This document shows, piece after piece, positions 1 to 64,000 of a stretch of 64,000 nt of DNA; within the stretch, counting starts at the first letter, position 1; each line of letters begins with the position of its first letter. The translations under genes and the position numbers were made by a program. The stretch is from Xanthostigma xanthostigma (taxonomy: Eukaryota > Arthropoda > Insecta > Raphidioptera > Raphidiidae): positions 6,014,001 through 6,078,000 of the forward strand of contig OY754465.1 of the NCBI GenBank assembly GCA_963575645.1, written 5' to 3'. The notes beneath the pieces are model-generated. The model was given only the letters and a program-made list of their open reading frames with translations. It made no database searches and was not told the DNA's origin.

Positions 1-195
1 TAAATTGAAAAATTTATATTATGATTTTCCTTGTTCGCAGTAATTTTGTACTTATTCGATCGAATTTGTTTTTGAACTCGGTTGTTTTTGTTTTGATTTT
101 TGGGGCTTTAAAAACTTTACGAAAATATTAACATCACGAGAAATCATCTCTAGTTGAGATATAACCCGTAAAAAATGGCTTGAATTTTTACTTTC
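1..195. other. AT-rich flank, no feature
   Basis: AT-rich sequence with no coding or repeat signal that I can support. Confidence 0.5.
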
Positions 196-1201
196 AATAA
201 ATGTTTGATAAAATTATACGGGATACAAGGCCAAATATAAAAAAATTGGTTGTCTGTAAAGTCGGTTTACGGACGATAGTTTTACGTGATAACGTATTCC
301 GCTCGAAAATCATATTTAATAATACATAACCTAAATTTTAGTAGCTGTCAAACTATATTTTTACCGACTAATAATTTGATCAACCAAAGCAAAATACATA
401 TTTTTAAGCAATTATAAAAGACATTTAAAAGAATGTATATATATTATATATTTGTTAACAAACCGTATAATTTATCTGCTATGAAATGCAGATCCATTAT
501 CGTGCGTTCAGTTATACTTTGGCTTGGATGAATCGGTAATAATTATATGACACAAAAAATATCCGTGCAAAAACGAACAAATAACGATGTATTATCTGAA
601 AAATTGCTTTAAAAATTCGATAATTTATGACATTTTTATTAGATATCTTGATTTTAAGTCTTAATTTCCACGGTTTATAAAACAAAGGCCATCTGTCAGA
701 TGTAGCTTTCACTGGAACAGCCGAAAAAAATGTTGAACGCACACTACTCTCTGACGTCACGCGAGAAGAGTGAAATGCCTACAAGCCGACGCCGATCGTG
801 CTTCTCTATCGGTTATACTGCGCTCTCGCTTGCACGCACAGGGTCAGGCGGAACGTTACGGCGTTACACTTTTTCGTGCGTGCAGCTGGTGTTTTCATCA
901 ATTTATAAGACGTTATCACGTCAAAACAATTTTTTATTCACTAGAACATTATTTTATTAGTCAACGTTTCGGCAGAAATTCTTCAGGACCTATAACAAAT
1001 AAATAAAACCCTACAACATCTAAACCATAGGGTTTTATTTATTTGTTGTAGGTCCTGAAGAAAACAAGAATTTCTGCCGAAACGTTGACTAATACAATAA
1101 TGTTCTAGTGAATAAAAATTGTTTTTATATTTAGCCTTGTATCCCGTATAATTTTATCATACCATAATACCAAGGTGTCTTATTTTGTTAATAAATGTTT
1201 G
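196..1201. mobile_element. Penelope-like palindromic (foldback) element with 12-bp target duplication, interrupted by a MITE
   Basis: The 12-mer AATAAATGTTTG at 196-207 is repeated at 1190-1201 and brackets an inverted repeat. Left arm 208-245 plus about 923-1012; right arm about 1028-1161. The left arm is cleanly split by the MITE at 246-922; removing it restores pairing with the right arm. Both arms carry the CTGAAGA...CGAAACG motif typical of hammerhead-type sequences in Penelope-like retroelements (minus strand near 960-985, plus strand 1066-1096). A long variable target duplication fits a retroelement rather than a cut-and-paste transposon. Family assignment is inference. Confidence 0.6.
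246..922 (-). mobile_element. MITE family M, copy A
   Basis: One end reads TTGGTTGTCTGTAAAGTCGG, the other (complement) GACGTGATAACGTCTTATAA. Five copies in the window share both ends (also 41549-42500, 43162-43406, 51148-51719, 57268-57497). The ends are not simple inverted repeats; they share only an ACGTGATAACGT core. This copy sits in an A-run of the left arm of a Penelope-like foldback. No transposase remnant seen. Confidence 0.75.
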
Positions 1202-1790
1202 TTTAACCAAGGGATCATCATATTTTTTAAAAAGATATAGGTAGTACGGAACCCTCAGTCCGCGAGATCGACTCTCACTCGGCCTGTTTTTTTATTACAC
1301 TTCCCACACAGTAACAAAAGAAAAAAGTACTTCAAAAAATAAAGTGCAGATTTATTCGTGTCCACAATCGCTACTTATTCTTTTTCTACGAATAAAATAA
1401 ATGATAACTGTGAAAATATTAAACGACACGCAATAAATCTTAATTTCACCGTTTGTGAAAGACAGTGGAGCTTTTAAAAGGGGGGCAAAAACACGTCTCC
1501 GCGTCTTTCGCATAAAAAACATCAGCAGATTTAGCGAGGCGAGAGGATTCATTTATCAGTACTACTTTTATGGATTTCGCAGAAACAACAGGAAAGTAGG
1601 CGCGTTTAGAGACGGTAGACGAGACGGGGTTGGGGGTGTTGACGGTGTCACATTACTGTCAAGATTGTGATGTGTGCAGAGGCCACTTGACGGCTTACAA
1701 CGTTAACCCGCGCCTCTCACATAATGAAGAAAAATTGCAGTGTCTTGAAAATATGTAGTTTAAGTCGCACGTAATAAACTATATTTAAAG
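1202..1790. other. no gene recognised
   Basis: Mixed-composition sequence without recognised coding, RNA or repeat signal; short open frames here have no family resemblance. Confidence 0.4.
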
Positions 1791-1798
1791 CGTATACC

Positions 1799-2278
1799 CA
1801 GTGGTGTTGTGCTAATTTTTTTTTTACCGGAACGCTCCCAAATTTGACGACGGGGGGGGGGGGGGTGAAAAGAGGTAAAAAGCTGTAACTGAAATACATT
1901 AACATTATTTTTTTCATTGTTTGGAATTTTTCTATTTGTTGGCACATTGTTACAAATTTTTTCAATTGTTATGTCGATTTGAGAAAAAAAAACAAATTAC
2001 GTTAATAAAATCCTAAAGTAAGATTTACATTATTTTTTTCATTGTTTGGAATTTTTCTATTTGTTGGCACATTGTTACAAATTTTTTCAATTGTTATGTC
2101 GATTTGAGAAAAAAAAACAAATTACGTTAATAAAATCCTAAAGTAAGATTTACATTATTTTTTTCATTGTTTGGAATTCTCGTTATCAAAAATCATCTTT
2201 AGTTCCGGAACGCGTTCCTGTCCAAAAAGGAAGTACCGGAACGACGTTCCGGACCGTTCCGGCTCGACAACACCACTG
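1799..2278. mobile_element. hAT-type MITE with 8-bp target duplication
   Basis: Terminal inverted repeats CAGTGGTGTTGT / ACAACACCACTG flanked by the 8-bp duplication CGTATACC (1791-1798 and 2279-2286). Non-autonomous, 480 bp. It holds a 14-G run (1852-1865) and a 125-bp tandem repeat. Confidence 0.85.
1903..2176. repeat. 125-bp tandem repeat, about 2.2 copies
   Basis: The unit beginning CATTATTTTTTTCATTG recurs at 1903, 2028 and 2153 (period 125), nearly identical, inside the hAT MITE. The third copy is cut off after about 24 bp. Confidence 0.9.
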
Positions 2279-2395
2279 CGTATACCGGAAACCTCGTAAA
2301 GGACTGACAAAAAAATAACAAATAATTTTGATTCTCTCTAAAGAATACACGACACTTGTCAGATGCTTCATTCACCGGGTAAAATTTATTATAAA

Positions 2396-3213
2396 CTAGC
2401 GGTCCCGTCCGGTTTCACCCGGGTGCAAGAGAACGAATGGGGAAGGGAGGGATATGAGTACGCACATTCATCTTAGTTTACCGAGATGGGTCCAAATTTT
2501 TTGCAGTTTTCGGCAGTTCCCTGCTTTATTACTTATTTTAAACTCAAACCTCCATTTTTGATGAACAAAATTTTTTTAAGTAATAATTATTTCTTTTAAA
2601 ATCAATAATTACTGTATAATTAATAAAATATAATAAATATTTAATTGAAAACACTGTAGAAAAATTATTTTTATATATAGGTACTGTAATAGTTTTCAAA
2701 TAAGCTATTATTTAGATTTATTTAATTTTAATTAGTCGTAATAAAACAAAAATAAATTTAAATGATAGCCTTAGAAGAAAGCAATGTAGAAAATAAAAAA
2801 AAAAACATTAAAAACATATTCGTCCAAGGTGGGGCTCGAACCCACGATCCTGTGATTAAGAGACACGCGCTCTACCGACTGAACTAACCGAGCTTCTGTT
2901 CGTGTGGCGCTAATATTGGGATATTCAGTTAGGGCATTTCACCTGAATATAAGTATATAGTGAAAAATTTTGACTGACATTCTGCAACATTTTTCATTGA
3001 TTTTCCGCTCCTATTAGTCGTAGCGTGATTGCAACATTTTTCATTGATTTTCCGCTCCTATTAGTCGTAGCGTGATATTATGTAGCCTATAGCCTTCCTC
3101 GATAAATGGACTATCCAACAAATTTTGTTTTCAATTCGAACCTGTAGTTCCTGAGATTAGCGCGTTCAAACAAACAAACAAACAAACTCTTCTGCTTTAT
3201 ATATTAGTATAGA
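2396..3213 (-). mobile_element. non-autonomous Helitron carrying a tRNA-Lys-derived segment
   Basis: On the minus strand it starts TCTATACTAATATATAAAGC next to a host A and ends in a CCGG-rich hairpin and CTAG next to a host T, the A^T target and TC...CTAG ends of Helitrons. No Rep/helicase coding. A 46-bp segment is duplicated in tandem (about 2984-3029 and 3030-3075). Related copies: 3232-3663, 27996-28343, 36741-37344. Confidence 0.8.
2821..2893 (-). tRNA. tRNA-Lys(CTT)-derived sequence inside a Helitron, probably not functional
   Basis: 73 bp that align over their whole length with tRNA-Lys: D-arm AGTCGGTAGAGC, anticodon loop CTCTTAA (anticodon CTT) and T-arm GTGGGTTCGAGCCCCAC. The acceptor stem and one end of the anticodon stem have mismatches, so I call it a tRNA-derived relic. 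Similar relics occupy the same place in two other Helitron copies. Confidence 0.6.
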
Positions 3214-3231
3214 TATAGATGTCATAATTTA

Positions 3232-3663
3232 TCTATACTAATATATAAAGCTGAAGACTTTGTTTGGTTGAACGCGCTAATCTCAGGAACTATTAGTTCA
3301 AATTGAAAACAATTTTTTTGTTGGATAGCCCATTTGTCGAGGAAGGCTATAGGCTATATAGTATCACGCTACGACCAATAGGAGCGGAGCATCAATGTTG
3401 CAAAATGTATCTCAAAAATAGCTTCTATTCAGGTGAAATGCCGTAACTACATAATATATTAGGTCGTACATTCACAAGCCTGTTTGGGTCAGTCGGTAGA
3501 GTATGCGACTGTTAACATCAGGGTCGTGGGTTCGAGCCTCACGTTGGGCGAATATATTTTTAATTTTTTTTCTCGTAAGGCTTGCATTTAAATTTATTTA
3601 AATTTTATTTAGGACTAATTAAAATTAAATAAATCTAATTAATAACTCATTTGAAAACTGTTG
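3232..3663 (+). mobile_element. Helitron copy, 3' part missing, LTR retrotransposon at its end
   Basis: Begins TCTATACTAATATATAAAGC after a host A, 18 bp from the head of the opposite Helitron (2396-3213). Homology to the full copies runs to the target site of the LTR element (TAGA, 3664). The missing 3' end was not found after 13031, so it was truncated separately. Confidence 0.7.
3478..3550 (+). tRNA. tRNA-Lys-derived relic inside a Helitron (loop CTGTTAA)
   Basis: D-arm CAGTCGGTAGAG and T-arm GTGGGTTCGAGCCTCACG are clear; the anticodon loop now reads CTGTTAA and the anticodon stem no longer pairs well. Same position in the Helitron as the copies at 2821-2893 and 36994-37066. Confidence 0.5.
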
Positions 3664-4165
3664 TAGATGTTAACGGCGCCAAACCAGGCGACGCCAAAAC
3701 ATATTTTTAATATTATTATACAGTGGAAGAATAAAAATCTCTGGTACGCCACTGGACTAAAAATACATTAAGGGTTTTTCAAAGAATATAGAGAAAATTA
3801 GAGATAAGAGTAGAATGCGAAATCCAAATGAACCCAAGACGTAAATATTTACTTTAGTTGATACGGAAAACAATAGAAACATACATGGTATCTATTTCGA
3901 AGGCCAGGTCATAAAAACCAACAGAATTCGTAGAACCCCCCTATCTCAACCCCTTAAAATCAGTATAACTAACTACGCAGGCGCAACGCGATTACATGCC
4001 CGTTTGCGATTGGTTGAAGGCATGCGCTCGCAGACGAGTTAAGAGTGGGGTAATTTTGAGAAAAGGGCAGAACGCGGCGAAAATTCATTCATTATTGATT
4101 ATTCATTCATTCATTAATCATTTGTTCATTCATTATTCACTATTCATCATTCATTTACTGATCAT

Positions 4166-4199
4166 TCAGTCTTTGCTCATCGGTCGTTGAAGTTGGTTG
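4166..4199 (+). promoter_or_regulatory. Inr + DPE core promoter of the LTR
   Basis: TCAGTC at 4166-4171 fits the insect initiator TCAKTY with +1 at A4168. GGTTG at 4195-4199 lies exactly at +28 to +32 and fits the downstream promoter element RGWYV. No well-placed TATA box upstream. The same pair occurs in the 3' LTR at +8482. Confidence 0.6.
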
Positions 4200-4248
4200 T
4201 CGAAGATTATCATGTAAGTACATTTTGGGTTTCGTAGTTCGGTAGGTT

Positions 4249-4271
4249 AGACATTGCTTGCAGCAATGTCT
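4249..4271 (+). other. perfect 9-bp hairpin in R
   Basis: AGACATTGC, loop TTGCA, GCAATGTCT: a perfect stem in the predicted transcript leader, repeated at 12731-12753. Role unknown; packaging, dimerisation or translation control are possible. Confidence 0.6.
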
Positions 4272-4370
4272 ACCACTGCATAATAGTATATTATAGGGAA
4301 TTAAGAATTTATTAGAAGTAGTTATTATATATTTTGTATACTCGTAGTTAATGTAAATTTCATTCTTGTA

Positions 4371-4376
4371 AATAAA
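4371..4376 (+). terminator. LTR polyadenylation signal AATAAA
   Basis: AATAAA about 200 nt after the predicted start site, followed by a GT-rich stretch (CTCGTGTGATG). The active copy would be the one in the 3' LTR at 12853-12858. Confidence 0.5.
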
Positions 4377-4546
4377 CCATTGTACATATCTGATCTCGTG
4401 TGATGAAGCTTTACTTTTAATACGCTACCAATACTGAACAACGATAAAGATCCGCTAGGGACAGAACCCGTCCCTTTTTTAAATACCGTACGCACGTGGT
4501 ATGACTTTTCTGATTTGATTGGTCGACTACGGCGTGCGGGTAACAA

Positions 4547-4563
4547 TGGTGTCAGCGGTGGAA
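4547..4563 (+). promoter_or_regulatory. primer binding site, tRNA-Leu-like
   Basis: TGGTGTCAGCGGTGG starts one base after the LTR. It is the expected complement of a tRNA 3' end (CCA) and resembles tRNA-Leu acceptor/T-arm sequence. The exact tRNA needs the host tRNA set. Confidence 0.75.
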
Positions 4564-4591
4564 CATAACAATTCCGTCGTTGGCTACCAAA

Positions 4592-4621
4592 GGGTAACAA
4601 TGGTGGCAGCGGTATGGGATC
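4592..4621 (+). repeat. second copy of the LTR-end/primer-site sequence
   Basis: GGGTAACAATGGTGGCAGCGGT (4592-4613) repeats 4538-4559 (last 8 bp of the LTR plus the primer site) with one mismatch. At 4601-4621 it extends as a tRNA-Leu-like match of its own (TGGTGGCAGCGG then GGGATC). Confidence 0.8.
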
Positions 4622-5031
4622 TTTAAGTAGTTCAGAAAAAAAAAAAAACAAGTAAGCAACGTCGTGCGAGATGCAGTGTATGATGTATAAGTTGATTTGC
4701 TGATATAAAAACACGTGCATTTTGGCACACTAAACGAGTAAACGGGATATTGAAGGGTGAGTATTGCCAAACGAGTTATAAATAACCACGGGGACAATCA
4801 AGGGCATGTTAAGTGAGTTTGAGTGAGTTATTAACAATAATAAACAGTTAATAGAGTGTCAAGTAGCAGAAGTTCGGTTTTATCGATTTTTATTGTGTTC
4901 ATACTTTGTCAAAAAAAAAGGGTTTTTGCGAGTCGCGCGTATATGAGTGCTTCAAAAATTTAGCTTTAATTTGTAGAAAAGTTTTGTTTTGCCTATTCAA
5001 ATACCCGGTTAGAAATTAACATTCAGTCAAA
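4622..5031 (+). other. untranslated leader before gag
   Basis: No long frame. Presumed to hold packaging signals; none can be named from sequence. Confidence 0.5.
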
Positions 5032-6102
5032 ATGGCCACGCCATCTAGAGTGTCGAGTGATAGCACTAGCCCACAAGTAGTTACGGTGCAAATGCCGCGT
5101 GTCATGCTAGGCAGTTTCGCGAATACGATAGAACCTCTCACAGGTAAAGAAAGAGTAGCGGAATATTTTGAGCGATTGGAACAAAGAGCAGAATTGGACG
5201 GGATCACGAACGAACAACTGGTGAAAGTATTGAGGTGCAAACTGAGCGAAAGTGCATACCAATACTATCGCAGCGATACAAAATTGGCATCCGCCACTTA
5301 CGAGCAGGTAAAGACTTCTTTGATCAACCATTTTAAACCACCGACAATACCCGGGGTGGCGCGATTTAAGCTTTCTCAGGTTTACCAAAAGGCCACGGAA
5401 ACAGTTCGCCAATTCACGACAAGAGTGAAATTAGCGGGACAAGATCTGCTAGACGAAGAACTGAAGACAGCCACTGAAGCTGAAAAACCAGGGATAGAGC
5501 GTATGAATGCGCGCGACATACTAACACAGTTCAAGGTCGGGTTGAAGCGAGAAATGCAACAGACAATCGGCATCACTCTCACGCTACAAGATGGTCTTAC
5601 GATCGACACCGCAGCGGCTATAGCGGAACAGGCTGAACTACATCGAGCATTATTGGACACGACGCGGGGCACAGTCCAGGCCGTATTACCGGACACAGAC
5701 TGGCAGCCGGCAGCACCAAAACAACGAGCGCACACCATGGACAGGCAGGTAAGTAGCGGGACAAATATGGAATGTTTTAATTGTTTTAGGATGGGACACA
5801 TGAGACGCGATTGTAAAGCAGCAGTAGTGTGTCGCTATTGCAAAAAATCGGGGCACCAGGAGAGAGAGTGCTACTCGAAAAAACGTGCCCAAAGCAATGG
5901 CGTCACGCAACGAGTCCCAAATAGGTGGAGCCAGCCGCCTCAGCTGCGGGCGCGACGTCCACAAGCGCCGCCACCAGAAGAAAGGTCGCGACATTTAGAG
6001 CACGAAGCTACAGCACAAACTCAGCAGGAGAGGTCTTTAAACGCGAGTCGCACTTCGGACAGACTACCCCAACCCGAGGCGCGGACAAACGCGAGACGGT
6101 GA
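5032..6102 (+). CDS. gag: Gag polyprotein (capsid-nucleocapsid), 356 aa
   Basis: Structural protein of the retrotransposon particle. The start is chosen at ATG 5032 because its context CAAAATGG is a strong insect start and it is the first ATG of a long frame. Residues about 20-200 read as a Ty3/gypsy capsid-type Gag domain (motifs such as EYFERLEQRAELDG). Two CCHC zinc knuckles follow: C248-x2-C-x4-H-x4-C261 (CFNCFRMGHMRRDC) and 267-280 (CRYCKKSGHQEREC), which bind genomic RNA. The tail is Gln/Arg/Pro-rich. It overlaps pol by 178 bp; TTTAAAC at 6036-6042 lets a share of ribosomes move to the pol frame, giving a Gag-Pol of about 1876 aa. No internal stop. Maturation sites were not assigned. 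Confidence 0.95.
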   Translation: MATPSRVSSDSTSPQVVTVQMPRVMLGSFANTIEPLTGKERVAEYFERLEQRAELDGITNEQLVKVLRCKLSESAYQYYRSDTKLASATYEQVKTSLINHFKPPTIPGVARFKLSQVYQKATETVRQFTTRVKLAGQDLLDEELKTATEAEKPGIERMNARDILTQFKVGLKREMQQTIGITLTLQDGLTIDTAAAIAEQAELHRALLDTTRGTVQAVLPDTDWQPAAPKQRAHTMDRQVSSGTNMECFNCFRMGHMRRDCKAAVVCRYCKKSGHQERECYSKKRAQSNGVTQRVPNRWSQPPQLRARRPQAPPPEERSRHLEHEATAQTQQERSLNASRTSDRLPQPEARTNARR

Positions 6103-9100
6103 TACATATCAATGCACAATATCGCAGGGGTGTTCCACATATTCTGTTCGCGGAGGTGGGATCACAAACCATACGTTTGATGGTGGACACAGGCTCGGCA
6201 GTGTCTATCATCAAGCCAGTAGTAATACCGGGGTGTACAGGTGAGTACAATAATAACATTAAACTAACAAGCATTACGGGGCACGAGTTGGAAAGCAGAG
6301 GAACCGTGGAGGTCAATTTAATTATCGGCGACAGGACGCTGCAGTCACTATTCGTAGTGTGCGACAAGTTACCGATAGACGTAGACGGACTTTTGGGCCG
6401 TGACTTTTTACAGGAACACCAGGGTATGATAGATATGGGAAACGGCACGATCTATTTAAACGGGGTGCCAGAAAGACTGTATGCAGAAGGTGAACTTGAC
6501 AAAATTTACGCCATATGTAATGCCGGGGGAAGAGTAAAGAAGAATAAACGCTATAATGGGGGTTCACAGCACAGCCAGAACATACGTGACGAAAAGGGGT
6601 CGCGGAACAACAAACGAGCAAGTAATGACGGGGCCGCAAAATCAAAAATTTTCAGAAGTTTTAAACAGGTACGTGAAAATATTAGATGTACTACCGTAGG
6701 AGCGCGAAATGGGCTAGACGCTGAAAGTCGAACAGCCACGACACTCAAATGCGGAGGGGATCTAGAAGACTCGTCGTCGGCGCCACTGCCATGGTGCCCG
6801 AACGACAGCGAGCAGAAGGTTGGCAGACCTTTTGTAGAGCTGAAAGAGGCCCTCGAAATTCCCGCCCGAACCGAGTGTGTGTGCCAAGCGAGACAACAAA
6901 TTGGAAAGCCCAAGGAGTCCCTACTCATCGAGCCGGTCGAAATTCTAGTGCACGGAATTTTGGCAGCGAGAGTTTTAACGACTGTCCAACATAACAACGA
7001 AGTAACGGTACGCTTGATCAACGTCACCGAACGGCCTTTGACGGTCCCCGCCAAAACAGCAGTAGGCGTAGCTAGTATTATGCGCGAGAAACCCCCCGTG
7101 AGCGCAACGTATGCACCAGTACGTGGAACCACGAAGCTCAGTGAAAAGCTGAAGATCGAACTGGGTCATCTGAGTAAGAACAAGCAAGAAAGAGTTAAAC
7201 AATTTATTAATAGTTATAGAGATATATTTGTGATGGACGGTGACAGGCTGGGCGTCACCAAGGAAGTGCAGCATCGAATAATCACGGGAGATGGGCAGCC
7301 CATAGCACAGGCCCCTTATAGAGTTCCACATGCACAGAGGGCCAAGCTGCAGGAAGAGATAAACAAAATGCTGCGAGATGGCATTATTTCAGAATCAGGG
7401 TCACCCTGGAGTGCTCCAGTTGTTCTAGTGCCAAAGAAATCGGAAAATGGGGAAGAAAAAATACGGGTGTGTATCGACTATCGTAAATTAAACGCTATTA
7501 CTAAACGGGACTTCTATCCGCTGCCAAATATACAGGAGACTTTCGATTTAATGCACGGGGCGAAATTATTCACCACCTTAGATCTGGCTAGCGGATACCA
7601 TCAGGTAGAAGTGGCGCCAGAGGATCGCGAGAAGACAGCGTTCAGTACTCCCACGGGACACTACCAGTTCAACCGTATGCCGTTTGGACTCGCGAACAGC
7701 CCTTCCACGTTTCAGAGACTGATTGACTCCGTATTATCAAAATTGAAAGGAGACGTCTGTTTGATTTACTTGGACGACGTGATCGTCTACAGCGGAGACG
7801 ACGTCGAGGAACATCTGGATCGACTGCGACGAGTATTCGACTGTTTTCGTAAGTCCAACCTCAAATTAAAACCCGCTAAATGCTCGTTCTTGAAATCAGA
7901 AACGAATTATCTAGGGCATATAATATCGGCTACAGGCGTTAAGCCCGACCCGGAGAAAATACAGGCAGTCAGAAACTACCCGCAGCCTAAAAGTGTTAAA
8001 GATATTAGGGCATTCATTGGATTAACGGGATACTATAGGCGGTTCATACCAAATTTTTCTCAAATAGCCAAGCCACTAACGCAATTGACAAAGAAAAACG
8101 TAACATTCGATTGGAATAGTGAAGCGCAGGGTGCATTCGAGCTACTCAAAAACGAGTTGAGTGGCGAACGTGTGTTAGCCTATCCAGATTTTACGAAGAC
8201 ATTTCTGTTAACTACGGACGCCTCAGGAGTTGCGCTGGGGGCCATTCTAAGCCAAGAACACGAGGGGAAGGAAAGACCAATTGCTTACGCTAGCCGGCAA
8301 CTCAACAAGGCCGAACAGAATTACTCGACAACGGAGCGCGAATGTTTAGCGGTGATATGGGCCATTAAACACTATAGGTGTTATTTATATGGGAGGAGGT
8401 TTGTAATTATAACCGATCATCGGCCACTGCGATGGTTGCTGTCAATAAGAGATCCGAGCTCAAGGCTCGCGAGATGGGCGCTAACGCTAGCAGAGTACGA
8501 TTTTGAGGTGACATACAAGCCAGGTCGACTACACGGTAACGCCGACGCACTATCGCGCGTCATAATTAGCACCGTGAATCCTACAGACACGATCTTCGAG
8601 CCGGTATGGGATCGGGAACACATTTACGAACAGCAGCGAGGAGATCCGGAGATCCGCGACATCATTCGAGAGGTAGAAACCGAACCAGAACAGAATGCGC
8701 ATTACCTAGACGACGACGGGATACTATACAAAACGAGAACGAACGCCAAGGAGGAAGACCAGTTAATGGTCCCGCGGTCACTTATAAATAGGGTACTCTA
8801 CGATTATCACAATTTACCATTTGCAGGTCACCAGGGATACGACAGGACGCTATCTTTTATCAAGCAAAGATTTACGTGGAAAAATATGGCGAGGGACGTG
8901 AAGAGATATTGCCAACAGTGCGTAACATGCGCAAAACGGAAGGCGCATAAGAACGCGCCAGCCCCACTACAGGAAATGCCGAACGTTTCAAAACCATTCG
9001 AGCGCGTATCGATGGATATTGTGGGACCACTGGTGACAACACTTCACGGTAACAAATACTTGCTCACGTTTCAGGACTACTTCAGCAGATACGTGGAGGC

Positions 9101-10661
9101 TATACCAATACCAGACCAGAAGGCTGAAACTGTGGCCAGAGCTTTCGTTACCCAAATTGTGGCCCGCCACGGAGCGCCGCGGACCCTACTGACAGATCAG
9201 GGGACTAACTTTTTGTCTACGCTTATGAAAGAGGTATGCAAAATCTTACATATTAATAAAATCCAGACCACACCTTACCACCCGCAGAGTAACGGCATGA
9301 TAGAACGCATGCACCGCGTCATTAAAGACATGCTGTCCCACTACATACAACCAGACCAGCGAGATTGGGACGAGTGGATACCGTACGCCCTAATGGCTTA
9401 CAGATCCCAAATACATTCAGCCACAGGGGAGACGCCATTTTATCTGGTGCATGGCCGACACATGGAGCTTCCGTTCGACGAAATCATAAAATCCCGAAGA
9501 GTGACATATGACTGCGCTGAAAATTATGCGGCTGAGATGACGCAACGATTGCAACAGGCGTTCACAAGGGCCGCGCAACAGCTACATGACGCGGCGGGGA
9601 AAGCCAAACGCCAGTACGACAAGCGCACTAAGGAGGTTACCCTCGAGGTAGGCGACCGAGTGTATTTACACGACCCGAGCAATAAGCTGCACCGGTCGAA
9701 GAAATTAACGCGACCATGGGTAGGTCCATATGTGATCACCGAGCAGAAGGGACCGGTGACCTTCAAAATAAAAAACGTCAAGGGAGGTGCGACGCAAGTG
9801 GTACACGCAAACCGACTGAAGAAGTGCAGTGCGAGCGCAGCAGACGCCGCAACCGAAGAAGGCCCGGGAGAAGTTTCAACAGGCCGCGAGCCGCGAAGCG
9901 CTCAGGAGACAGACCCGCCTAACATTACCGAGGTTGTCGGGGACCTTTTTACAGCGCCGGGGGACTATTCGTTGGCACATTGCGTGTCAGCAGACTTGAA
10001 GATGGGGCAGGGTATCGCCGCGTGCTTCCGCCGAAAGTTCGGTCAGACAGACGAACTGAAGAAACAGACACCACAACCTGGTAATGTAGTGTGGCTGAAG
10101 GATCGCGACCGGTATGTATATTATCTAGTGACCAAACAAGGGTACTACCATAAACCCACCTTAGCGAATCTACGCAATTCGCTAATTGCAATGAGGGACC
10201 ATATGACAAGGGTGAACGCGACTAAACTGGCTATGCCGCGAATAGGCACTGGTCTAGACGGGCTGAGTTGGGAAAGAGTTAAAGAGATGATTCAGGAAGT
10301 ATTCCAAGGGACAAAAATAATTATTCGGATTTACAGATTAGCAAAGCAGGAGGAGTTGCCAGCGCAATTTGAAATTTTGATAGCGCCTGCTGACAACGGA
10401 GAAGGACCACATCCACGTGAAGATAACAACCAAACCGACCCTCCGTCTACCCCGCAAGCGGGACCTCAGTGGAGCACCTGGAGGCCTTCGCCTAACGCCG
10501 CAGGGTCCGATAGCAGCAGTGACGACGCCGAAGACGACACGCCGATTGCCGAGGCACCACCGAGCCATCGGACACCAAGCCGGAGCGGAACCGAGGGGTA
10601 TCATACACGCAGTCAAGGGCCAGCACCTGACGCACCATGGGTGCTCAGAAGAAGAATCTAA
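5925..10661 (+). CDS. pol: Pol polyprotein: protease, RT, RNase H, integrase, macro domain (1578 codons)
   Basis: Replicates and integrates the element. The frame opens after a TAG at 5922-5924 and is entered by -1 frameshift at 6036-6042, so the first 38 codons are not translated. Residues counted from 5925: aspartic protease with DTGS (88-91) and GLLGRD (155-160); reverse transcriptase with LDLASG (Asp 553) and YLDD (615-618); RNase H with Asp 765, the TERE motif near 803-806 and TDHRPL (Asp 831); integrase zinc finger H962, H969, C996, C999; integrase catalytic triad D1031, D1091, E1127 (the last two 35 residues apart, the canonical spacing); GPY/F-type module with PWVGPY near 1264. All catalytic residues are present and there is no stop or frameshift. 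Residues 1333-1475 form a macro domain, then a Pro/Ser/Asp-rich acidic tail. The macro domain is unusual for Ty3/gypsy Pol. Confidence 0.97.
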   Translation: MEPAASAAGATSTSAATRRKVATFRARSYSTNSAGEVFKRESHFGQTTPTRGADKRETVIHINAQYRRGVPHILFAEVGSQTIRLMVDTGSAVSIIKPVVIPGCTGEYNNNIKLTSITGHELESRGTVEVNLIIGDRTLQSLFVVCDKLPIDVDGLLGRDFLQEHQGMIDMGNGTIYLNGVPERLYAEGELDKIYAICNAGGRVKKNKRYNGGSQHSQNIRDEKGSRNNKRASNDGAAKSKIFRSFKQVRENIRCTTVGARNGLDAESRTATTLKCGGDLEDSSSAPLPWCPNDSEQKVGRPFVELKEALEIPARTECVCQARQQIGKPKESLLIEPVEILVHGILAARVLTTVQHNNEVTVRLINVTERPLTVPAKTAVGVASIMREKPPVSATYAPVRGTTKLSEKLKIELGHLSKNKQERVKQFINSYRDIFVMDGDRLGVTKEVQHRIITGDGQPIAQAPYRVPHAQRAKLQEEINKMLRDGIISESGSPWSAPVVLVPKKSENGEEKIRVCIDYRKLNAITKRDFYPLPNIQETFDLMHGAKLFTTLDLASGYHQVEVAPEDREKTAFSTPTGHYQFNRMPFGLANSPSTFQRLIDSVLSKLKGDVCLIYLDDVIVYSGDDVEEHLDRLRRVFDCFRKSNLKLKPAKCSFLKSETNYLGHIISATGVKPDPEKIQAVRNYPQPKSVKDIRAFIGLTGYYRRFIPNFSQIAKPLTQLTKKNVTFDWNSEAQGAFELLKNELSGERVLAYPDFTKTFLLTTDASGVALGAILSQEHEGKERPIAYASRQLNKAEQNYSTTERECLAVIWAIKHYRCYLYGRRFVIITDHRPLRWLLSIRDPSSRLARWALTLAEYDFEVTYKPGRLHGNADALSRVIISTVNPTDTIFEPVWDREHIYEQQRGDPEIRDIIREVETEPEQNAHYLDDDGILYKTRTNAKEEDQLMVPRSLINRVLYDYHNLPFAGHQGYDRTLSFIKQRFTWKNMARDVKRYCQQCVTCAKRKAHKNAPAPLQEMPNVSKPFERVSMDIVGPLVTTLHGNKYLLTFQDYFSRYVEAIPIPDQKAETVARAFVTQIVARHGAPRTLLTDQGTNFLSTLMKEVCKILHINKIQTTPYHPQSNGMIERMHRVIKDMLSHYIQPDQRDWDEWIPYALMAYRSQIHSATGETPFYLVHGRHMELPFDEIIKSRRVTYDCAENYAAEMTQRLQQAFTRAAQQLHDAAGKAKRQYDKRTKEVTLEVGDRVYLHDPSNKLHRSKKLTRPWVGPYVITEQKGPVTFKIKNVKGGATQVVHANRLKKCSASAADAATEEGPGEVSTGREPRSAQETDPPNITEVVGDLFTAPGDYSLAHCVSADLKMGQGIAACFRRKFGQTDELKKQTPQPGNVVWLKDRDRYVYYLVTKQGYYHKPTLANLRNSLIAMRDHMTRVNATKLAMPRIGTGLDGLSWERVKEMIQEVFQGTKIIIRIYRLAKQEELPAQFEILIAPADNGEGPHPREDNNQTDPPSTPQAGPQWSTWRPSPNAAGSDSSSDDAEDDTPIAEAPPSHRTPSRSGTEGYHTRSQGPAPDAPWVLRRRI
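6036..6084 (+). promoter_or_regulatory. -1 ribosomal frameshift signal (TTTAAAC plus stem-loop)
   Basis: The heptamer T TTA AAC (6036-6042) is in the gag frame in the X XXY YYZ register and inside the gag/pol overlap; after the slip the frame reads VFKR in pol. After a 5-nt spacer a stem can form: 6048-6051 with 6081-6084, one mismatch (6052/6080), 6053-6058 with 6074-6079, and a 15-nt loop. Loop bases ACCCC (6066-6070) could pair with GGGGT (6127-6131) as a pseudoknot; that part is speculative. Confidence 0.85.
9921..10350 (+). other. macro domain (TARG1/OARD1-like) at the Pol C-terminus
   Basis: Pol residues about 1333-1475. Diagnostic blocks: NITEVVGDLF (first strand), YSLAHCVSADLKMGQGIAA (ADP-ribose-binding loop), KFGQTDELK, YYLVTKQGYYHKPTLANL, and MPRIGTGLDGLSW with a following amphipathic helix. 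This order is that of the TARG1/OARD1 (ALC1-like) macro domains, which remove ADP-ribose from acidic residues of proteins. K1404 (in LVTK) and D1445 (in GLD) are in the places of the catalytic Lys and Asp of human TARG1 as I recall them, so activity is plausible. It is in frame with integrase with no stop. Likely acquired from a cellular gene; role in reversing host ADP-ribosylation is inference. Confidence 0.9.
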
Positions 10662-11333
10662 TAATAATCTTTCTTTTGTTTCAGAGCCGATTCTTTTGTT
10701 GTTTTTTTTTTTTTTTCTGTCTGTTGGGTATTTTGTAAATATGAGCGTAACCATACTATAAGTCATAGCGGACAGCAATAACCAAGATGTCGAAAATAAA
10801 AAGGGATAGCGGTAGTAATAAATTCCATAATAGGTAGATTTTCTTCATATTTAATCTAGAAAAATTATTCCTTTCGGGTGATATAGTTATTGTGAAGATC
10901 TTGGTTCTTGTTGGGTCAGTTAGAGTATACTTTTACGGATAAGTTTAATAATGTGAAGAGGAGAGTCAGTAATAGTACGCCTTTATTGTAATATGAAGGG
11001 GAAGTACACCATTTCAATAGAGGAAACCTAAAGATAATTGAAAGAATACATATGTAGCAATGACGTTAATAATGGTGGAATTCTCCTTGTTCGAAGATTG
11101 TAACCAATAATTTTTTTTATGTTATATTATGTTGTTAGAGACCAATTTTCTATGACCCAAAAAGAGACAAAACTGTATGTGAGCTAATAAACTTAAGTGA
11201 GTGCCGCGAGATACATTAATCAGAAGTGAAAGAGTGACTAAGACATAGTAAACTGTGTAAAAGTGTGTAAGGCAGAGACCTTTTTGTTATAATAATATAT
11301 ACTAATTAACAAGACGTTCGAAAGCGCGAAGTT
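10662..11333 (+). other. post-pol region, no gene
   Basis: AT-rich, stops in all frames, with a poly-T run near 10701-10716. It may be the remains of an env region or 3' untranslated sequence. Confidence 0.5.
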
Positions 11334-11453
11334 ATGATGTACGAGAATTTAATATTAACGGTATTGTGCGGGGTCGCGGTCAAACATTACGACGATATCA
11401 CTACTGGAGATAAAAGACTGTCAATACCAGGTGAAGAATATCTAGTAGGCTGA
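11334..11453 (+). CDS. short reading frame with a hydrophobic N-terminus (39 aa), env position
   Basis: ATG ATG at 11334 opens a 39-codon frame. Its start MMYENLILTVLCGVAV is short, hydrophobic and signal-peptide-like. It stops at 11451. The next open stretch (11449-11871) is in another frame. Position after pol fits a broken or spliced env/accessory gene; no family resemblance could be confirmed. Confidence 0.35.
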   Translation: MMYENLILTVLCGVAVKHYDDITTGDKRLSIPGEEYLVG

Positions 11454-11871
11454 AGCATGCATACAGCTACTGCAAGACGCCGACTACACGGATCGTCCAA
11501 AGGTGGAGGTCCAACGACAAGTCACACACTGCGGGAGGTACTCTCACGCATCCCAAGTGAGAGGAGAGTTCGACGTCGAGCGCCAAGCCATAGTAAACAC
11601 GCTGACAAGAAGCTTGTCGCGTACTCCGACAAACCTACAAGTTATAAACCTCAGCAACGCGATCAGCAAAGAAGCAACGACCAAGCTAATCACTAGCTAC
11701 ACCCGAGGCGATGCAACGACAGCAAAATTCACCCACCGAGCGATCGCCCGAGTTTTCAAATCTACCAGAGCCAGCAGCAACCGACCGGAACCAGCCGTGA
11801 CACCGTACAAGGGTGTAATAATCCAGCTGCAAGAGACGCCGGCACATCACGACATAACCCGAAATAGTTAA
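11449..11871 (+). CDS. unrecognised open frame in env position (about 140 codons)
   Basis: Open from after two tandem stops (TAG TAG, 11443-11448) to TAA at 11869-11871; the first ATG is at 11503 (122 codons). Composition is less AT-rich than its surroundings and rich in Thr, Arg, Gln and Ser; Cys residues occur only near the N-terminal end. No transmembrane segment. Could be an exon of a spliced accessory product, a degraded env, or chance. Not recognised. Confidence 0.35.
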   Translation, partial: AEACIQLLQDADYTDRPKVEVQRQVTHCGRYSHASQVRGEFDVERQAIVNTLTRSLSRTPTNLQVINLSNAISKEATTKLITSYTRGDATTAKFTHRAIARVFKSTRASSNRPEPAVTPYKGVIIQLQETPAHHDITRNS

Positions 11872-12048
11872 ACTAAACCAGGGAGTGGAGAAGAATAATT
11901 TCCTTTTTTTTTAACTAACTGTGAGGTTAAAAACGTAATTGGTTGGTCATAGAAAAGTGTTAAGAGTTATAAGTTTTTTTTTTGTAGTTCAACAATGGTT
12001 ACTAATAAGTTGATTCATAGACATAAGTATGAGCCCGGTGTCGTACCA

Positions 12049-12060
12049 GAAGGGGGGGAG
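12049..12060 (+). repeat. upstream polypurine tract copy
   Basis: GAAGGGGGGGAG, closely matching the terminal polypurine tract 88 bp further on. Possible second plus-strand primer site. Confidence 0.5.
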
Positions 12061-12136
12061 TCAATACTCCGTAAAATTCGTTTTTTTTTTGTTACTAAAA
12101 GAATCTTAGTCCCTGTTGAGACTAAAATTTTTTTTT

Positions 12137-12149
12137 AAGGGGGGAGTGG
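12137..12149 (+). promoter_or_regulatory. polypurine tract (plus-strand primer)
   Basis: AAGGGGGGAGTGG directly abuts the 3' LTR (TGTTAAC at 12150) and follows a T-rich run, as expected for the plus-strand priming site. Confidence 0.9.
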
Positions 12150-13027
12150 TGTTAACGGCGCCAAACCAGGCGACGCCAAAACATATTTTTAATATTATTA
12201 TACAGTGGAAGAATAAAAATCTCTGGTACGCCACTGGACTAAAAATACATTAAGGGTTTTTCAAAGAATATAGAGAAAATTAGAGATAAGAGTAGAATGC
12301 GAAATCCAAATGAACCCAAGACGTAAATATTTACTTTAGTTGATACGGAAAACAATAGAAACATACATGGTATCTATTTCGAAGGCCAGGTCATAAAAAC
12401 CAACAGAATTCGTAGAACCCCCCTATCTCAACCCCTTAAAATCAGTATAACTAACTACGCAGGCGCAACGCGATTACATGCCCGTTTGCGATTGGTTGAA
12501 GGCATGCGCTCGCAGACGAGTTAAGAGTGGGGTAATTTTGAGAAAAGGGCAGAACGCGGCGAAAATTCATTCATTATTGATTATTCATTCATTCATTAAT
12601 CATTTGTTCATTCATTATTCACTATTCATCATTCATTTACTGATCATTCAGTCTTTGCTCATCGGTCGTTGAAGTTGGTTGTCGAAGATTATCATGTAAG
12701 TACATTTTGGGTTTCGTAGTTCGGTAGGTTAGACATTGCTTGCAGCAATGTCTACCACTGCATAATAGTATATTATAGGGAATTAAGAATTTATTAGAAG
12801 TAGTTATTATATATTTTGTATACTCGTAGTTAATGTAAATTTCATTCTTGTAAATAAACCATTGTACATATCTGATCTCGTGTGATGAAGCTTTACTTTT
12901 AATACGCTACCAATACTGAACAACGATAAAGATCCGCTAGGGACAGAACCCGTCCCTTTTTTAAATACCGTACGCACGTGGTATGACTTTTCTGATTTGA
13001 TTGGTCGACTACGGCGTGCGGGTAACA
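12150..13027 (+). repeat. 3' LTR, 878 bp
   Basis: Same length and, by eye, same sequence as 3668-4545. The predicted polyadenylation signal in use is at 12853-12858. Followed by target duplication TAGA (13028-13031). Confidence 0.97.
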
Positions 13028-13031
13028 TAGA

Positions 13032-13730
13032 TAAGTGTTTTTGCCTCGTGTACCTTATATACCTACCTTATAAAAAAATCGTCAGGGATTCATAGAAAAT
13101 TTAATGCTCGAAAGTCTAAACGATGCTTCTTGCTTTAATCTCGATAAATTGAGATTTTTCGGAATGGATAAGAATTTCGTTATAATATAACGTCTCATCT
13201 TTTCACAGCAACAATACTATGGTAAAAAATCCATTTGAGAAATTAAATGTCTGCCTTGAACTCGTGTCGCATTCATCTTGTGTAATGTGTACATGTCTTT
13301 TTATATGGCAACGTCTATCATTTGTTTCAAATCATTCACAGTTTTCAACTGTTTTCAAATACCTAAGGTATAAAATCGTTTTTTAAAAAATAAACAATAT
13401 ACCTATAGGCGCACCAGAATTAAAATAAAGGATCGTATTTTTAATAAAGTAATACTTTTGTTAACAATAGATTTCGCTCTCTTTGTGTTTTAAACCTAAG
13501 GAATTTTAATCAACGGAATTTCGTTGTAGAACTCACCAATCTATATCACACAAATTTAGTTATCCATTTAAAACTAACTTCAAACCTTTCTCGGACTCGG
13601 TCAGATATTGCTGGTAGGTATTTCATTTATTTTAAAAAGTAATTTACTAAAATAAATCAACACGATATGTTTTTCGATAATCCCACATACCTATTATGTA
13701 TTAGATAACATTATTATTAGTAGTATAAAG
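13032..13730. other. no gene recognised
   Basis: AT-rich, no long frame, no identified repeat. It does not continue the Helitron broken at 3663. Confidence 0.4.
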
Positions 13731-14178
13731 TATTATGTGTTAGATAATATTTATATTTATAAATCGCGCATGGGTTGCCTAGCTAAATCGCGTACTAATG
13801 CTGTTAAATTAAATACATTCTAATTGACTTTTTTGCATCAATTTCCCCAATTTGATAATCATAAAAATCGAACCTAAAATGAGAGAATATGACACAAGGA
13901 ATTGGAATATACCATAGGTTGTATACATAAATTATAGATCATCCACATAAACATACCTAGTAAATAGTTGTGTTCTGTGTATTTGGAGTTTATTTGTTTT
14001 ATTAACATTTTATTTGTGTCATATTCTCTCATCTTAGGCTCGATTTTTATGATTAACAAATCCGGGAAGTTGATCCAAAAATTTAGTTAGAATTTATTTA
14101 ATTTAACAGCATCGGTACGCGGTTTAACTAGGCAACCCATGAGCGATTTATCAATGTATATATTATTTAACATATAAT
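13731..14178. mobile_element. foldback element, about 165-bp arms
   Basis: Left arm about 13731-13897 and right arm about 14013-14178 are inverted copies (for example GGGTTGCCTAG... and ...CTAGGCAACCC; CATAAAAATCGAACC and its complement). Spacer about 115 bp. Family unknown. Confidence 0.75.
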
Positions 14179-14291
14179 CTTTGTCATCATCAAATAACAG
14201 ATGAGGGTATATTTTTCTAATACCGGATGTGACACTATTCCTACTCGAAAACTATTATTATTGAGACAAAATATGTGGAAAGGTTTTAGAC

Positions 14292-14576
14292 CAGGGGCGG
14301 GCAAATCTTTTGATCGTCGGGCCACATTGCGGATGAAAATTTGACCGCAGGCCAAACAATTTATTTTTCTAATTTTAAGTATAGTTTTTTTGAAACAACA
14401 ATTTCAAGTTTTTAAACACTATTTACTATTTTTCTAAACTTATTTTTATGCGTCAAATTATATTGGCAAACAGTAATAGTTTTGCTTTTAATAATCGTTT
14501 ATAAAATGCTTCGCTGCCGGAGAAAATTCTACTGCGGGCCGGATTCGGCCCGCGGGCTGCCATTTGCCCAGGCCTG
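14292..14576. mobile_element. hAT MITE, target duplication TTTTAGAC
   Basis: Ends CAGGGGCGGGCAAA / TTTGCCCAGGCCTG with 8-bp duplication TTTTAGAC (14284-14291, 14577-14584), which fits the nnnTAnnn target of Buster-type hAT elements. 285 bp, non-coding. Confidence 0.85.
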
Positions 14577-14584
14577 TTTTAGAC

Positions 14585-15036
14585 TATAATTCATGTCGTA
14601 ACTAGGGGCTGTCATTCTCGGTCAACGCCGGGTAAATCCGGTTAGGTCTTATATCATAATATGTCGTTTTTATATAAGCAGATAAATAACTGAAAACAGA
14701 CCTACAGTATTAATTAATATGCCTACTAATGTTGTCTGTTAACGTTATTTAACTGACAGAAAATAATTAGATTATATCAAAATGTGTATTTGTAGATTAA
14801 ACTGGCTGTCAGTTTTAATAAATTAATCTCGCAATGCTGTGATTATAATCTTTAAAATAAACAATATGCAAATGTCAGCCCATTGCGAAAGTAGAAAATA
14901 AATGAAATGTGAAAGCATAAAACTTTGTGCAAAGCGTATGCAAAAAAAAATTCTGACAACTTAAACAAATTCGTTAAGATTACAAATGAAGCAAATTATT
15001 ATTAAATTTAATTTATTATTCATTTATTTATAAAAT
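14585..15036. other. no gene recognised
   Basis: No supported feature. Confidence 0.4.
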
Positions 15037-15040
15037 TTGA

Positions 15041-15580
15041 AGTAGTTTGGTAGCCAAATGACTTAAACTTGACCCTACATTTTTTTATATTTATTCAAAA
15101 GATTATAATTAAAGACACCTACAGAATAGAAATCAGATTTTTTTACCACACCGTTTAAGAGATATAATTAATTAAAGTTATGCAAAAATACACGAGCCGT
15201 TATGAGTGTCCTTGTTCAATAACTCCGGAAATTGACAAACTTGATCCCACAAAAAAAACGATGTCTGAAATACACACTGCAAAAATTTCAGAATAATTTA
15301 CCACGTACTTTTGATTTTATTATTTTTTAATACTGACATGTGGCCTCTATTTCTGTTGTTTATCTCTGTTGTTGTAGTGACAGTGGCTACTGACAGCTGA
15401 GTACTAACCAATTAATATTTTATTAATTACATTACTATAATTATTTATTTATAATACGCATTAAGTTAAATGAAATAAGTTTTTATGTGAATTTCTATTA
15501 ATTATTATAGCATGATTTTGGTAATTATTTGATGAAAAAAAGTCATTTATTTTACATGGAATTGCGGCTCCCAAACTAAA
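15041..15580. mobile_element. TTAA-target MITE (piggyBac-like), older copy
   Basis: Ends AGTAGTTTGGTAGCC / GGCTCCCAAACTA; homologous along its length to 26438-27011. Its flanks TTGA / TTCA look like a decayed TTAA duplication. Confidence 0.7.
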
Positions 15581-15613
15581 TTCAACGGTGAACTTTTTAT
15601 AATCCTTTAACTA

Positions 15614-16069
15614 CAGTGTAAACTCTATATAGCGACACTTAAGGGATTGTGCACTTTGTAGCGTTATTGAGAGTTGTCGTTAAACGGAGAGAAGAAATAA
15701 TTCATTAATATGTTGTTACTGTAATATGTATTTACTCATAATATATAAAATTTACAACTGACCAACAAACATTCATACTATCACAAATTACAACACTTGA
15801 GCTAAACATAATGAAAGATAATCCCAACAAACAAGTGAACGAATTTCTTAAAATCTTCGGTACGAATGATGCCGACAACAAAGCAACAAAATAATAAACA
15901 AGTACTGTTAATTGCTTAATGATGACGTATTGTTGTCGTAATTTAGAGTGGGTGTGTCGTTATTTAGGGTGTATCATTGTATGAGCAACAAAGTAAACCA
16001 ACTAGAGTTAAGTAATTTCGACGTTTTAAGGAGTTTGTCATTATATGGACATAAATGGAGTTTACACTG
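15614..16069. mobile_element. pogo/Tigger-type MITE, TA target
   Basis: Ends CAGTGTAAACTC.../...GAGTTTACACTG flanked by TA. An interior ATG at about 15811 opens only 27 codons. Non-autonomous. Confidence 0.75.
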
Positions 16070-16134
16070 TATATTATGAAGATAAAAAGTTTTTTATCTG
16101 ATTCTTTCACACAATATTTTTTGTGCTTATTAAA

Positions 16135-16828
16135 ACACTGCTAAAACGTGTAGGCAAGGAACTTCACTGTTAATCTAGGCGTGTTACAAACCGTGTTATT
16201 TAAACGCGTTTAAGTGTGTTTATTCTTTTTTACCGTGTTAAAAAATATGATTTTAGTACACGACGTGTTATATATCGACACGTGTAACATGCAATATTAA
16301 CACAGTTATGTGTGTTAGAATCAAAACACATTTGGTGACACAGCACGAGAATAACACACTTACTACAAATACTTAAATAGGTGTGTTGAAAGAACACGTG
16401 TAAGATCATTTTACACTCTTAAGTATGAATGGAGAAACTCGAAGTAACACGTGTTCAAGTCAGCATAAATATACTATTTGAAAAATAAATAATTCATTTT
16501 TTTTATTTTAAAGATAAAAGAAATTTATTACATAACTAATACTACTTTTACCCTTCCAACCCACAAGTGGGGAATAATACTAGTTTAGTTCAAAAATCAC
16601 TTTTCAAAATTTTACAATATATTTTCGTTTTGAGGTCCCCCGAATCCAAAAAACATATTTTTGGAAAAACTTTGAGCGTCTGTTTGTCTGTGAACACGAT
16701 ACAGGTCAAACGGATTGAAACACGCGTAAGTGTATATGGAATTAACACTCCTGTTTGTGTGTTTAAAACGACTACAAGAAAAAACACGCTGTGGCGTGTC
16801 AAATTAATACACTTCTGATTTGCAGTGT
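16135..16828. repeat. GTGTTA/TAACAC-rich element containing a dispersed repeat
   Basis: From 16135 to about 16460 and again near 16730-16810 the hexamer-like motif GTGTTA/TAACAC recurs many times, with ends ACACTGC and GCAGTGT in inverted orientation. The middle (about 16560-16720) is a repeat found inverted at about 63565-63740. Confidence 0.45.
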
Positions 16829-17359
16829 TGGCATATTTTCTACATTTAAATTATTTTTTTAAGATAACAAAACACTGTTTTGACGAATACTTGGCACATT
16901 TTTTTCATATTTATGTTTTTAGTGGGACAAGAATTAATACAGCAGACGATACAATTTAGTAATATTATGTGTGCCGTTTTAGAGGGAAACTATACAAAAA
17001 CAGCGGTAACGTAATTGTCCACATATTGTGGTATACCTACGGTTGGTTGTGTTGCGAGGCATTTCATAATAAACATTAAACGCCCTCGTAACCGCCGTAG
17101 TGACAACATATAGGGTAGGATCAAGTTGAAAATGTATGCCTACCTCAGATAATATCCATTAGCAGTAGATTCTATGAAACCCGTATCAGCTTAAGCTGCA
17201 TTCAATGGTGATGCTAGCATCTTATACGATCTGATAGTCTCATATTATAATAGTATTAACATTACGTAGCTCATATACTGCGTTTTATGCAAATTTGCTA
17301 CAAAAACAGTTTTATGGACAGTATACAAGGCAGCTGTATTTAGTATATTTCTGAATAAA
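16829..17359. other. no gene recognised
   Basis: No supported feature. Confidence 0.4.
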
Positions 17360-18204
17360 CCGCACATTGAAAACAAAAGTGGCATTATGCAAAAAATGAC
17401 ATTTTACAGTAGAACATTTTTTAAGTAAATAAAATTGTCGACCAATTTTTCTCAGACCATACGATATATTGACAAAAATGATAAAAATACAAATCAATAT
17501 AACACAAGATCTTGTGTTATATTGATTTGTATTTCAATATATCGTATGGTCTGAGAAAAATTGGTCGACAATTTTATTTACTTGAAGAGTTCTATTCAGA
17601 CGTTAATCAAAGATTAGAACATTTTTTAGTTTTAATATTATTGTTTTGTCCTAAAAAAGTTACTATTAAAATACTGCTTATAGAGATTCTTTTGTCAATA
17701 ATGAGACAATTTATTATTGTTTTAATTTATTTTTTGACCACAATGTTAAAAATAAAGTTATTAAAAAAAAGACCTTTTTACAATATTTTTTTGTTTAGTG
17801 TCATTGTTGTCATAACCTATAATCAGTAAATTGGAGACTTCAACTGCCAAAAGTGTCACTAAACAAAATGTGTCATTTTAAGTATTTACTTACTTGCATT
17901 AATTTTTGTAGCAACTGTAATCAGTAAACTGTCGTTTAACAAAATGTGTCACTTTTTCACTTACAGCGACGTGCGTACCAAACAACTGCTTTGACACAAT
18001 CAAAATAGTGTCGTTATATCAGTCATGGCCATGGGCAATTCTTTCAAAATATAAAGTGACACTAGCTCAGTCTAGCGGAAGTAAGTGGGTTTATGAGCCA
18101 ACGAAAATTTTCGTATAGTGACACTTTTGCAGTAAAACATGAATCTTACAAAAGGTGAAAATTTAACTTTTTTATATAGTGTCACTATTGTTTTCAACGT
18201 GCGA
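17360..18204 (-). mobile_element. family Y TIR element, copy 1 (with insertion)
   Basis: Ends CGCACATTGAAAAC / GTTTTCAACGTGCGA. Homologous in reverse orientation to 61891-62502, including GTGTCACT-rich interior. It is interrupted at 17424-17614 by a Penelope-like foldback with a 14-bp duplication of family Y sequence. Class uncertain; no transposase seen. Confidence 0.7.
17424..17614 (+). mobile_element. Penelope-like palindromic element, 14-bp target duplication
   Basis: Near-perfect palindrome (AAATAAAATTGTCGACC...GGTCGACAATTTTATTT) followed by a unique tail ending GACGTTAATCAAAGAT. Flanked by TAGAACATTTTTTA at 17410-17423 and 17615-17628. Comparison with family Y copy 2 confirms the insertion. 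Related: 22838-23041, 60113-60395. Confidence 0.75.
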
Positions 18205-18437
18205 TACCATAGAGATATTAGACTAGAGTACGCGAGTGAAAGTATCTGCAATTCAGAGAAAGAAAAGTTTCTTATCTCTATATTAACTAATGATACAAAA
18301 CAATGCTGATTTTAGTAAAAAACAAATATCTGGTTTTATGCAGCGTTCTCTCTCTGAATTGAGGGCACTTTCACTTATGACAAGCATACGAACTAGCGTA
18401 CTCTAGCTACTTATATGTCTATGGAATATACACAACT

Positions 18438-18843
18438 AAAGGCTGCTGCACATGAGGCTGGATTTGCCGCTAGATTTGACTACTAGTTTTCTAGTGCCGG
18501 TTTTCACACGAGACGTCTTTTCAAGCTTGTTTTGTGGATGGATCTGGTGCGCGCGCAGTGACAGTTCGAATATAAACACAGAGCAAAATGACGCCATGTT
18601 GGTTTGTGGGCGTTTGTTCATGTCGCCCACGTGACAAGATACTGTTTCCTGATTGGTTCTTGCTCAAAGCAAACAGAGGACCTAGCAAGAAAAATAGCCC
18701 CTGTTCTAATTTTAAAATCTATCTTGTGAGCTAGCAGGCGAGCTCGCAGTGACGTCATTTCCAGCCTCATACCAAGCCTGCCGACCAGCAGAAGTCCAAA
18801 CAGTGTTTATAGCAGTGTTTTCAGCCTCGTGTGCAGCGGCCTT
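18438..18843 (+). mobile_element. family Z TIR element (AAGGCCGCTGCAC), copy 1
   Basis: Ends AAGGCTGCTGCACATGAGG / CCTCGTGTGCAGCGGCCTT. Other copies: 19931-20374, 20500-21689 (composite), 55119-55499 (minus, truncated). No coding remnant recognised; a PIF/Harbinger MITE is one possibility. Confidence 0.65.
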
Positions 18844-18952
18844 ATCAAGAAAATTTATATACATATATATACATAGTAAAAACGAAAACTCATAAATTCT
18901 TACAACAAAAGACTTACGAAAATGTATTTTTAATTGAAAATTCGATAAAGTA

Positions 18953-19457
18953 CAGTAGAGACGCGTTAATCCGAACCTTCATAATCCGGATTCTTTGGTA
19001 ATTCGGACAATCGTTTGATAGTATTATGTACATTGTAGTCCGGATTTTTCCAGTTTCAGTAATCCGGATCATGATACTTAGTTATTGAGTAGCTGTACCG
19101 GCACTATTTGCGTCAACACTATTGGCCGGCGGTGTGTTACAAACAGTTACATACATATTTGTTGCCGGAGAAGTTAGGTGGTTTTAGTATGTATGTAGTC
19201 GTTGTCAAACTCAGATAGAATTACATAGAGAACGCACTATGGCGCCGCGTAAACGATCACACGTTACTTTATCACTGCAAGTAAAAAACGAAATTCTTGA
19301 CAAATTAAAAAAGGGAGCCTCAAATAAACAGTTAGCTGCAAAATATGAGCATTTTAGTTTGTTTTCTTGATAATTAAAATTACTTCCAGTAATCCGGACA
19401 TTTTGATAATCCGGATCAGCTGTGTTTTAATTAGTCCGGATTATCGCGACTCTACTG
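18953..19457 (+). mobile_element. internally deleted pogo/Tigger element
   Basis: Ends CAGTAGAGACGCGTTAATCCG / CGGATTATCGCGACTCTACTG, TA duplication (18951-18952, 19458-19459). Contains the first part of a transposase frame. Confidence 0.85.
19239..19370 (+). pseudogene. pogo-type transposase N-terminus (43 codons)
   Basis: ATG 19239 opens MAPRKRSHVTLSLQVKNEIL, the start of the helix-turn-helix DNA-binding domain of pogo/Tigger transposases (continuing DKLKKGASNKQLAAKY). The frame ends at TGA 19368 where the interior of the element is deleted; DDE domain absent. Confidence 0.75.
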
Positions 19458-19459
19458 TA

Positions 19460-19930
19460 TATAATAAATAACGCTGTCAATGGCCAATTTTCCTGGCTAT
19501 ACCTTCCCCCCTACAAGAAAACGTTTAAGAATAAAGTTATTAAAGATGTAACTGTGGAAACTTTGCTTTGTATATCTAATAGTTTCTGAGATGTTTCAGA
19601 AACACATTTATGAAAGTGTTACGACGCCAAAAATCGTAAATTTTAAATCTATCACCGGTTTCGAGATAAAACCTAAATTGTCTTCACGTAAGTCTTCTCA
19701 CGGATAAAAATATGTAGTATGCATTTCGTATTATTTTAAAATAATATTAATGTATAAGAAGGCATGTATCAAAAACAGACATTGTTAAAAATAAACTTTA
19801 TAACATCTTCAGAATATATTGTTAGAGTAAATCTTTGTAGCTTCTTGATTTATAATAAAATTAAAGACAGGACTGTAATTGAGTTGTAATTTTCATTTCG
19901 TGGCAAGCATAACAAACAGGAGAAAAATAA
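19460..19930. other. no gene recognised
   Basis: No supported feature. Confidence 0.4.
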
Positions 19931-20374
19931 AGACCGCTGCACACGAGGATGGTTTTGCCGCTAGATTCCTTGCTAGATTTGACTGCTAGTTTTCAAGCGC
20001 TGGTTTTCGTAATGGCTCTTATGGACTCGCTTCACAAGTATGTATTGAAGATGGATTTGGTGAGCACGCGGTGATAGTTTGAATGTTAACAAAAGTGGAC
20101 GTTTATTGTCTCTGAACAGAACACACACTATGACGCAGTGTTTGTTTGTGGGCGTTTGTACATGTCGCTCACGTGCGACAAGATACTGTTTCCTGAGTCT
20201 TGCTCAAAAGAAGCAGACGAACAAGCAAGAAAATTAACCCCGGTTCTAATTTTGAAATCCATCTTCTAGCCTCGCGCGTGAGTAAGCAGTGACATTTCTA
20301 TCTTCGTAACCCGCACGGCAGCCAGCCCAAGTCTCTGCAGTGTTTCTAGCGACAAACCAGCGTCGTGTGCAGCC
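19931..20374 (+). mobile_element. family Z TIR element, copy 2
   Basis: Begins AGACCGCTGCACACGAGG and ends CGTCGTGTGCAGCC; homologous to 18438-18843. The last bases of the right end are replaced. Confidence 0.6.
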
Positions 20375-20411
20375 ATATATTTAATGACTAAATAAATTAA
20401 ATAAATTTAAT

Positions 20412-20900
20412 AGTTAGAAAACAGTCATTTGCTGACTCACTTCTTGGGTCACGCTTCCACTTATGGCGACTAGCAATATAGAAGTTATTAAATTTAATAT
20501 ATGGCTGCACAAGATGCTGGTTTGTTGTAAAAAGAAAGAGTTAGAAAAGAGTCATTTGCTGTCTCACTCCATGGGTCACGCTTCCACTTATGGCGACTAG
20601 CAATATAGAAGCGTAGGTAACTCATGAAGTGAGACAGCAAATGACTGTTTTCTAGCTCTTTCTTTTTACTTGACCCGTTGTGCGCAAGTGAGCGGCTGTA
20701 GAGGGGCAATAAGTAAGTGGAATAGAGCAAGCCACCTCCCTTTCACAGCCTAGTTCCATGTGCAAACTGACGCTGCAACTGACATGCTTCCATTGACGGA
20801 CATGCGCATGAGATTCAGAGTATAATAAGTGAAACATACGTATAAATGTCTGCACCGTAGTGTTTAAGTCTTTTTCCCGATCTTTGCTAGCAATATAGAG
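20412..20900. repeat. family A repeat, three fragments
   Basis: Two same-orientation fragments (20412-20484, 20531-20612) and one inverted (20613-20900) of a repeat whose complete copy lies at 38554-38858. Shared markers: CTAGCAATATAGAAG ends, GTCATTTGCTGTCTCACT, AGAGCAAGCCACCT. Confidence 0.7.
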
Positions 20901-21689
20901 AGTATTAAATATGGGGAATTATAAAACGGTTGAATAAAAAAAAATTTGGTGACTGATGATGAGATACTGTTTTATTAACTTGAGATATTAAAATAATAGT
21001 TGGGTGACTAAATTACTAAGTGAGCGACTAGAATGCCTTCGGTAATTTTTATTTTTTTTTTCACTTTGAGACTACAACTTAAAACTCACATTTTCATAAA
21101 AATTGAAAACCACCGCTTTTTTTAATAAAGGGGTTTGCAAATTGTCTCGCAGTGAAACGCGATAAGGCCAAGGTGGAGTTTTTAAAAAAATAATTCCGGG
21201 GTGAACGATAAACGGGTATGCGAATTGTAATTCCGGGGTGAACGATAAAGGGGTATGCGAATTGTCTCGCAGTGAAACGGGAAGGGGCAAATGTGGAGTT
21301 TTTAAAAAAACAATTCCGGGGTGAACGATAAAGGCGTATGCGAATTAAATAGTTAATAATTGTTATGAATAGAACTGCGTTTTCTAAAAAATGTATATTT
21401 AATTGACAGTATAAATATATATTTATATTTTTTAGAAAACGCACTTCTATTCAAACAATTAACTATTAACAACTTAGTAATTTAGTCGCTCACTTAGTAA
21501 TTTAGTCACCCAACTATTATTTTCTCGTCACGTGCAGTCAGTCGCTCACTTAGTAATACAGTAACCCAAATTGACTATTTTTGTCACCCAAAATTGTAAT
21601 TTACAGTCACTCGTTTAAATACTACCCTTTAAATATTATAGTCTCAGCAGTGTTCCTAGCGACAAAACCAGCGCCGTGTGCAGCGGCCT
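20500..21689. mobile_element. family Z element, composite copy filled with other repeats
   Basis: Outer ends GGCTGCACAAGATGCTGG and CCAGCGCCGTGTGCAGCGGCC are a family Z pair. Between them lie family A fragments and an inverted-repeat block (20992-21521). Confidence 0.5.
20992..21521. repeat. perfect 39-bp inverted repeat around a tandem repeat and a hairpin
   Basis: 20992-21030 and 21483-21521 are exact inverted copies (AGTTGGGTGACTAAATTACT core). Inside: tandem repeat 21128-21345 built on ATTCCGGGGTGAACGATAAA and CTCGCAGTGAAACG units, then a foldback 21347-21470 (GTTTTCTAAAAAATGTATAT arms). Confidence 0.8.
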
Positions 21690-22091
21690 TTAGTACGTGC
21701 TATGCGAAGCCCGTATTACAGCAAACAAATAGTGTTGGTTTACTTCAGTAGGTAGTAATAAGAGGCATTTGGGAGGGAACAACTAATTAACGCCTGATTA
21801 TATTGGCAACCGCAGCTGAAAAGCTCCGTATCTTGTATCGAGATAAAGGCTTTGTATGTATCTTCTGAAGTTCTAAGGCGATTACATAATATAGGTATAG
21901 AAACAAACTTGTTATCAGTCAGTGCTGATGAATGCCTACGCATTATCAAGATAATAGGTAACTCGACACTTAAAATAGAATCTACGTGGAATTAAAATTT
22001 AAACAAAGTTCACAAAAATTACGGACAGAACAAAAAGTATTGTTCCAGGTTTCGAAAATGCAGGTTTTCTTTAAATTCTTAATTTATATTA
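21690..22091. other. no gene recognised
   Basis: No supported feature. Confidence 0.4.
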
Positions 22092-22421
22092 CTGTAGAAC
22101 ATCGATATGTCGAAAACCTCCAAAACTCAAAAAAATGTTTTGTTCCCTTCCCTTCAAGCCCCAAAACCTCCATTACTCGAAATCTCAACCCTCTATAGGT
22201 CAAAATAATCAAGCCATTTCAGTAGATATTTTCCTGGAAAAAATTAATTGGACCTCTGTATCTCGAACATAGCAACTGAAAATTAGAATGAATCTTAACC
22301 TCTAGAAGTTGAATATTTTCTTACAAAATACTTCTAAGTCGAAATCGTTCATAAGCCGAAAACTATTTAACTCGAATTTTTTGGCGTCTTCCTTGAAGTT
22401 CGACTTGCAGAGGTTCTACTG
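22092..22421. mobile_element. pogo/mariner-type MITE, TA target
   Basis: Ends CTGTAGAACATCG / GAGGTTCTACTG flanked by TA. Interior rich in CGAAA/TCGAA steps, as in pogo relatives. Non-coding. Confidence 0.6.
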
Positions 22422-22823
22422 TATAAAGAAAATCAAATCGATTCAAGAGACTGAAAATGTAACGAAATGTGTTGCACGTCAAAACTATTAATTCTATTGA
22501 TTTTTGGAAGAAGGTCTTTAAATAAAAAATTGTGTGTGTGTGTTTTACTTCTGTGATGTGTAGTGTAAAATACAGAATATCTTTTTTTAATATATAACAA
22601 TAATGCTTTTAAGTATCGATCGAATCTTTCATATATAACTTTTTTCGACAGTTGCTCGTTTTCTAGAGAATTAAAAACGCAGATTATGGTCACTTATTTT
22701 TTTAAATTACATACTAAAATTTTATATACAGCTATAAAAATCTCATGTTATTAAAATTTCAATCGCTATTGACCTCAGTTGACAAGCGTCTATAAGCTAC
22801 TAACAAGTTTTAAAATATTTTAT
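22422..22823. other. no gene recognised
   Basis: No supported feature. Confidence 0.4.
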
Positions 22824-22837
22824 AGGTGATCAGTATA

Positions 22838-23041
22838 AATCTTTGATTAACGTCTGAATAGAACTCTTCAAATAAATAAAATTGTCAGCCAATTTTTTTC
22901 AGACTATATATTGACACAAATAAAATTAAGAATCAATAATACAAAATATGACGTTTCGATCTGGATTAGTTTTTTATTTATAATTTTATTTGTGTCAATA
23001 TATAGTCTGAAAAAAAATGGTCGACAATTTTATTTATTTCA
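22838..23041 (-). mobile_element. Penelope-like palindromic element, 14-bp target duplication
   Basis: Same family as 17424-17614, reversed: tail ATCTTTGATTAACGTCTG, then palindromic arms. Flanked by AGGTGATCAGTATA at 22824-22837 and 23042-23055. Interior keeps GATCGAAACG... on the minus strand (near 22948). Confidence 0.8.
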
Positions 23042-23055
23042 AGGTGATCAGTATA

Positions 23056-23499
23056 CTTAAAACCTAAGGTGGCTCCTGAAACAACAATTAGTTGATTTTA
23101 AATTATTTTAGTCAGTACTAGGTCTCTCTTAGATTGCTGAACGACTCAACATAAATTACTGTTTTTATAAACCATATTGTGAGATAACTTCAAAGTTTCA
23201 AGCAGTATATTCTGCGTCTCTGAATAAGCCATTTGACTCGCTCGATTTTCAAATGAAATAGTTACTCAACTTGGAAATATCATTCTTGAAACTTTTGAAA
23301 CAAATGAATTTATAAAAGACATCCTGGGATTAAAAGAATATATTCTTTATGCTATATTGAATTTCCAGATAAATTGGATTATTTTGTGACGTCTTCAGAT
23401 CCGATATTGGAAAAGCTATTTTATATTTTATATATTATACAGATTATATCAATAAGTAAAGTGTATACTGAGCGTTTGTAAAAAAATGCATATATGATG
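23056..23499. other. no gene recognised
   Basis: No supported feature. Confidence 0.4.
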
Positions 23500-23507
23500 A
23501 TTTAGTT

Positions 23508-24027
23508 CAGAGGTCCCCAAACTTTTTGGTCTCGTAGACCACTTGCAATGTTTTTAGGTTTTGGGTAGACCCCCTGCTTATTTGATATTGATTTTTTGTA
23601 AATTCATTAATTTCAAATGTATTTTTGATAACCGGTATAGTGCTACTCACTTTGAACGATTTAAAATAACGATAGTGAAATGTAGTGTGAAATGTTTATT
23701 AATTAGATTCAAATTAAACGAATCAAATTAAAATTTACTTTCTGTTACATAAAATAACTAAGCAAAAAATAAATGCTTTTAGTGTGAGGGATGAACCTGA
23801 TGCTTTAATAATAAATTTTCAACATTTGGCATCAGTTTAGTTATATTTAATGTTAAATCTCTTCGGTTAACGATGTCCAGTTTGTTTCTTTTTTTGTTAG
23901 GACATTCACTATCGTTGACCTCCATTTTCATTTCATGGACCCCCAATTTTTTTCCCCGCTGACATGGACCCCTTGCAAGTTGTCGTCGACTCCTGAGGGT
24001 CGATATAGACCACTTTGGGAATCACTG
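23508..24027. mobile_element. hAT MITE, target duplication ATTTAGTT
   Basis: Ends CAGAGGTCCCCAAACT / CACTTTGGGAATCACTG; ATTTAGTT at 23500-23507 and 24028-24035. Homologous to 29667-30207. Confidence 0.9.
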
Positions 24028-24035
24028 ATTTAGTT

Positions 24036-24852
24036 ACTGCATTTACGTTTTATAATTTACCACTGTACCCCAGCAAAAGCTACATTTCAAGTTAAGTTTC
24101 AGGTGGTTAACAACCGAAGTTAAAATAGAGAAATTCTTCTTGGATTTTTTTCAACTTTACATATAGGCGAGCCCAGGATGACCACATACCTGGAAAACCT
24201 GGAATTATCAGGTAATTTAATGCAACGTGGAAATATTAAGGAATTTTAAAAAGTATTAGGGAAAAACAGCATTTTGAAGTTTAAAATTTCTAGTTTTAAA
24301 AATTTCTTGTTGTTTTAAAACTGCCTTCAGACTCGAACAAAAGTTTTTCCAAGCTTTATGAATACCTGGTCAAGCTTCAATTTGTTTTTTTTTGTTTTCT
24401 ATGCGACTATTTATCGCTGAGATATCGGAGATTAAGTAAAAAGTAACCTTTGGTTTTTACCATCGAATTAATAATAATCGTACAGTAAAAAGAAGGTTTA
24501 CTGTGCCATCATTGGCACATCATTTGTTTACGAGATAAAGTTTTGTATGCTTGAAAAAATGCGAGAAAATTATTTTGATCCTCAATTTTGATTTCAAAAA
24601 GTACACAAAAATTTCTTTAATCAAAACTTTAAGTGTTTCGATCCTACAAGTAAGATATTGAAATCATGGAGAAGTATAATAAATTTCCTGGAAAACCTGC
24701 AATTATCAGGGAAATTTTAAATCATTTTTCTATGGCCACCCTGGATACGCTTTTTACCCACGACGGAACGGAGAAAGTAAATGCGATTAGGGTGAGAGAT
24801 TGTTTGTTTGTGTGTGCACTCGAAAGTATAGCCAATTATCTCGAAAACGGTT
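24036..24852. other. no gene; possible old MITE at about 24173-24748
   Basis: CCAGGATGACCACATACCTGG near 24174 and its diverged inverse ending GGCCACCCTGG near 24748 share CTGGAAAACCTG.AATTATCAGG inside. No clean target duplication. Confidence 0.35.
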
Positions 24853-24860
24853 CAATCGAT

Positions 24861-25451
24861 TAGTGATCATGACTCTTTGGGAGCTAGCTCCGTGCCCTCC
24901 GCTCATTAAAAAGAGTCGCTCAGAGAGAGTCGTTCAAAGGAGCGACACTAAACAGTACGCACTACACAAGAGTGCAGACTGCATAGGTGTGAACTGTCAT
25001 CATGAATGCTCAGGAGTTACGTAGCATTGCGCAGCACAATACACACACTCAGCTCTGTGCTATTTTAATATTATGATTCTGATCTTATATTATTCGCATT
25101 TCGGATTAACTATAAAGTATAATAAAAGCTGAACAATAATAATGTTTATTGTTACAATATTATATCTTTGTCAACGACGTCAATGTGAATGGTTTAAGTC
25201 ACAGTAAACTTAGTAGTATTACAGTTACAGTGGGTCATTCAACATTAAATGACTCAGCAAAGATAACTCCGTAAGTGCAAATTTCACTAGTGCCTCTGTG
25301 GCCTGTGCTGTATGCGCTCTGTAAATGTGCGAATGCAACAGTACAGAATAGCTCAGCACAGAGCAATGGCGCTCGGAGTGAGTCATTCACAAAAAAAAGA
25401 GCGACTCGCTCCGATCCGAGAAAGAAGTCGTTCAGGAACAACACATCACTA
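24861..25451. mobile_element. hAT-type element, target duplication CAATCGAT/CAGTCGAT
   Basis: Ends TAGTGATCATGACTC / GAACAACACATCACTA with 7 of 8 bp matching flanks (24853-24860, 25452-25459). Interior has GAGTCGCTC/GAGCGAC repeats in both orientations. No transposase. Confidence 0.7.
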
Positions 25452-25459
25452 CAGTCGAT

Positions 25460-26433
25460 TCAGATGCGGTTTTCTTTAAAGGATTAATTCATCTGCGATG
25501 ATTCTTAGACGGAAATAACTTATTGTATCAACTACACCGGAACGATTTTTTCACGCATATAGGTACTTCAAACGAAGAATAGCTGCAATCCAGAGCACTT
25601 CACGGACACCTATAAGCTTTCGAATGCATAGTAAGAGGCCAAACTACATACAAATACGCATATAAAGTCTCAGCGGACCCACTTGCTCGTGGACTGCGTC
25701 TGTTAATCCCACACTCCGATGATTGCGATGTAAGACAAGGACAATCCCTCACGCAGAACAGAGACAGGGACATAACATGGCACATATATATCTACAACAC
25801 AGGCTCGTTATCAAGTTCCATCCCCAGACGATCGTTGTGGAAAACGGTTGCATTGGGCTTAGACGCAAAGTGGAATAGTGGAATCTACGGATATCGGCCG
25901 TAAGTAGTGGCTGTGCAATAAGTGATAAGCATTTGCATATTAAAGCTTTATTTCGTTTAAAAAAAAACATAATTCAAGTTTCTGCATCTCTACGTTAGCT
26001 TTATAACAAACAGAGTAATGCGAAGTTTAGAAAATGCATTTTTCAGAGATTGGTTACGGATTTCATCCTAGTTGCAATTTATGATAGCGTTGCACAGTTT
26101 ACGGTTATATGCTTTCAGAACTCGTACAAAAATAAAGATTATTTTTCAATCAAAATAAAGGTTATAATACATTTGAAAAATTTTAGAACAATATGAAAAA
26201 AAATATAAAACTACTTTTCTTTCTATAGCTTTGCGTTAACAAACATTTACTTTTTGTTTAAAAACAAATAGCAGAGCTATAGAAAGAAAATTAGTTTTTA
26301 TTTTTTTTCCACTTCGCAAAAATCGAAAAAAAATTAGAGGAATATAAAAGGCGTTTTCTGACAAATTTTGGTGAGTGACACATTTCAAAAACGTGGTTAA
26401 AAAATTATTTTCATTTTGTTTCTTTTTTTTTAT
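25460..26433. other. no gene recognised
   Basis: About 970 bp. The first half is less AT-rich and without repeats in this window; no frame or splice structure supports a gene. Confidence 0.4.
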
Positions 26434-26437
26434 TTAA

Positions 26438-27011
26438 GGTAGTTTGGTAGCCAAATGACTTAAACTTGACCCTAAATGTTTTTATATTTATTCAAAAGAT
26501 TATAATTAAAGACACCTACAGAAAAAGAATCAGATTTTTTACCACACCGTTTAAGAGATATAATTAATTAAAGTTATGCAAAAATACACGAGCCGTTATG
26601 AGTGTCCTTGTTCAATAAATCCGGAAATTGAGGGTTTGTAAAAAATTGACAAACTTGACCCTACAAAAAAAACTTTTTAATGGATAGAGTGATGTCTGAA
26701 ATACATACTGCAAAAATTTCAGAATAATTTACCACGTACTTTTGATTTTATTAATTTTTTAATACTGACAGCCTCTATCTCTGTTGTTTATCTCTGTTGT
26801 TGTAGTGACAGTGACTAGTGACAGTTGAGTACTAATCAATTAATATTTTATTTAATTACATTACTATAACTATTTAATTATAATTCGCATTAAATTAAAT
26901 CAAATTTTTTATGTGAATTTGTATTAATTATTATAGCATGATTTGTGTAATTATTTGAGGAAAAAAGAAAAAGTCATTTATTTGACTTGAGATTGCGGCT
27001 CCCAAACTACC
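26438..27011. mobile_element. TTAA-target MITE (piggyBac-like)
   Basis: Ends GGTAGTTTGGTAGCC / GGCTCCCAAACTACC, flanked by TTAA on both sides (26434-26437, 27012-27015). Second copy 15041-15580. Non-coding. Confidence 0.8.
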
Positions 27012-27015
27012 TTAA

Positions 27016-27995
27016 CTTTAACCTTTAATAACTTATGACGGAGTGAATTTATCGAAAAATTTTAAGAGATCTTTTTTGTAGAGCATTTAATTCCCTACAA
27101 AAATATTGCTCATTGCTGTACGTTCATTTTTTTACGGAAAAAAATTAAATGCAAAAAGAGAAAAAACCCCACGTTATTTAATAGGCGCTTTATTGGCCTG
27201 AAATTTTTTTAGGACAAAAACTAAAAATTTGGGAGGCGGCGTAAAAAAAACAACTTGTACCCTAATGAATAGACATATAGGTTTCTAGGGAAAAGTTTTT
27301 TTTATAGTATTGTGTGACAATATTTGTTTTTGTTCCTTCTCCCGTCGAACTGTAATTGAGATGTTTCACATAAATAATACATTGCAATTTATCAATCTTA
27401 CACTTCTGAATTATGAAGCGTTACATGTTGATAAAAAATACATCGTGTCAAAATTCATTCCCGTCAATTTATTATGAACGAATCTAAAATCGAATCCATC
27501 AATCTTCAATTTTACATCATACTCGATGTGTTACATTCTATAAGTAGGCGGTTTTTTATTCTGAATAATATAGCTTAAGAAAGAACTCAATATTTTTCAC
27601 GGATATTTTCTGAAATATTCTTTTACATGATGATAAATAAGTTTATTTAGATTTATAAGGAAATGGTTGGATCATATTATAAATTGTTCAATACTATAAG
27701 CTGAAGGATTTACTTTTTTTATAAATATTTTCGATCAAAATATGACGGCTTATTTGTTCCATTTGTTATACAAAAAGAATTAAAGGTATACATGAAAAAT
27801 ATATTTTCTTTTGTGTCGAAAAATCAATAATTGCTTTGTATTGGTTGTCTAATTGAAAATGTTCTATTTTTAGAGGAAAAAAAAACGACAAACACATTAA
27901 TTGGAAATAAAAAAATATCTAAGGGATTGAGCAAAATTCCCTCTACAACAAATTATAGTTCATTTTCAAATATGTATTTATACCTATGTTTATTA
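27016..27995. other. no gene recognised
   Basis: AT-rich, no supported feature. Confidence 0.4.
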
Positions 27996-28343
27996 CTAGC
28001 GGTCCCGCCCGGTTTCACTCAAGTGCAAAAGAACGAATGGGGAGGAAGGACATGAGTACGCACGTTCATCTTAGTTTACCGAGATGAATGTTATGTCCAA
28101 ATTTCTTGATGATCGGAGTTACCGATCAAAAGTTTTTGTCGGAGGGACAAATTTTGAGTTATATTTTGTAACATTTTTCATTGATGCTCCGCTCCTATTG
28201 GTCGTAGCGTGATATTATATAGCATAGCTATAGCCTTCATCGATAAATGAACTATCCAACAAAAAAAATCAATTCGAACCAGTAGTTTCTAAGATTAACG
28301 CGTTCAAACAAACAAACTCTTCAGTTTTATATATTAGTATAGA
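27996..28343 (-). mobile_element. non-autonomous Helitron, short copy without tRNA part
   Basis: Minus strand start TCTATACTAATATATAAAAC, end hairpin GGGCGGGACCGCTAG. Lacks the tRNA-derived segment of its relatives by internal deletion. Confidence 0.75.
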
Positions 28344-28935
28344 CTATAGATTAGATATCCGACTTTAGTTTTTTAAAAAGCCTTTAATTTAACCTACTTT
28401 CTCTACTGAAAATCTTGCAAATCGATTTTGACAAACTTTCAGTTATCCGATTTGGATGAAATTTTGCATACACGTGTACTTTCGAAGCGATTTATGTACT
28501 ATAAAATTCAAGACAGCGGACGAATTTTGTCAACATTTTTTATTATTCAACTCAAAATCAATATCTAAGGATTTCCGGAGTTGTCGATTTAAACTTTTGA
28601 TCAAATTTCAGAAATTCAAGATTGTGGCTTCAATATGGTAGACAAATTATCTCATTATTGTTAATCTAAAAGCTTTATATTACTTTATCGCCTTGAAGTC
28701 AACTAAAAACTATAAAGGCTAAAAAGTAAGAAAATTTTGATGTTCTAAAAACTACAATCTAGATTGTAATGTATTATTTTATGTACCAGTGTGACATTAT
28801 GTTAAAACAAGGACTAGCGAGTTTCAACGATCACACGAGTCATAAAAGCATTACAATCTTATAAGTGTATAACACTGTTCGTTGCATATAGAAATAAAAT
28901 AGTGCGTCGCAGAAAAAACTAAGAATTTTTATTTT
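28344..28935. other. no gene recognised
   Basis: No supported feature. Confidence 0.4.
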
Positions 28936-29450
28936 TAACCGACTTCAGAAAAGGAGGAGGTTCTATGTTCGACTGTATATATTTTTTTTATGTATGTTCA
29001 CCGATTTCTCCGTCAATTATGGACCGATTTTCAAAATTATTTCTTTATTCGAAAGAGTGCACTTCCGAGGTAGTCCCATCGGAACCAAGTCAGGATCTGA
29101 TGTTGGAATCCCGAAAAATCGAGGGAAACTCTCAAATTTCAAAGGCACGCATACTTGGCCTACCCATTGCAATACTTTATCTAACACTAAAAAGAGAAAA
29201 ATAAAATATTTTTAACAAAAAAAATTGAACCGACTTCAAAATATGCACTAAAAAGTAAAAAATAATAATTATTGTTATTTTTGGAGTCGGTGTCACATCG
29301 GAATTCGAAAGTAGCAATTTAAATCTTACATGTCTCTAGTTCTCGGAATAGATTTCATTTTGGCAGACACCGACTCCAAAAATAACAATAAATATTATTT
29401 GTTACTGTTTAGTGCATATTTTGAAGTCGGTTCAATTTTTTTGTTAAAAA
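28936..29450 (+). mobile_element. ACCGACTTC repeat with invertible-loop foldback, copy 1
   Basis: Begins AACCGACTTCAGAAAAGGAG and ends with palindromic arms (29209-29294 and 29366-29450; GAACCGACTTCAAAATATGC). The 71-bp loop 29295-29365 is in the opposite orientation to that of copy 2 (34377-34880). Confidence 0.8.
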
Positions 29451-29658
29451 TTTTTTACACAATATCTTAACATTTTTTAATATTTCCAATTTTTTTTGTT
29501 ACGCTCGAAAATGCGGTATCGTTTAAGTATTACGTTTTACTATATAAACAATATATTTAAACTATTAAAAGAACATAAAACTATCTCTTAAAAGACGCCA
29601 TTATCTCGTATCTTCGTTCGTCAATAAATACGAGTGTCATTTCCAGACCTAAGGTATC
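29451..29658. other. no feature
   Basis: Short AT-rich gap. Confidence 0.4.
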
Positions 29659-29666
29659 CTATAGAG

Positions 29667-30207
29667 CAGAGGTCCCCAAACTTTTTTGTCTCGTAGACCA
29701 CTTGCCATGTTTTTCGGTTTTGGGTATAGACCCCTTGCTTATCTGATATTGATTTTTTTTCAAATGCATTAATTTCAAATGTATTTTTGACAACCGGTAT
29801 AGTGCTACTCACTTTGAACGATTTAAATTTATAACGGTAGTGAAATGTAGTGTGAAATGTTTAGTTTTATACATTTATTAATTAGATTCAAATTACACGA
29901 ATCAATTTAAAATTTACTTTCTTTTACATAAAATAACTAAGCAAAAAATAAATGCTTTTAGTGTGAGGGATGAACCTGATGCTTTAATAATAAATTTTCA
30001 ACATTTGGCATCAATTATTTAGTTAGATTTAATCTTAATCTCTTCGGTTAACGATGTCCAGTTTGTTTATTTTTTTGTTAGGAGATTCATTATCGTTGAC
30101 CCCCATTTTCATTTCATGGACCCCCAATTTTTTTCCCGCTGACATGGACCCCTTGCAAGTTGTCGTCAACCCCTGGGGGTCGATATAGACCACTTTGGGA
30201 ATCACTG
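29667..30207. mobile_element. hAT MITE, target duplication CTATAGAG
   Basis: Ends CAGAGGTCCCCAAACT / CACTTTGGGAATCACTG; CTATAGAG at 29659-29666 and 30208-30215. Confidence 0.9.
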
Positions 30208-30530
30208 CTATAGAGTATAAAATAGTGCATCAGAATTGATTTTCTCAGCGTGTGATAAAAGTAACCATCTAGATTATTACAGAGGAAAAGAAACTGAAGA
30301 AGATACACGCAGAGCACGAGTCCATTCTTGGTTAACGCCATAATTTTCTCAAGAAGATCGGTATTTTCTTTTGTTTGTGATTTTACACGTTTCCTTCATT
30401 TGAAAAAAAAATCGAAAATCAAAAGTTTTTTTTTCAACTCCTTAAAATCACCGGTTTGGCCCATTTTTAATAGGCCTGATGCATACATTTCCAACAAATT
30501 ATTCAGGAGGGTATGAAACTTCGCGAAAAG

Positions 30531-30860
30531 ACTCCGCACCAAATACATGGGAAAATAGATTTCGGTGAAATACTTTCTATATCAATCAGTCATTTGATGC
30601 TGAAAAAAGTTTCCAATACAACTTGGGTCTGAAAATCACATTATATACCTACATATATTATATCTCCACGCGTGCCTACATACTGCTCATTGATTGTCAC
30701 AAGACAGCCGTTTTTGATAAGCTTGAAACTTTGAACATCGGGATTTTTAGACCCATGTCGCGTATTGGAAACTGTTTTCAGCATCAAATGACTGATTCAT
30801 TCCGCCCAGTTAGAAATAATTTCACCGAAAAGCCATTTTCCCGTGTATTTGGTGCGGAGT
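30531..30860. mobile_element. foldback element
   Basis: ACTCCGCACCAAATACATGG near 30531 is inverted near 30841-30860; arms continue with ...GAAATAC/...AATTTC. Interior ATCAATCAGTCATTTGATGC pairs with its inverse near 30782. Confidence 0.7.
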
Positions 30861-31505
30861 CATTTCGGTTCGATCCCTAGATCTGGCCATCCGACCGACG
30901 CGACGCCATTAGTGTATGTACCAACGCGATGTAGTGGATACATCAGTAAGTAGGATATAGTTACGTATATCATTTGAAATGTAAAACTGCAAGATATGTT
31001 AATTTAAAACGGTTAGTAATAATCGTTCTAGTTAATAGCGTGACGTTTGCATTTTGAATGATATAAATATATGTGTATTTGGAAGGAAGGAAGAAGTCAG
31101 GTGGTGGACGCACGTGGCTATGCCAGCGCGAGCTGGCGTAGGTCGACGTTGGTATTGTAAATAAATGATTATTAAATCAAATTCAATAGTTTTACTAATT
31201 TAAAAGAACCTTATTAACCACCAACACTACAGCGATATAAATAACGGCATCGCTATACGCTCGGCTATTCTCAAGCCTAGCTCAGTTTTTTCATTGTAAA
31301 TAAATTTTGAGTGTGCTACAAATTTTACAAATCGTCCTCCATTCGAACAAACTTGAGTACGTACTCCGCGTGTATTTATTTTGTTAAAGAAAGATGGAAA
31401 AACCTTCACAATACAGAGAAATGTCAAACACTGATGTCCGACTGTTCGTTGTAGCCTTGAACTGACAAAAACCAATAAAGGATTGACTAGAACTAAGTTT
31501 TCACT
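30861..31505. other. no gene; possible LTR-type debris
   Basis: Contains a hairpin GCCAGC-GCGA-GCTGGC (31121-31136) and two TGTAAATAAAT motifs (near 31155 and 31297) of the kind seen near LTR polyadenylation sites. No boundaries found. An open frame of 128 codons on the minus strand (31227-31613) has no resemblance to a known protein. Confidence 0.35.
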
Positions 31506-32221
31506 ATCTAGGCCAGTCATAACGTACACAAAAAATCGCCTAAATTGCAATAATTGCGGTAAACTTGCTTTTTTGATATGTTGTTTGGATCCACCTAGAT
31601 AGTGTTTTTCCAAATTTGCAGCCTTCTGAAATGTGAGCGCGCTCAGTTATTACTGAAAAACCACAATTTTTTCGGACTTTTTTTAGTTTTGTGCAAAAAA
31701 ACCCACATAGGAAGGCTCTGACGAAGAAGGTCACTATTACTTTTTTTAAAGTAGACAAAATTCCCGACAGTTCGAACCCAAATTTAATGTTCTAGGTCTA
31801 ATAGCACTCAAGATACAGGGTTCCCAATATTCGTAATTTTTTTCCAAAAAGTTGAAAAAGGGAAAGTGGCCAATTTTCGACCAAAATATCAGGTATAATT
31901 AGGTATCTATGGGAAAATTCATGAGAAATGAAGTTGTAGCAAATTTAATTAACTTAATTATTAGACTATAGGTTTGTCCGTAGACGTGATAGTTCGTTCG
32001 ATGACGACCATAAACCAAACAAACCTAAAATTGAGTGTTAAGGGGAAGTTACAATAATATTACTAGAAGTTTTCTCTATGTGTTTATTATTAAGTTACAT
32101 GCTAATTTAAATTTACTACAAGTTAAAGAAAAAAGAAAATAAACAAAAATAATTATAAAAACTAATATTTAATTATATAATTTTACATATAACTAGGCTC
32201 ACCAACACTCTTGGGCTTAGG

Positions 32222-32510
32222 TTAACCTACGCGTCTTCTTTGAGGGCCCAGGAGTATCAAAATCAACTTCGACGAGTGGGGAGATGTCGATGGGGAGGTT
32301 AATGCCCATTTGAAAAGCAGGAGAGACATCAAACTCTTTTTCAATTTCATCATTGGGGTAGTCTCCATCTTCTTCTACATCCTCTATTGGACACACCCCT
32401 TACAATATTTACAGAGTGTAGAGCACTTCATTCCAGCCTTCCTGCAAGAGCAAGACCCAGCACAACCTTTCTCGCACATGCAGGATAGGCTTTTCAGAAG
32501 TAGTTGAGGG
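32222..32510 (-). pseudogene. C-terminal remnant of a CXC (Cys-rich) protein with acidic tail
   Basis: Minus strand: nine cysteines in SCMCEKGCAGSCSCRKAGMK followed by C-x3-C-x2-C-x2-C (32393-32482), the pattern found at the C-terminus of many insect transposon-associated proteins. A frame change then leads into an acidic tail (EDVEEDGDYPNDEIEKEFD) ending PSKKTRRLT and TAA at 32222-32224. Reading both parts needs one frameshift, so it is broken here. Function unknown; zinc binding is likely. Confidence 0.6.
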
Positions 32511-32851
32511 GCTGGAAGCATGGATGTCGTGGTTGACATCAAACCCGAGTCTGTTTGATGCCATTCCTAATCAGTAGGGTTCTTGTGCACCTTGATTTTG
32601 ATACTCCTGGTCCCTCAAAGAAGACGCGTAGGTTAACCTAAGCCCAACAGTGTTGGTGAGCCTAGTTATATGTAAAATTATATAATGCCGGTCACACACG
32701 TAACTGCATACTTGTCAAGTATACATGCGCTTGAAGTTTGATCAAGTTTACATGATGGCCAGGACACACACGGCACAAGTTTGCTTGAAGCGGCGTCAGT
32801 TCTACATCATTCTCCAACCAGAAGTGACGTGCAAAAGTAAAGTTATCGACT

Positions 32852-32971
32852 ATGGCATCCACATATGATGAGGCTTTAGCAATAATTGGTTTGGTGTTGG
32901 CTACCGAAATGGTTCAGAAACGTAGAATAAACTGTACTGTTTGGAATGTCTTGATCAGAAAGGAAATGTAA
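32852..32971 (+). pseudogene. Harbinger-like transposase N-terminus (39 codons)
   Basis: ATG 32852 opens MASTYDEALAIIGLVLATEM..., ending at TAA 32969. Position next to the left inverted repeat suggests the first part of the transposase; catalytic region deleted. Assignment rests mainly on context. Confidence 0.45.
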
Positions 32972-33000
32972 GGAGTTAAAATACCATAATTTTGGTTTAT

Positions 33001-33282
33001 AAACTTCGTCAGTGCCTGATCCAGACCGAAGTCAATCATCAACTTTCTTTTTTTCTTTCCTGTAATTTGTTCTGATACTATTAATTTGTTTACAACTTGT
33101 TCGCGGTCTGTACTTGGATCGAATTCTTTTATTTTTTTTATTAATTTATTGTACGCGACATTTGTCTTATCTCTGTCATGATAGTGTTTATTTTTTATGT
33201 GCCATAAACAAGATTCGCTTCAGTATATATCAATAAATTCTTCAAACACTTCGCGAAATGTTCTACGAATATCAGTAGACAT
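33001..33282 (-). pseudogene. MADF/Myb-SANT-like protein remnant
   Basis: ATG at 33282-33280; frame reads MSTDIRRTFREVFEEFIDIY, stop, then SCLWHIKNKHYHDRDKTNVA...KIKEFDPSTDREQVVNKLI: the Leu-Trp start and Tyr-x-Asp-Arg block of MADF domains. A frame change is needed after NKLI to follow the domain. One stop and one frameshift, so non-functional. In Harbinger elements such a protein helps transposase bind DNA and enter the nucleus. Confidence 0.65.
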
Positions 33283-34376
33283 TTTGCACGAAACACATGT
33301 AAAGTATACAGAAAAGGAGTAAGTCACAACAGACTATCAGCTATGAACGCCTGATTGTCACGTCACAATATCTGGCCGCTTGACAAGTCTTCAAGTATGC
33401 AGATTAAAAATTCGTTCGGCAGTCAAGTCAAAATATTTGAGTAAAATTATCATACACACGGTCATGCAAACTTGATCAAACGTCAAGCGCATGTATACTT
33501 GACAAGTATGCAGTTACGTGTGTGACCGGCATAAGGTTTTTTAAATATTAGTTTTTATAATAATTTTTGTTTATTTTCTTTTTTCTTTAACTTGTAGTAA
33601 ATTTAAATTAGCATGTAACTTAATAATAAACACATAGAGAAAACTTCTAGTAATATTATTGTAACTTCCCCTTAACACTCAATTTTAGGTTTGTTTGGTT
33701 TATGGTCGTCATCGAACGAACTATCACGTCTACGGACAAACCTATAGTCTAATAATTAAGTTAATTAAATTTGCTACAACTTCATTTCTCATGAATTTTC
33801 CCATAGATACCTAATTATACCTGATATTTTGGTCGAAAATTGGCCACTTTCCCTTTTTCAACTTTTTGGAAAAAAATTACGAATATTGGGAACCCTGTAT
33901 CTTGAGTGCTATTAGACCTAGAACATTAAATTTGGGTTAGAACTGTCGGGAATTTTGTCTACTTTAAAAAAAGTAATAGTGACCTTCCTCGTCAGAGCCT
34001 TCCTATGTGGGTTTTTTTGCACAAAACTAAAAAAAGTCCGAAAAAATTGCGGTTTTTTAGCAATAACTGAGCGCGCTCACATTTCAGAAGGCTGCAAATT
34101 TGGAAAAACACTATCTAGGAGGATCCAAACAACATATCAAAAAAGCAAGTTTACCGCAATTATTGCAATTTCGAATGTAACATATGACTGGTCTAATCTG
34201 CGCAACCGTCAAATCAAATTCCAGTAACTCAATCGAATCGAATCAAGATATTTCCAATAATTGAGCTTTACATTCCGAAACATTTAAGATATGCATTTGA
34301 TATAATAAAATTCTTTAATTCAGGAGACGTCTTTTTTCTAATTAATTATTTATTTCCGAACTTTATTTTTATTATT

Positions 34377-34880
34377 AACCGACTTCAAAAAAGGAGGAGG
34401 TTCTATGTTCGACTGTATATTTTTTTTTAAGTATGTTCACCGATTTCTCCGTCATTTTCAAAATTCTTTTTTTATTCGAAAGAGTGCACTTCCGAGGTGG
34501 TCCCACCGGAACTAAGTCAGGATCTGATGATGGAATCCGGAGAAATCGAGGGAAACTCTCAAATTTCAAAAGCACCCATACTTGACCTACCCATTGCAAT
34601 ACTTTATCTAACACTAAAAAGAGAAAAATAAAATATTTTTAACAAAAAAATTGAACTGACTTCAAAATATGCACTAAAAAGTAAAAAATAATAATTATTG
34701 TTATTTTTGGAGTCGGTGTCAGCCAAAATGATATCTATTCCGAGAACTAGAGACATGTAAGATTTAAATTGCTACTTTCGAATTCCGATGTGACACCGAC
34801 TCCAAAAATAACAATAATTATTATTTTTTACTTTTTAGTGCATATTTTGAAGTCGGTTCAATTTTTTTGTTAAAAATATT
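34377..34880 (+). mobile_element. ACCGACTTC repeat with invertible-loop foldback, copy 2
   Basis: Homologous to 28936-29450 in the same orientation, arms 34636-34720 and 34792-34880, but the loop 34721-34791 is reversed. Confidence 0.8.
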
Positions 34881-35334
34881 TTTACGGCCGGCGTTAAATT
34901 AATTTTTAATCCGATTATAATTGGATTATAATTTATAATTAAAAATAATGATAATTTGAAAATATGAAATGATGCTAGGTTTAAAGATAATCCCGCGGTT
35001 TTAAAAAATATAAAAATGAAATTTATTTCAGAACATGCCTGTTTTCAAGCTGTATAAAATGTTGCCTGTAAAAAACTCTATCCTAAAATAACATTTAATG
35101 CTATTTTGTTACGAGCAGATAATGTATATTTCTTGTTGTTATTTTAGGATTATGTTCTCTGAAGACACTGCTTATGTAATTTCATTTTCTGCATGTATAG
35201 CCGAAACGTAGAAAAAGTTAGCAAAAATTTTCCACAAGCGTTAAAAACAAACTGAGTTACAATCATTTATTTCCACTAAAATATATTATAACTACATATT
35301 AATTTTAAATGTAATAACATACGAATTTCTAATG
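34881..35334. other. no gene recognised
   Basis: No supported feature. Confidence 0.4.
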
Positions 35335-35338
35335 ATAT

Positions 35339-35937
35339 TGTTGCGTGCCCCTTGTTGGGACGACTATGTATTCTGTAGGAATCTTCTAGTAACGACAACA
35401 ATAACAATCGAAAGCAGGTAAAGACCCGACCTTTTTAGAATAGCCCGGAGAAACCAACGCATGTAAAGAAAAGGTCCAGATGCGTCTAGAACCTTCGATA
35501 GGTGGGGGACGAAGCTATAAAATGCGAGCGGATCGCTGGCGTAGTCAGTCAGTCAGTTTTTCGTGTTGTCCATGTGTTGATACAAGTGCTCTGGTATTAC
35601 GACATAAATTATTCAATTATACTGTGAAGATAAATAAACATTAGTGAGTGCAATTATATAAATCTGGTTTTACATAAATGACTTATAGTTAATAGACAAG
35701 CGTGTTGATAAACTTTGTGTTGTGTTCCTGTGTTGTAAATATTTTGTGAACATAATTTAGTGACGCTATATTCTCTGTTACTTAGTCTTTTATTTTATTA
35801 TTTAGAACTATTAGTTAACGTTATTATTTCTGTTAAGTTAAAGAAGTACGCTATCGTTTGTGTGTTTAACTGTTTTGTTAAACATTTATTATTGTAAATA
35901 AATAATTTCCACCACGGGCTAGTACAGTTTTGTTACA
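35339..35937 (+). mobile_element. solo LTR (599 bp) with 4-bp target duplication
   Basis: Starts TGTTGCGTGCCCC and ends GTTTTGTTACA, flanked by ATAT (35335-35338, 35938-35941). Promoter-like: TATAAAA at 35516-35522 and TCAGTC repeats at 35545-35556 at the right distance for initiation; AATAAA-type signals at about 35630 and 35898. No internal region on either side, so an LTR-LTR recombination product. Unrelated to the LTRs at 3668/12150. Confidence 0.8.
35516..35556 (+). promoter_or_regulatory. TATA box and initiators of the solo LTR
   Basis: TATAAAA 35516-35522; overlapping TCAGTC/TCAGTT initiator matches with candidate +1 at A35547 or A35551. Confidence 0.5.
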
Positions 35938-35941
35938 ATAT

Positions 35942-36740
35942 CAACACTTTTTCAAAAGTTTATATATCCAAAACGATGTTTTTATACGAGTAATATGTTC
36001 AAAACGAGTCACAATATCATTACACTCGAGATTACACTGTAATTTTTGCACGTACTCTGTAAAATACTTGATTTTCACATAATTCTTAATTATCAACAGT
36101 TTTGACAGTTCCATTCAGTTGTTTATGAAAATTATACCTCCCGTAACGTTATACATGGTAACTGACAGGTCATTTATGGAAATTATTGTTGAATTGGTTA
36201 GATCGCATTTTTTTCTATGCGCAGTAATGCTTAATGAGCTATATTACGATCGCTATTTACGATCATTTAAAATACAAGTCTTTTAATTAAAATTATTTTT
36301 AAACGATGAAAAGTTTTCAAGTATTAAATATTTTATTACTGTGCTTTTTTATGAAAATTATTGTTATAAAAAAACACACAACGCAGGACACAGCACATTT
36401 TAAAAAGAAAATAATGGTGTCCATTAATTAAAATGATAAAATTTACTTTGACAGTATAAAAAGTTATTTTAATATTTCAGAAGAACGTTGCAGCATCCTG
36501 TTTCCAAGATTCCTATGTTTTCGAAGTGAAAATGAGACAGCAACACATAAATCACAAACTCACCAAACTATCAACGCTTCATTAACAATACTTTGTTCAT
36601 AAGAAAGTTTGTTTTTAGTTTCTAAAGTCTTACTTGTATTTCTTAGTGGCGACATAATTGTGAAAAGACTTCATTAAAGTTTTCTTGATAATCGGAGACA
36701 TTTCTGTTATTAAAACTAAGCCATAGATAACACATCTGTA
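35942..36740. other. no gene recognised
   Basis: AT-rich, no supported feature. Confidence 0.4.
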
Positions 36741-37344
36741 TCTATACTAATATATAAAGCTGAAGAGTTTGTATGTTTGTTTGAACGCGCTAATCTCAGG
36801 AACTACTGGTTCAAATTGAAAAAAATGTTTTGTTGGATAGCCCATTTATCGAGGAAGGCTATAAAATCAAGCTACGACCATTATGAGCGGAACATTAATG
36901 AAAAATGTTGCAAAATGTATCTCAAAAATAAGCTTCTATGCAGGTGAAATGCACTAACTAAATATACCCATATTAGTGTTGTCAGATTACAACGCCGGTT
37001 AGCTCAATCGGTAGAGCACACGTCTGTCAATACCAGGGTCGTGGGTTCGAGCCCTACGTTGGGCGAATATATTTTTATTTTTTTTTTATTTTCTACATTG
37101 CTTTCTTCTAAGGCTTACATTTAAATTTATTTTAATTTTATTTAATTAATTAAAAAAAAATTATTAGTTAAAAAAAGTGTAAATACTGCTTTTTATCGAC
37201 AAAAAATTAAGAACGGTAACTCCGATCATCATGAAATTTGGACACAACATTCATCTCGGTAAACTAAGATGAATGTGTGTACTCATGGTCCTCCCTTCCT
37301 CATTCGTTCTTTTACACCCGGGTGAGACCGGACGGGACCGCTAT
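36741..37344 (+). mobile_element. non-autonomous Helitron with tRNA-derived segment
   Basis: Starts TCTATACTAATATATAAAGC after A36740; ends hairpin GACGGGACCGCTAT (CTAT where CTAG is usual). Same internal order as 2396-3213. Confidence 0.75.
36994..37066 (+). tRNA. tRNA-Lys-derived relic inside a Helitron (loop CTGTCAA)
   Basis: TAGCTCAATCGGTAGAGC D-arm and GTGGGTTCGAGCCCTACG T-arm. Anticodon loop CTGTCAA, anticodon stem mismatched. Probably not functional. Confidence 0.55.
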
Positions 37345-37413
37345 TCTTCATATTCTTAAAAGAAGGGTGCGGATCCCGGTTCTCGATCACTTATACGTTA
37401 ATTTTATTTGATA

Positions 37414-37617
37414 CTAGCAGTCGGGTTCGACTTCGTCCGAATTCGTAGATTGTCAGTTTTATCGTCGACTTACGTTGCAAAATTTTTGTTTTAACGCGAT
37501 AATATATAGCCTATGTTCATTCCAAAGGTCCGTTCTAAAAAAAAATTTGAAATCGAATGAGTAGTTTCGGAGATTACCTTCTACATACAAACTTTACCTC
37601 TTTGTAATATTAGTAGA
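37414..37617 (-). mobile_element. 204-bp mini-Helitron of another family
   Basis: Minus strand starts TCTACTAATATTACAAAGAGG after a host A and ends GACGAAGTCGAACCCGACTGCTAG before a host T, with a short terminal hairpin. Confidence 0.65.
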
Positions 37618-38553
37618 TACAAATTTTGGCTCTGTAGTTTAAAAGAAATGAAGTCGTGATGGATTCAAATTCGCGTCGGAGAAGTAGCTGCAGCCCATAC
37701 GTCCTCGAAATCGAAACGCGAACGAAAACGGGATCCCTAACTAAGAATACTATGAAGAAATAAACAATTAAATTGTTAATATAACAATAGGTCATATGCA
37801 TGTATTTTTTTACATTTTTAATAGATGATTTAGTCAACCATAATACGGAAAAAAATTGATAATCATTTAAAAATGTAATATTATCATAAGAAAAAAAATA
37901 TTAAATTTCACAATAAAAAATAGACAGTTTAAACAATCGGCCATGTTGGCGGGCTTATGTGACGTCATTGATATACGATGCATGTCAACCTTGATGTCAA
38001 ATTGTCAATGTTTTAAATGAAGTTTGTTTGTTGTTTTCTCTAAATACTGACATAATCTTACTGCCATGGAAACTGTTGTTGATATATACTCCGATGTCAC
38101 GCTGCGTTTTGAAAATTCGAAAATAGCGCGTATTATCTACATTTCTTTTTTATTATTTGTACTTTTTTCAGTGATTAGATTAATAAAATAGCCGTTTCGA
38201 TATGATCAGGAACTAAAATATATTTCGAAATAAAAATTTAAACCAATTTGGAGTCTCGTGCATATGACCTATTGGTCGCGCTAGAATTTTTCAATCTTGA
38301 TAACTTTTTTTGTACTATTCCCTACTGGCGGAGTTGGAATGGTAAAATATTAATTTACAAGTGAGTAGCAAACGCCTTGCTTAATCTCGACTAGTTACAC
38401 TTACATTGCAGAGATTGTCTGAAATACATTTTAGGAATTGGTCTAGAAAATGTCACATTCAACCATTAAATGGCACCCGTTCGTCCGAAAGCGGCAATAT
38501 TATTACAATCAGAAGAGGTCAGGACGTGGCTATTTCCACCATATATTTAATAC
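37618..38553. other. no gene recognised
   Basis: No supported feature. Confidence 0.4.
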
Positions 38554-38858
38554 CCTCTATATTGCTAGCAAAGATCGAGAGAAAGACTTAAACACTACGG
38601 TGTAGACATTTATACGTCTGGCTCACTTATTATACTCTGAGTCTCATGCGCATGTCCGTGAATGGATGCGCGTCAGTTTGCACATGGAACTAAGCTGTGA
38701 AAGGCAGGTGGCTTGCTCTATTCCACTTGCTAATTGCCCCACTACAGACGCGACACTTGCGCACAACGGGTCAAGTGAAAAGAAAGAGATGGAAACGGTC
38801 ATTTGCTGTCTCACTTCATGAGCCACGCTTCCATTTACGGCCACTAGCAATATAGAAG
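38554..38858. mobile_element. family A repeat, complete copy
   Basis: Ends CCTCTATATTGCTAGC / CTAGCAATATAGAAG form an inverted repeat. Related fragments at 20412-20900 and 40167-40340. Non-coding. Confidence 0.7.
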
Positions 38859-39202
38859 TTAAAGAATATATGGGGTCAATTAGTAAGTGAATCGTTTATT
38901 GTTGAAAGGGACTAAGTAGCATTTTTACCGAAAACGAGTTTATGATGGATTCTTTATATTTAAACGTAGACCGATCGTTTGGTGTTGAAAAGAACTATGT
39001 GCAATATATGCAATAGTAAAATATATGCCTTTAAAAAATTTATATATTGTTGAAAGGTACTAAGTACAGTCAGTTAGGTCGTTTCAACACTTTACGTATT
39101 GTAGTACTATGTTATATATTGTGTACCTCAGTGCAGTCTAGTTAGAACTTTAGCAGTAAATGTCACTTGTGAAAATTAATGTAGTTTTTAATAAATTATA
39201 AA

Positions 39203-39310
39203 ATGGAAAGTGATTTTGATAAAAACGAAGAGGAAATGGTCACCAAAAAAAGAAATAAGGGTGTTAGACACGATGAAATGTTATCAAACAAAATCGAATC
39301 GCAGGTTTAG
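39203..39310 (+). pseudogene. short acidic/basic frame, possible first exon of a transposon protein
   Basis: MESDFDKNEEEMVTKKRNKG... ends at TAG 39308. In the next frame YKNYRGAEVNKK follows up to a GTAAGT donor at 39370-39375, so one frameshift may separate two parts of an exon. Weak. Confidence 0.3.
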
Positions 39311-39529
39311 ATTATAAAAATTACAGAGGTGCAGAAGTTAATAAAAAAATAGATCGGATCTGCTTGTCCGTAAGTTTTGAACGTACTTCAATTTATTTTC
39401 TATTTTTACGAGTTTCAGCTCACTATTTTCATATTTTTTGTTAGATGCCCCATGAAATGTTTCCATATAATATCAGACGTTCAAAAAAATGCCATCTTTC
39501 ACAAGTTCTATAATTTTCAAAAGAAAGAT

Positions 39530-39790
39530 GAACAGGGGGTGATTATTAGCCGGTGGAGGGGTTGGTAAGGGTCGGGCGCGATATCCAACACCCCCAACAT
39601 GCTTAGCATCCTCGAAAACGGGGGTAAAGTACTTTTTTCTGCAGGGAAACCTAGTAAATCGCATTTAACCCTTCTCGGGGGTGGTTTTTGGGGGGTTGGG
39701 CCACCCCAACGAGAAATTCTGACGCCGCCATCATGTTCAGCATCCTCGAAAACGGGGGGGAAGGTAGTTTCATTCCGGCTTAAAATATTT
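39530..39790 (+). other. G-rich stretch with a direct repeat
   Basis: AGCATCCTCGAAAACGGGGG occurs at about 39603 and 39738; unusually GC-rich for the window. No coding support. Confidence 0.4.
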
Positions 39791-40166
39791 ACCATTTTCG
39801 CGTTTTTTCCGACTCACACACGCCACTAAATTGTTATTAATTTGTGAAATAACACTTTAAGTTTGTAATTGATTGTATTTTACATAATTATTAATTTCAT
39901 TAATTTGAAAATAAACCCATTAAACCACTTATCAAGGTTTATTTTTTCGTAAATTGTTGAAAGGAACTAAGTACACAAAAAAAAATTGTGGTTTTTTATA
40001 CCTTAGAAATTAAATTTCACCTTGAAAATATGACTGCTATGCACATATTTTATTTTGCATATTACATTTTTTAATATAAAATCATAGTTTTACATTAAAA
40101 CAGTTTTTTGCGTTTTTCTCAAAACTTAAGAAATGTTACTTGGTTCCTTTCAACAATAAACGATTC

Positions 40167-40340
40167 AAGTAGAATAGAGCAAGCCACCTCTCTTTCACAG
40201 CTTTGTTCTATGTGCAAACTGAAACTGCAACCGACGTGCATCCATTCACGGACATGCGCATGATACTTAGAGTATAATAAGTGAGACAGACGTATAAATG
40301 TCTGCACCGTAGTCTTTCTCCCGATCTTTGCAATATAGAA
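40167..40340. repeat. family A repeat, right part
   Basis: Continuation of the family A copy interrupted at 38888; ends CTTTGCAATATAGAAG. Confidence 0.65.
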
Positions 40341-40675
40341 GTTATTACATATGATTAGATAGAAAGGTGAATATTATATAATAATGAATATCGTTTTAAA
40401 GTCGTCAAGGTTATGTTCACCATAATTTCCTTATAATAATAATAGATTAATTCACCAACAGACTAAAACTCCAATTACATCAGGTAAAAAAATATATACA
40501 TGCAGACAGAATAAAAAAACAAACGTAAAATAAGGTACGATTGTACTTAAGCCTATTAAATGTAGATATTGTAATGATTTAAAATTTTAAATTTTTGATT
40601 TAATTTGATTGTATGTGTCTTCAAATAAGTCAATATTATATTTTCTAGAGTACAAATTACATATACAGTGTAACC

Positions 40676-41154
40676 TCTTTATAACGAATCTCAAGGGACC
40701 GAACATTTTTTTTTTTGTTATAAAGAGTTTTCGTTATATGGAGGGAAAAAAAAAACAAATTTCACTTAATTAATTGATTCCAAATCTGCTAACTTTGCTT
40801 GACGTTTTTTGCTATGCGCCAATATTTGTTTTGTATTTTAATAAGTATCTTATGCATGTCTTGAGATGTGGTGGAATCATCGTCATTAAACAATAGGAAT
40901 CTTTCGATAAGTTTGGCGGCATCAAGTGCTTGTTGAATAGTTTGGTGATATGGTTCAGAATCGTCCTCTTTACGTCTGTAAATGTTTGCTGACGCCAAAA
41001 TATGAACATATTTCTTCGTAATAAAGAGTGGCTGTTGCGCTATAAAGAGGGTATTAATGTATGGGTTTTAAGGTAAACCAACCAAATTGTAAAAATTTCG
41101 ACGTTATAGGAAGTTTTTCGTTATAACGAAGGACGTTATAAAGAGGTTAAACTG
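40676..41154 (-). mobile_element. truncated pogo/Tigger element, TA target
   Basis: Ends CAGTGTAACCTCTTTATAACG / CGTTATAAAGAGGTTAAACTG between TA duplications. Keeps the C-terminal part of a transposase on the minus strand. Confidence 0.85.
40789..40998 (-). pseudogene. pogo/Tigger (jerky-type) transposase C-terminus
   Basis: About 70 codons: ...EDDSEPYHQTIQQALDAAKL, IERFLLFNDDD..., ending in a basic KIQNKYWRIAKNVKQS. This resembles the C-terminal tail after the DDE domain of Tigger-type transposases (helical, with acidic then basic part). DNA-binding and catalytic parts are deleted. Confidence 0.6.
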
Positions 41155-41156
41155 TA

Positions 41157-41548
41157 TTACAAATACGTTGAATTAGTGAATTACACATATACATTGTCTG
41201 AGGCGTGGGCAGATCGAAAATGTTATTTGGCCGTAATCCTATGAAAGTTGGTATATTTTTAACTGACGAAGTCACGCCTTAATCCCTTCCAGTTTTAATA
41301 AGATTGTAGCGAAGTCGCTGTAATGCAGTACATTGCATGATTGCATACATAACAACAGCACTCAACGTTTCTACATGTCATAGAGAATAATCAACGTTTG
41401 AGTTTTACGACTGAACGCGACCCAATAAAAGTAAATGGACACTGAATTGGAAGAAGCTATAGTATGTAACTTTTAAAGCGGTTTTAGTATAAATAATAAC
41501 AGTCGCTTGTGAAACGCCATTAATACAAAATTAATTCTATTTTTTTTT
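41157..41548. other. no gene recognised
   Basis: No supported feature. Confidence 0.4.
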
Positions 41549-42500
41549 GACGTGATAACGTCTTATAAATTGATGAATCACCAATCTTATAAATTGATAA
41601 AACACCGACTGCATGCACGAAAAAGTGTAACGTAACGTTCCTAACGTTCGTAACGCGTAACGTTCCGCCTGACCCTGTGCGTGCTTTTTGCTAATTTCTC
41701 GCTCAATTTAAATCAGATCGGATTGAAACCAGTCTTAAACGAAAGAGGAGAACATTTTACATAGATTTCCTATAACAGAATTTGCCTAAACAGTTTTTTT
41801 ATACAAATTTATATAGAAAAATAGCTGTATAAATGCAATGTTGTCTAATGCATGGCGCGACGCGGTCGGTCGTCTTTGTTTGCCGTACATGGAAATTGGA
41901 AAATAACGTATGTCTTGTCTTAACATGAAAACGGCTGAATTTCTAATGTTTAATTCAAATTAGTATTTTGTGAAATGCAACGCCTTCTAAGTTAACTATT
42001 GGAATAACTAATTATTATTAGAACATAATACTTTGACAGTTGCAAACGTCACTTTTGACATTTCTTATCATTCCGACACCAAGGATAAGCGGATTGAAAC
42101 CAAATTTTGGGAGGATGTTTGATATGCAAATATGAAGTGGCCTATTGTTTTTGGGGAACATCGGCGCATGCGTAAAAGAATATATCTCTTATAATGATGT
42201 TTTATATAATAATAATATAGTTTTTAAAACGGTTTTTACTCTATCTATTTTTACTAGAAATTTTTGTAAATTTTTTGGGGAAAATCGGCGCATGCGCAAA
42301 AGAGATACATGCCATAGTTGTTTTTTATACAATAATAGTGTTTTATTATTCTACTTAATAAAATTTACCTAAATTTGAAGCGAAAGATGCAATATCATAG
42401 ATTCGAATTATTATAATTATTATATAAATTTAGGTTATGTATTACGGAATACGTTATCACGTAAAACTATCGTCCGTAAACCGACTTTACAGACAACCAA
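41549..42500 (+). mobile_element. MITE family M, copy B (longest)
   Basis: GACGTGATAACGTCTTATAA ... CCGACTTTACAGACAACCAA. Holds an inserted stretch (about 42060-42310) also found near 63470-63590 in reverse (GGATTGAAACCAAATTTTGG). Confidence 0.75.
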
Positions 42501-42527
42501 TCTTTTTTTGTCTAGAGCAGGGATCGG

Positions 42528-42849
42528 CAACCAGCGGCTTGGGAGCCGCATGCGGCTCTTTTGATGTAAAGTTGCGGATCTCCAGTTACATACGCAAAAA
42601 ATAATAATTTTATTACATAAACCCTTAAAAATCGTCCAATCGATCCATGTCTAATCTTTCAGTCATTTCCACTCGCGTCTCACCCGCACCGCCACCGTCG
42701 CGACGTGTCGTCCTTGGATGTATATATTACACTTATATAAGCAAATACTATAATACTGAAACGAAAAAGTTTAGTGGCTCTTTAAAAACTGGGAAATTTT
42801 GTAAATTGTAACTTTTGGCTCTTTCGTCTCAAAACGTTGCCGACCCCTG
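42528..42849. mobile_element. hAT MITE (CAGGGATCGGCAACC), target duplication GTCTAGAG
   Basis: Ends CAGGGATCGGCAACC / GTTGCCGACCCCTG; GTCTAGAG at 42520-42527 and 42850-42857. Relatives at 47631-48308 and 58022-58352. Directly followed at 42858 by CAGTGATGGCGAACC, the apparent left end of another hAT element whose right end I did not find. Confidence 0.9.
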
Positions 42850-42935
42850 GTCTAGAGCAGTGATGGCGAACCTATGACCCGCGGGTCAGGTACTGACCCA
42901 CGCAGGCTTTTTAAATGGCCCACGTGTTTATTTCG

Positions 42936-43680
42936 AATGGCCGTAGTTTCCAAACTAAAAGAGATACAGATGTTTGCTTACGCTCATTGAATTCAGCGTA
43001 TTTTTTTTTTGTAAACATTCTTAATTTCAAAAGTATATTATAGAATTCGATTTTTGCAATTTTTTCAAGGCATAGGTACCCCTTTAAAGAAATGCGATTT
43101 TTGACGAAAACCAAAATCTGTCGGAATTTTTGCAAAATCATCACGCCTATAGAAAAAAAAATTGGTTGTCTGTAAAGTCGGTTTACGGACGATAGTTTTA
43201 CGTGATAACGTCATAAAGAAACATTGATGAACTCTCTGACGTCACGCAAGAAGAGAGAGAAATGCGTTCAAGCCAACGCTTGGGCCGATCGTGCCTCTCT
43301 ATCGCTTATACCGCGCTCTCGCTTGCACGCTCAGGCTCAGGCGGAACGTGACACTTTTTCGTGCGTGCAGCCGGTGTTTCATCAATTTATAAGACGTTAT
43401 CACGTCAAAAACGCTGAATCCAATAAGCACAAGCAAACATATGTGTCTTTTGGTTTAGAAGTTATTTGCGTTTATAGTTTTCAGAAAATCATATAAATCC
43501 TTCGAATGGCCGTAGTTTCCAAACTAAAAGAGATACAAACGTTTGCTTACGCTCATTGAATTCAGCATATTTTTATCTGTAAACATTCTCAATTTCAAAG
43601 TATACAAAAGGATTCGATTTTTGCAATTTTTTCAAAGCATACCTTTTTAAAAAAATGCGATGTTTGTCGAAAATCGAAAT
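42936..43680. repeat. duplicated/inverted block around MITE copy C
   Basis: GAATGGCCGTAGTTTCCAAA occurs at about 42938 and 43504 in the same orientation, each followed by about 150 bp of homology; a further part, inverted, lies at 43410-43455 just after MITE C. Confidence 0.7.
43162..43406 (-). mobile_element. MITE family M, copy C
   Basis: TTGGTTGTCTGTAAAGTCGG ... TTATAAGACGTTATCACGTC, between A-runs. 245 bp. Confidence 0.8.
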
Positions 43681-43689
43681 CTTAAACTT

Positions 43690-44146
43690 AACAATAAGAT
43701 AAGAATACGAATTCATACGCTTCACAAATAGTATACCAATGTAAATATCCTTTTTATTCTTTGGAAAAAGTCACATGGTGGACGTAACGTATCAAATGGT
43801 GGAAGTGCAGGATGAACAATGGTTATGTTTACCTACCCAATATTTATCGAAGAATCAAATAATTCTTTTTTTTTTATTTTAAAACCACCCAGGAGGTGCC
43901 TTATTAAATAGAATAAGAGTCATTTAAAAGCGGCTCACATATTCTGGAGATGAAAAGAAAAAAATGTCCACTTTCAATTAAAAATCCACTGAACCGTCTT
44001 TAAGAAAGCCTATATGGGATCAATACACGAACATATCGCGGAATATACACAAAAAAAGAAAGCGCGTCGAATTGTCTTACCTCCTTTTTTTAAGTCGCTT
44101 AAAATAAAGAAATAGACAAAATAAAATTTTAGGTATTTCAATAATG
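43690..44146. other. no gene recognised
   Basis: No supported feature. Confidence 0.4.
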
Positions 44147-44672
44147 ACCATATTCACCGAACGTAAGTAGTTATTTATTCGGTTCATTTGTTCTTCAGGT
44201 AGCTATTCCTCCGAATAAATAGCGATAATTCAATTCACCAAACATACTTATGTTTACTGCAGGTATAACTCTATTCTGACTTACTTCGAGGGTATAAATA
44301 TTTATTCGCCTGATAAAATAATAATGGCCGCCACATAGATCATAACACCTAACCTATAAACATGGAGTATTTTATCTACAGTTCATTTATGTGTTGATTA
44401 TTAACTTTTTGTGAACTGTATATTTGTAAAACATTGAAGTTAGTGGAAGTTATGTGTGCAATTGGGTTAGGATAAAACATTACCTATTATTTTTGAAACT
44501 TTTTTTGACGTTTACACTAACGCCATCGGTCGCGAATTTTTAGGTAAACGTCAAATTATTCAACAAAAAAAGCAATGCGCACAGATTTATTCTACAAATA
44601 ACTATTCTAACAGATATTTTGCATGGCGAATTGAAAGAAAATTTTATTCGAAATTTGTTCTATCTTTAATAG
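44147..44672 (-). repeat. family X repeat, copy 1
   Basis: Homologous, reversed, to 50112-51053 and 59585-60548. Markers: GGCGAATAAATATTTAT, ATGGCGTTAGTGTAAA, TTCGGTGAATATGG end. Likely a non-autonomous transposon; class unknown. Confidence 0.7.
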
Positions 44673-44776
44673 TGAATATGGGTCTTAGACAAAGTTAAAA
44701 TGCGTCGCACCAAGTGGATAAAAAATTTAATTCGCTTGAAACTAAAAGAAAATTATGTTTCAACGACGATGTAAAA

Positions 44777-45402
44777 CAGCGGTCGGCAATCTTTTGGCAA
44801 TCAAGGGCCACATAGTGGCAAATTGAAATAAAGGCGGGCCGCACTTGTTCATAATTTTAATAATAGGTATTTGTGATATTAAAAATTCGAAAACATTTTA
44901 TTAAAAATTTATCTGAGAACTTCAAAATAGAACTGTTCTTTTACAAAAATTAGTGTGGCGTTTGATGCTGTATTTGAGTGGCTATTTGTTGTATGTTGGC
45001 TTCCAGGTTTTTAGTTGCAATTCATAGAATAGCTCTCAAATGCTCATCTGTGAGACGAGAAGATTATTTATTTTTTCTGTAATTGAGAATCGAAAAGGTT
45101 TGTTCGCATAAGTACTACCAAAAATTGTAATTAATTGCAGAGCAAACCTTTTCAATTCGTCAAAATTAGATGGCACACTGACATAAAATTTAACAAGATC
45201 TTTGATTTCAAAGAAGGAGTTTTTGGAGATCAATCACGTTCATTTGTAAATGGCTAGGTACATCCTCAATATCACAAGAAAAAGAATTTGTGAAAATTAA
45301 TTTAATTATTTATTTATGTAGGTAGGTATATAAGACTTTTATTTATAAAACAGTCACAGGCCGCAACGTAAAGGCTCGCGGGCCGCAGGTTACCGACCGC
45401 CG
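44777..45402 (-). mobile_element. hAT (Buster-type) element with transposase remnant
   Basis: Ends CAGCGGTCGGCAATC / GTTACCGACCGCCG; flanks ATGTAAAA and ATGTAGAA (44769-44776, 45403-45410) are a 7/8 target duplication. Carries the end of a transposase gene on the minus strand. Confidence 0.75.
44950..45260 (-). pseudogene. hAT transposase C-terminal dimerisation region, broken
   Basis: Minus strand contains ...LKRFALQLITIFGSTYANKP followed in another frame by LTDEHLRAIL, stop, IATKNLEANIQQIATQIQ. The FGSTY block and the LTDEHL...LRI-A pattern are those of the hAT dimerisation domain in Buster/FAM200-like transposases. At least one frameshift and one stop; N-terminal and catalytic regions gone. 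Confidence 0.75.
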
Positions 45403-45636
45403 ATGTAGAACATTAGTGCGTTGACCCAAAAATCCACAGCGGCGCAGCAAAAATGGATTCACAAAACACGGATATTTCTAGATCTTTTATTTGTAAAACA
45501 GTCACAGGCCGCAAGGTAAAGACTCGCGGGCCGCAGGTTTCCGACAGCCGATGTAGAACATTAGTGTTGACCCAAAAATCCACAGCAGCGCAGCAATAAC
45601 GAATTCAAAAAATGCGGATATTTCTTCGATGCAAAG
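45336..45636. repeat. 148-bp tandem duplication of a hAT end plus flank
   Basis: The unit CTTTTATTTATAAAACAGTC starts at 45336 and again at 45484. It includes the right end of the hAT element, its target duplication and about 70 bp of flank, so it arose after insertion. Confidence 0.85.
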
Positions 45637-46037
45637 CTTCGAAAAACATCAACCTCCTGATTAACTTATCCTTCAGCAGCGTCAACTACGGTAGATGTGC
45701 AGCTGTGCGAACGAATAAAGACATAAAGTGAGTGCGCCCATCGGAGCTATTCGCCAGATGGCAGACCGAGGTTTATCACTCTTGCGATAAGACATCGCCC
45801 ACATCACAGCCACCGCACAGTGCCGCCCGACAAAATCAACCTGCTTCTCCCCACTGTCCCATCGTCCTATATGCCACGAACACGGTATCTGCCATTAACG
45901 TTTTATGAAACTGTACATAAATTTTCAGTTGTAAATAAATTAATCCTCTCTAATTTCACGTACGGTCTTCAAGCTCAGCGGTCGAACTAATTCCTGGAAA
46001 CAAGAGCCGTATAGGTAAGATTTAACAAGAGACTTGT
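45637..46037. other. no gene; possible LTR-type tail
   Basis: GC-richer stretch ending in TGTAAATAAATTAATCC near 45932; could be the end of an LTR, but no boundaries found. Confidence 0.3.
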
Positions 46038-46045
46038 ATCTCTAT

Positions 46046-46547
46046 TAGTGATGTGCCGGATCGTTAAAAATGTATATCCGCGGATACGGATCTGAATACG
46101 GATTTTTGGTTTCAAGGTCCGCGGATACGGATACGGATCTTAATTTTCTTAGAGTACGCGGCGGTAAATATTGCACATCGACCTTTGGAAAGAGACTATC
46201 TGTTATGGGAAAAAGTTATTGACCTCTTTAAGAGTTAACTCTCATAACAGATTGTCTCTTTCCAAAGATCGATGTGCAATATCTCATTATAAAGATAGTT
46301 GATTTAGTACCTTTGAGTTATGTACTATTGGTATGGTACTCACTACGATAAACGTTTGCAATATAAAGGTGCCAAATACGATTTTAAAAAATAATCTGAA
46401 TCTAATTTAACAATTTTTCATTATTACCTAATTGAATTGAAAATTAATAAGGTAAAAGATCCGCCAAAAACTAACGGATACGGATACGGATCTTTCTTCT
46501 CCCTCGGATATCCGCGGATTCGGATACGGATATCCGGCACATCACTA
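46046..46547. mobile_element. hAT-type MITE, target duplication ATCTCTAT
   Basis: Ends TAGTGATGTGCCGGATCG / TATCCGGCACATCACTA; ATCTCTAT at 46038-46045 and 46548-46555. Subterminal GGATACGGATC repeats. A 42-bp inverted repeat (46168-46209, 46241-46282) lies inside. Confidence 0.9.
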
Positions 46548-46555
46548 ATCTCTAT

Positions 46556-47622
46556 ATCTCTTCTTATTCTAATAGATTAAGGGCAATTTTCTGGTAGGAT
46601 AGGTATCTGTACGTTATGTACAGTGACACGTTATATCCAATACATACTTGCTGCAACGCTTATTTTTAACTTCCCGCAATTAATAAAAAATCGGAAAGTT
46701 ATTGTTTTTGAAAATCGAGTTTTCGTCAGATCTCGGCGTTTTGAGGAAGCTATCCTGACTATTTTGGCGATGATGTTCGTACAGAGTGTCCGATTGAAAC
46801 GCGGTTTGCGGCATCTGACGTGACTTTGTTGAACTTTGATTTCCTGAAAATTTGGAATGATTCGGCTCAATAGATTTTGAGATATCTCAAAAATACAAGT
46901 TTCAAAATTTTTTTAGAATATTTTCTAAACTACTAAACCGATAAATTCCAAAATCTAATCAGCTCTTCTTCTCAAAAAACTGCGTCGATTGCCGCAAACC
47001 GCATCAAAATCGGTTCATTTGTTCAAGAGATATTGTGAACAAAAACTTCGTAAAAAAAGTGTTTTTTTTTAAATTACTCGTAAAATTCTTATCGGATCGA
47101 TTTTTTTGTAATAAATTACTTTCTTTAGTTAAAAAAACTGCGTCGATTGCCGCACATCGCATCAAAATCGGTTCATTTGTTCACTAGATATCGTTAACAC
47201 AAAAATTCGAAAGAGTGTTTTTTTTTTTGAGCTTGAAGAGCTTAAAAATAAACTTCTTGCTATATTTTATATATTTTTGAGTGTGCTGAACTCGAAAATA
47301 AGGGGATGTTTCAGGCATAGCGTGCAGGGTCAAGCTTCTTTTCAATTTTTTTTTAATTTTAACAGCATCATTTTCCAAGAACAGTGTGTCAAATGTTTGT
47401 ACGATTTATTTTTATTTTTCCGAATGTGATAGGCAGAGTGTGATCGTTTTTTGGATAAATATCATGAAAGATATCTTCGGAGAATGTTGATGCGTTCCTT
47501 GTTTTATAATAGCTAATTTATTTGTGTCGTGGCCAGTACTGATGGCGTGCTACTTCAATAGTCGTGACAGAATCGTGTACAGTGTACGAATACATATAGC
47601 TAATCCATCGTACATAAGATAG
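46556..47622. other. no gene; direct repeats 158 bp apart
   Basis: CTGCGTCGATTGCCGCAAAC...ATCAAAATCGGTTCATTTG occurs at 46980-47047 and 47138-47205. The surrounding text is of transposon type, but boundaries are not found. Confidence 0.5.
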
Positions 47623-47630
47623 GTATAGTC

Positions 47631-48308
47631 TAGGCGTCGGCAACCTGCGGCTCTTTTGATACAAAGTTGCGATTCTCCAGATCCATACGCAAAAAAAAAC
47701 GCAAATGCACTCCGGGAGTGCCTGCAGAAGTGAAAACTTAAATATTAACGTCTATGTTAAACGACCAAAGCGCAGAAAAGTTTGAACTAAAAACTTCCAA
47801 GAAATTCCGTCTGATGTCGCCAAAACACAACTTATAGTGTAGTTAAAAACCATTCGATTGCATAGACAAGTCCCAAAAAAAATATATACCTTGCACATTA
47901 ATACAATGGATTTCAATTAGGGCATGTCACAAAAGTTTTCGTCTTACGAATTTTCGATCAGGTCACGTGTCCCTGACGCGAGTTTAACATTTTTTACCCA
48001 TTACAAAAAAAGTGTACAACGCCGCTAAAGAAGTTTTCACTTCAAAAAATAATTATTTTATATATAATCCCTTAAAAATCGTCCAAACGATCCATGACTG
48101 AGCACCATGTCTATCTCTCAGCCATTTCCACTCGCGTCTCACCCGCACCGCCTCCGTCGCGACGTGTCGTCATCGGATATATATATTATACCTATATAAG
48201 CAAATACTATAATACTGTAACGAAAATGTTTAGTGGCTCTTTAAAAACTGGAAAATTTTGTAAATTGTAACTTTTGGCTCTTCCGTCTCAAAAGGTTGCC
48301 GACCCCTG
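47631..48308. mobile_element. hAT element (CAGGGATCGGCAACC family), target duplication GTATAGTC/GTATAATC
   Basis: Ends TAGGCGTCGGCAACC / GTTGCCGACCCCTG; flanks match 7 of 8 (47623-47630, 48309-48316). Longer than its relatives (42528, 58022) because of extra internal sequence. Confidence 0.8.
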
Positions 48309-48316
48309 GTATAATC

Positions 48317-49567
48317 TGTAATATGTAGATATAATGAAATAAGATCTTCTCCGGTAATGAAAATTTAAAGTAAATGAAAACATTAATGTCAACATGTTCT
48401 TGATATTATATTTTCACAACTGAATTTTCTGTGTACATAAAATTAAAAATAGAAATCCACTTAGTATATATTGTACAGTCGCGAATCAATACAGATTACA
48501 CTCCAGGTATCATTAAGAATGACGTAATAAAGCTCTATGTGGAAAAAAAACTTGACTTATAATTAATTAATTATTCCGAAGACACCCTTTTTTTGTTAAA
48601 GTTACTGAAATATCAGTATAAGTTCATAAAAATCAGTACCTTAACAACAAAAGTTGAATGTCAAAAATTAATGGAAATATTGTAGCTTAAATGGTTTGAA
48701 AAGATTTTAACGATGGAAAAAAAATATTAATTAAAAAAACTAAAGGAAAGATTTTTAGGATGTAATCCTAGTAACTGATTTATTACCATCAACAGTCCTG
48801 TTACAATATTATGCTAAAATTTTGAAAATTGGTAGCTAGATGTAGTTACGTAACAATAGGGTAGCAGGACGGACAAAATTCCAGGCGTTCCTGACTGGAG
48901 GGAGCCCCCGGCTTGAAAGGCCTGTGAGCGCAGGAGGATCCTAACATTTATTATTGGAATATTTAGTAATACCAAACTGTATGGTTACGCCACTGCACCG
49001 GCTAGATCAATAGAAGTATAACACTATTTAACATCGCAACTGTAAGTCATATCTTTGACAAAAATATCAGCTATATTATGTTTTAAATTTAATATCTGTA
49101 AAGAAAGTAATTTTGATCAGAATATAACGGCCGATTTCTAATAATTACGTCATTTTAATATGATAATATACTTTACAAATTCGAGAAGAAACGGATTTTT
49201 AAACTAAAATCGCACATCAATCGGAAATTATGTTAATAGAAAAATAGCAGAAATGCACATTTGACTCGATGAACAAATAAATCATACATAAAATTGTGGT
49301 TTTTATTTAAATTTAGTTTTTGAAAATCTGCTACGAACGACGCCAAGCTTTCGCGTTTGTCTATAAATTAAGAAAATACTTTTAATAATATACACTTACA
49401 CGGTTATAACTGCCAAACGTAGCTATATTTATTGCATTATTTATGATGTTGAATCTTGAACAATAGTTATTCCAGCCAACTAGGTCAAAATATTTGTCAA
49501 TTGGCACAAAATATATGGTTGGCACTAATTTTTTTTTGGAAACTAAAATTTTCTATCATTGTAAAAG
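48317..49567. other. no gene recognised
   Basis: 1.25 kb, mainly AT-rich with a short GC-rich patch at about 48856-48945. No frame, splice or repeat signal supported. Confidence 0.4.
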
Positions 49568-49569
49568 TA

Positions 49570-49746
49570 GGGGAGGACGGGGTCAATTGTAACACGGGTC
49601 AAATGTAACAGTGACTATTTTAGTGACATTTACCAACTAAATGAGAAAATGACACTACTGTACTACTGTACATTCAGTCGGTAGTGACTGAATATACATA
49701 AATACTGTTACAATCGATCCGTGTTACAATTGACCCCGTCCTCCCC
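49570..49746. mobile_element. mariner-type MITE, TA target
   Basis: Inverted ends GGGGAGGACGGGGTCAATTG / CAATTGACCCCGTCCTCCCC with TA on both sides. 177 bp; can fold into one hairpin. Confidence 0.8.
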
Positions 49747-50111
49747 TAACATTTTTAAAAACAGAATGTGTAATAAAAAAAAACAATACAAAAAACCGAA
49801 GAAAGCAAGTAACAGCATAACATAAAAGATAATTAATAATAAAATGCATACAGTAGAGAACGCAGCCCATTAACGTCGGAACAGTGGTTACGTGATCTAT
49901 AGGTACTCGGTGACCCACAGTTATATCGACAAACGAAACTGTGTAGCATGAAGCGTTAAACCATTGTTACATAATGTTGTGATGACAGTCTACGCTTTGC
50001 TAGAGCTTTTGCAGAAAGAATTGGCAACTGTATGTCGTACAATAACATTGTTTCATAGACTTTTTATTTCCTCCAGTACGAAAACATATCATATAGTCTT
50101 GTTAAGTTAAA

Positions 50112-51053
50112 AATCGCCAACTTTATTCATTAGAATAAAATTTAATTTCAATTCACCAAGCAAAATATCAGGTAGAAAAGTTTTAAGAGTATCCGTCCCT
50201 GCAAATGCCCCCTGCACCCTTCATCTCAAATCTTTTCCCCTCGCCTAAAAACGGTTCGCGCTCTTCCGACGCTATTTTTAAACCTAGAGGGTTCTGGTCG
50301 CCAAATGAAAGACAAAGAATCAGACTACAGATCCTTCAGGCGAATTTTTTGAAAAACAGTTTCGCCTACGTGTGAAATATTACGTAACTTATTATTTTTT
50401 TCAGAAGGTTGTAAGTTTTTTCAGGAATTTTTTTTTTCAAAAAATTCGACTGAAGGATCTGTAGTCTGATTCTTTGTCTTTCATTTGGCGTTTACCAGAA
50501 CCCTCTAGCTTTAAAAATAGCGTCGGGAGAGCGCGAACCGTTTTTAGGCGAGGGGAAAAGATTTGAGATGAAGGGTGCAGGGGGTGTTTGCTGGGACGAA
50601 TACTTACTGCACTATACTCTTGCTCTTTTTGTTGAATATTTTGACGTTCACCCTAAAATCCGACCGATGGCGTTAGTGTAAACGTCAAAAAGAAAGTTTC
50701 ACAAAATAATAATATTCTAACCCAACTGCACACAAAACTTCCACTAACTTTAATGTTTTACAACTATACACTTCACAAAAGATTAATAAACAACACATAA
50801 ATCAATTCACAAGAGCAACTGTAGATATAATACCCCACGTTTATAGGTTAGGCATTATGATCTATGTGGCGGCCATTATTATTTTATCAGGCGAATAAAT
50901 ATTTAGATCCTGGACGTAATACAGAATAGATTTATACCTGCAGTAAACATAATTATGGTTGGTGATTTGAATTATCGCTATTTATTCGGAGGAATAGTTA
51001 CCTGAAGAACAAACGAACCGAATAAATAACTGCTTACGTTCGGTGAATATGGC
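50112..51053 (+). repeat. family X repeat, copy 2 (interrupted)
   Basis: Homologous to 44147-44672 (reversed) and 59585-60548; interrupted by the foldback 50186-50620. Confidence 0.7.
50186..50620. mobile_element. foldback element with about 180-bp inverted arms
   Basis: Arms (CCCCCTGCACCCTTCATCTC ... GAGATGAAGGGTGCAGGGGG) run from about 50186-50365 and 50430-50620. Copy 3 of family X lacks it, confirming insertion. Confidence 0.8.
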
Positions 51054-51147
51054 CACAAAAAGTTCAATCAAATTTAATTATTTGAAGTAGACGACTACAT
51101 ATAATTATTAAAAAAATTATACCATTATGTAGTAATTATTTTTTTTT

Positions 51148-51719
51148 GACGTGATAACGTCTTATAAATTGATGAATCACCAATCTTATAAATTGATGAA
51201 ACACCGGCTGCATGCACGAAAAAGTGTAACGTTCCTAACGTTCCGCCTGACCCTGTGCGTGCTTTTCTCGAAAACGGCCCTAACGATTTGGATGAAATTT
51301 ACTGAAAAGGGATTTTGGGGGGCAAAAAATCGTTTTAGCTAGGTCTCATCTCTCGAAAAAATCGTTTTCATACAAATTTTATCATTATAAAAATCAATTT
51401 TTTGACGTATGAAAATACTTAAATATTGTAAGTTGGTTTTGGAATTTTATATACAATTGTTTTCAAAATATTATGACAGTTAATCTTTGAGACTTAAAAT
51501 AAATACGAAAGAAAGAAAGTTAAAAAAAACAATTATTATTATAGGTGCTGACTGGTGAGTAATTTTAATAAATAAAATTAACCTAAATTTGAAGCGAAAG
51601 ATGCAATATCATAGATTCGAATTATTATAATTATTATATTATGTAGAATTTAGGTTATGTATTACGGAATACGTTATCACGTAAAACTATCGTCCGTAAA
51701 CCGACTTTACAGACAACCA
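51148..51719 (+). mobile_element. MITE family M, copy D
   Basis: GACGTGATAACGTCTTATAA ... CGACTTTACAGACAACCA between T-runs. Confidence 0.8.
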
Positions 51720-52770
51720 TTTTTTTTTTTTACATACATAAACGCGCAGCAGCGAGGCTATATGCGTTACTAAAAAAGAAAGAATAGGTTACACTGTTCT
51801 ATAAGATATAACTGCTAAATGTAATTATTATTAAGTGTAAAGTAGGTTAGAATGCACAGTAGCAAGTTTCACTTCTCCAGAGAGTAAGCAAGCATATGTA
51901 TACATTCTTGGCGCAAGTGTGTTCAAGTCTATACCCCACTTTATGACATATGTTCTTATTGTATGAGAATATCTTTATTGTTAGTTGAGTTAGTGCAGTG
52001 CCTCAGGGATGAGGCGACGGTCTTGTGGCTAAGAGAAGCACATAAAGGAATCGTCAAACCACGCACATTATATACAACGTGAACGGCGAGAGACGGAACA
52101 CATCGTTCACGTTGTGGTTTATAAAACGCAGCCAAACCAACCGATTTCAAGCAAGAAACATGTTGCCAATCTACAATAGGCATGATGACAGTATAAAAGA
52201 ATCAAAGAGTAAATGGTTTTAGACAAAAATATATGTTAAATCGGAAATGTTGACTGAAACACCGAATGACGTCACGCCTTCTTAAATCAAAGAGAATATA
52301 AGCACTTGAAGTAAACAGTCAGCGTGTCGTTTGAATTTTTATTGCGATCATTCACATCGTTTAGTTGACTTGTAGTTTATTAATTTTTGTGTTTTTTTTA
52401 TAACATTTATGTCATAAGTTATTTTTGGGGTTAGTTAACTTGCAACTAAATAAAACCGTACTATTTTTACTACTAAGTACCTAGTTTTAAGAAACTACTT
52501 AATATAACTCATATCATTAAGTAAGTTTACATATCCTTCTAAGAAATAACTCTGAACCACAGCTCTACACCCATAAATACAACATCTAATGTCAGCCGTC
52601 ACTGAAGCATAAGACGCTACAAAATGTATTTACGAACCTCCGTTAGTATTTTATACACATTCCATTTATACAGGACACCGGTACTGCCACCATCAATCTC
52701 CGACAATAAAGCAACCTTTTTAGATTTTTGTAATCGTTACAATTTTCTACCGTCAAATATATTATTTCTT
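51720..52770. other. no gene; promoter-like motifs near 52267-52325
   Basis: TGACGTCA (CRE-like) at 52267-52274 and ATATAAG at about 52297, followed by CAGTCAG near 52317. No downstream coding frame, so unproven. Confidence 0.3.
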
Positions 52771-53600
52771 TTTGTAGACATTAGTTCATGACGGAAACAG
52801 TTTGTTCGAATTATTTATTTACTCGTATTATAGGTTAATTCAATTAAAAGTGAGGTTATGATCAACAGTATACATAATACATATACGTTTATCAAGGTAA
52901 ACATAGTAGATGCATGTTGTTTGATTATAACCTCTCTTTTACTTTTGAATGAAATAACCTGTTTTACTAAACAATTATAAAAATAAGAGAATAAAATATA
53001 TAAATCAAAATTAGATGCTATCGAAACAAATAGAGTTTTTGAAGTACGATTTACATCAAGCTTTTTGTAGATATTAGTTCATGACGGAAACAGTTTGTTC
53101 GAATTATTTATTTACTCGTATAATTCAATTAAAAGTGAGGTTAAGATCAACAGTATTACGTTTATCAAGGTAAACATAGTAGATGCATGTTGTTGTTTGA
53201 TTATAACCTCTCTTTTACTTTTAAATGAATTAACCTGTTTTAATAAATAATTATAAAAATAAGAGAATAAAATATATAAATCGAAATTAGATGCTATCGA
53301 AACAAATAGAGCTTTTGAAGTACGATTTACATCAAGCTTTTTGTAGATATTAGTTCATGACGGAAACAGTTTGTTCTAATTATTTATTTACTCGTATATA
53401 AGTTGATTCAATTAAAAGTGAGGTTAAGATCAACAGTATTACGTTTATCAAGGTAAACATAGTAGATGCATGTTGTTTGATTATAACCTCTCTTTTACTT
53501 TTAAATGAGTTAACCTGTTTTAATAAACAATTATAAAAATAAGAGAATAAAATATATAAATCAAAATTAGATGCTACCGAGACTATTATAGCTTAAGAAA
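52771..53600. repeat. tandem repeat, about 280-bp unit, three copies
   Basis: Units start TTTGTAGAYATTAGTTCATG at 52771, 53064 and 53340 and end ...TACGATTTACATCAAG. Within each, AAAAGTGAGGTTA and TAACCTCTCTTTTACTTTT are inverted. The third unit is split by a LINE fragment; its end lies at about 54102-54126. Confidence 0.85.
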
Positions 53601-53606
53601 AATTAA

Positions 53607-54100
53607 TGTTTGTGTTCCTAGGCCGCATAAGTCAATATTTAAAAGATTTTTTCTATATACGGCTCCAAATATTTTTAATATATTACCAGTGAATCTAAAA
53701 TTCACAGAAAATAAAAATCAGTTCCGCAAGAAACTTAAGGAATGGTTATTAACGCATAATTCTATTGAAATGTTATTTTTCACAGTTCAATGAGTATATA
53801 ATCAGCTATGAATCTGTATAAATTATGACTTTAGCCTTAAAACATAAATATTTGTAAAAATTATACTAAAATTTAATTACTCATTTAAAACATCCAAATT
53901 CATATGCAGGCCGTACTATAGTACTTATATTATTTATTGTTTACAACGAGCACGCTCGATCTATTTTTTGTTCGCGCTACTAATACAGGAATACCTAAAG
54001 TAGCGCTGTATTGTCTCTCTGTGTTAAGTGATAATGCTTTTTTTGTTTATTATTGTATTTTATGAGACAAATATATTATTTCTATTTTCTATTTCTATTA
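53607..54100 (+). pseudogene. 3' end of a non-LTR retrotransposon (CR1/jockey-like RT C-terminus)
   Basis: Plus-strand frame ending TGA near 53791-53793 reads ...FFLYTAPNIFNILPVNLKFT, then ENKNQFRKKLKEWLL: the N-x-LP...F++-L+-WLL ending of many CR1/jockey-type reverse transcriptases. A short 3' untranslated part ends in TTTCTATTTCTATT simple sequence. 5'-truncated insertion in the third tandem unit. Confidence 0.65.
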
Positions 54101-54126
54101 GTTTTTAAAGTACGATTTACATCAAG

Positions 54127-54470
54127 TGAGAAATGTTACAGTTAACATATGTGCTGAATTGACTGGAAACGGTAAATATAAAACATTCCTGTAGGACATA
54201 GAAAGTAAGAGTGGGAATAGAACAAGGAAATTCTGTGTCGTTAAAGGAACAGATAAAAATATATACTCAATATTATATTCACACAACGGATGAAAGGGAG
54301 TTAAATTTTCTTACAAAAAAAATATAAAGTGTGATATGGAAAATGTGTTCATCTCTCCGTAAAAATATCTGCGATCATAAATCACAATAGCTTATGTTAG
54401 ATTTTTGGTAAAATAATATTCCTCACTTTTCGCCGAATCGAGCGAAATTTTTTCAACAACATACCTATAT
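54127..54470. other. no gene recognised
   Basis: No supported feature. Confidence 0.4.
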
Positions 54471-54473
54471 TTT

Positions 54474-54545
54474 AAATAAATAAAATTATCAACCATTTTT
54501 TCAGACTATATATTGACAAAAATAATAAAATTATAAATCAACTAG
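54474..54545. repeat. Penelope-like foldback fragment
   Basis: AATAAATAAAATTATCAACC and CAGACTATATATTGACAAAA match one arm of the elements at 17424 and 22838. Confidence 0.6.
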
Positions 54546-55118
54546 TGTGACCTGTGCGAATTATTCGCACTAAATAAGTATAATAATTATTACTTTGAAA
54601 AATTATTTTTTAAAAATGATTGCAGGTATTCAATTCGTTTCTAATTTTGCACACTGCTTATAACGTTCTTCTTATTGTTGTATTACAATATGAAGCTCAG
54701 ACGACAGATCAAAGAAATATTTTACTAAAATTGTCATATAGAGGCGCAAGTAGCAAAAGCGTTGAGCTAAGCCGTCAGATGGCATCATGCAGCATTGCTG
54801 TGACGTTGTTCAGAGTTGCTCGCTGTTTCAAAATTAATACCGTTAGATGGCAGTATGCAGTATTGTGTCTTGTTAGTTGTATTACAATATGAAGGTCAGA
54901 TGACAAATCGAAGTGTTGCCGTTGTCTCAAAATTAATTAATTTACAAAAACAAAATCAACAATAAATTTTTTAGTTGTCGATGTCAGTAGAGCAAGCAAT
55001 TATCTGTAAAATGACATATAATTTATGTGGAGAAATTGTGAGGTTTTTTCTAAAAAGGGAGGCAAACATCTTTATCCTTATATTTAATATATATGATGAT
55101 ATTTCAATATATAGTCTG
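54546..55118. other. no gene; imperfect internal direct repeats
   Basis: TTGTTGTATTACAATATGAAG near 54673 and TTAGTTGTATTACAATATGAAG near 54872, and two GATGGCA..ATGCAG.ATTG copies. An open frame of 90 codons crosses them without family resemblance. Confidence 0.4.
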
Positions 55119-55499
55119 AAAAAACACTGCTTGGACTTCTGCTGGCCGGCAGGCTGGGTACGCGAGGCTAGAAATGGCGTCACTAGCTCACAAATTAGAA
55201 CAGGGGCTGTTTTTCTTGCTACGTCCTCTGCTTGCTCTGAGTAAGAACCAATCAAGTAACAGTATCTTGTCACGTGGGCGACATTAACAAATGCCCACAA
55301 ACCAACATGGTGTCATTCTGTTCAGAGTCAGACAACATTAACAGACACGTTTTGCTCTGTGTTTATAGATCTATCCACAAAACAAGCTTGAAAAGACGTC
55401 TCGTATGAAGCGAGCACATAAAAGCAATTAAGAAAACCAACGCTAGAAAACTGGTAGTTGAATCTAGCGGCAAATCCAGCCTCGTGTTCAGCGGCCTTG
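55119..55499 (-). mobile_element. family Z TIR element, truncated copy
   Basis: Minus strand starts AAGGCCGCTGAACACGAGG and follows 18438-18843; its far end is replaced by Penelope-like arm sequence (AGTCTGAAAAAACA). Confidence 0.65.
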
Positions 55500-55734
55500 A
55501 CACAAAATAGATTTTGCAAAATTTAACTGAAAATGTAGATAATATTACGAATCATTAATAGACGTAAGAAGTTTTGATTTGATGTCGTATCATTTTTGTC
55601 GAAAAATATAAAAGAATATTATTTTAAATAAAGCTTATTCTTATGTCTTTATTTTCAAGAAAAAATAAAGTTTTATCAAAATTACAAACAAAACAATTTT
55701 ACGTCTTTCATCATTTTATACTTCTCTTTTATAG

Positions 55735-55808
55735 AAGTGGAGATAAAAGATGCAAACAATTTCACATTAATGGCGGCCATCAATGTTAATGGACAGGAAA
55801 AATCAAAG
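55735..55808 (+). CDS. candidate host exon (74 bp)
   Basis: Acceptor with pyrimidine tract CTTCTCTTTTATAG ends at 55734; donor GTAAGC starts at 55809. The frame between them reads VEIKDANNFTLMAAINVNGQ then EKSK without stop (two bases complete the previous codon; ends in phase 0). It lies in a stretch free of repeats. Not recognised. A chance match is possible for 24 codons. Confidence 0.4.
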
Positions 55809-56068
55809 GTAAGCAATGTTCGACCGCCCATTCTTTGTCATCGCTTTATCAGAAAACTGCGAACAAGATCCTTTTAAAATTAAATAAAAAAACTGTATAC
55901 TGAAGTGAAAAAGATTTTATCGAACCACTGAACAATATTCTTGATAGATTCTAAATAAAAAAGAATTCTATCTTTAAATATTTTACATAAAAATATGTAG
56001 GTTATATTATTTAGTTAAAATTTCTATCATTAAAATTTTTATGATCGTATTTCATTCAGTATCTTATA

Positions 56069-56444
56069 GTCAGAGTGCCCGTCGGCAAAAATTTTATTGA
56101 CAAATACTCTCCCCAAACTTTGTATATGGCTTCATTAGGCCTAGTCTCGAATATGTCGACATATTCGAGGTGTCAGACATTTTATTTAAATGGTTCATGT
56201 TATTTGTCAGAGAACATTATTTTAGCATTTTGGTTAAAGTTTTTAAGCTATCCAATTAAAAAAACAAACAGTATCTATACATTTTTACATGTCGTCAAAA
56301 CATCTTTCTGAAAATTTAGAGGGAAAACGCCCCAAAATCAAGAAAAGTCATAGAGGAAATAGGTGTCAGACTAGGCCTAATGAAGCCATATACGAAGTTT
56401 GGGGAGAGTATTTGTCAGTAAAATTTTTGCCGACGGGCACTGAC
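56069..56444. mobile_element. foldback TIR element, TA target
   Basis: Ends GTCAGAGTGCCCGTCGGC / GCCGACGGGCACTGAC flanked by TA; about 85-bp arms (CTCCCCAAACTTTGTATATGG). Contains a perfect 24-bp palindrome at 56146-56169. Confidence 0.8.
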
Positions 56445-56449
56445 TATTA

Positions 56450-57169
56450 AGGCCCCCATACACCTCGTTCTTTTTTGGCAGTTTTCATCGTCACGATAAA
56501 ACACGTCGGTCAAAACCGAAGTGTATGGGCAAAAACTGTCGATGAAACACGGCAGTTTTTTTATCTGCCGAAGCTTGATTTTAAACACGACGTGTTTGCT
56601 GGTTGTCGTTTTAAATCGTAATGTGTGGCGCTTTCCGATAAGAATCGACGTGTTTATTCAGTGGTGCGACGTACAGCAAATAAGTCATATTAATTAAATG
56701 ATTGTAATTAGTTTGAGTATTGATTTATATTTTAACCGTTTTAGTGCTAAGCAATTTTGACAAAAATAAATGAAAATTGCTATAAACATATTGATTAATT
56801 TAGAGGAAAAAATAATGGTGTCAAATAAAACATTCTAATTTAGACTAATATCAATCAATTTTATTAATTATTTTTGCATTATATTGTTTATTAATGTTTA
56901 TTAAACATAAAATAATATCAATATTATTGTATTTTCCATCAAAACAGATCGTATTAATGATGCCACGACTTCAGAAAAACTGAACGAAACTACGCCTCTG
57001 TGTGGATATGGCCGTTGTTCGTGTTTAAATTAACCGTACAGTTTTACCCGTGCGGTTAAAACTGCCATAAAAGAACGAGGTGTATGGGGATGGCCGTTGT
57101 TCGTGTTTAACCGTACAGTTTTACCCGGCGGTTAAAACTGCCAAAAAAGAACGAGGTGTATGGGGGCCT
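56450..57169. mobile_element. PIF/Harbinger-type MITE, TTA target, with duplicated right end
   Basis: Ends AGGCCCCCATACACCTCG / CGAGGTGTATGGGGGCCT between TTA (56447-56449, 57170-57172). The right 80 bp (GGCCGTTGTTCGTGTTTAA...GAGGTGTATGGGG) is present twice in tandem (about 57009 and 57090). Starts 5 bp after the previous element. Confidence 0.8.
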
Positions 57170-57267
57170 TTAGTTGTTTATCTATTTTTTTCAAAATTGA
57201 AAAAATAAATTTCTACTAGCATATAACAGTTAGTAAATTCTCGCTGCAAAAAAATTAAAAAGAAAAA

Positions 57268-57497
57268 TTGGTTGTCTGTAAAGTCGGTTTACGGACGATA
57301 GTTTTACGTGATAACGTATTCCGCTCGAATATCATATTTAATAATACATAACCTAAATTTTTTGTAGCTGTCAAACTTGGGCCGATCGTGCTTCTCTATC
57401 TCGCTTGCACGCACAGGGTCAGGCGGAACGTGACGAACGTTACACTTTTTCGTGCGTGCAGCTGGTGTTCCATCAATTTATAAGACGTTATCACGTC
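57268..57497 (-). mobile_element. MITE family M, copy E
   Basis: TTGGTTGTCTGTAAAGTCGG ... TTATAAGACGTTATCACGTC. Confidence 0.8.
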
Positions 57498-58013
57498 AAT
57501 ATTTATTTTTAAATTTTCTCTCGAGTTCCCCTGAAATGTATTTATGAATTAATTAAGGAACACAAAAAATATGAGCCGTCACTGATTATCCAAAAGGCTT
57601 TTAATATGTTCTGAAAAAGCTTTAAGCACTCATAAATACCAGTGAAATATTTTTTTCTGTGTCAACAATCACAACACAATGCAAGGTTTTAATTTTCACG
57701 TTTATCAAGCGAAAGTTTTAAGCGTTGAAAAGTTATTTATTTTATTTAAAACTGCGACAGCAGCTGCTATCATTTCAACTTTTTATATGTTTTTTTATGA
57801 CACGTTGTCTCTTTACACAAAGATATTATTTGTAATATTTTCTCTAAAAAAATAAAATGTTTAAATTATTTGGATGAAAAAACGTGCTTTTATGAACTTG
57901 ACAAAAATAAATTTAAAATCAATAAAAAAAACTACGTAGGTAATTACTGAAACTAACAGCAAAGAAATAAAAAATAAAATTAAATACTATATAGTATATT
58001 AAATTAAACTTTA
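57498..58013. other. no gene recognised
   Basis: No supported feature. Confidence 0.4.
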
Positions 58014-58021
58014 TTCTAGAC

Positions 58022-58352
58022 CAGTGGTCAGCAACCTTTTGAGACGGAAAAGCCAAAAGTTACAATTTACAAAATTGCCTAGTTTTTAAAGAGCCACTAA
58101 ACATTTTCGTTTCATTATTATAGTATTTGCTTATATTATATCCGAGGACGACACGTCGCAACGGGGGCGGTGCGGGTGAGATGCAAGTGGAAATGGCTGA
58201 GAGATAGGCATGGTACTCAATCATGGATCCATTGGGCGATTTTTAAGGGTTTATATATTAAATAATTATTTTTTGCGTATTGAACTGGAGAGCCGCAACT
58301 TTACATCAAAAGAGTCGCATGCGGCTCGCGAGCCACAGGTTGCCGACCCCTG
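58022..58352. mobile_element. hAT MITE, target duplication TTCTAGAC
   Basis: Ends CAGTGGTCAGCAACC / GGTTGCCGACCCCTG; TTCTAGAC at 58014-58021 and 58353-58360. Same family as 42528-42849, inverted. Confidence 0.9.
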
Positions 58353-58698
58353 TTCTAGACCGTGAGATGAATAAGTTCTATTTTGTCTTCGGCGATGTAC
58401 AATGTACATAAATGTTACTACAATTTTCGGGCAGAATTTCAAAGAAATATAACTTCAAATGCGTGTACATAAATACACGTACCAACTTTTTTACTAGATA
58501 GGGGTATGGCGCTCACTGGCTAATGGCGCTCACCTCTGTAACTCTGTCAAAAAGGATCGTAGCAACACGTCACGTCGCGTGAAGCGCGAGGGGAGGGGGC
58601 CTCTAATAGACAGCGATGCAAACGGACAGTCAGCTCGCGTAATGCGACCGTGAAGAGCGTTTCTTCGTTTGCAGCCGCGCTGATCTCATTTTTAATTA

Positions 58699-58887
58699 GG
58701 TGCTGAACAAGTTAAGTTGCTGGGCTCGCTATACTATGGACTCAGTGTTGCAGATTTGCGTGAATTTGTTTATAAATTTGCTGAGCGCAACAATATCAAA
58801 AACAATTTTGATCAAAGCAGCAAAACAGCCGGATTGGATTGGGTACACTTCTTTATGAGACCCTGAGCGGCAATGCCGCTCAAACAT
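58699..58887 (+). pseudogene. pogo/Tigger-like transposase fragment (CENP-B-type HTH)
   Basis: Frame GAEQVKLLGSLYYGLSVADL ... REFVYKFAERNNIKN ... KTAGLDWVHFFMRP then a stop at about 58864. This order (YGL...DLR...FAE-NNI...AG-DW...F) is the CENP-B-type DNA-binding half of pogo-like transposases. Rest missing. Ends in a perfect hairpin GAGCGGCA-A-TGCCGCTC. Confidence 0.6.
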
Positions 58888-59584
58888 GTTTTTTTAATAA
58901 TGTTTTCCTACTACTAGTAGGTGAAAGATATATGCTTTTGTTGTTAAATTGTTGATTACTTGATAATTAAAGACTTTGTTACTCTTGTTAATTTTGATTC
59001 ATAATAAATAATTTAAAAAATACACCATGTTTTCCTTAAGTGAACGCCATTCCCCCGTCCTACCCTATAGAACATTAATTGACCACCTTAATTAAAAAAA
59101 ACGTACATGTGTAATGGTAGTATTATATGATATGTTTAATAGTAAAATAGAGCCATTCTACTGAGAATAATTTAGGCTAGATGTGAGGTCAATAAAGTCT
59201 AGTAGTATAGTTTTAGGGTTAGAAAATGATATATAAATTGAATTTATCGTACGCGCAAATCTGGAACCTTACTAGATTTACATAAAGCTATAATAAAGCC
59301 CTTTATAGGTTGATATATTCCCTAGAAAACCTTCACAGCTTATTCAGATATATTCTGTTTCTAATAAAATACAAACGGTTTTAGACTATTTATTGTAGAA
59401 AATATTTTTTGCCATTTAAAATTTATATATTCAATTACAAAAATCTTAATTTTTCAGATTTAATAAAATAATGGCCACTTGATGACGGTAAATTTGTAAA
59501 AAACAAATATTACTTTTTTATGAATTCAAAGTAGAGTTTCAAAATTAATTGCTTAATATTCACCGAGCGCTCTTAAAGATAGAA
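58888..59584. other. no gene recognised
   Basis: AT-rich, no supported feature. Confidence 0.4.
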
Positions 59585-60112
59585 GTTACTAATCTTGGAA
59601 CAAATTTATTCGTTAGAATAAAATTTACTTTCAAGTCTCCAAGCAAATATCGGGTAGAAAAGTTAGAGAATAAATATACACTGCACTATGCTCCTTGTTC
59701 TTTTTGTTGAATATTTTGACGTTCATCAAAAAGTCCAACCAATGGCGTTAGTGTAAATAAAAAGTTTCACAAAATAATAATGCTTAATCCTAACCCAATT
59801 GCATACAAAAATCCCACTAACTTTAATGTTTTACAAAATTATACACTTCACAAAAGGTTAATAAACAATACATAAATAAATTCAAAACAACAAACTGTAG
59901 ATATTATACTCCACGTTTATAGGTTAGGTGTTATGATCTATGTGGCGGCCATTATTATTTTATCAGGCGAATAAATATTTATACCCTTGAGGTAAGACAG
60001 AATAGATTTACACCTGCAGTAAACATAATTATGATTGGTGAATTGAATTATCGCTATTTATTCGGAGAAATAGTTACCTGAAGAACAAATGAATCGAATT
60101 ATTAACTATTTA

Positions 60113-60395
60113 AATGAATAAAATTGTCGACCAATTTTTCTCAGACCATATATAATATATATTGACAAAAAATAATAAAAATACAAACCAATATAACACA
60201 GGACACTAATTAATTTTTATATTTTTTAGATATTTCTGAAGAAGGTCCAAATCCGGATCGAAACGTCATCCTGTGTTATATTGATTTGTATTTTTATTAT
60301 TTTTTGTCAATATATAGGTATGGTCTGAGAAAAATTGGTCGACAATTTTATTCATTTGAAGAGTTCTATTCAGACGTTAATCAAAGATTTAAATA
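60113..60395 (+). mobile_element. Penelope-like palindromic element, 10-bp target duplication
   Basis: Arms ATAAAATTGTCGACCAATTT ... AAATTGGTCGACAATTTTAT, tail GACGTTAATCAAAGATTTA; TAACTATTTA at 60103-60112 and 60396-60405. The loop holds a hammerhead-like core (60236-60267). A second, shorter palindrome of the same family follows at 60406-60511. Confidence 0.75.
60236..60267 (+). ncRNA. hammerhead-ribozyme-like core
   Basis: CTGAAGA (CUGANGA box, 60236-60242), stem II GGTCC/GGATC (60244-60248 with 60255-60259, one G-U), GAAA (60260-60263) and CGTC with the very short stem III typical of Penelope-like elements. Stem I partner (CACAGGA near 60198) is separated by about 30 bp from the box, so the ribozyme is probably damaged. 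Confidence 0.5.
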
Positions 60396-60548
60396 TAACT
60401 ATTTACTCAAATCTTTGATTACCGTCTGATTAGAATTCCTCAATAAATAAAATTATCGACCAATTTTTCAGACAAATTTGTCTAAAAAATGGTCGATAAT
60501 TTTATTTTTTGAATAAATATTTATGTTCGGTGAAATATGGTCATAAAT

Positions 60549-61082
60549 AATTTAAAATTTATTTAGTATTGTTGGAAATTTTAAAAAACAAAACACTTTT
60601 TAACATCTTTCGTGTTGTTGTTATTTTTCGCCAGTTCCATCTTGATCACAGAAACATTTCCGTTACGTTTTATCTATATCCGTTTCAAAATCACTGCGAC
60701 TAAAGAAGTTTTATTTCAAAAAAAATCAAACAAGATGAGAAACAAAAGATGACGTCCCTGAACTAAATCGAGCACTAAAATAAGCAGGCAATAAGGGAAA
60801 ACAGAATACCTAGGTTATGTAAGGTGATGTCGTGCGTGACTTTATAACTTTACAATCACCTTCCTCTGTGTATTAATGGCTTTACTAATAAGATGCTTTA
60901 GGTAAGAAGCTCTTCTTGATATACAAGACACTGACAGACGTGGAGACACGTTCGGCAAACTTAACTATATATCAGCCAATGTAGGCACTACGTGAGCCTT
61001 TGTTTAGTTACTTACGTACTAGAGAGTCCTCTACTCGTGTGTGCTGTTTATTTTTTTATTTAAAATATTATATTACGTACCT
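60549..61082. other. no gene recognised
   Basis: No supported feature. Confidence 0.4.
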
Positions 61083-61240
61083 CAACATTTCAGCGTCATT
61101 CAAAAAACTACAATAGTGCTGTATCTGTTTAATCAGTTTTCTAATTTCTGTTGAAACGTTGTTGATTATTTTTAGCTCAGGATTATCTAGGTCTAGTACA
61201 TTATTCATATTTCTATAGGGTGGCATTATGTAGTTACTCT
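61083..61240 (-). CDS. candidate host exon
   Basis: Minus strand: acceptor-like CCCAATTCCAG, then an open frame (NMNNVLDLDNPELKIINNVS, TEIRKLIKQIQHYCSFLNDA, EML) to donor GTACGTAA. 52 codons without stop, hydrophilic and probably helical. Not recognised. Confidence 0.35.
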
Positions 61241-61345
61241 GGAATTGGGCTCGTAGAGTAGGATTCAATAAATAAATAATATTATTTTTAACATGAATTT
61301 GACCCTATTCAATAAATAGAGTAACTGTGATCCATTGAAGTTAAT

Positions 61346-61512
61346 GATAGGTATTTGGAAAAATTCCGTGGCATAAGGATCGAAAATGAAGCAATACTGT
61401 AATTTTTTTAAACTTGCATTTTTAAACGTCAGCATTAAATGCAAGTTTAAAAAAATTTCAGTATTGTTTCATTTTTGATCCTTATGCCACGGAATTTTTT
61501 CCAAATACCTAT
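61346..61512. mobile_element. hairpin MITE
   Basis: ATTCCGTGGCATAAGGATCG...AAATGCAAGTTTAAAAAAAT: arms of about 75 bp around a 15-bp loop. Confidence 0.75.
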
Positions 61513-61667
61513 TAACAATGCATTGAAAATTGTAGTGATAGTTGCACAATTTCTAATGATTTTATGTACTTATATTTGAAATTTCAAATTCTTTCTTGGT
61601 TCAGTGAAATGGGCCGAAAATGGGCCAATCGTGAATTTTGGGTAGGCAGCTATTATTTGTTTAGGAT

Positions 61668-61890
61668 TTATTGCGAAGTCGGTGATGAGTTTAAAACCGA
61701 GCTTTCGGGTTGAGGGGGTTGGGCTTGCCTCCGTTTGACCATTATCTGTAAGTAGTTTTTGAGTTTACTCCTTAATAAACGATTTTGAGGTACGGAAACT
61801 TTATGAGTAGTAAAATCAATTGGTGAGACATTATGCTCCACCACTTCAAGTGTGGCGTTACGCTCGTCCGCTTCAAAAGAGACAAACATA
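61668..61890 (-). pseudogene. candidate terminal exon broken by a family Y element
   Basis: Minus-strand frame FVSFEADERNATLEVVEHNV ... KNYLQIMVKRRQAQPPQPES, ending TAA... region at TGA/TAA near 61668. It starts at the border of the family Y element (61891). Across the element, at 62503-62565, the frame stays open for about 20 more codons back to an acceptor-like CTTAG. Could be a host exon or transposon coding; not recognised. Confidence 0.3.
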
Positions 61891-62502
61891 TCACACGTTG
61901 AAAACAATAGTGACACTATACAAAAAAGTTAACTTTTCACCTTTTGCAAGATTCATGTTTTACTGCAAAAGTGTCACTATACGAAAATTTCCGTTTGCTC
62001 ATAAATCCACTTACTTCGGCTAGATTGAGCTAGTGTCACTTTATATATTATACTGATTATAACGACACTATTTTAATTGTGTCAAAGCAGTAGTTTAGTA
62101 CGCACGTCGCTGTAAGTGAAAAAGTGACACATTTTGTTAAACGACAGTTTACTGATTACATTAATTAATGCAAGTAAGTAAATACATAAAATGACACATT
62201 TTGTTTAGTGACACTTTTTGCAGTTGAAGTCTCCAATTTACTGATTATAGGTTATGACAACAATGACACTAAACAAAAAATTATTGTTAAAAGGTCTTTT
62301 TTTAAAAACTTTATTTTTAACATTATGGTCAACAAATAAATTAAAACAATAATAAATTGTCTCATTGTTAACAAAAGAATCTCTATAAGCAGTATTTTAA
62401 TAGTAACTTTTTTAAGACAAAACAATATCATTAAAACAAAAAAAATGCTCTACTGTAAAATGTTATTTATTGCATAATGTCACTTTTGTTTTCAACGTGC
62501 GA
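61891..62502 (+). mobile_element. family Y TIR element, copy 2
   Basis: Ends TCACACGTTGAAAACAATAG / CTTTTGTTTTCAACGTGCGA with TA on both sides. Interior rich in GTGTCACT/AGTGACAC. Reverse copy at 17360-18204. Confidence 0.75.
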
Positions 62503-62565
62503 TATATACCTATCTGTTGGATTTAACGTGCGAAAGAATGAGATGGGATACATTACACAGCGTAT

Positions 62566-62986
62566 CTAAGGAGTAAACTCCAGTCGTGCTTCGGTGCTGA
62601 CACACACACAATTTTTTTGCAGTATCTTCAATGGTTTGCAATAGACGATACAACGAAATGTCATATAAACAACTCTTCTATTTCAATTATTAATCTCAAG
62701 TCCAGTGTTGTTGAAAAATCCAATTAATATTACGTTCACTGATGACAGCATTGTCTTCTCAAGTATTTTTACTACATTATGATATAGGTATACATCAGTT
62801 ATTATTTATGATGAATCAGCAGCGTTGGTTACAGCAGGGCCAAACTAGAAAATTGTACAATAAACCCGTAAATAGAAAAACTTTAGGGAACTTAAACGAT
62901 TATTTATTAAGTACCCCTGGTAATGATTGTCTCAATTAATAAGAAAAATCGCAGGATTGTGGACAAAAAGTTAGATTTATTAATGT
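62566..62986. other. no gene recognised
   Basis: A 65-codon frame on the plus strand (62742-62939) has no resemblance to a known family. Confidence 0.35.
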
Positions 62987-63020
62987 ACGACGTTTCGTCT
63001 ATAGATTTAGACTTTTTCAA
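62987..63020 (-). ncRNA. degenerate hammerhead-like core of a Penelope-like element
   Basis: Minus strand TTGAAAAAGTCTAAATCTAT then AGACGAAACGTCG: stem II GTCT/AGAC and GAAACGTC present, CUGANGA box mutated. It follows the Penelope coding remnant at 63152-63366, as expected for the long terminal repeat of such an element. Confidence 0.45.
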
Positions 63021-63151
63021 AATATGAAAATTCAAAACAATAATTATGAAAATAAACATTAATTACTAACCATTAAGGTACATAAAAACATGGCAACAAG
63101 TTTATGTATAAATTTTTAAACAATAAAAAATAATAAATAAAAATTCGAAAG

Positions 63152-63366
63152 TTAGTTCAATTTCATAACATAGTTGTACTGACTACTTAAATTTTGAGTG
63201 TTTGTTCTACAATTAATAGAATTGTTTTTTCTAATAAAACACATTTCACTGATATTACGTTTCTTCCAATTTGACTCTTGATCTAATATTTGAACTTCAT
63301 TAAATGTGTCGAAATGATGAGATGACAACGCGGTCTTATTATCACTTAATAAATTTATGAATGGAC
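63152..63366 (-). pseudogene. Penelope-like retroelement, C-terminal (GIY-YIG) end
   Basis: Minus-strand frame ...NLLSDNKTALSSHHFDTFNE, VQILDQESNWKKRNISEMCF, IRKNNSINCRTNTQNLSS..., ending TAA 63152-63154. The run TALS-H...F-F...ILD-E-N+-KR-ISEM-I is the C-terminal part of the Penelope GIY-YIG endonuclease region. Reverse transcriptase and the GIY-YIG motif itself are absent. The 5' break coincides with a 26-bp-stem hairpin at about 63333-63398. Confidence 0.7.
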
Positions 63367-63469
63367 TGTAGAAACATAAATTTATTAAGTGATAATAAGG
63401 TCGCTAAAAAATGTTTTAACGAAACTTTTTTGAAAAAATAAATAGAATAATGAGCCGTTATGAAAAGTA

Positions 63470-63740
63470 CACTATTATTATATAAAAAACACCGTTATAG
63501 CATATTTTCCCCAAAAACAATAGAGCTCTTCATATTTTCACACCAAACATCCCCCCAAAATTTGGTTTCAATCCGTTTATCTGTTTGACATGTATCGTGC
63601 TCACAGACAAACAGACGCACAGAGTTTTTCCAAAAATATGTTTTTTGGATTCAGGGGACCTTAAAACGAAAAAATACTGTAAAATTTTTGAAAAGTGAAT
63701 TTTGACCTAAACTACTACCATCCCCACTAGTGAGTTAGAA
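63470..63740. repeat. dispersed repeat shared with 42060-42310 and 16560-16720
   Basis: ATTTTGGTTTCAATCCG-type text, then GACAAACAGACG...TTTTGGATTC, matches both regions in reverse. Nature unknown. Confidence 0.6.
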
Positions 63741-64000
63741 TGGTAAAATCATGCAAACTTACGGATGTTTTTTTTTTTGTTTTTCAGATACTTTTTGTTT
63801 TTAGGTTGGATCTGTTAAGAACTACCAGGAACCGATGTTAATTCACAATATTAATATTACGCGCATTTCATTCATTGTCCTACTTTCATTTGTTAACTGC
63901 ACCTAACTTAGTGGGCATTATTTTAATAGCAGATTCATTAATAACAATAATTTTAAATTGAATAATATTAGCTACTGACATATTCGGAACATTGACCGCA
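63741..64000. other. no feature
   Basis: AT-rich end of window. Confidence 0.4.

Follow-up and report, generated by a model that had tools for sequence, protein, structure and literature searches.

Chromoviruses are the Ty3/Gypsy retrotransposons that carry a chromodomain after the integrase. Among LTR retroelements more widely, macro domain ORFs are occasionally present in endogenous retroviruses of fish, according to a review (PMC4977317, citing Basta et al. 2009), and these were the only LTR-element macro domains that we found in print. Orchid Ty3/Gypsy elements encode an active AlkB m6A demethylase that has been proposed to meet host surveillance (PMC9289625), and the macro domains of several RNA virus families are thought to counter host ADP-ribosylation (PMC7232374). 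The cellular enzyme TARG1 (also OARD1, or C6orf130) hydrolyses, in vitro, esters of ADP-ribose or ADP-ribose linked through phosphate to the ends of nucleic acids (PMC6582358). Our literature search, which covered sources other than Repbase reports and subscription papers, found no macro domain in any Ty3/Gypsy element, and macro and ADP go unmentioned in a paper on LTR elements of rotifers that carry other enzymes. The earlier note on this DNA knew of no described Ty3/Gypsy lineage of this kind, and within the literature searched this still holds for Ty3/Gypsy itself, with the fish retroviruses as a precedent among LTR elements.

The window, that is, the whole stretch of 64,000 nucleotides that was analysed (G000:C2:6014001-6078000), belongs to a genome of 623 Mb in 28 contigs and contains, at 3668-13027, an intact Ty3/Gypsy LTR element with gag and an open 1578-aa PR-RT-RH-IN pol (Table 1), as had been claimed. 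Both 878-bp LTRs are 100% identical and the 4-bp TAGA lies on either flank; because the LTRs are identical, the insertion would be recent. The LTRs with a short target duplication and the Pol order PR-RT-RH-IN are those of the Metaviridae, and Pfam gives along the window Pol the order PR, RVT_1, RT_RNaseH, Integrase_H2C2, rve, Integrase_p58_C, and Macro. A chromodomain had no match in this Pol up to E=0.01 (Pfam), which places the element outside the chromoviruses. The likely primer binding site is presumably tRNA-Leu-like. Among the 120 relatives listed (see below), most have Pfam RT, RH, and IN, and one source name includes Ty3-G.

Table 1. Features of the macro-carrying element, in positions of the window
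Feature	Position	Strand	Evidence or remark
Target site duplication TAGA, left	3664..3667	+	matches 13028-13031
5' LTR, 878 bp, TGTTAA...TAACA	3668..4545	+	identical to 3' LTR
Likely primer binding site TGGTGTCAGCGGTGGAAC, one base past the 5' LTR	4547..4564	+	sequence
gag ORF, 356 aa, Retrotrans_gag and CCHC zinc knuckle	5032..6102	+	ORF, Pfam
pol ORF, 1578 aa, overlapping gag in a different frame	5925..10661	+	ORF, Pfam
Aspartic protease, residues ~71-170	6135..6434	+	PF00077 1.2e-6, residues 76-169
RT-RH-IN core segment, present in the window, missing from 12/21 full-macro family copies	6998..9615	+	7-bp breakpoint ambiguity, 875 codons
Reverse transcriptase, residues 481-700 as used here	7365..8024	+	PF00078 3.7e-37, residues 502-667
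RNase H, residues 731-870	8115..8534	+	PF17917 2.7e-43, PF17919 9.7e-38
Integrase zinc domain and DDE core, residues 941-1140	8745..9344	+	PF17921, PF00665
GPY motif, integrase C-terminal module, residue 1267	9723..9731	+	PF22938 9.3e-10
TARG1-type macro domain, Pol 1335-1474	9927..10346	+	Pfam, phmmer, predicted structure
K1404 codon (TARG1 K84 equivalent)	10134..10136	+	sequence and structural alignment
D1445 codon (TARG1 D125 equivalent)	10257..10259	+	sequence and structural alignment
Pol tail, acidic, proline-rich, end YHTRSQGPAPDAPW	10347..10658	+	resembles tail end of macro-less P0025, YQTRSRGPVADIPW
Polypurine tract AAGGGGGGAGTGG	12137..12149	+	ahead of 3' LTR
3' LTR	12150..13027	+	identical to 5' LTR
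Target site duplication TAGA, right	13028..13031	+	matches left TAGA

The macro domain follows the integrase in frame, with borders close to the 9921..10350 given in the earlier note, and both the Pfam search and the structure prediction proposed there bear out its identity. The curated cutoff of the Pfam Macro model (PF01661), 22 bits, is passed both by the whole Pol, at 23.6 bits, and by the piece alone, at 27.2 bits (E=3.9e-6), phmmer against PDB chains finds human C6orf130/TARG1 at E=1.2e-41, with ~52% sequence identity, and the AlphaFold2 model of the domain (pLDDT 94.5) has TARG1 as its best PDB match, with an rmsd of 0.6-0.8 A. The residues presumed catalytic, K1404 and D1445, align as Lys and Asp with those of human TARG1, and the structural alignment places model residues 74 and 115 at TARG1 84 and 125. 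On the side, PMC7050489 gives Glu125 for TARG1 where the sequence has Asp. By its best match in sequence and predicted fold, and by the retained dyad, the domain is classed as the TARG1 type of the ALC1-like class; the best NCBIfam model is DarG, at 50.3 bits against an equivalog cutoff of 250, which leaves it outside DarG. Chance similarity was rejected with a macro HMM built with eight divergent carriers held out, which matched none of the 762 sequences that had been reversed or shuffled, and 20 of the 127 proteins having an RT match, all eight held-out carriers among them (the weakest being P0021, at 15.5 bits). When six carriers were scanned together, Pfam Macro failed on P0009, P0015, and P0017, and such misses may help to explain why the domain went unseen.

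Among the 93 matches obtained by searching the same genome with the macro domain, 21 are window-family copies with a full-length macro domain, 96-100% identical and stop-free, and with K and D retained in every one. These copies lie on nine contigs of 41-84 Mb, and an assembly error or a single odd copy is thereby rejected. Nine of the 21 have the uninterrupted 1578-aa Pol frame (9/9 of the full-length copies found), and the other 12 share one in-frame deletion (window 6998-9615, 875 codons) of RT, RNase H, and IN core, by which the part behind the protease is joined to the IN C-terminal module, the macro domain, and the tail. The frames of these deleted copies measure 703 aa (n=8), 701 aa (n=1), and 534-542 aa (n=3); gag aligns in full and gap-free in 11/12 (L090 is without much of it), and the protease is complete in 10/12 (L096 and L100 are without part of it). 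As to the doubt, raised in the earlier note, that other copies might lack the domain or carry stops in it, the domain is full length and stop-free in 21/22 copies, a count made among copies found through the macro domain itself, and the 22nd copy, L146, has a ~225 bp in-frame deletion inside it with loss of K1404. Open frames of at least 1,000 aa contain 35 of the other 71 matches, and in ten other-family loci, sampled because they match the macro domain, it lies after IN (n=7), between PR and RT (n=2, L131 and L132), or between RH and IN (n=1). For L124 (C12:16032542), an exon-split host gene was considered and rejected: its ~0.7 kb gap is bounded by repeated ATGAAGA, no GT-AG intron was seen by eye, and the locus resembles a macro copy interrupted by a nested insertion. 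L143 is a TARG1-like exon, 58% identical to its best match, a Tenebrio molitor protein, and is likely part of a host TARG1-like gene.

Among public proteins, the macro-region search matched 16: eight Pols or Pol remnants with the macro domain after the integrase (P0002, P0003, P0005, P0008, P0012, P0013, P0014, and P0016), P0009 with it ahead of the protease, P0015 with it between protease and RT, five cellular-type proteins without Pol domains (P0001, P0004, P0006, P0007, and P0011), and an unplaced 1486-aa protein. The RNase H-integrase region search matched 1005 proteins, 120 of which are listed, and within these 120 relatives the domain is found in ten by phmmer and in twelve by profile (P0021, P0115, and P0130 being weak profile carriers), with 108 showing no macro domain, some of these sequences being incomplete; the relatives that have names are largely arthropods, which, together with the Tenebrio match of L143, suggests an insect host. 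The other integrase-then-macro Pols that the earlier note had proposed to look for include these eight Pols or Pol remnants and own-genome loci, and the single odd element gives way to a recurrent domain found at four places in Ty3/Gypsy Pol, namely, before PR, between PR and RT (P0015, P0024, and P0116), between RH and IN (30-80 residues past the RNase H part), and after IN (45-77 residues past GPY). K and D are both kept in 15/19 carriers, another residue standing at one of them in P0018 (Glu for Asp), P0024, P0115, and P0130, and P0021 has only a weak macro remnant. Most carriers outside the defining set keep the 14 family-invariant macro columns, the less conserved ones retaining fewer (22/28 and 33/42) and the degenerate three 17/42. 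P0020 and P0022, inside the clade nearest the window Pol, are without the domain, and the tail of the macro-less P0025 Pol resembles that of the window Pol, so the fusion would have left Pol otherwise whole. Kadipiro virus, thrips viruses, and a CRESS DNA virus also have predicted proteins with TARG1-like folds. In IMG/VR, the search by macro alignment gave at least 80 of 124 loci, on contigs of up to 394 kb, which are probably phage, and an IN-macro protein search of IMG/VR and GTDB contigs gave no match.

The carriers are scattered in both Pol trees, one of 121 rows (five sequences with short RT, RH, or IN parts omitted) and a careful one of 54 rows (20 carriers and 34 hand-picked non-carriers), with the RT-less carriers P0012, P0014, and P0016 outside both. 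The 54-row tree needs nine presence changes, at least seven of them forced by starred branches, and rejects the carriers as a single Pol clade (p-AU 1.7e-60). The macro tree of 19 carriers (15/76 rows dropped), short at 140 columns and poorly resolved, does not reject a single origin (p-AU 0.30); the tree improves slightly when the window macro is grouped with the RH-IN macros (by 2.1 log units, p 0.554) and becomes slightly worse when it is grouped with the insect after-IN macros (by 3.3 log units, p 0.43). An enlarged macro tree (ten own-genome loci added, 20/76 rows dropped) rejects the 11 own-genome macros as one clade (p 0.0016), and L117 and L119 join P0008 and P0012, of the insect after-IN lineage, with support of 99/97; for these two reasons, the host genome has, by sequence, at least two macro lineages. 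Without L117, L119, and the long-branch L121, the other eight as one clade are not rejected (p 0.487). The best reading of the carriers' spread is repeated capture or relocation. Repeated capture is likely; since the macro-only trees are poorly resolved, its support comes from the Pol tree and from where the domain is inserted. The alternative is relocation between Pol sites, especially as regards the window and its RH-IN relatives.

Selection was read from synonymous and nonsynonymous variants across the window-family copies, with an omega-like ratio and a one-sided binomial p. The macro domain has 9/10 (syn/nonsyn), with a ratio of 0.33 and p 0.017 (21 copies), RT+RH+IN has 16/5 and 0.09 (nine copies), the IN C-terminal linker 7/20 and 0.91, and the tail 11/16, 0.43, and p 0.030. 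The dN/dS comparison that the earlier note called for thus finds a constraint on the macro domain, weaker than that on RT-RH-IN and similar to that on the following tail, but not significantly stronger than on the preceding linker (Fisher p=0.12). Full-length copies alone give 5/6 for the macro domain (0.36, p 0.086), and deleted copies alone 8/9 (0.34, p 0.026), the latter with 10/15 in the tail (0.45, p 0.043), 4/13 in the C-terminal linker (1.04), 7/23 and one stop in the protease-RT linker (0.99), 7/8 in gag (0.33, p 0.033, 11 copies), and 3/3 in the protease (p 0.14, 10 copies). Because there are no fixed differences between full-length and deleted copies in macro or tail, and 9/19 macro variants are shared, template switching may mix the two groups. 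We read in this a weak sign of continued constraint on gag, macro, and tail, with the linkers exempt, in copies that no longer encode RT and IN themselves; it is weak because the groups share variants, the macro variants private to deleted copies (4/4) reach only p 0.088, and macro and linker differ at the Fisher p given above.

We lean toward the explanation that the element has captured a host TARG1/OARD1-type macro domain, likely an ADP-ribosyl hydrolase that shields it from host ADP-ribosylation. From the domain's identity, predicted fold, and dyad, its intact frames and many copies, and its several places and Pol backbones, we infer catalysis, substrate, and benefit as follows. The host domain would have been captured in frame between the integrase GPY/F module and the old Pol C-terminal tail, and would travel with the Gag-Pol particle or be cut out of Pol; it would bind and hydrolyse esters of ADP-ribose, or ADP-ribose linked through phosphate to the ends of nucleic acids, and so strip host-added ADP-ribose from element proteins (Glu/Asp) or from RNA/cDNA ends, and the undoing of this host mark would benefit the element. 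Counter-defence fits best because the same host enzyme type is found on several Pol lineages and TARG1-like folds occur in predicted proteins of insect viruses, the latter also making a shared arthropod host pressure plausible. Against it stand the macro-less P0020 and P0022 in the nearest clade, the fewer columns kept by the less conserved carriers, and the modest constraint, and since 4/19 carriers have changed K or D and P0021 is a weak remnant, the activity would not be needed in every lineage. More tentatively, and with the odds rather against it, insect-type Ty3/Gypsy elements may have repeatedly and independently taken host TARG1 as an in-cis counter-defence, with RT-RH-IN-less derivatives in which selection maintains the domain; an as yet undescribed insect defence against retrotransposons, based on ADP-ribosylation, would then be indicated. 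The derivatives without RT, RNase H, and IN core, most with gag and protease, would in that wider reading be a parasite of the parasite. Our literature search found, by title, no ADP-ribosylation defence against retrotransposons in insects or Drosophila.

A different role, which we consider unlikely, is that of a targeting module, the macro domain at the chromodomain position reading ADP-ribose on chromatin or DNA breaks and guiding the integrase, with catalysis incidental. Most carriers do have the domain beside the integrase, 45-77 residues past GPY or between RH and IN, and some lineages have kept it with a changed dyad; however, it also lies before PR (P0009) and between PR and RT (the three public Pols and loci L131 and L132), the 12 copies without the IN core retain an unbroken macro frame, and a reader function would not need the K and D that most carriers keep. 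Less probable still, the hydrolase could serve integration itself, clearing PARP1-made ADP-ribose at gaps or the intasome so that repair finishes, without any defence. PARP1 is an interaction partner of TARG1, which hydrolyses ADP-ribose at the ends of nucleic acids and moves to the nucleoplasm upon DNA damage (PMC7050489), and many macro domains adjoin IN, but integration does not need the domain, since 108/120 of the relatives listed are without it (some incomplete), and neither its N-terminal and PR-RT places nor its retention in IN-less copies fit this role. That a host exon was transduced by chance, copied along, and slowly lost as a functionless passenger is improbable, given one macro subtype on several Pol backbones with the active site mostly kept, the nonsynonymous deficit, and the open 1578-aa frames of all full-length copies found, even with the decayed P0021, P0115, and P0130, the deletion in L146, the modest constraint, and a macro domain that diverges faster than Pol (80% vs. 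95% identity between P0003 and P0005).

If counter-defence is true, retrotransposon control would be tied to ADP-ribosylation. The carriers amount to a natural experiment, one host enzyme type having been placed at different Pol sites in separate lineages; the wider group offers intact carriers, changed-dyad carriers, and macro-less relatives, and the host genome offers intact copies alongside RT/IN-less derivatives retaining the macro domain.

Compared with the known systems, the domain is closest to TARG1/OARD1 in sequence, predicted fold, and the K84/D125 dyad, with the difference that in humans this is a separate cellular protein, and here a putative hydrolase module within a retrotransposon Pol. 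The bacterial DarG antitoxin shares the ALC1-like class (PMC7050489), its equivalog cutoff lying far above the score of the window domain. The chromoviruses have in common with this element an extra domain past the integrase C-terminal module, which in them is a different one. Alphaviruses, coronaviruses, and rubella virus resemble it as mobile genomes encoding a macro domain. The orchid AlkB elements are likewise Ty3/Gypsy with a captured modification-removing host enzyme, in that case in a plant, as an additional ORF of one lineage, and here for ADP-ribose, within Pol, and in several lineages. The fish endogenous retroviruses, finally, are also LTR retroelements with a macro domain; they are, however, vertebrate retroviruses with additional ORFs, as far as the wording of the review goes, whereas here the domain lies in frame in Ty3/Gypsy Pol and at several places.

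Within the same genome, the family of the Ty3/Gypsy element in the window has also given a non-autonomous derivative, present in 12 copies (L089, L090, L092, L096, L097, L100-L103 and L106-L108), all of which share one in-frame 2.6-kb deletion that removed the reverse transcriptase-RNase H-integrase core and retained the macro domain. Gag is complete in 11 of these 12 copies, and the protease in 10. At another locus, L124 (G000:C12:16032480-16033780), a macro-bearing copy appears to be interrupted by an insertion with flanking ATGAAGA repeats.

Additional features of the window are collected in the table below. Among them, the tRNA-like sequence lies 775 bp from the window-family insertion; no tRNA was called by ARAGORN at this position, and the sequence may be a SINE or a pseudogene.

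Other features found in the window
Feature	Position	Strand	Remarks
tRNA-like sequence	2821-2893	-	Score of 36.8 bits in Rfam; CTT anticodon as read by eye
Open frame, 122 aa, between pol and 3' LTR	11503-11871	+	
Tandem array, 276-bp unit, 2.9 copies	52768-53594		
77-aa frame resembling a LINE reverse transcriptase end	53560-53790	+	By eye

Four public proteins, P0001 (with two such domains), P0004, P0007 and P0011, are large, cellular-type proteins with TARG1-like domains, three of the four carrying insect names, and they are possible donors of the macro domain. The 1486-aa protein P0010 from a JGI contig also has a TARG1-like macro domain; it seems, by eye, to contain RNA-dependent RNA polymerase motifs, and it matched no Pfam family. 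Matches in BFVD place a TARG1-like macro fold in the predicted VP8 protein of Kadipiro virus (47% identity), in predicted proteins of flavi-, negev- and virga-like viruses of thrips, and likewise in a predicted CRESS DNA virus protein.

Regarding further Pol proteins with the macro domain, P0002 belongs to the insect-type clade and is entered under the fungus Erysiphe pulchra, a label reflecting either contamination or horizontal transfer, and P0026, a Gypsy Pol from Leptinotarsa decemlineata, is annotated as “tropomodulin isoform X2”, probably a chimeric gene model. An additional Gypsy lineage, represented by fragments only (P0166, P0168, P0170, P0172, P0178 and P0181), has the macro domain a short way past RNase H. 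Finally, two carrier Pols have a putative CCCH zinc finger behind the macro domain, scoring below the Pfam cutoffs (P0008, residues 1354-1377; P0012, residues 1021-1063), and this macro and CCCH combination is reminiscent of the host ZAP/PARP proteins.
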